Virus record (IMG/VR): IMGVR_UViG_3300020471_001410
Span: 1-24,325 of that record
Strand: one strand, 5' to 3'
From: a virus
DNA length: 24,325 nucleotides
Numbering within the stretch: the stretch's first letter is position 1; the number at the start of each line of letters is the position of its first letter. The translations under genes and the position numbers were made by a program. Positions 1 to 24,325 of the stretch are shown in pieces. Below the pieces are notes generated by a model that saw nothing but the letters and a program-made list of their open reading frames with translations, was not told the DNA's origin and ran no database searches.

Positions 1-1024
1 TAGCAGAAAGAGGTTGAGGTTCTACTACTTTGCCACTTAGGCCTGCTTCAAACTGTGCTTCAGCATAACGTTGGGCTGCTTCTAGTTGTTTTTTACCGTT
101 AGGAGTAGTAAAATTATTAGTACCGTCTGGATTTAATAGTATTAGATTTGGATTATTTCTGGCTTTATTTTCACTGTAAGTAAAATCATAACCACCAATA
201 TTCTCGGTTAATATACTTGAAACGTTATCTAAGTTGGCTGTAAAAGAAGAAACCATATTTCTTTTAGCTTCATCTAGTAAATTTTGTTCTCTAGAGGTTA
301 AAGTTCTGTCTTGAATAGCCATAAAAAATTGTTGCGTGGTGCGACCATTACTTTCTTGTAATATTCTTGCGCCTAAGGCTTGTACGGCAGCATTTATCGC
401 TCCAGTGAGATCGTATCTGTTATATTGGGCCGTGGCTTGTTGAACAAGTTCAGATGCATTAGCAAACTCCCCTGGATTTGTAGAGACCTGCCAGTCGCCA
501 TTTTTATCTTTGTACCTTCTTGCTACATTTACTTCTCCAGTCAAAGGATTGATGTAAGCTGCATTATCAGCAAACTTTAAATACCCCTCTGTTTGCTGCC
601 GTAACCAGTTTTCTTTGGCCTGGCTTTCTCCTGCGGCATATCGCCTCATAGATTCATCAAACCCTTCATTAAATTTTTTAGCTGCAGTAAACATTAACTG
701 AGTACCTTGTGTGGCATTTGCACGAAACTTATAAAAATCTCTCTCAGATAATTGGCCGCTTTTTAACAATCTTTCAGCATTACGCATGGCTTCTCCAGCA
801 TCTGCACTAAAATCACCAATAAAACGGTTTACCTCAGCATTAGAACCTTGAGGCTGTTCTAGTAAATCTTTATTATATTGAAATAACTGTTTATCAATAT
901 CGTCTTTTCTTTTCTGACGGTCTTGAACTTCAGTTTGAATACTTTCGGTCATTTGTTCACCGACCTCTTGCCAATTTATTTGCATTGGCTTTGCATCCCT
1001 AACGTACCCGTATCCTAGTGCCAT
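1..1024 (-). CDS. Putative internal virion (ejection/cargo) protein, C-terminus missing
   Basis: An open frame runs from an ATG at 1024 to the window edge with no stop, giving 341 residues of an unfinished protein beginning MALGYGYVRDAKPMQINWQE. After the first 15 residues it is almost all polar and helical, with many Glu, Gln, Lys, Asn and Ala residues (for example RNAERLLKSGQLSERDF and AKRNMVSSFTANLDNV). No membrane segment or catalytic motif is seen. It starts 3 nt after the T7 gp14-like gene and is the last tail-side gene in view. Large helical proteins at this position in podoviruses are packaged in the capsid and ejected with the DNA, so that role is inferred from context, not from a recognised domain. 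The rest of the gene, possibly much longer, lies outside the window. Confidence 0.7.
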   Translation of the reverse strand, partial: MALGYGYVRDAKPMQINWQEVGEQMTESIQTEVQDRQKRKDDIDKQLFQYNKDLLEQPQGSNAEVNRFIGDFSADAGEAMRNAERLLKSGQLSERDFYKFRANATQGTQLMFTAAKKFNEGFDESMRRYAAGESQAKENWLRQQTEGYLKFADNAAYINPLTGEVNVARRYKDKNGDWQVSTNPGEFANASELVQQATAQYNRYDLTGAINAAVQALGARILQESNGRTTQQFFMAIQDRTLTSREQNLLDEAKRNMVSSFTANLDNVSSILTENIGGYDFTYSENKARNNPNLILLNPDGTNNFTTPNGKKQLEAAQRYAEAQFEAGLSGKVVEPQPLSA

Positions 1025-1027
1025 TTA

Positions 1028-1801
1028 TTAAAAAATTGGTGGATTAATCATAGAAGTCAAACCTGGTATATTTAAATCATAACCGGCGGCGGGCTCGCGG
1101 ATTGTTGGAATGACTGCACCAAATCCTCTACCCAAATTACTGGGATTAAAAACCCTTTGTGTTCTATTAAATGTTTCGTTTGAAGGATCAAACGTTTCGC
1201 CTACATTAAAACCTAATAAATTTGACTGATTTGGGCTGTCTGCTCTACCATACAAAGGAGCAACTTTCATAGCTTGAGTTCCTACATTGACTAATCCCCC
1301 TACCCCTGCCATATTAGCTGCTTGCTCGGCTGCTCTTGCATCTGCTGCTATCATTTGTTGCCCACTAGCTTCTTGTAAGTTTAGATTTGCTTTTGCATCC
1401 CTTAGTCGTGCATCTTCACGTAAAGCTGCCGTTTCTAAGTTTTGTAATATTTGCGCTTGGTCTATTCTTGATTGTCTTTGAGCGGCTTCGTTCAGGACAG
1501 CCGCTCTACCGGCTGTAACTGCTGCACCTCGCTGTTCTCCCTCTTGTCCCGCCTGTACAATTTGTTGTGCAGCCGATAATCCTGCCTCTCTTTGAAGTTC
1601 AAAAGGCTCTTTCGGTATAGACCTTCCTTCAAAAAAATTAATGTCTAATGAATCACGCGCTTCGTCAAAAGCTTTTTGCGCATCCCTTTCTGCTTGCTGC
1701 TGTCTTTTACGTTGCTTGCCTGCTTGAATAAAACTAGCTCCCGAACCTAAAGCAGATATTCCCGCTGAAATACCCATTATTGCTGCTGTTTCTAATCCCA
1801 T
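1028..1801 (-). CDS. T7 gp14-like internal virion / ejection protein
   Basis: A 257-aa protein. Its N-terminus is a Gly/Ala/Ile-rich hydrophobic segment (about residues 5-27, IMGISAGISALGSGASF). A long Gln/Ala/Arg/Glu-rich helix with coiled-coil character follows (about 28-165), then a Gly-rich turn and a low-complexity C-terminus rich in Asn and Pro. A short membrane-active segment followed by Ala/Gln-rich helices is typical of the small internal ejection protein of T7-like podoviruses (gp14 type), which helps form the channel that carries DNA across the host envelope. The ATG at 1801 lies 1 nt after the GNAT stop, and the next internal protein begins 3 nt downstream, so the three are likely co-translated. 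The assignment rests on architecture and position; sequence identity to gp14 cannot be judged here. Confidence 0.6.
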   Translation of the reverse strand: MGLETAAIMGISAGISALGSGASFIQAGKQRKRQQQAERDAQKAFDEARDSLDINFFEGRSIPKEPFELQREAGLSAAQQIVQAGQEGEQRGAAVTAGRAAVLNEAAQRQSRIDQAQILQNLETAALREDARLRDAKANLNLQEASGQQMIAADARAAEQAANMAGVGGLVNVGTQAMKVAPLYGRADSPNQSNLLGFNVGETFDPSNETFNRTQRVFNPSNLGRGFGAVIPTIREPAAGYDLNIPGLTSMINPPIF

Positions 1802-1802
1802 T

Positions 1803-2216
1803 TTATTTTATTTTGTAAACTAATTCAGTTGAGTTTTCACAGCCCTTGCTAAAGCCTAATTTTAAATATCTATTTATTAAATGTAAATTATTATTATTAG
1901 CAAACACATAAGACTTACCACTGTTAGATGCTAAATTGACCAATGTGTTAATTAATAAATTCAAAGTCTGCTCTCTTTTTTTTTTATTGGTGTATTTTTT
2001 ATTTGATACTATCCAATTGACCCAAGCTACTTGTGAGTTTGTAACGTATAAAAATCCTGCACAAATAGGTATTTCTAGTTCGTATACTATAAAGCCTCCT
2101 TCACCGTTGTTTGGGAGAAAATCTTTAGCAGGTGGATCCCATCCCCAATCTTTCCACCACTCAACTAATGTTTCTTCGTAATCAGTTGAATTTAGCTTTC
2201 GTATATCAAAAACCAT
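1803..2216 (-). CDS. GNAT-family N-acetyltransferase
   Basis: A 137-aa protein starting MVFDIRKLNSTDYEETLV. It has the compact GNAT layout: N-terminal strand and helix with a Trp-rich stretch (EWWKDWGWDPP), a central strand pair (GGFIVYELEIPICAGFLYVT), the strand WVNWIVSN before the acetyl-CoA site, and a C-terminal NRYLKLGFSKG motif of the type seen at the end of GNAT folds. The R/Q-x-x-G-x-G/A phosphate-binding loop is not canonical; NKKKREQTLNLLI stands in its place. GNATs transfer an acetyl group from acetyl-CoA to amines; the substrate here is unknown. Similar small GNATs occur among structural genes of marine Bacteroidota phages, to my recollection. I chose the ATG at 2216 because a TTG six bases upstream lies next to a promoter-like box. 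Location beside glycosyltransferases hints at virion or host-surface modification. Confidence 0.75.
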   Translation of the reverse strand: MVFDIRKLNSTDYEETLVEWWKDWGWDPPAKDFLPNNGEGGFIVYELEIPICAGFLYVTNSQVAWVNWIVSNKKYTNKKKREQTLNLLINTLVNLASNSGKSYVFANNNNLHLINRYLKLGFSKGCENSTELVYKIK

Positions 2217-2223
2217 ACACAAA

Positions 2224-2231
2224 CAAAGATA
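2224..2231 (-). promoter_or_regulatory. Bacteroidota-type -7 box before the GNAT gene
   Basis: The minus strand reads TATCTTTG, a full match to the Bacteroidota -7 consensus TAnnTTTG, in the 22-nt gap between the 461-aa gene and the GNAT ATG. No TTTG -33 element is seen at the usual distance. The box ends 7 nt before the ATG, so transcripts from it would be almost leaderless. Position and match support it; function is inferred. Confidence 0.4.
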
Positions 2232-2238
2232 GTAATTT

Positions 2239-3624
2239 TTATGGATAGCTTTTCATGATCTGAGCTTGTACAGCAAATAGCTCTGTAGGCGATGGTCCTT
2301 TGTTTTCAATAATAAATCTACAAAAATGTCCAAGTAGCCCATATGATTCTGCCGTGTTATTTTTTACCCCAATTACATAAGGGTTACCAACTGTTGGATC
2401 TTGTGCGCCATTAATACTAGCGTCCACTACTATATTGTTTATATTAGAGCTTAAATTAATATTAATTTGACTCACCCTACCTGCTAGTTCGGGTGTATTG
2501 GTAAACTCATCGTTAAAATACAAGAAGTCTCCTACACTAAGAATTGAACCAATATTAATAGTTGGAGTGGATAAAAAATCAAATTGTCTTGCAGAAATTG
2601 CCCCGCTAAATCCACTGCACCTACCTATGCCATTGATAGCTCTTGACGCAAAGTTTGATATTAACGTAGGTGACTGGGTAGTATTTTTAATATCAGCGTA
2701 CCAAGAACCTTCTTTTAATTCAAACCACTCATTACTTATAAATCCACCCCCCTGTATGTCAGTGTTTAAAGTTACAGTCCAAGGCTCATCCGACTGTAAA
2801 TTTATTGTTTTGAACAGCTTAGTAACAATTGGCAACTCATTTATAACACTAGTTACCGTTGAATTGTATTGCCGACCATAAAAATTATTTCTAAGAGGGT
2901 TGGTATTATGTCTGTATAAATTGCCGCCGTTAAATGTGTAAAAGAAACTATTCATTCCAACCATATAATCTGGGTTGTAAGAGTAGAAAGATGGCCATCC
3001 TTTTGCTTGTTCACTGTAGGTCAAGGTGTATTGAGGTCCAAGAGGCACTATAGGCTCCGGTACTGGATTTGGAGGTATTGCGGTAGGTAAAGGCGTTGCA
3101 GTTGGAGGAAGTGTAGCTGTAGGCGCAGGAGTTACAGGCGTTGCAGTTGGCGGTTGGGTGGGTAAAAAAGATGGAGAAGGTGTAGGTGTTGCTGTTGTTT
3201 CTCCTTGTAAACACATTTTAGCTGTGCCCGAAACTCCAGGCCTGTCTGGCCTTATTTGAAATAGTATTAATTCATAAGCCCCTCTAGGCAGAGTGTCTCC
3301 AATTACTGGCGCCTGGAATGTTACAACATTTGCACCATATCGAGCTTCAGCTGAGAAAACTTCAGGATAAAATCTTACGACCTCTTCTCCGCTAGCGTCA
3401 ACAATAACTCCCTCGGCTCTAATAACATCAATAAAAGTATTATTTTGTGAAAATCTAAATGTTGCAGTAATACTGGGACGATTGGTTGCAGTAAACGTAA
3501 GTGGTTCTGGAACATTAACATACTGTCTTGTGCCTACTAAAAATTGTCCTGTTCCGGCTTGATAAAATGCCCCAGTATTATCATATTCATTAATTTCTCT
3601 AGTACAAACCTTATATATTGACAT
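2239..3624 (-). CDS. Tail-associated structural protein with Pro/Thr-rich stalk
   Basis: A 461-aa protein in three parts. Residues 1-140 form a beta-rich domain. Residues about 142-194 are a Pro/Thr/Ala-rich, mucin-like linker (TATPTPSPS, PTATPVTPAPTATLPP). Residues 200-461 form a beta-rich domain starting YSEQAKGWPSFYSYNPDYM and carrying FYTFNGGNLYRHN, RNNFYG and a C-terminus SYGLLGHFCRFIIEN ending MKSYP. The KGW-SF / YTF-GNLY / NNFYG pattern and the MKS-P terminus recur in structural proteins of Bacteroidota phages as I remember them. It is probably a virion tail or appendage protein with a flexible stalk between two folded domains. It follows the 767-aa glycosyltransferase by 17 nt. The linker is a plausible O-glycosylation target for the adjacent enzymes, which is inference only. 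Confidence 0.7.
   Translation of the reverse strand: MSIYKVCTREINEYDNTGAFYQAGTGQFLVGTRQYVNVPEPLTFTATNRPSITATFRFSQNNTFIDVIRAEGVIVDASGEEVVRFYPEVFSAEARYGANVVTFQAPVIGDTLPRGAYELILFQIRPDRPGVSGTAKMCLQGETTATPTPSPSFLPTQPPTATPVTPAPTATLPPTATPLPTAIPPNPVPEPIVPLGPQYTLTYSEQAKGWPSFYSYNPDYMVGMNSFFYTFNGGNLYRHNTNPLRNNFYGRQYNSTVTSVINELPIVTKLFKTINLQSDEPWTVTLNTDIQGGGFISNEWFELKEGSWYADIKNTTQSPTLISNFASRAINGIGRCSGFSGAISARQFDFLSTPTINIGSILSVGDFLYFNDEFTNTPELAGRVSQININLSSNINNIVVDASINGAQDPTVGNPYVIGVKNNTAESYGLLGHFCRFIIENKGPSPTELFAVQAQIMKSYP
3091..3150 (-). repeat. In-frame direct repeat coding Pro/Thr stalk
   Basis: A 15-base unit, aggcgttgcagttgg on the plus strand, occurs exactly at 3091-3105 and 3136-3150, a period of 45 nt or 15 codons. 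It encodes a Pro-Thr-Ala-Thr-Pro block in the linker of the 461-aa structural protein. The in-frame period suggests that stalk length can change by slippage or recombination without breaking the frame. Confidence 0.7.
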
Positions 3625-3628
3625 AAAG

Positions 3629-3644
3629 CAAAATTACAAATTTA
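3629..3644 (-). promoter_or_regulatory. Tandem -7 boxes before the 461-aa structural gene
   Basis: Two abutting minus-strand boxes fit TAnnTTTG: TAAATTTG at 3637-3644, overlapping the stop codon of the upstream glycosyltransferase, and TAATTTTG at 3629-3636, just before the ATG at 3624. The distal one would leave a leader of roughly ten bases; the proximal one would be nearly leaderless. No clear -33 TTTG is seen. In AT-rich DNA one of the two could be chance. Confidence 0.4.
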
Positions 3645-5945
3645 TTTATTAGTCTTTTTTAGGTGCGTTAAAGGTAACTCCCAAATAAAATTTTGATTAT
3701 CTTCTACACCTCCGCTAATTACTAAAGTTTCGTTAGCTTTTATCATTGTGGTTATAAACATTAAATTAAAGCCCACTTTAGAACTTACAAATGGTATAGG
3801 ATTTAAAAAATTAAATTCAAAATTTCTATTAAATCCAACAACAAAATGATTGTATTTTCTTTCAGAATATATTTTAGTATGTATTAAATAAACAAAACAA
3901 TCATACTTTTCAAAAAAAATTGGATTTGTTGAACCGCCAGTAGAAGTGTTTTGTGTAAAGTAAAGCTGATCTTTGGGTAAATCAGATGAAAAATTATTAT
4001 ATGTATTTATTATTTGCTTAAACTTTAAATTATCAAAATCAATACATTTATATATTATAAAGTTTGGAGTTGTAGAATAAACAAAATATAACTCATTTTC
4101 TTTTACAAAAAACAACCAATTTTTTTCCCACACCACTTCTTTATTTTCTACCCAAGAGATTTTATTAAGTTTATCTAAATGTATCTTTCCAAGAAAATTG
4201 TAGTCAGAATCCAGCAAACCCATGTTTGTATTAAAATTTGTGTCTAAATATGCAACACTAAAATAAAGTTTAGAATTAAAATAAAATGCTCGAAAATCTT
4301 CAAACTTATATTTGTTCTCTATATTGTTAATTTTAAATATTTTTTTATTTTTTACTTGTAAATTATAATCAAATTTATATTCAATTAATTCTGTTGAATA
4401 CCCGATTTTTTTCATAAATACTGTCCGTGAGGTATCTCTATCAAGTCTTGCGACACCTATATATCCATCACTATTTTTTTCTATGGTTAAATTATGTGAA
4501 ACAGCTGGACTAACTTCTTTTGGTAGTAAATTAATTTTTTTTCTTTTATAATTACCTCTCCAGGTCCCCGAAAACATGTGTGTTAACAGAACATCCTTTC
4601 GAGTTACTTCTAAAGGTTTATCACTTTTAAATGCATCACTGTGATTTTGATTTGATCCAAAAGCATTTATAGGCAAAAGTTCGCTGTTATTAATTTTATT
4701 GTTTATGCCAAAATATTCTATCATATGTTTAGTAAATCTACCTGGACCAGTATTATTTAAGACGCCATCCTGTGGAAAGTTTATTATGTCGTTAATTATT
4801 TTATTAATTGGCTCTTGTTTTGGAGCAGCAGCAAATGCCCAATTACAAACGCTTTTAATTCTATTGTTAATTTCTACACCTATTCCAGTAAAAAAAGTAT
4901 TACTTACAGGCAAGTCTGCTTCTAAACCAACTATTAGATTTTGATAACTAATCCAATTTCTTAAAGGTTGATTGCAATATATATCAGAGTCAACATATAC
5001 ACCGCCATTTTCCCATATATAACAGTATCTAAAAAAGTCAGACTTTTCTCCTCTTTGTTTTAATTTTTTATACGCATCATTATAAATGCTCGCAGCAAAC
5101 CAATTGTCTACCATATCTTGGTTAAAATATAATATATCATATTCAGGATTTAATTTTTCAAATGAATTAATCATGTATTCATTTATATCTAATCCGTCAA
5201 AAGTTGTAAATATTATTTGATTTGGTATTTTTTTAAAAACATTATTAGTTTGCACATAATGATAAAAAGGTTTATTATTTAATAAATCCATTTCTTTTCT
5301 GTAGTCTGCATATTCAACATGTATAACTGGCTTATCTTCAAAAGTAAACTGAGTTGTAACAAAATTATGTTGTAATATTTTTAATTGATAATTATTAATA
5401 TTAAAGCAGCCTAGTTCAAAATCTGTTTCTATATTTCTATTTAAAATAGTATTTAAGGATTTCCCGAATAAACCAGGTCCAGTGTAATCTAAATAAAATT
5501 TTTCTTTTTTATGTTGTATATTTATTACAGATTTATTAATAGCTTCCAAAAATAATTTATGTTTTGGTTTACTTGCAATAAATGCATTTGCTAACCATTT
5601 TTTTGCCATTGGATCATCCCGGACAACTACTAATTCATCAGTGTTATTAAGGTATAAATCTAAAGGTTTTAAACAAATAGTATCAACATCTGCATAAATA
5701 CCACCTTTAATATATAATACACAATATCTAAATAAATCAGCCTTGAATGCCCCTGGAATAATATTATCATAGGCTTTTAAAACATCTAAGTCAAAATATT
5801 TTTTAATAAAATCAATTCTTTCTTCAGCATTGTAAAATATGTATGAGTAACTTGGATTGTTAATTTGCCAACTTTCCCTTGCTTTTGACATTCCAGGTGG
5901 TGTAAATTCTGTTTCAAAAGTTTGGTGTATAATTTTTGGTATCAT
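3642..5945 (-). CDS. Tandem DXD glycosyltransferase fused to GH130-like beta-propeller
   Basis: A 767-aa protein with three modules. Residues 1-230 start IPKIIHQTF and carry FKADLFRYCVLYIKGGIYAD with D86-V-D88, the signature of the DXD sugar-binding glycosyltransferase family (Gly_transf_sug, PF04488, OCH1/toxin-type GT-A fold). Residues 240-470 repeat the fold: IPNQIIFTT, KSDFFRYCYIWENGGVYVDSD with D319-S-D321. Residues 481-767 are Asn/Phe/Tyr-rich and beta-like, with EDFR (549-552), EKNW (607-610), LYFVYSTTPNFII, GGSTNP (670-675) and LIHTKIYSERKYNHF. That pattern recalls the five-bladed propeller of GH130 mannoside phosphorylases, but catalysis is not assured. Both DXD motifs are intact, so two sugar transfers are possible. 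The ATG overlaps the previous glycosyltransferase stop by 4 nt (ATGA), so the enzymes are translationally coupled. GC content is visibly lower than in the head genes. Confidence 0.85.
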   Translation of the reverse strand: MIPKIIHQTFETEFTPPGMSKARESWQINNPSYSYIFYNAEERIDFIKKYFDLDVLKAYDNIIPGAFKADLFRYCVLYIKGGIYADVDTICLKPLDLYLNNTDELVVVRDDPMAKKWLANAFIASKPKHKLFLEAINKSVINIQHKKEKFYLDYTGPGLFGKSLNTILNRNIETDFELGCFNINNYQLKILQHNFVTTQFTFEDKPVIHVEYADYRKEMDLLNNKPFYHYVQTNNVFKKIPNQIIFTTFDGLDINEYMINSFEKLNPEYDILYFNQDMVDNWFAASIYNDAYKKLKQRGEKSDFFRYCYIWENGGVYVDSDIYCNQPLRNWISYQNLIVGLEADLPVSNTFFTGIGVEINNRIKSVCNWAFAAAPKQEPINKIINDIINFPQDGVLNNTGPGRFTKHMIEYFGINNKINNSELLPINAFGSNQNHSDAFKSDKPLEVTRKDVLLTHMFSGTWRGNYKRKKINLLPKEVSPAVSHNLTIEKNSDGYIGVARLDRDTSRTVFMKKIGYSTELIEYKFDYNLQVKNKKIFKINNIENKYKFEDFRAFYFNSKLYFSVAYLDTNFNTNMGLLDSDYNFLGKIHLDKLNKISWVENKEVVWEKNWLFFVKENELYFVYSTTPNFIIYKCIDFDNLKFKQIINTYNNFSSDLPKDQLYFTQNTSTGGSTNPIFFEKYDCFVYLIHTKIYSERKYNHFVVGFNRNFEFNFLNPIPFVSSKVGFNLMFITTMIKANETLVISGGVEDNQNFIWELPLTHLKKTNK

Positions 5946-7171
5946 ATTTTTACAAGAAGTTTTTCACCCCAACCATGTGCTTTGCTATAGGGCCAAAATA
6001 CCCAATGACTAGGTTTATTTCCATTGTATTCTCTTTGAATGTCAAGAGTATTTAGATTGCTGTTTAAGAAATTCGTGATTTCTTCTTGATTTATATCATG
6101 ACGATAAACTTCTTTATAATTTTCATCTTCAAATATTAAAGCTGCAAATTCATAGTCTTTATAAGGAAAATGGTTTTTGGTTAAAGTAATAATATGTTTA
6201 AATAATGGATAATATATTTCTTCTGGCCTACCAGGTGGCAACATATTTTGTCTACATGCTTGAGTAAGTGATCTATCTTTAAATCTTATACCTGAATATA
6301 TTTCGTAATCCTTAATAGTCCTTTGATTTCCTACATTAAAACCTTCAAAACTTTTTGCATTGCATGGACTGCACACTGATCCGTCTATACCTAATAAAGT
6401 ACGTGTTCTATCATGAGCACGGTTATTTTTATCAACCCATGTTTTATCATCATCCCAATGTTTTGTTCTACCGTTTCTAGTGTACTCATGCCATGCAATA
6501 ATTTTATGTGGATGAAATAAGTCATAACCATGAGTGTAAGCTCTTACTGCTAAAGTTATTTCTTCACCGTGAAAATATAACATAGGATCATGAGGAACTT
6601 CCTTGCAAAAATCGCCTAAAGTAAAAGCAAAGTGAGCAGAATAAAACCGAGCTTTTATTGGTTCAGTGTATTTTTTATCCATGTGATAAGGTAAAAAAAA
6701 CACAACACCTTCAGGGGTAAATCTATCAAAAGACATCCCCCAAGGGTCTTGTTGCCTTTCATCTGGATCATTTTCAGGGTTATAAGAGGAAATATAACTT
6801 GTAAGTAATGGCTTGTTAAAACCTTTTTTCTGTAAACTTTTGAGCATTTTTATACACTCTTTATCCCAACCCTTTATAAATCTATGGTGCGAATCTAACT
6901 GAAGAGTATATTTTTGATTGGTATAGTGTTGCTGTATTTGATTTCTTGCCCAACACGCTCCTAGTGATTGAGTGTGAGGTATGTCAATAATAATAAACCT
7001 TGCATCATTAGCATACTTTTCTAAAGTATCCCATTGATCTTTATCGCTGTGCTGATGTGCTATGCATATAGTTAATGCATCTGGATTGCTTGCGTTAACT
7101 AATAAATCATCAATTGTTGGTATTAACTCTGGGTCGCGATAACTCGCAATTTGAATAAATATGGATTCCAT
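5942..7171 (-). CDS. GlcNAc-type glycosyltransferase (PF11397-like)
   Basis: A 409-aa protein. Its N-terminus IFIQIASYRDPELIPTIDDLL is the hallmark of the Glycosyltransferase (GlcNAc) family PF11397, related to Skp1 hydroxyproline GlcNAc-transferase. The metal and nucleotide-sugar motif is LQLDSHHRF, with D93-S-H95 replacing a plain DXD. SLGACWARN (about 69-77), FHGEEITLAVRAYTHGYDLFHP and a His/Trp-rich AWHEYTRNGRTKHW follow, as in this family. No signal peptide or membrane segment is seen, so it should act in the host cytosol. Family members modify proteins or glycans; the acceptor here is not known. It lies 25 nt after the Pro/Thr-stalked fibre gene and is coupled to the 767-aa glycosyltransferase. 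A small tandem repeat (tttgattt-ca, tttgattt-aa) occupies 7171-7190 just before the start. Confidence 0.85.
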   Translation of the reverse strand: MESIFIQIASYRDPELIPTIDDLLVNASNPDALTICIAHQHSDKDQWDTLEKYANDARFIIIDIPHTQSLGACWARNQIQQHYTNQKYTLQLDSHHRFIKGWDKECIKMLKSLQKKGFNKPLLTSYISSYNPENDPDERQQDPWGMSFDRFTPEGVVFFLPYHMDKKYTEPIKARFYSAHFAFTLGDFCKEVPHDPMLYFHGEEITLAVRAYTHGYDLFHPHKIIAWHEYTRNGRTKHWDDDKTWVDKNNRAHDRTRTLLGIDGSVCSPCNAKSFEGFNVGNQRTIKDYEIYSGIRFKDRSLTQACRQNMLPPGRPEEIYYPLFKHIITLTKNHFPYKDYEFAALIFEDENYKEVYRHDINQEEITNFLNSNLNTLDIQREYNGNKPSHWVFWPYSKAHGWGEKLLVKI

Positions 7172-7196
7172 TTGATTTCATTTGATTTAATAAATT

Positions 7197-8330
7197 TTAA
7201 TACGGACGGTAAAATTCATTTACAAAAGATTCACCGTATGTTTCACGACCTTGTTCAATATCATTATTTGAATTAGTACATTGAGCACAACTATCTACTT
7301 TATATGCTCCTCCTAATACTACTGCGGTTGCCCCGGCTGTACCAGTTCTTTCAGGTCCAATTGTGTAACATCTCTGAGTAACAGGAGCGTAGATCGTATC
7401 TCCTGTATTAATTCCTAATTGTTGCAAGAATTGTGCAGTGTCAGAACTTATTTCAGTTGCACTTCCAAAACCTGGCGATCCTTCACACCTGTAGAGGACA
7501 AAATAAGACTGATTATCTGGACAAGCGAGTGCACATCCACTAAAGTTTGGATCTGTTTCGACTCTATTGTCATTGTCAACACAGAACAATCCGCTAACAG
7601 ATGGGAATTGTGTTGTGTCTTCCGTTTCACCAGCTACAGTATAGAAAATGCTACCGTCTGTAAGCCTTGTTCTTCCACGATATGTAGAAGTGGTTGAGAA
7701 TATAAAGCTTTCATTTGTATCACACCTAGTTAATATATAGTTAGTAGTTGGTGGACCTGAAGGCACTGGTGGACAACCAGTTTGTCCAGGATCTTCAGGT
7801 ATATTTACTATCAAACTTTGATCTACTGAAACTAATGGTGGATAAGATGAACTTTGTACATATTTATAAAAACATCCTGTTTGCGCTTCAACATACCTTT
7901 GATTATCAGTCAGTGCGGTGAGTGAAAATAAATATCTAATTTCAGTAGTATTACACGGTAGACATGGTTCCAATCTGTAATAAAATCCAGCAATAGGTGT
8001 AACAGTAGGTGTTGGAGTAGGTGTAGCAGTTGCAGGAACTACAGTAGGTTCTGGAGTTACAGCAGTCGCTGTTGGCGGTAATGGTTGAGGAGTAGCTGTT
8101 GGACTCGTTGGAGTTGGAACAAGGGGGGTAACGGTAGGTGTTGGAGTAGGTGTAGCTCCACTACAATTACAAGTTTCTGCTACTTGTAGTTTTCCGCTTA
8201 TCTGCTCTCTTGCAATAATGTCATCAGAATAAAATCCATCGGGGGCTAGTAAAGTTAAACCCTGATCAAGATAAACTGTGTTTGCATTTGCAAATGTTGC
8301 CGTGTCTAAAAAATATGTACCTACTGCCAT
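7197..8330 (-). CDS. Tail fibre-like protein with Pro/Thr stalk and three Cys-containing modules
   Basis: A 377-aa protein. Residues 1-58 (TYFLDTATFANANTVYLDQG, LLAPDGFYSDDIIAREQ, ending TCNC) resemble a short anchoring domain common in tail appendages of Bacteroidota phages, by memory. Residues 59-113 are almost pure Thr, Pro, Ala and Val (TPTPTPTVTP at both ends), a mucin-like stalk. Residues about 116-187, 196-272 and 275-351 look like three diverged copies of one module: each opens with Y-x-L-x-x-C or a close variant (YYRLEPC, YILTRC, YFVLYRC), has an internal strand around a second Cys, and closes with Cys-rich turns. The C-terminus is short and charged. Repeated beta modules behind a flexible stalk suit receptor binding. 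It lies 11 nt after the 1505-aa gene and just ahead of two glycosyltransferase genes. Its exact role is inferred. Confidence 0.65.
   Translation of the reverse strand: MAVGTYFLDTATFANANTVYLDQGLTLLAPDGFYSDDIIAREQISGKLQVAETCNCSGATPTPTPTVTPLVPTPTSPTATPQPLPPTATAVTPEPTVVPATATPTPTPTVTPIAGFYYRLEPCLPCNTTEIRYLFSLTALTDNQRYVEAQTGCFYKYVQSSSYPPLVSVDQSLIVNIPEDPGQTGCPPVPSGPPTTNYILTRCDTNESFIFSTTSTYRGRTRLTDGSIFYTVAGETEDTTQFPSVSGLFCVDNDNRVETDPNFSGCALACPDNQSYFVLYRCEGSPGFGSATEISSDTAQFLQQLGINTGDTIYAPVTQRCYTIGPERTGTAGATAVVLGGAYKVDSCAQCTNSNNDIEQGRETYGESFVNEFYRPY
8006..8156 (-). repeat. In-frame 22-nt direct repeat flanking the Pro/Thr stalk
   Basis: Identical 22-base segments at 8006-8027 and 8135-8156 (core ggtgttggagtaggtgta on the plus strand) lie 129 nt, or 43 codons, apart and in frame. 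They code Thr-Pro runs at the two ends of the fibre stalk. Recombination between them would delete most of the stalk without a frameshift. Confidence 0.75.
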
Positions 8331-8341
8331 AATATTTTAAT

Positions 8342-11300
8342 TTATACTGGACATGATACTGTAACTGTCCAATGAGTACCTGTAAACGGTGCAAAGACTT
8401 TAAGCGTAGCTGTGGTTGTAGCTGTACTTTTGGTAAAAGTTGCAGTTCCGTTTCCAGGTGACGTAATAGTTTCTGCTGGTAAACCTCTAGCTGCTAAAGC
8501 GCTGTTTAGTGAACCTTGGTATCCTGTATCACCTCGATATCCGGTGTTTATTACTTCCGATCCATCAAACTCTAATATAAATTTATCAGGAACTGTAAAA
8601 GCATCAAAAGTCAAGGTAACAACCCCAGTTGCTGCCCCTAAATTTATAACTTGAGTGGTAGGGAAACTTTCTCCGCCACTGTAACCTGTTTCGGTATTAC
8701 AATCAAATACTGGACCTACAGGTACTGTTCCACAACAAGCATTTCTAGCTGATGTAGAATCATAATTTAAAAATAATGGTGTTGGACTTCTGTAATCCCA
8801 TATCAAATACAAATTATCTCCAAGATTGTTGGGCATAGTAAATTCTGCATAATTTAAATCACCGCTAGTTACAATAGGAGAAGCTAAAGCTGATGAGCTA
8901 ATTAAAGAATTAATTTCAACAGAATTGTTATTATATTTAGTGCTAGATCTTAAAAATTTAAACTGATTAGTAGAGGCGTTAAATGTATAGTTGTCGTTTG
9001 CTAACTTATTGCTAATAATTTTTACATTTGCTCCCTCGCTTGGTATTGCTCCAGATCCTATTATTCCTGTAACTAAAGAGTATTGCGAAACTATTGGATC
9101 GGATGATGTATCAGATGAAAAGGTTATTTGGTTAGAATGTAAAGGTGATGAAAAAGTGCTGTCTTGCCAAGAGTATTGATTATGAATAAATTGGCCAGCT
9201 TCATTGTTACTTGTAATTGCTATGCTATATATGTTCAATGTATTTTGTACTGGACACTCAGTGGTTATTTGTATGGTATCTGAAACGGTAGAGCTTGTTG
9301 TAACTTTTAAAGTTACCTCTCTTACATCTACATTATTTTTATTAAACTCTAATGTACCACTTACAAAAACTAATCCTGTTGAAAAACTAACATTATTATA
9401 AATAGCTTCAATAGTATATCCAACTCCTGAATTTGTTGCCTCAGTTCTAATATCAAGTCCAACCTCCGATATAACTTCAACTAAACCTGTGCCAGCACTA
9501 GGTGTGTCTGTTTCGGTTATTATATTGTCTTCCTCAGAATCTGGAATAACATAATTTATTGCGACTGTACCCACCTCCTGAGTAATATTTACACAATATA
9601 TAGTCTCTTCGCCGGGATTTACTAAAACATTTTCTGTGGTTCCGCAAGGTAAGCAATTAGTAAAGGTTGTGACTTGCTCTGAATTACTAGCCAAAACATA
9701 TTCATTCATGTATGGATCAAAACCACCCAGCTTTTGATTTCCTATGCAGTTAACAAAAAAATCTCGAAACCAAGATCTCATTCCTGATTCTGAAATAACT
9801 GTTAATAATTCAGGTCCGGTATCTCCGCCAGTTAATTTTATTACTGCAGCTCTTTTAGCATCAGTAAAAAATTTATTATTACCATAAACTGCAAAGCTTT
9901 CTGGATTGCTGCTAATCCCAAACTCTTCATCACGAGCCACTTGTGTCCCTAAAACAGCAGGCACGGAAGTCAAAGCCCCTCCCCCACTCGCATCTGTTAA
10001 CAAGTCTTTGCCTTGTAAGACGTAAGATATTTTGTCTTCTTGAAGAGTTAGAATATCAGTTCTTCTACCGTGTAGTTTTTGTATTGGGCCATATAAATCC
10101 TCTAGTGGTTTAAAATTCAGTAATCCAAGATTAAATTCATTTAACTTATTAACATTAGACTCATCGTTAAAGACCCCGCTATATGTAAGATCCGCAAATC
10201 TGTGTGCCCTTTTATAGATTTGTGAAGAAGTAGTGCTAACCCGGTTACCAAAATTTATTTGTTTACCACCAACAGCATCCCTAATTTTATAACTCTCTAC
10301 TCCATTTCCAAATGCAATACAATTACTAAAACTAGTATCAATTATTGCGTCTTGAGGTGTAATTGGTTGTGCAGAGTTTTGAAAGTTTATATTTTGGTTT
10401 TGTACGTTGCCTGAATGCTGACCTTGATCGTCAATTGCAAAAGATTCATCACATTCGTACCAAACGTCAGGCAACGAATCGCTTGGTATAGATTCAAAAA
10501 CTATATTGTTTTCCGCTCGTATTACTTCTATATGTAATCTTGCTGAAGCCCTTCCTTTGCTAGTTCTAGAAAAAGCAACTGGACCCGTAGCCATTAAAAA
10601 TTGTTCTCCTGTAGTTGTGTTTTTTGCAAATCTCCAAAAATTTACAAACTGTCCACCATTTATTTGTGAATTTGGAAAAACACCACTTCGATTACTTTCG
10701 GTTACTGGATCATTAGCGTTAGTAAATAAAGTATTATCATATTGATTGGTAGTTACACCTTGAGAAGCATTACAAGCACCCCTAGGCCAACCATTACAAC
10801 TAAAGCTATTATTATTTAAACTATCAATAATATTTTCACCTTCAAAAAACGCTATAAAATCTGCATAATCCGTTGAAGCAATAAATTCATCAGATCTGCC
10901 CACAGGAAACTCAAAAAAATGTTGTTCACGATTTGAAGATGCTCCTCTTCTGTTGCCTTCGTATCTAAAATATACTCTACTACCCTCTGGTATAGTATAA
11001 AGGGCATTAGCAGATGATCCAGTTCCAGCAGGATCAGGGACAGTAATAGGAAAAGAAACACATGGAAAACGACCAGCACGATCTACCACCACTGTTTCTT
11101 CGGGATATTGTACAATATTTCCACCTAAATCCTCTTTATTGTTCGTGGCAAAATTTGTTGGATTTAATTTCATATAAACACCCGAAGGTATTTTTATATT
11201 TATTGTTGGATCTAATGGATTTGGTATAGTTAAAAAATTTGCGCTTTGAACTTGTTTTTCTAATACGGTAGTAAAAGTGCAATTTTCCCTAGGTCCATTA

Positions 11301-12859
11301 CTGTCGGATTTTACTATTAATCGGTCACCCTCCTCAATTAAGTTAGCGTTCTGACCTTCAAGCAAAAAATACGTTAAGTTACTATCGGGGTCTTCAAAAT
11401 AGACATTCGTATATATAGTGTTGTAAGTATCCTTGTCAGCCTTAATAACAAATTTATATCTAGTAGCCCAAAATGGTGCAATTTGAGGAGGTGTAGTTAA
11501 ACCACCTGGTATAGTCACTTGGATATTATTTTTATTAATTGCATCAGAACAATTAACATGAACCGTATTGTTTGGACTAACCAAAGCAGTGCTTGATCTA
11601 TTATATTCATCCATATAGACAATACCTATTTCATATCCTCGGTTACTATGTAGTGAAAAGTTATTAGTCGCACTAGTATATGTTACGGTCGCTGAAGTAA
11701 TCGTATAATATTCGTAAAAAGTTTGAGTAGGTGAGGCTAAATCGTCTACATACTGCATCGCTAATAATTGTAGCGACAATGTATTGTTGTTAAGTGATGA
11801 AAATATTTCAATTGGCTGATCAACAGCGCTAATACCACTGGCTTTTTTTAAATAAGCATCTAATTGATTGGGAATGATACAATTAAATACATCCGTGAAT
11901 GTAGCGCCATTGCATGCATTAGCTACAGTTTGAATATTTGTAGAGGTTCCAATTTTAGAAACAAAATCTGAACTCTGTGCCATTTCAGAAACAGAATTAA
12001 AATTCTGAGTTATATTATATGTAAAACCTAATGAGGCACTTGTTGTTGTTTCTGTGGGGAATGGAGTTTGTCCCGCAAAACTAAAATGTTCTATTTGTAA
12101 ATCAAAAGTTAAAGATGACCCTACTATTAAAGTTTGAGGATCTAATTCAACAGATAATTTGCCATTGTCAACAACAGTATAAACTGAACCAATATCAAAA
12201 CCTGCGCTGTCAAATGTAGGTGTAAAATCTAGGTTCTCGATATCCGTAGAAACTAAAGCAGTAGAAAAATTTAACTGTATGGGTTGATTGAATCTATCCA
12301 CTAAATTATAACCCTCAACGTAGTTACCAAATATTAACCTATTACCCATAAGGGTTTGCGCTTGAGCTAATAGTGGTACATTATCATACAATCTTAAAAT
12401 TTCGTTTTCCGGTAAAACAGTAAATATTTTTTGACTATCAAAAATAAAAGTGGATACTTGATTGTCTGCCAACCCTAAGTTTAATTTGTTTAATTTTTCT
12501 ACAACCTTTATTGTTGGATCATTAAATTCTTTAAACAATATCTCTATAGATTTAACTAAACTATCGCCAGTGTTGAAAGATATTTCAACCGCATTTGAAG
12601 AGTTTAACATACCTTCGTTTAAGTAGCTATCTACATTGAAACGAAATGATTGGGCAGTAAATGCTGGAGCACTAAACTGAGAAGTGGCAGAAAACTCTCC
12701 ATTAGCATATTGATATCTATAGGCAAAACAAACAAAACGATCTTCTAAAAAATTATTTTCTGTAGCTGACTTAAACGGTCGTATAGTCGGAGCGCTCGCA
12801 GGTGGTTTTTTAATAACCAATAAAGCATTAGCGTTAAATTGATCTATATAACTAGCCAT
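8342..12859 (-). CDS. Tail stabilization/muzzle-type protein, large C-terminal part
   Basis: A 1505-aa beta-rich protein. Its start (about 14-60: LVIKKPP, ENNFLEDRFVCFAYRYQY, FSATSQFSAPAF) continues without apparent loss the stabilization protein begun by the 344-aa ORF upstream. LPENEILRLYDNVPLLAQAQ (149-168), then MGNRLIFGNYVEGYN, are the block I most associate with crAss-like and related phage stabilization proteins. Further on, FFTDAKRAAVIKL and SGMRSWFRDFFVN followed by KLGGFDPYMNEYVL match the same family. After about residue 1100 come Ig-like beta segments, then a roughly 120-residue terminal domain (GYSGGESFPTT to the end) with FILEFDGSEVI, GYRGD and GNGTATFTKS, which looks like a carbohydrate-binding or adhesin-type beta-sandwich. 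It likely forms the distal tail hub. The ATG overlaps the preceding TGA by one base (TGATG), which suggests coupled translation. Confidence 0.75.
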   Translation of the reverse strand: MASYIDQFNANALLVIKKPPASAPTIRPFKSATENNFLEDRFVCFAYRYQYANGEFSATSQFSAPAFTAQSFRFNVDSYLNEGMLNSSNAVEISFNTGDSLVKSIEILFKEFNDPTIKVVEKLNKLNLGLADNQVSTFIFDSQKIFTVLPENEILRLYDNVPLLAQAQTLMGNRLIFGNYVEGYNLVDRFNQPIQLNFSTALVSTDIENLDFTPTFDSAGFDIGSVYTVVDNGKLSVELDPQTLIVGSSLTFDLQIEHFSFAGQTPFPTETTTSASLGFTYNITQNFNSVSEMAQSSDFVSKIGTSTNIQTVANACNGATFTDVFNCIIPNQLDAYLKKASGISAVDQPIEIFSSLNNNTLSLQLLAMQYVDDLASPTQTFYEYYTITSATVTYTSATNNFSLHSNRGYEIGIVYMDEYNRSSTALVSPNNTVHVNCSDAINKNNIQVTIPGGLTTPPQIAPFWATRYKFVIKADKDTYNTIYTNVYFEDPDSNLTYFLLEGQNANLIEEGDRLIVKSDSNGPRENCTFTTVLEKQVQSANFLTIPNPLDPTINIKIPSGVYMKLNPTNFATNNKEDLGGNIVQYPEETVVVDRAGRFPCVSFPITVPDPAGTGSSANALYTIPEGSRVYFRYEGNRRGASSNREQHFFEFPVGRSDEFIASTDYADFIAFFEGENIIDSLNNNSFSCNGWPRGACNASQGVTTNQYDNTLFTNANDPVTESNRSGVFPNSQINGGQFVNFWRFAKNTTTGEQFLMATGPVAFSRTSKGRASARLHIEVIRAENNIVFESIPSDSLPDVWYECDESFAIDDQGQHSGNVQNQNINFQNSAQPITPQDAIIDTSFSNCIAFGNGVESYKIRDAVGGKQINFGNRVSTTSSQIYKRAHRFADLTYSGVFNDESNVNKLNEFNLGLLNFKPLEDLYGPIQKLHGRRTDILTLQEDKISYVLQGKDLLTDASGGGALTSVPAVLGTQVARDEEFGISSNPESFAVYGNNKFFTDAKRAAVIKLTGGDTGPELLTVISESGMRSWFRDFFVNCIGNQKLGGFDPYMNEYVLASNSEQVTTFTNCLPCGTTENVLVNPGEETIYCVNITQEVGTVAINYVIPDSEEDNIITETDTPSAGTGLVEVISEVGLDIRTEATNSGVGYTIEAIYNNVSFSTGLVFVSGTLEFNKNNVDVREVTLKVTTSSTVSDTIQITTECPVQNTLNIYSIAITSNNEAGQFIHNQYSWQDSTFSSPLHSNQITFSSDTSSDPIVSQYSLVTGIIGSGAIPSEGANVKIISNKLANDNYTFNASTNQFKFLRSSTKYNNNSVEINSLISSSALASPIVTSGDLNYAEFTMPNNLGDNLYLIWDYRSPTPLFLNYDSTSARNACCGTVPVGPVFDCNTETGYSGGESFPTTQVINLGAATGVVTLTFDAFTVPDKFILEFDGSEVINTGYRGDTGYQGSLNSALAARGLPAETITSPGNGTATFTKSTATTTATLKVFAPFTGTHWTVTVSCPV

Positions 12860-13893
12860 CAGGATAAAGTATATGTTACGTCTTCAGTTAATGTCAGACC
12901 TGTTAGAGTAACAGAGCCAACCGACTCTGGCTGTTGTGTGTCACCATTACCGTCTGTATAAGATAAAGAAACAGAATAGTCACTAGACCAAGTTCCGCTA
13001 GTTCCATTATCTCCGACTATTGTACCGGATATACTAGAATCACCCGGATTAGATATACCGTTGGCGTTAATTAAACCAATGGAAGTGGTTCCTGCCGTAA
13101 CATCAGTAAAAAAATGTGTTAAGGCTAATGAAGAAGCCAAATTATTACCTTGTATACCAAACCCTTTAGTAAAAGCTGTTCCAGAAGTATAACAATCTAC
13201 GCCCGGTAAATTTATTACAGTTATTGTAGGAGAAACTCCTACACCGTAAGGGTCTGATCCTGTTGGGCAACCCGCAAGTGTGCCCTGATGAAAACCTATA
13301 AATTCATCCACCCCTACAATGGATTTTTTGGCTTGAAATTTCCACAGTAATGTAGATCCTGATGGAGGCGTACCATCTAAAAGTGGTTCTTGATAACTAA
13401 AATTAACATTAATAAACCTAGGAGGGTTAAAATTATCAGTAAAATATAAAAAATCACCTATCTTATCAACACCAGTTATTAACTTTTGTGGATTAAAATT
13501 TAAAGTAGTCCTAACACCACTTCCGTCATCTGTGCTTACTACATGATAAGTTAATGCTGTAGTAACAGTATTAAATGAACAAATCATATCACATTTGCCT
13601 GTATCAACTAAAGTAAAGTTTGGATCATGAACAAACCAATAAATAGTTTCATTAGCAGTATCAGCAAAAGATCCTATACATCTAGCGGTATTACTAAGTG
13701 CTTGTTGATCAAGAAAAAACAAACTTGTAATCTTTACGTTTCCTCTTGCATTTTCAACGGAACCAATTTCAGATGCCTCGGTAGACCCTAAACGTACATT
13801 AAGAGCATCTTCATATTCACCGTTTGGTATAAGCCTTTCATCAAGGCTTTTATTCATACGGCCTGCAATAAAATTCCGTTGCGTTTTAGCCAT
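12859..13893 (-). CDS. Tail stabilization protein, N-terminal part (split gene)
   Basis: A 344-aa protein opening RNFIAGRMNKSLDERLIPNGE, then YEDALNVRLGSTEASEIGSVENARGN. This is the characteristic N-terminus of the large stabilization protein of crAss-like and some T4-like marine phages. Beta-propeller-like strands follow (TIYWFVHDPN, DKIGDFLYFTDNFNPPRFINVN). After about residue 180 the sequence turns into a Gly/Thr/Ser-rich beta region (residues 190-344) without the family signatures, ending VTYTLS. The family protein normally continues straight into the KPP / NFLEDRF block, here supplied by the next ORF. So the gene looks split, probably where an extra beta-sandwich was inserted. It starts 1 nt after the gp4-like ring gene. 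A sequencing frameshift is possible but less likely, because TGATG is a natural coupling site. Confidence 0.75.
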   Translation of the reverse strand: MAKTQRNFIAGRMNKSLDERLIPNGEYEDALNVRLGSTEASEIGSVENARGNVKITSLFFLDQQALSNTARCIGSFADTANETIYWFVHDPNFTLVDTGKCDMICSFNTVTTALTYHVVSTDDGSGVRTTLNFNPQKLITGVDKIGDFLYFTDNFNPPRFINVNFSYQEPLLDGTPPSGSTLLWKFQAKKSIVGVDEFIGFHQGTLAGCPTGSDPYGVGVSPTITVINLPGVDCYTSGTAFTKGFGIQGNNLASSLALTHFFTDVTAGTTSIGLINANGISNPGDSSISGTIVGDNGTSGTWSSDYSVSLSYTDGNGDTQQPESVGSVTLTGLTLTEDVTYTLS

Positions 13894-13894
13894 C

Positions 13895-14806
13895 TTATTT
13901 TAACCACTTATTTTCACCTCTAAGATTCATAAGTAATCTACCAGGATGAATATTACTCAAGCGAATTTTAGCATTACGTAATAATGCAGTTTTATCTTTT
14001 CGTGCCCGATTAACAATGTATTCTTGAACACCAAATTTATTATTCAGTAAAGAATACTTAATATAAGCGTATATATAGTCTTCAAATAATTTATTTACTG
14101 TTATCAAAGAATCATCCCCATTCTCCATACCATCAGAAATGTATTCTAAAATACATTGCTCATTAGCCATTGTAGAGTTAAAATTAATAACCCCTGCTTT
14201 CTTATCTATAGTAAAGGTAGGGTTGATGTTAGCTGTCTCTGTATTAAGGCCGTAGCGAGCTCCTATGAAGGTATCATAATAATCTTCATTATAAGGTGGA
14301 ATATTATCTTGATCTAATTTAGCTTGATTTAAGTAAATGCTATTTAAGGAGCCATCTGTTCTAGCGGTATCAAGACTTGATGTTTGTGTCTGAACATTAT
14401 TACCATCATATGTAAAACTTGCAGTTGCTGTCTGGACAAAAGATAATGCAGATTGTACTTGAATATTTTCTACCAAAGGTCTAATCGTGTTATCTTTAAA
14501 CATGGATACTCTGACCCAGTTAACATAATCTGATGGCAAAACAAATCTTAAATCAGAATATACCGTCAGTTGTAAAGATTTAATTTCTTTAAAAGCATCA
14601 TAATTTAATTCTTGTATACCCCTTTTTGCAAAAAATAATATTTTGAATCTATTAACGTTATTAACTAGAGCATGATTTCCATTATACATTAACAAAAAAT
14701 TTGTTACTATATCTGTTAAACTTACATATTGATAAGACCCCCAATTAAAATCTGCTGGCGTCACACCATCATTTGAATAATATTTTTTTTGAGTTATATA
14801 CGCCAT
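13895..14806 (-). CDS. P22 gp4-like head-tail ring (tail tubular) protein
   Basis: A 303-aa protein. It has YVSLTDIVTNFLLMY (about 27-41), VNRFKILFFAKRGIQELNYDAFKEIKS (52-78), FVLPSDYVNWVRVSMF (92-107), ETANINPTFTIDKKAGVINF (about 195-214), LEYISDGM, FEDYIYAYIKYSLLNNK, and a basic C-terminus ending NAKIRLSNIHPGRLLMNLRG then ENKWLK. These blocks match the ring or tail tubular protein of crAss-like and many marine phages, which is related to P22 gp4: a mostly helical dodecamer that extends the portal and joins it to the tail. The ATG lies 2 nt after the stop of the previous ring-type gene. The match was made by recalled motifs; I rate the family highly and the exact ring position in the tail less so. 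Confidence 0.8.
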   Translation of the reverse strand: MAYITQKKYYSNDGVTPADFNWGSYQYVSLTDIVTNFLLMYNGNHALVNNVNRFKILFFAKRGIQELNYDAFKEIKSLQLTVYSDLRFVLPSDYVNWVRVSMFKDNTIRPLVENIQVQSALSFVQTATASFTYDGNNVQTQTSSLDTARTDGSLNSIYLNQAKLDQDNIPPYNEDYYDTFIGARYGLNTETANINPTFTIDKKAGVINFNSTMANEQCILEYISDGMENGDDSLITVNKLFEDYIYAYIKYSLLNNKFGVQEYIVNRARKDKTALLRNAKIRLSNIHPGRLLMNLRGENKWLK

Positions 14807-14808
14807 GA

Positions 14809-15537
14809 TTATTGCTCTTGATTTTGTGTTTGTTCTTCTATTTGTCCAAATTTAAATACATCAGCTTCTCTTATAGATATACCTGCATATTGTAATATTT
14901 TAGAAACTAAATCATTTCCATCATCTAATGGTAATTCAAAGTCTTGAAAATCTGATTGGCTTTGATCAAATACAGGATCACCATTTGATAAAGTCTGATA
15001 TGTCCATTTTGGATCTTTAGGATATCTAATATATTGACACTCAATATCAGTTGCTCCATTAAAAGTATTAGGAAATATAGCTATTGAACCAGCTTCTTGC
15101 GTGTAAGCGGGAAAAGATGTTGAAGGCGCAGTTAGTAAAGAGTTATTCAGTAATGTTATATTGTTGTTTGAAACTAATTCTGCTAAGCCTTTAAATATAC
15201 CGCCGCTTGAACATCTTATTTCATTTATTAAATAATAATCTGATCCAGTTGTTGCCTCTGTTGGTAAAAAGTAAACATTGCTAGAATTTTGAGTTAAGTT
15301 ACTTGTTACTGAAAATGTATCTATAACCTCCTCATATCCTTTTTTTATGTCAGCATATCCAGTGCCCGATAATCTAGCGTTCTCTTCGTTTATTTGTTGA
15401 TTATATTGAAAAAAATACTCATCAAATAAATCTAATTGAGCTTGTTTTGCAAATAGATTAAAATCATTTGGTGACAAATAACCATAATTGTTTTTATTGA
15501 TAATTGCTAAAACCGTGCTTCTTACAGAATTTATCAT
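14809..15537 (-). CDS. Second ring-type neck/tail structural protein
   Basis: A 242-aa protein starting MINSVRSTVLAIINKNNYGY then LSPNDFNLFAKQAQLDLFDEYFFQYN, with LSGTGYADIKKGYEEVID, a beta-rich middle (YLPTEATT-like segment, IAIFPNTF, IECQYIRYPKDPKW) and a C-terminus FELPLDDGNDLVSKILQYAG then ISIREADVFKFGQ. The helix-sandwich-helix pattern and its pairing with the gp4-like gene are typical of neck or ring proteins in Bacteroidota phages; the biochemical role is structural and inferred. I place the start at the ATG at 15537. A TTG at 15555 would extend it by six residues (with Cys-Lys-Arg), but that TTG is part of a TATCTTTG promoter box. Ends in a Gln/Glu-rich tail. Confidence 0.65.
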   Translation of the reverse strand: MINSVRSTVLAIINKNNYGYLSPNDFNLFAKQAQLDLFDEYFFQYNQQINEENARLSGTGYADIKKGYEEVIDTFSVTSNLTQNSSNVYFLPTEATTGSDYYLINEIRCSSGGIFKGLAELVSNNNITLLNNSLLTAPSTSFPAYTQEAGSIAIFPNTFNGATDIECQYIRYPKDPKWTYQTLSNGDPVFDQSQSDFQDFELPLDDGNDLVSKILQYAGISIREADVFKFGQIEEQTQNQEQ

Positions 15538-15552
15538 AAGTAGTCTTTTACA

Positions 15553-15560
15553 CAAAGATA
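15553..15560 (-). promoter_or_regulatory. Bacteroidota-type promoter before the ring genes
   Basis: The minus strand has TATCTTTG, a full TAnnTTTG match, about 15 nt before the ATG at 15537. Eighteen bases upstream lies TTG (within ATTGAC, 15579-15584), close to the expected -33 position. That -33 candidate sits inside the terminator stem of the preceding gene. This is the best promoter candidate in the window. Confidence 0.55.
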
Positions 15561-15562
15561 AG

Positions 15563-15596
15563 TAAAAAAAAAAGAGGTCAATTTTACTTGACCTCT
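15563..15596 (-). terminator. Rho-independent terminator after the 93-aa gene
   Basis: Read on the minus strand, AGAGGTCAA (15596-15588), a 6-nt loop and TTGACCTCT (15581-15573) form a perfect 9-bp stem. A run of nine further T residues follows (15572-15564). It lies about 38 nt beyond the stop of the 93-aa gene. Stem, loop and T-run all fit an intrinsic terminator. Confidence 0.9.
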
Positions 15597-15633
15597 AACT
15601 TCAAAAGTGAAAAAACAATAAAAATGTGTAGTA

Positions 15634-15915
15634 CTAACCGATAGCTACCCCAGTTACAGTCATATCGTCTTCTAGATCGACCGCGACAGTAGCATTGGTC
15701 CAGCTAGTTTGAGCTGCTGTTACCATTGCTGTATTTACGTTCTCTCCAAAACCAGACGTTAAGTTTGTTCCAGTAATTGCAATATGCTTAGTTCCGTCCA
15801 TTAAAAATATCTTGGCTGCTGTAGACGAGTTGGTCTCAGCAAACAAAATCTTATCTATTGCGATGTGTACATTTCCAGCATCCGCTGAAGTGCTAATAGT
15901 TATGTATTTTGCCAT
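15634..15915 (-). CDS. Small beta-rich virion-module protein, unknown function
   Basis: A 93-aa protein, MAKYITISTSADAGNVHIAI at the start, then strands IFLMDGTKHIAIT, a Gly/Asn turn (TSGFGENVNTAM), a short helix (VTAAQTSW) and a final acidic strand pair ending VTGVAIG. It has no Cys, no membrane segment and no catalytic motif. The size, Thr/Ala-rich beta character and position between the capsid and ring genes would suit a capsid decoration or minor structural protein, but I do not recognise a family. It is a one-gene unit: a TATATTTG promoter box lies 31 nt before the ATG and a strong terminator follows the stop. That arrangement suggests abundant, separately set expression. Confidence 0.7.
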   Translation of the reverse strand: MAKYITISTSADAGNVHIAIDKILFAETNSSTAAKIFLMDGTKHIAITGTNLTSGFGENVNTAMVTAAQTSWTNATVAVDLEDDMTVTGVAIG

Positions 15916-15945
15916 ATTTAAAAAATTAATGGGTTAAACAAAGTA

Positions 15946-15953
15946 CAAATATA
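15946..15953 (-). promoter_or_regulatory. Bacteroidota-type -7 box before the 93-aa gene
   Basis: The minus strand reads TATATTTG, fitting TAnnTTTG, in the 59-nt gap ahead of the 93-aa gene. It would give a leader of about 25-30 bases. No -33 TTTG is obvious upstream; the region there is a T-run and the end of the 249-aa gene. Confidence 0.45.
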
Positions 15954-15974
15954 CAAAAAATAAAAACGCGGTAT

Positions 15975-16724
15975 TTATACGTTTTTAGATAAATTAGATA
16001 AATGCTTTAATGCCTCCAAACCATCATCAGTTTGGAAATATGATCCTATAATATAAAATGGATCTTCTTGAAAAGGAACATTTAACATTTTCTTTTTATT
16101 TGATGGTGTATTGAACCAAACCTCTTTTTGATTATTACGAAACTGTAATAAGTTTTTATCAAAAAACAATTGAATTTTTGAGTTGAGTTTTAAAGATGGA
16201 TCTTTGAGTAAAGTCAAAAAATCTTTTGGTTGATTCTTTGCAAAAACTAATATGTCTCTTCTTAGTTCTGCTGTAGTAACTTTTGAAATATCATTTTGAA
16301 AAAGCACTCTAGAAATATTTTCTACCTGATCAACTGTAAGCTGTCTTGCTTCTATTAATGCATCCACCTCTTCATTTAGATTATCTACTATTTTAGCAGC
16401 ATCTTTTGCTTTGTCAACTTCTACATATACACGACCTTTACCAGGATGATATTCTAAAAATTTCTGTAATACTTGATTTTCTTTTCTAACGGTTAAAAAC
16501 CCGTTTTCAAAAACGATAGGTTCTAAAATTGCATTATCATCCTGCTCATCCTGAAAAGGTGAGTTCTGATTACGTGCATATCTTAATGCCTTATTAGTAC
16601 CAGTCTCTTCGTCAAACCATAAAAGAGGAAATCTTTGTGTGTGTCTAGATGCTAAAATTAGGGAGAGTGGTGCGCTTTCACGCGTAAGTTTGTAGATTTT
16701 ATCTACATATTTTGAATTTTTCAT
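15975..16724 (-). CDS. Conserved head-module protein of unknown function
   Basis: A 249-aa protein with a basic N-terminus (MKNSKYVDKIYKLTRES), then LWFDEETGTNKALRYARNQN, DDNAILEPIVFENGFLTVRK, LQKFLEYHPGKGRVYVEVDK, a helical middle (DNLNEEVDALIEARQL to TTAELRRDILVFAKNQPKDF) and a C-terminal KEVWFNTPSNKKKMLNVPFQ. I recall similar proteins in the structural clusters of several marine phages, where they are listed as hypothetical. No enzyme motif is seen. It lies between the capsid and ring genes, downstream of the capsid-gene terminator, with no clear promoter of its own, so it may depend on read-through. A head-completion or assembly role is possible but only from position. Confidence 0.6.
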   Translation of the reverse strand: MKNSKYVDKIYKLTRESAPLSLILASRHTQRFPLLWFDEETGTNKALRYARNQNSPFQDEQDDNAILEPIVFENGFLTVRKENQVLQKFLEYHPGKGRVYVEVDKAKDAAKIVDNLNEEVDALIEARQLTVDQVENISRVLFQNDISKVTTAELRRDILVFAKNQPKDFLTLLKDPSLKLNSKIQLFFDKNLLQFRNNQKEVWFNTPSNKKKMLNVPFQEDPFYIIGSYFQTDDGLEALKHLSNLSKNV

Positions 16725-16747
16725 TAGATTAAATTTAAATTTTATAT

Positions 16748-16771
16748 AAAAAAGGGAGCCCGAAGGCTCCC
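16748..16771 (-). terminator. UUCG-tetraloop terminator after the capsid gene
   Basis: On the minus strand GGGAGCC-TTCG-GGCTCCC (16771-16754) forms a 7-bp GC-rich stem closed by a C(UUCG)G tetraloop, the most stable common RNA tetraloop, followed by six T residues (16753-16748). It starts 18 nt after the capsid stop codon. It is the most GC-rich hairpin seen in an intergenic gap of this window. Confidence 0.93.
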
Positions 16772-16789
16772 AAAATTAAACTAAAACTA

Positions 16790-18247
16790 TTACTCTTGGA
16801 AGATAAAGAAGTTGTTTGCACCCATTGTACAAACAGCTCTCTCTGACAAGAAGTTTACCTGCATGTTATCAACGTCACTTGTTCTCGCACCACCAGCTGA
16901 ACCAGTAATCCAAGTTTTGTAACGTCTGTCTTCTGTTTCAGAAGCTCTATATCTAACATGAAGGAATGGTCTTTTAGCGTTTTTACCTAATATTTGGTCA
17001 TAAACGCTAGTAGAACCCGCAGGTACTAATAGACCATTTACTCGTCCTGATCCAGCGCCAGTGGGTAAACCTCCTCGCATAGTAGGATCGTTTAGGTATT
17101 TCCAATCAGTTTTATAGAAGTCATAACCTCTTCTAAAACCTGAAAAACCTAAATTTAGTGCCATTTCTTCGTCATTGTCAAAAAGACCATATGAAGTACC
17201 GCCTGCACCGTAAGCATTTTGTGCGGCTAACATATCGTCTATATCAAAAGCAAACTGTCTGTCAACAAATAAAACGTTTTCTTCAATGGCTCCTTGCTTG
17301 TCAAGTCTGCTGATAACGTTGTCAAAATCTGCTAATACAGTGGGGTTACCACCATCCCAGATGTTTCCTCTTTGTTGTACTGAATAAAAAATTCCATCTG
17401 ATCCAGCACCTGGATTTGCCGCAGCACCTGAGCTTCCTAGTATAGCAGCAGCACCAGAGTTTTGCTCAGCCGGTACAGCTTCAATCATAGCAGTTTCTAG
17501 GTAGTCGTCAAACCTTAACCTAGTTTCGTGCTCTGATTTTAAATACCATAAATATCCGGTTGCTCCATCTTCTGTTGTGATTTCTACCCATCCAATTTGA
17601 GCCATATCAGAACCAGATACATTGTAAGTATCTTTAATAATAATAGGCTTGTTATCGAAGATGAAATCATTAGATTCAAGAGAACCGTCCATTCCGGCAG
17701 TTCCTTTTTTAAATTCAGATCCATAAATAAATACTGTAACATCAGCATTACCTGCGCCGGTACCAGCGGTAACTAAACCACCTGCTTCGTAAAAATCAGC
17801 AGTAAACTGACCTCTACCGCCCGCTGCATTATTAACTGCACTTACAACTGCTTTATTAGATCCTGATCCGTCATTTTGAACAACAACAATAGTTTGTCCA
17901 ACTCTAATTACCTGCTCAGCGGCTGTAGGGTCTAGTGTGTCATTTACTTGAAAAGTAACTTGATCAGCACCTTGAGCACCTGCAGTTCCTACTGAAGTGT
18001 ATTTCGTATGTAATCTACCTTGCTCCGCCCATTTGATAAGGTCAGAGTTAGTAGGCATCTCCGCTCCTACCATTCGTAGAAATGAAGATATTGTTCTATT
18101 TCCATAACGCTCAAATTCTTTTTCATATGTATCAGGTAGATACTGATTTAAAAAGTCAAAGTTAGTTATGTAATTTTCCGCTGTAGGGGTTCTTTCTGAA
18201 CTCGGTGTCAGCGCAAAAGTTGGGGTTGATTTAACTTGTCCCGGCAT
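16790..18247 (-). CDS. Major capsid protein (HK97-fold, crAss-like)
   Basis: A 485-aa protein. The N-terminal region has FLNQYLPDTYEKEFERYGNR and then TISSFLRMVGAEMPTNSDLIKW and AEQGRLHTKYTSVG (about residues 33-90), a block I associate with crAss-like major capsid proteins. Later segments include a Gly/Ala-rich insertion (about 265-285), RGNIWDGGNP, DNVISRLDKQGAIEENVLFVDRQ (about 305-327) and a C-terminus with LHVRYRASETEDRRYKTWIT and LSERAVCTMGANNFFIF. Length fits the family (about 480-510). No cleavable propeptide is evident, and a separate acidic scaffold-like gene precedes it. Codon content is visibly GC-richer than the rest of the window, as expected for a highly expressed gene, and a strong terminator follows directly. 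Each virion should carry hundreds of copies. Confidence 0.85.
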   Translation of the reverse strand: MPGQVKSTPTFALTPSSERTPTAENYITNFDFLNQYLPDTYEKEFERYGNRTISSFLRMVGAEMPTNSDLIKWAEQGRLHTKYTSVGTAGAQGADQVTFQVNDTLDPTAAEQVIRVGQTIVVVQNDGSGSNKAVVSAVNNAAGGRGQFTADFYEAGGLVTAGTGAGNADVTVFIYGSEFKKGTAGMDGSLESNDFIFDNKPIIIKDTYNVSGSDMAQIGWVEITTEDGATGYLWYLKSEHETRLRFDDYLETAMIEAVPAEQNSGAAAILGSSGAAANPGAGSDGIFYSVQQRGNIWDGGNPTVLADFDNVISRLDKQGAIEENVLFVDRQFAFDIDDMLAAQNAYGAGGTSYGLFDNDEEMALNLGFSGFRRGYDFYKTDWKYLNDPTMRGGLPTGAGSGRVNGLLVPAGSTSVYDQILGKNAKRPFLHVRYRASETEDRRYKTWITGSAGGARTSDVDNMQVNFLSERAVCTMGANNFFIFQE

Positions 18248-18269
18248 GATTTTCTAATTTTAAATTAAA

Positions 18270-19439
18270 CTAAGTTTTTTTTATACTTTTAATTCTCAGT
18301 CCATTGCTTGATGGCGATGAAACTGATTTAACTTGAAACCCAGATTTTACTGCTAATTCAGGCGTTTTACGTGTGCTCATATTAATATTTTTAGTTTTAC
18401 GCAAAACATCTTCTGTAGCACTAGACTTTCCTTGCTCATAAAAAAACTGAGCAAATTTTTCAGGGTTCATTGCAATAGCTAAAGATCTGTGGTATCCCTC
18501 TGCATCCTTTAAAAGACCATTTGAATCTAAAAATTTATTCACAAAATTCATAGGAGTCTCTTGTGCCTTTTTTATTTCAGAGGTTGCCCCAGGTGTAAAG
18601 TAAATTTCGCTTTCATCCAAATTAAATTTAAAACCTTTAAATTCATTGTTAAATAATTCATCACTCTTTTTGATAAACCATTCGCTTTTGCGCTGTGCTT
18701 CTTCCTGTTGACTTTGAGCTGATTTAACATATTGCTGATAAGTTTTATATTCTTCAGAATCTGTAAAACTGTTTTCTCTTGACTCAAGAGGCAACTTGTA
18801 CTGTTCTTGTTGATCCTTAAAGAATTTTTTTGCTTTAGCAATAATTTTTTTCTTTGCTAATTTTGTTTTCTTTATTACCGATTCATCGTCTACGTCTTCA
18901 TCATACACATAATCCTCCATTAAGGAATCAATGTCTTCAGGATCCAGACCTTCTTCTGTAATAGTTAGATATTCTTTTAACAAAGCATCAGGATGAAAAT
19001 CTGAATAGTCTCTTTGTAACTTAACAAAGTCTTCTATGCTTCTTCCTGTTTCTTTTTTATATTTAAAGTATGCAGCAACGTCACTTGGCATTTCAGGAGA
19101 TTCCTCCCGAGCCGTAACTAATTCATCTATAGAATTTATCTGCTTACCATATCTGTCTCCAATAAATGAAAGAACTTCTTCTTCGGTCAGAGGTTTGGTT
19201 TCTTCGACTACTTCCTCTTTCACTTCGTCACTAACTTCTTCTTTTTTTGGCTCCTCCGTTTGACTTTCTGTACTTTCGGATTTGCTAGTAGTATCAGTAT
19301 CTTTTTTTTCTACTTCTACTTTGAGGTCTTCTTCAAATTTTAATTCTTGCTGAGCTTCATGCTTTTCTAATAATTCTTGCTCAACTTGTTGTACTGACTT
19401 TTCCTCAACATCAGTTAGTTCTCTTACTTTAATTTCCAT
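18270..19439 (-). CDS. Putative capsid scaffolding protein
   Basis: A 389-aa protein. Residues 1-100 are very rich in Glu, Lys, Thr and Ser (VEEKSVQQVEQELLEKHEAQ, TEEPKKEEVSDEVKEEVVEE), probably disordered. A predominantly helical middle with alternating acidic and basic patches follows (EDIDSLMEDYVYDEDVDD, then KKTKLAKKKIIAKAKKFF at about 190-208). The last part holds PMNFVNKFLDSNGLLKDAEGYHRSLAIAM and a basic Ser/Lys-rich tail (residues 350-389). Acidic helical proteins with a basic C-terminal helix or tail encoded between portal and capsid genes are usually scaffolds, the tail binding the capsid inner face. No protease motif is seen. The gene precedes the capsid gene by 22 nt and has a candidate promoter just upstream. 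Assignment is by composition and position. Confidence 0.65.
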   Translation of the reverse strand: MEIKVRELTDVEEKSVQQVEQELLEKHEAQQELKFEEDLKVEVEKKDTDTTSKSESTESQTEEPKKEEVSDEVKEEVVEETKPLTEEEVLSFIGDRYGKQINSIDELVTAREESPEMPSDVAAYFKYKKETGRSIEDFVKLQRDYSDFHPDALLKEYLTITEEGLDPEDIDSLMEDYVYDEDVDDESVIKKTKLAKKKIIAKAKKFFKDQQEQYKLPLESRENSFTDSEEYKTYQQYVKSAQSQQEEAQRKSEWFIKKSDELFNNEFKGFKFNLDESEIYFTPGATSEIKKAQETPMNFVNKFLDSNGLLKDAEGYHRSLAIAMNPEKFAQFFYEQGKSSATEDVLRKTKNINMSTRKTPELAVKSGFQVKSVSSPSSNGLRIKSIKKT

Positions 19440-19466
19440 TAGATTTAAATTAGATTTTTCTAATTA

Positions 19467-19474
19467 CAAAGTTA
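19467..19474 (-). promoter_or_regulatory. Bacteroidota-type -7 box before scaffold and capsid genes
   Basis: The minus strand reads TAACTTTG, fitting TAnnTTTG, in the very AT-rich 62-nt gap between the portal stop and the scaffold ATG at 19439. It leaves a leader of about 24 bases. A -33 TTTG is not evident. A promoter here would let scaffold and capsid genes be expressed above terminase and portal. Confidence 0.5.
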
Positions 19475-19501
19475 TATAAAAAATATATATGTTTTTAAGA
19501 C

Positions 19502-21937
19502 CTATCTAGGTGAAAACTCTGCCAAATCGAAACCGTCTAAACTATCTTCATTAGATTCAAAGTTTTGCGGGGGAAGGTTGTTTTTTCTTTGATTTATAAG
19601 CTTAGATTGCTCGCTGTTTTGTTGGCTAATTCGTTGGCTTTTTGCATCCTCACGAGATTTTTCTCTATTTGATAAAGCCATACTATCCATATTTCGTAGC
19701 TGTAAGTTGTACTGAAACTCTTGTTCCATCAGCTGACTTTTCAACTGCGCTTCAGATTTATTTCTTTCTATTTCTAATTTTATCTCTCCTTGCTTGTATT
19801 TTAATTTGCTTTGAGTTTCCAAATCTATTTTTTGAATTGCAACCTGAGCAGCTAGCTCTTGCGATTTTAATTGTTGCTGTGCAATCATGGCCTGCTTTTG
19901 CATTTCTCTCTGCTCGTCCTGTTCTTGTTTAGCTTTTCTTTTAACTTTGAGTAACTGATTAGCAAGTTTTAAATTTTTAATTTCTCTTATGTCAATTGCA
20001 TCTTCAAGATTTATATCACCTTTAGACAAAGCCATTTGAATGTTTTCTTCTAGTTTTGCTTGCTGTTCTTCGTCAGGAGAAAGTTCTATAAATACACCAA
20101 AATCGTAAATATATAAATCCGATATTTCTCCAAGTATGCTCACATTATACTTTCCTATTTTATTAATAAAATCATCTTTAAAATCAGAATATTCTAATAT
20201 ATCAGCTACCCTATACGTCAAGGCCTCAGCCAAACTACGATATATGTAAAGACTTCCATCTAATATATGGCGGGTAGCTGTATTGGATGATAATGCTGCT
20301 AATTTTTGAACACCAACCAAGGCGTCTGGATTCGGAGTGGTTCCGTCTCTAGCTTCATTTAAACCAGTAACAGATCTTATCATATCTAAATAATGGTTGT
20401 AGTTTGCAATGAGCATTTGTGTTTTTGATGCACCAGAGTTGCTTGTTAACTGTTGAATAGGAACTCTTCCTTGATTAAACTCCCCTTCTTGAGTATAACT
20501 TCGTCCAACAACGCTACCAGTTTGAAAATACAATCTCAAAGCGTCTTCTGGATTATATGCAGCACCAGTCCCAAGGTCAACTTCATTTAATCCATCTGCA
20601 TCGATATAAACACCATCAGGAACAGTACGAGCTATAACTTGTTGTAACTTTAAATGTGTAATCTGAATCAAATCAGCAAAAGGAATCATTCTTCTTACAA
20701 GAGATTCTATAACACCTTTATACATACGTGGTGCTGCTGCAACATAATTAGGTAAAGCGTGTTGAGAAGAAGACTTAGGTCTTACCATGTTTTTAGCTAG
20801 CTCCCATTTTAGTATTATGTTGGTTCCCATAACCATTACACCATCATACCAGACATCTATGGTTTTTTCTATTTTTTCGAAATTACCTTCATCCATCATC
20901 TCTTCAGGCGGGTTGAAAGTATCGTCTTTTTCGATCATTCGCGTAGCTCCATTATCGTTGATCTTTTTCTTATATACCATTTTTTTAGTGGTCTTATAAT
21001 TAAAATACATCAACGTGCAGGTGTCCCTGTAAAATATATCGTTTTCATAATATTGAGCTGTGTTAAAATAATCATACCAGCTCTGGCTATATTGAGAAAT
21101 AACTTCTAAATCCTCAGTTGTTAAAGTAGTATCTATCTTATTTAATTCAGTAATTGAAACTGTTTTTATTTCGCCCCAATAAAAACAATCTTTAAAAAAT
21201 GGATCTTCAGTATAACTGTAAACTACATTAGCCGGATCAACATAAGAAATTTCTACTCCCGCACCTGCTAAAAATTCATGTTTTGCCATACCAACTCCTA
21301 CTACCATCTGGTCATAGTCAATTCTTTTTCTGATATCTTCATAATGATTTTCAGCAAACATAGTATCTATGGCTTCTTCTTCGGCGATCTCAATAGCAGG
21401 TTTATAATTTAAATTCATGTAAAGTGAAAGCTCTTCATCTGTAGAAGGCAAATCATCGGGGTTCATTATAAAAGGATCAAAACCCGTGTTTTCTTGGACG
21501 GTTGTTAGTATTTCTTTAGCTGCCATTTGACCCTCAACCATATCCTGATACTTGCTTCTTTTTGATTGGGACAAAGCATCTTGAGCATAGGCTTTTACTT
21601 TAAAAAGACGGTCTTGCATACCGTTTACTACAACATCAACAAATTTTGGAAGAATAGGAACTGGAGTCCAATCTAGATTTAAATACGATAAATCACCATC
21701 CACGGCAAGTTCATTTTTATACTTAGCTACGGATTGTTCACCTCTAGCGTACAATCGAAGACGATTAAAATCTCTCCACTGACTGTAATATCGACAACCA
21801 TTTGTGTCTTTACGAAACCATTCGTACTGTATTGCTTGTCCTATCTGTAATCCAAATTCTTTGGTGGCTTTTTCTGAGTCGGAAACAAACTGACTAGGAA
21901 AACCTACAGATGAAATATTAATTTTTACGTCTTCCAT
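19502..21937 (-). CDS. Portal protein (crAss-like)
   Basis: An 811-aa protein. Its N-terminal half has GLQIGQAIQYEWFRKDTNGC, RRYY-like SQWRDFNRLRLYARGEQSVA (about 52-71), SYLNLDWTPVPILPKFVDVV and VNGMQDRLFKV (about 84-114), and IDYDQMVVGVGMAKHEFL then VDPANVVYSYTEDPFFKD (about 205-250). The middle contains NYVAAAPRMYKGVIESLVRR and VTGLNEARDGTTPNPDALVG (about 527-546), as in portal proteins of crAss-like and related phages. Residues 667-770 are a long Gln/Lys/Glu-rich coiled coil, matching the helical barrel that reaches into the capsid. The last residues are acidic (DSLDGFDLAEF). Twelve copies should form the DNA channel and the terminase docking site. The ATG directly follows the terminase stop. 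Length is normal for crAss-like portals and longer than most others. Confidence 0.85.
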   Translation of the reverse strand: MEDVKINISSVGFPSQFVSDSEKATKEFGLQIGQAIQYEWFRKDTNGCRYYSQWRDFNRLRLYARGEQSVAKYKNELAVDGDLSYLNLDWTPVPILPKFVDVVVNGMQDRLFKVKAYAQDALSQSKRSKYQDMVEGQMAAKEILTTVQENTGFDPFIMNPDDLPSTDEELSLYMNLNYKPAIEIAEEEAIDTMFAENHYEDIRKRIDYDQMVVGVGMAKHEFLAGAGVEISYVDPANVVYSYTEDPFFKDCFYWGEIKTVSITELNKIDTTLTTEDLEVISQYSQSWYDYFNTAQYYENDIFYRDTCTLMYFNYKTTKKMVYKKKINDNGATRMIEKDDTFNPPEEMMDEGNFEKIEKTIDVWYDGVMVMGTNIILKWELAKNMVRPKSSSQHALPNYVAAAPRMYKGVIESLVRRMIPFADLIQITHLKLQQVIARTVPDGVYIDADGLNEVDLGTGAAYNPEDALRLYFQTGSVVGRSYTQEGEFNQGRVPIQQLTSNSGASKTQMLIANYNHYLDMIRSVTGLNEARDGTTPNPDALVGVQKLAALSSNTATRHILDGSLYIYRSLAEALTYRVADILEYSDFKDDFINKIGKYNVSILGEISDLYIYDFGVFIELSPDEEQQAKLEENIQMALSKGDINLEDAIDIREIKNLKLANQLLKVKRKAKQEQDEQREMQKQAMIAQQQLKSQELAAQVAIQKIDLETQSKLKYKQGEIKLEIERNKSEAQLKSQLMEQEFQYNLQLRNMDSMALSNREKSREDAKSQRISQQNSEQSKLINQRKNNLPPQNFESNEDSLDGFDLAEFSPR

Positions 21938-24214
21938 CTATTTGATTAATTCACTATAAATACCATTGTTAGCATATCTTGCAAAGTTAAGATTTATTTT
22001 GTTTTGTTTTTGCTCAGGTAAATACAGGTTCTTTTGATTTGCCATAACCGCTAAACCCGAACTAATAGTAGCGTCAAACTTAGTACGATTATTAATATCA
22101 AACCTTGCCCACTCTTCTAATGTTTGTGAAAAATACATCGTTCCCATCTCCGAAGGGTCTCGGTAAGCACCAGATAAATCCAACCCAATATGCTTTTCAA
22201 TGTAAGACTCTATTGCTGAAGCGTGGGATTGCTTAACATCTTCAGAAGTATTTGGTATTCCACCTAATTCTTTTTCTGTTTTTGATAATTTGTTAAAGTG
22301 TTTGTCGGGTCTATTCATGCAAAATCCTCTATATCCTCGGTTCTTAAAATGATACAAAAGTCTAGGCTTATTGTTTTCGATAAGGATAGGCATACTATAA
22401 AACACACAAGCCATCAAAACCTCTTCAAAAAAAACTTCTGCTGTTTGTGGTCTAGCTACATATTCTAAAAAAAACTCATTACTAGGAGCCTCTTCCATAT
22501 TAAACTTTGTCAATCCATGCAAAGCTCCATTAGAACCACGTCCTACCACCGTACCAGATATATCATAGGAATCACATCCAAATGCACCTATATGTTCGTT
22601 AAGTGGAAAATAATGATTATACTTTTTATACTTTTTATTTGTAATATTTTTATTTGGCATCCAAGACACTTTAAATCTTCCTTTGGGGTCAGGGGTAAAT
22701 ATAACTTTAGAATCTTGTATTCCGTTTTCCCAATAAAATCTTCCTCTTGTTACGTGATGTTGAATTATTAAAGAGTCATTATAATCTATCTGTTGATATA
22801 TTTTTGTAAGATTAAATAAAGAAGTCTTACTTTCATCTCTAAATGCATGAGACTCAGTCCTAGGAAATTGTCTATAAAATTCGTTTAAAGCATCAGGATC
22901 ACTTTTAAAGGAATCGACTTCAGCTTGCCAGTAGTCTACTGCACCATTATTTATATACTCGTCATCAACACCCAAAACTTTTGTAGCAGGTTTGTGGAAT
23001 ACTGGCATACCATATTTATCTATAAAGCCTTCCATGTTCCATTCCATCGGGATAAAGAGCGAGTACATGCCACTTTTGGTTTGGCCATTTGTATTTCGTG
23101 TTTCAATATAAGAGTCTTCATAAAGTTTTTTAAAATTATCGCCGCCTTTGCTTAATGAATTAGATGTAGATCCCATCATACATTTACCAATAATTTTACT
23201 TCCAAGACGCAAACAGGTTTTTGTAACTCTCCAATTATTTAAAATATTATTGGGTCTTACCCATTTACCGCTTTCATCGTGAACTAATAAAAGTAACTTT
23301 TCCCCATCATATGAATTTTCATCTGTATTTTTCCAATCTATTGTTGTATCTAAACCATACAATTCATCATCAACAGATTCGTACATATTTTTTTTTGTTA
23401 TTTTAGACGCTGGAACTCTAAAAGCTAATTCAGTTTTAGGTTTGTCCATTCCATCTTGAATAGGCTTGAAAAAGAAAGGCAACCTGTTTGCGATAGGCAC
23501 AACCTTATCTGTAAACATTTTTTTGGCATCCGATCCTGTTTTTGAAAGTATACCAACTCTTGAATCTTTAACTAATGTTCCGGTATTAACACATTCAGAA
23601 GATCCCATAAATGAAAACCCTGATCTTCTAATTTTTAAGTATACTAAACCAAATGATCTTTTGTCAGCTTTACAAGCCTCCCAAAATATAAAAAATATAC
23701 GATTGGCTTCACGAAAATCAGGATATCCAACGTCAATACTTGTCCACTGTAAATACATATAATGTGAACCAGTTATATAAGTTGGCTTGCCATTATTATA
23801 AAACCAATATCCTAACTCTCTATTATCAAATTCTTTTTCAATATAATCTACCCATTTGTTTTTAAAATTACTTGACATTTCATTCCATTGAAATATAGAA
23901 TTTATTCTGCTTAATTCTTTGGGTAAATTTTTTCTTTCCCAATACTGTTGTGATTTGCTTGAAGATCTAGTAAAAATATTTTCAGGCTGTGGTGGCAAAG
24001 CTATATTTAAACCATTAATATTTACTATACTTCCAACTTGACCGGTTTTGCTAATTACTACAATATCATATTGTTCGTTATATCCATAAACCCAAGTTTT
24101 ACCTTTATTTTTTTTTGAAAGAGCAGATGCAGGTATCAGGTTTTTAACTACGTAGAATAATCTATTTTGATCTTCTTTCGGCAAATCCCTGTCTTGTTTC
24201 AACTTTTTGGCCAT
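21938..24214 (-). CDS. Terminase large subunit
   Basis: A 758-aa packaging motor. The ATPase half shows TYITGSHYMYLQWTSIDVGY (about 145-164), a Walker A-like segment KIRRSGFSFMGSSE (about 194-207) without the usual GK[S/T], Walker B LLLLVHDE with D313-E314, and the coupling motif MGSTSN (347-352). The nuclease half (RNase H-like) has GAFGCDSYDIS with D548, PILIENN with E613, and KFDATISSG with D714, the expected metal-binding acidic triad. Length fits crAss-like TerLs (about 700-760 aa). It hydrolyses ATP to fill the capsid through the portal and cuts the concatemer. It is immediately followed by the portal gene and overlaps the end of the preceding ORF by 53 nt. MAKKLKQDRDLPKEDQNRLF is the only plausible N-terminus, because the next ATG lies far inside. 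Confidence 0.92.
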   Translation of the reverse strand: MAKKLKQDRDLPKEDQNRLFYVVKNLIPASALSKKNKGKTWVYGYNEQYDIVVISKTGQVGSIVNINGLNIALPPQPENIFTRSSSKSQQYWERKNLPKELSRINSIFQWNEMSSNFKNKWVDYIEKEFDNRELGYWFYNNGKPTYITGSHYMYLQWTSIDVGYPDFREANRIFFIFWEACKADKRSFGLVYLKIRRSGFSFMGSSECVNTGTLVKDSRVGILSKTGSDAKKMFTDKVVPIANRLPFFFKPIQDGMDKPKTELAFRVPASKITKKNMYESVDDELYGLDTTIDWKNTDENSYDGEKLLLLVHDESGKWVRPNNILNNWRVTKTCLRLGSKIIGKCMMGSTSNSLSKGGDNFKKLYEDSYIETRNTNGQTKSGMYSLFIPMEWNMEGFIDKYGMPVFHKPATKVLGVDDEYINNGAVDYWQAEVDSFKSDPDALNEFYRQFPRTESHAFRDESKTSLFNLTKIYQQIDYNDSLIIQHHVTRGRFYWENGIQDSKVIFTPDPKGRFKVSWMPNKNITNKKYKKYNHYFPLNEHIGAFGCDSYDISGTVVGRGSNGALHGLTKFNMEEAPSNEFFLEYVARPQTAEVFFEEVLMACVFYSMPILIENNKPRLLYHFKNRGYRGFCMNRPDKHFNKLSKTEKELGGIPNTSEDVKQSHASAIESYIEKHIGLDLSGAYRDPSEMGTMYFSQTLEEWARFDINNRTKFDATISSGLAVMANQKNLYLPEQKQNKINLNFARYANNGIYSELIK

Positions 24215-24323
24215 TTTCTTTATTTGTTATTAAATTCTCTTGCTCCTGATCAATTTTGTTCAATATATCAAACGCATCAAATATTGCAAGTTTTTTTGTT
24301 GCCGCTGCATTTTTTAACCTATC
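24162..24323 (-). CDS. C-terminus of an upstream small protein, possibly small terminase
   Basis: An open minus-strand frame enters from the right edge and ends at a TAG (24164-24162), giving at least 53 residues: a helical, charged stretch (DRLKNAAATKKLAIFDAFDI, then LNKIDQEQENLITNKENG) and a basic tail. The other two minus frames hold stops close to the edge. It overlaps the terminase start by 53 nt in a different frame, longer than usual. Small terminase genes often precede TerL and end in charged helices, but too little is visible to name it. The start is outside the window. Confidence 0.45.
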   Translation of the reverse strand, partial: DRLKNAAATKKLAIFDAFDILNKIDQEQENLITNKENGQKVETRQGFAERRSK

Positions 24324-24325
24324 AG

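Follow-up and report, generated by a model that had tools for sequence, protein, structure and literature searches.

The window analysed here is a linear, metagenomic virus record of 24,325 bases from a marine relative of the crAss-like phages; in a sequence search its relatives in the phage collection were chiefly Flavobacterium and Cellulophaga phages. Two open reading frames on its minus strand, ORF1 and ORF2, overlap by a single base at a TGATG (Table 1), as a sequence-only reading of this DNA had described. That reading took them for the start and the continuation of the large stabilization protein, the older name of what is now called the muzzle protein. The text of PMC7886860 labels a crAss-like phage protein a P22 gp10-like tail stabilization protein.

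Profile searches agreed with this assignment. On the PHROG profile phrog_14478 (1474 positions), ORF1 residues 6-164 matched positions 3-151, ORF2 residues 6-1107 matched positions 159-1163 (621 bits) and a further gene matched positions 1136-1351. ORF1 also matched Pfam PF25731 (crAss_MUZ; 36.4 bits versus a cut-off of 27). By itself ORF2 gave no Pfam match at E 0.001, and it is ORF2 that, by its phrog_14478 match, holds the central region homologous to known muzzles. Judged by homology, ORF1 and ORF2 represent successive portions of the crassvirus muzzle protein. The earlier division into two parts stands for the N-terminal split but falls short in number, as the C-terminus is detached as well and the protein lies in three pieces. 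A single continuous polypeptide of the kind seen in gp44 of phiCrAss001 is absent in the window, where the muzzle is spread over three ORFs.

Table 1. Muzzle-related features of the window and neighbouring genes
Feature	Position	Strand	Basis or remark
ORF1, 344 aa	12859-13893	-	ORF in sequence
ORF2, 1505 aa	8342-12859	-	ORF in sequence
TGATG junction	12857-12861	-	ORF1 stop and ORF2 start, A common to both
Muzzle N-terminal part (ORF1 residues 1-170)	13384-13893	-	PF25731; phrog_14478; gp44 up to ~155
Predicted added beta-module, ending at the stop (ORF1 residues 171-344)	12862-13383	-	AlphaFold2; conserved Cys209 and Cys234
Muzzle centre (ORF2 residues 1-1058)	9686-12859	-	aligned to gp44 ~156-1198
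C-terminal extension, Cys-containing (ORF2 residues 1059-1505)	8345-9685	-	outside the phi38:1 and elemo single-chain muzzles
Putative third muzzle gene, 461 aa	2239-3624	-	PF25729; phi38:1/elemo homology
377-aa Pro/Thr-linked, Cys-containing protein between ORF2 and the glycosyltransferase gene	7197-8330	-	neither PHROG nor Pfam match
GlcNAc glycosyltransferase gene	5942-7171		PF11397
767-aa tail-region protein	3642-5945	-	full-length match to phrog_28262 (function unknown)

The C-terminal end of ORF2, an extension of about 450 aa, also looks variable, since complete muzzle ORFs of the one-chain type in the contigs are mostly ~1470 to 2180 aa long.

Position of the breaks relative to single-chain muzzles

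The pieces of the window align in order to phiCrAss001 gp44 (PDB 7qok, 7qol, 8ckb; PF25731 and PF25729), which, unlike them, is one 1371-aa chain and has no beta-module. A profile of 16 single-chain relatives was compared with gp44 using hhalign (probability 88.6, E 2.6e-6), and its columns 7-177 aligned to gp44 8-160. According to the text of PMC10172136, the muzzle is hexameric, and blades 2 and 3 of a seven-bladed propeller flank the IG1 domain of gp44 (residues 163-292). By alignment, the N-terminal break thus adjoins the boundary of blade 2 and IG1. Because the N-terminal part aligns to gp44 8-160 and IG1 begins at 163, this part should correspond to propeller blades 1-2, and ORF2 should begin with IG1. 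The closest annotated relative, Podoviridae sp. ctfjg026 (MW202828), is one of the single-chain relatives that had been proposed; here N-terminal part and centre form one 1551-aa ORF without the module, and the counterpart of ORF1 residue 170 is joined to that of ORF2 residue 5 across 9 nt. The C-terminal break was aligned to about gp44 residue 1198, which, together with the position of GGFDPYMNEYVLAS, is the basis for the end of the ORF2 centre. The centre would accordingly hold IG1, IG2, the crass domain and the middle blades. AlphaFold2 models of ORF1 alone were poor outside the module, with residues 52-125 aligning to propellers (Z up to 5.1). Sequence searches of the PDB, run with A2, A1 and MW202828 as queries, yielded nothing credible.

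The third piece was recognised by Pfam PF25729 (crAss_MUZ_C), which matches the 2239-3624 gene at 66.3 bits (cut-off 27) and gp44 at residues 1244-1333. The encoded protein has a domain of its own at the N-terminus, then a Pro/Thr linker, then the muzzle C-terminus (residues ~199-461, window 2242-3030). It aligned to gp44 ~1199-1371 and is homologous to residues 1078-1323 of the Cellulophaga phi38:1 muzzle (E 9e-32) and to residues 1237-1469 of the elemo muzzle (E 7e-23). These two proteins, phi38:1 gp097 and Flavobacterium elemoA gp25, are homologous muzzles that, unlike the window, carry N-terminal part, centre and MUZ_C in one chain; they continue straight into MUZ_C at the point where ORF2 has its C-terminal extension. 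A profile found MUZ_C in 70 loci, counted as rows that overlap in contigs and of which several are cut by locus ends: it is a separate gene in 67, lies in the same chain in 2 (elemo and phi38:1) and could not be judged in 1. Among the 67 are the window, MW202828 (a 267-aa gene) and the cultured Cellulophaga phage phi13:2 (Pachyviridae). In phi13:2 a 241-aa MUZ_C gene directly follows the muzzle gene, gp120 and gp121 both being annotated as structural; the N-terminal part there is unsplit and without module, unlike in the window. MUZ_C was not found in L083 and L085 despite more than 5.4 kb of sequence downstream of the muzzle. With MUZ_C detached in 67 of 70 loci, the C-terminal break appears to be older and wider than the N-terminal one.

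The 2239-3624 gene could also lie outside the muzzle, another tail protein having captured the domain, so that the N-terminal break alone would concern the muzzle. The additional N-terminal domain and linker would fit such a capture, as would the several genes lying between this gene and ORF2. However, ORF2 itself is without the MUZ_C part, and the separate downstream gene is often just 257-278 aa long with nothing else attached, which makes a capture rather unlikely.

Conservation of the N-terminal split

In five close pairs, dN/dS was 0.02-0.16 for the N-terminal part of ORF1 (0.02 against locus L001), 0.05-0.25 for the module and 0.12-0.21 for ORF2. The low values of the N-terminal part indicate that it is still needed. 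Six longer records (39.8-58.6 kb) contained no second muzzle copy, each giving two matches, one to the N-terminal part and one to the centre, and no intact copy able to replace the split one was seen. These data bear on the idea that ORF1 is a separate adhesin or fibre outside the muzzle propeller, for which the sharing of its terminal module with unrelated tail proteins could be taken as a sign. However, its N-terminal part is the most conserved part, has the same motifs as the single-chain forms and occurs in no other copy in the six longer records; we consider a separate adhesin unlikely.

The sequence-only reading had further suggested that the two chains may accumulate in different amounts and so change the stoichiometry of the tail hub. 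Separate genes would permit separate dosage, but the part of ORF1 aligned to blades 1-2 of seven would be required once in each of the six subunits (PMC10172136, main text), so six copies should be needed. One copy per subunit is expected, and we regard an altered stoichiometry at the tail tip as quite improbable.

Relatives of the two ORFs and of the added region were collected from viral contigs. In a first classification of 231 loci and the window, the split form with the added region accounted for 103, and 115 had both parts but no added region; a one-chain form with the added region did not occur, and the remaining 14 were truncated, frameshifted or otherwise different. Likewise, no ORF joining N-terminal part, module and centre was present among the loci scanned. 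The split and the added module thus correlate across relatives. As the earlier reading stated, relatives do encode one polypeptide: besides MW202828, one chain runs through the N-terminal junction in 98 distinct sequences, all without the added domain. A two-gene form common to all relatives, which would have counted against that reading, holds only within the clade that bears the added domain.

Junctions were counted on 70 distinct nucleotide sequences from 176 rows. In all 70 an ATG lies -1 to +6 nt from the ORF1 stop, the gap being 1 nt in 30, 2 in 24, 3 in 8, -1 in 7 and 6 in a single sequence. The stop codon is TAA in 49, TAG in 17 and TGA in 4, and ORF2 falls into frame class 2, 1 or 0 in 31, 30 and 9 sequences, respectively. 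The TGATG of the window is also present in L001. Some N-terminal rows give an open frame of ~1846 aa in the same-frame lineages, the stop being present on direct reading of the sequence. Tight spacing is not peculiar to the split: a gap of 1 nt also separates the upstream gene from ORF1 in 35 of the 37 cases counted, L031 and L038 being excluded. Frameshifts occur in three loci: within the added region in L031 and L038, and in L153, which is of the one-chain type.

Programmed frameshifting or read-through of the stop might still yield a fused product. In the 9 same-frame sequences the stop alone intervenes, and in the window the frame of ORF2 is open for 24 nt upstream of its ATG. Nevertheless, the event required would vary by lineage (-1, +1 or read-through), the frames overlap for just 4-5 nt before the stop in 49 of 70 sequences and, by reading, the overlap of the window has no X-XXY-YYZ heptamer; production of a fusion is therefore very improbable. 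An indel near 12859, by which a sequencing or assembly error would have broken one frame, has practically no chance of being the cause, even though the record is metagenomic and L031 and L038 have frameshifts inside the module, as 70 distinct relatives share the two-gene form with differing stops, spacings and frames. The N-terminal split is genuine and conserved, and the proposal of two separately translated ORFs was supported.

The added beta-module and its history

Residues 171-344 of ORF1 consist of 42% Gly, Ser and Thr, versus 23% in residues 1-170, in line with the Gly/Ser/Thr-rich beta region that had been read as an addition at the break. AlphaFold2, using 42 sequences, predicted residues 179-344 as all-beta (pLDDT 95.4, pTM 0.90), and Cys209 and Cys234 are invariant in 42/42 module sequences. 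The added ~165 aa are thus predicted with high confidence to be an independently folding beta-module. In models of the whole ORF1 the module was again confident and the N-terminal part poor, residues 1-64 lying near pLDDT 30. A poor model of the N-terminal part alone is expected if it needs a partner; the low confidence may also reflect a shallow alignment (25 rows).

The module could not be assigned to a known domain. There was no Pfam or PHROG match in 21/21 members, a search of 50,697 phage records at E 10 was negative, and none was confirmed in genome contigs. The phage collection also contained no cultured phage with the split. Foldseek gave no match of weight (best E 0.21 in the PDB and 0.034 in BFVD), and VIA-align reached a best Z of 3.5 over 58 residues. 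The module as a known domain was hence rejected on family, sequence and fold, an absence that is no proof of a new fold.

In another phage group the module also ends small tail proteins of 261-307 aa with a Pro/Thr linker (L210, L214, L221, L227, L249 and L250), which adjoin a gene that is tape-measure-like by eye. Some complete ORF rows come from overlapping loci on one contig; of all 198, the module ends 0-3 residues from the stop in 197. The exception is L297, with 163 residues after the module, and a strict requirement for a free C-terminus was rejected on this ground. In L297 (4998-6020) a 340-aa gene begins with the module and immediately precedes the muzzle C-terminus gene, on a contig whose muzzle N-terminal part is unsplit (L150). 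A third context was observed in L307 (713-2041), a 442-aa protein in which a Ser/Gln-rich stretch falls within the module region.

For the muzzle tree, the 211 of 232 records that had both parts well covered were kept, leaving 122 rows after thinning at 93% identity. The one-origin test used 55 and the test of L039 and L044 used 53 of these rows. The split forms need 3 changes on this tree; despite this, one origin of all split rows was not rejected (p 0.48), and the N-terminal split may have had a single origin or two independent ones. Two single-chain muzzles, L039 (4712-10159) and L044 (8001-13433), nest within the split clade, with p 0.075 when constrained outside it; re-fusion or recombination may account for them. 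On the module tree the L084 clade joins the small tail proteins (support 96/94), which suggests that the module has been exchanged between tail proteins.

Proposed assembly of the muzzle

The muzzle of the window is a real, conserved, multi-gene form of a known protein. Sequence comparison establishes that all three pieces are homologous to single-chain muzzles, tile them without loss and are conserved. Taken together, the three genes probably encode a single muzzle subunit in pieces. From this we infer separate chains in the virion, their co-assembly, their stoichiometry and a display role. Separate chains in a 1:1:1 muzzle are likely.

ORF1 would supply blades 1-2 and, past a linker, the beta-module on a free C-terminus. 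ORF2 would be translated directly after the ORF1 stop, by termination-reinitiation or independent initiation, and would contribute the two IG domains, the crass domain and, bearing the gate loop, the middle blades. The last propeller strands and the C-terminal domain would come from the 2239-3624 gene. The chains would co-fold, presumably 1:1:1, into a hexamer; extra modules would therefore hang from the chain ends, ringing the tail tip and possibly contacting the host surface. On balance we lean towards a single beta-propeller gate assembled from three separately translated chains, in which the propeller loops at the break points serve as sockets for display modules that are added there and exchanged with unrelated tail proteins.

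The text of PMC10172136 describes the muzzle as the gatekeeper of crassvirus tails, likens gp44 to the ring-joining domain and seven-bladed propeller of the T7 nozzle, and attributes variation in muzzle length to insertions into the crass region and the IG2 region. In text passages of PMC10172136, PMC10136315, PMC7886860 and PMC8776804 we met no description of a split muzzle. In contrast to the reported insertions within one chain, the variation described here would break the chain twice, at propeller loops. In marine relatives, parts of this hallmark protein escape annotation models that expect one gene. The module, with its confidently predicted and unmatched fold, could point to a new tail display domain, and the split muzzle may offer a natural split-protein system for questions of gate assembly and host contact.
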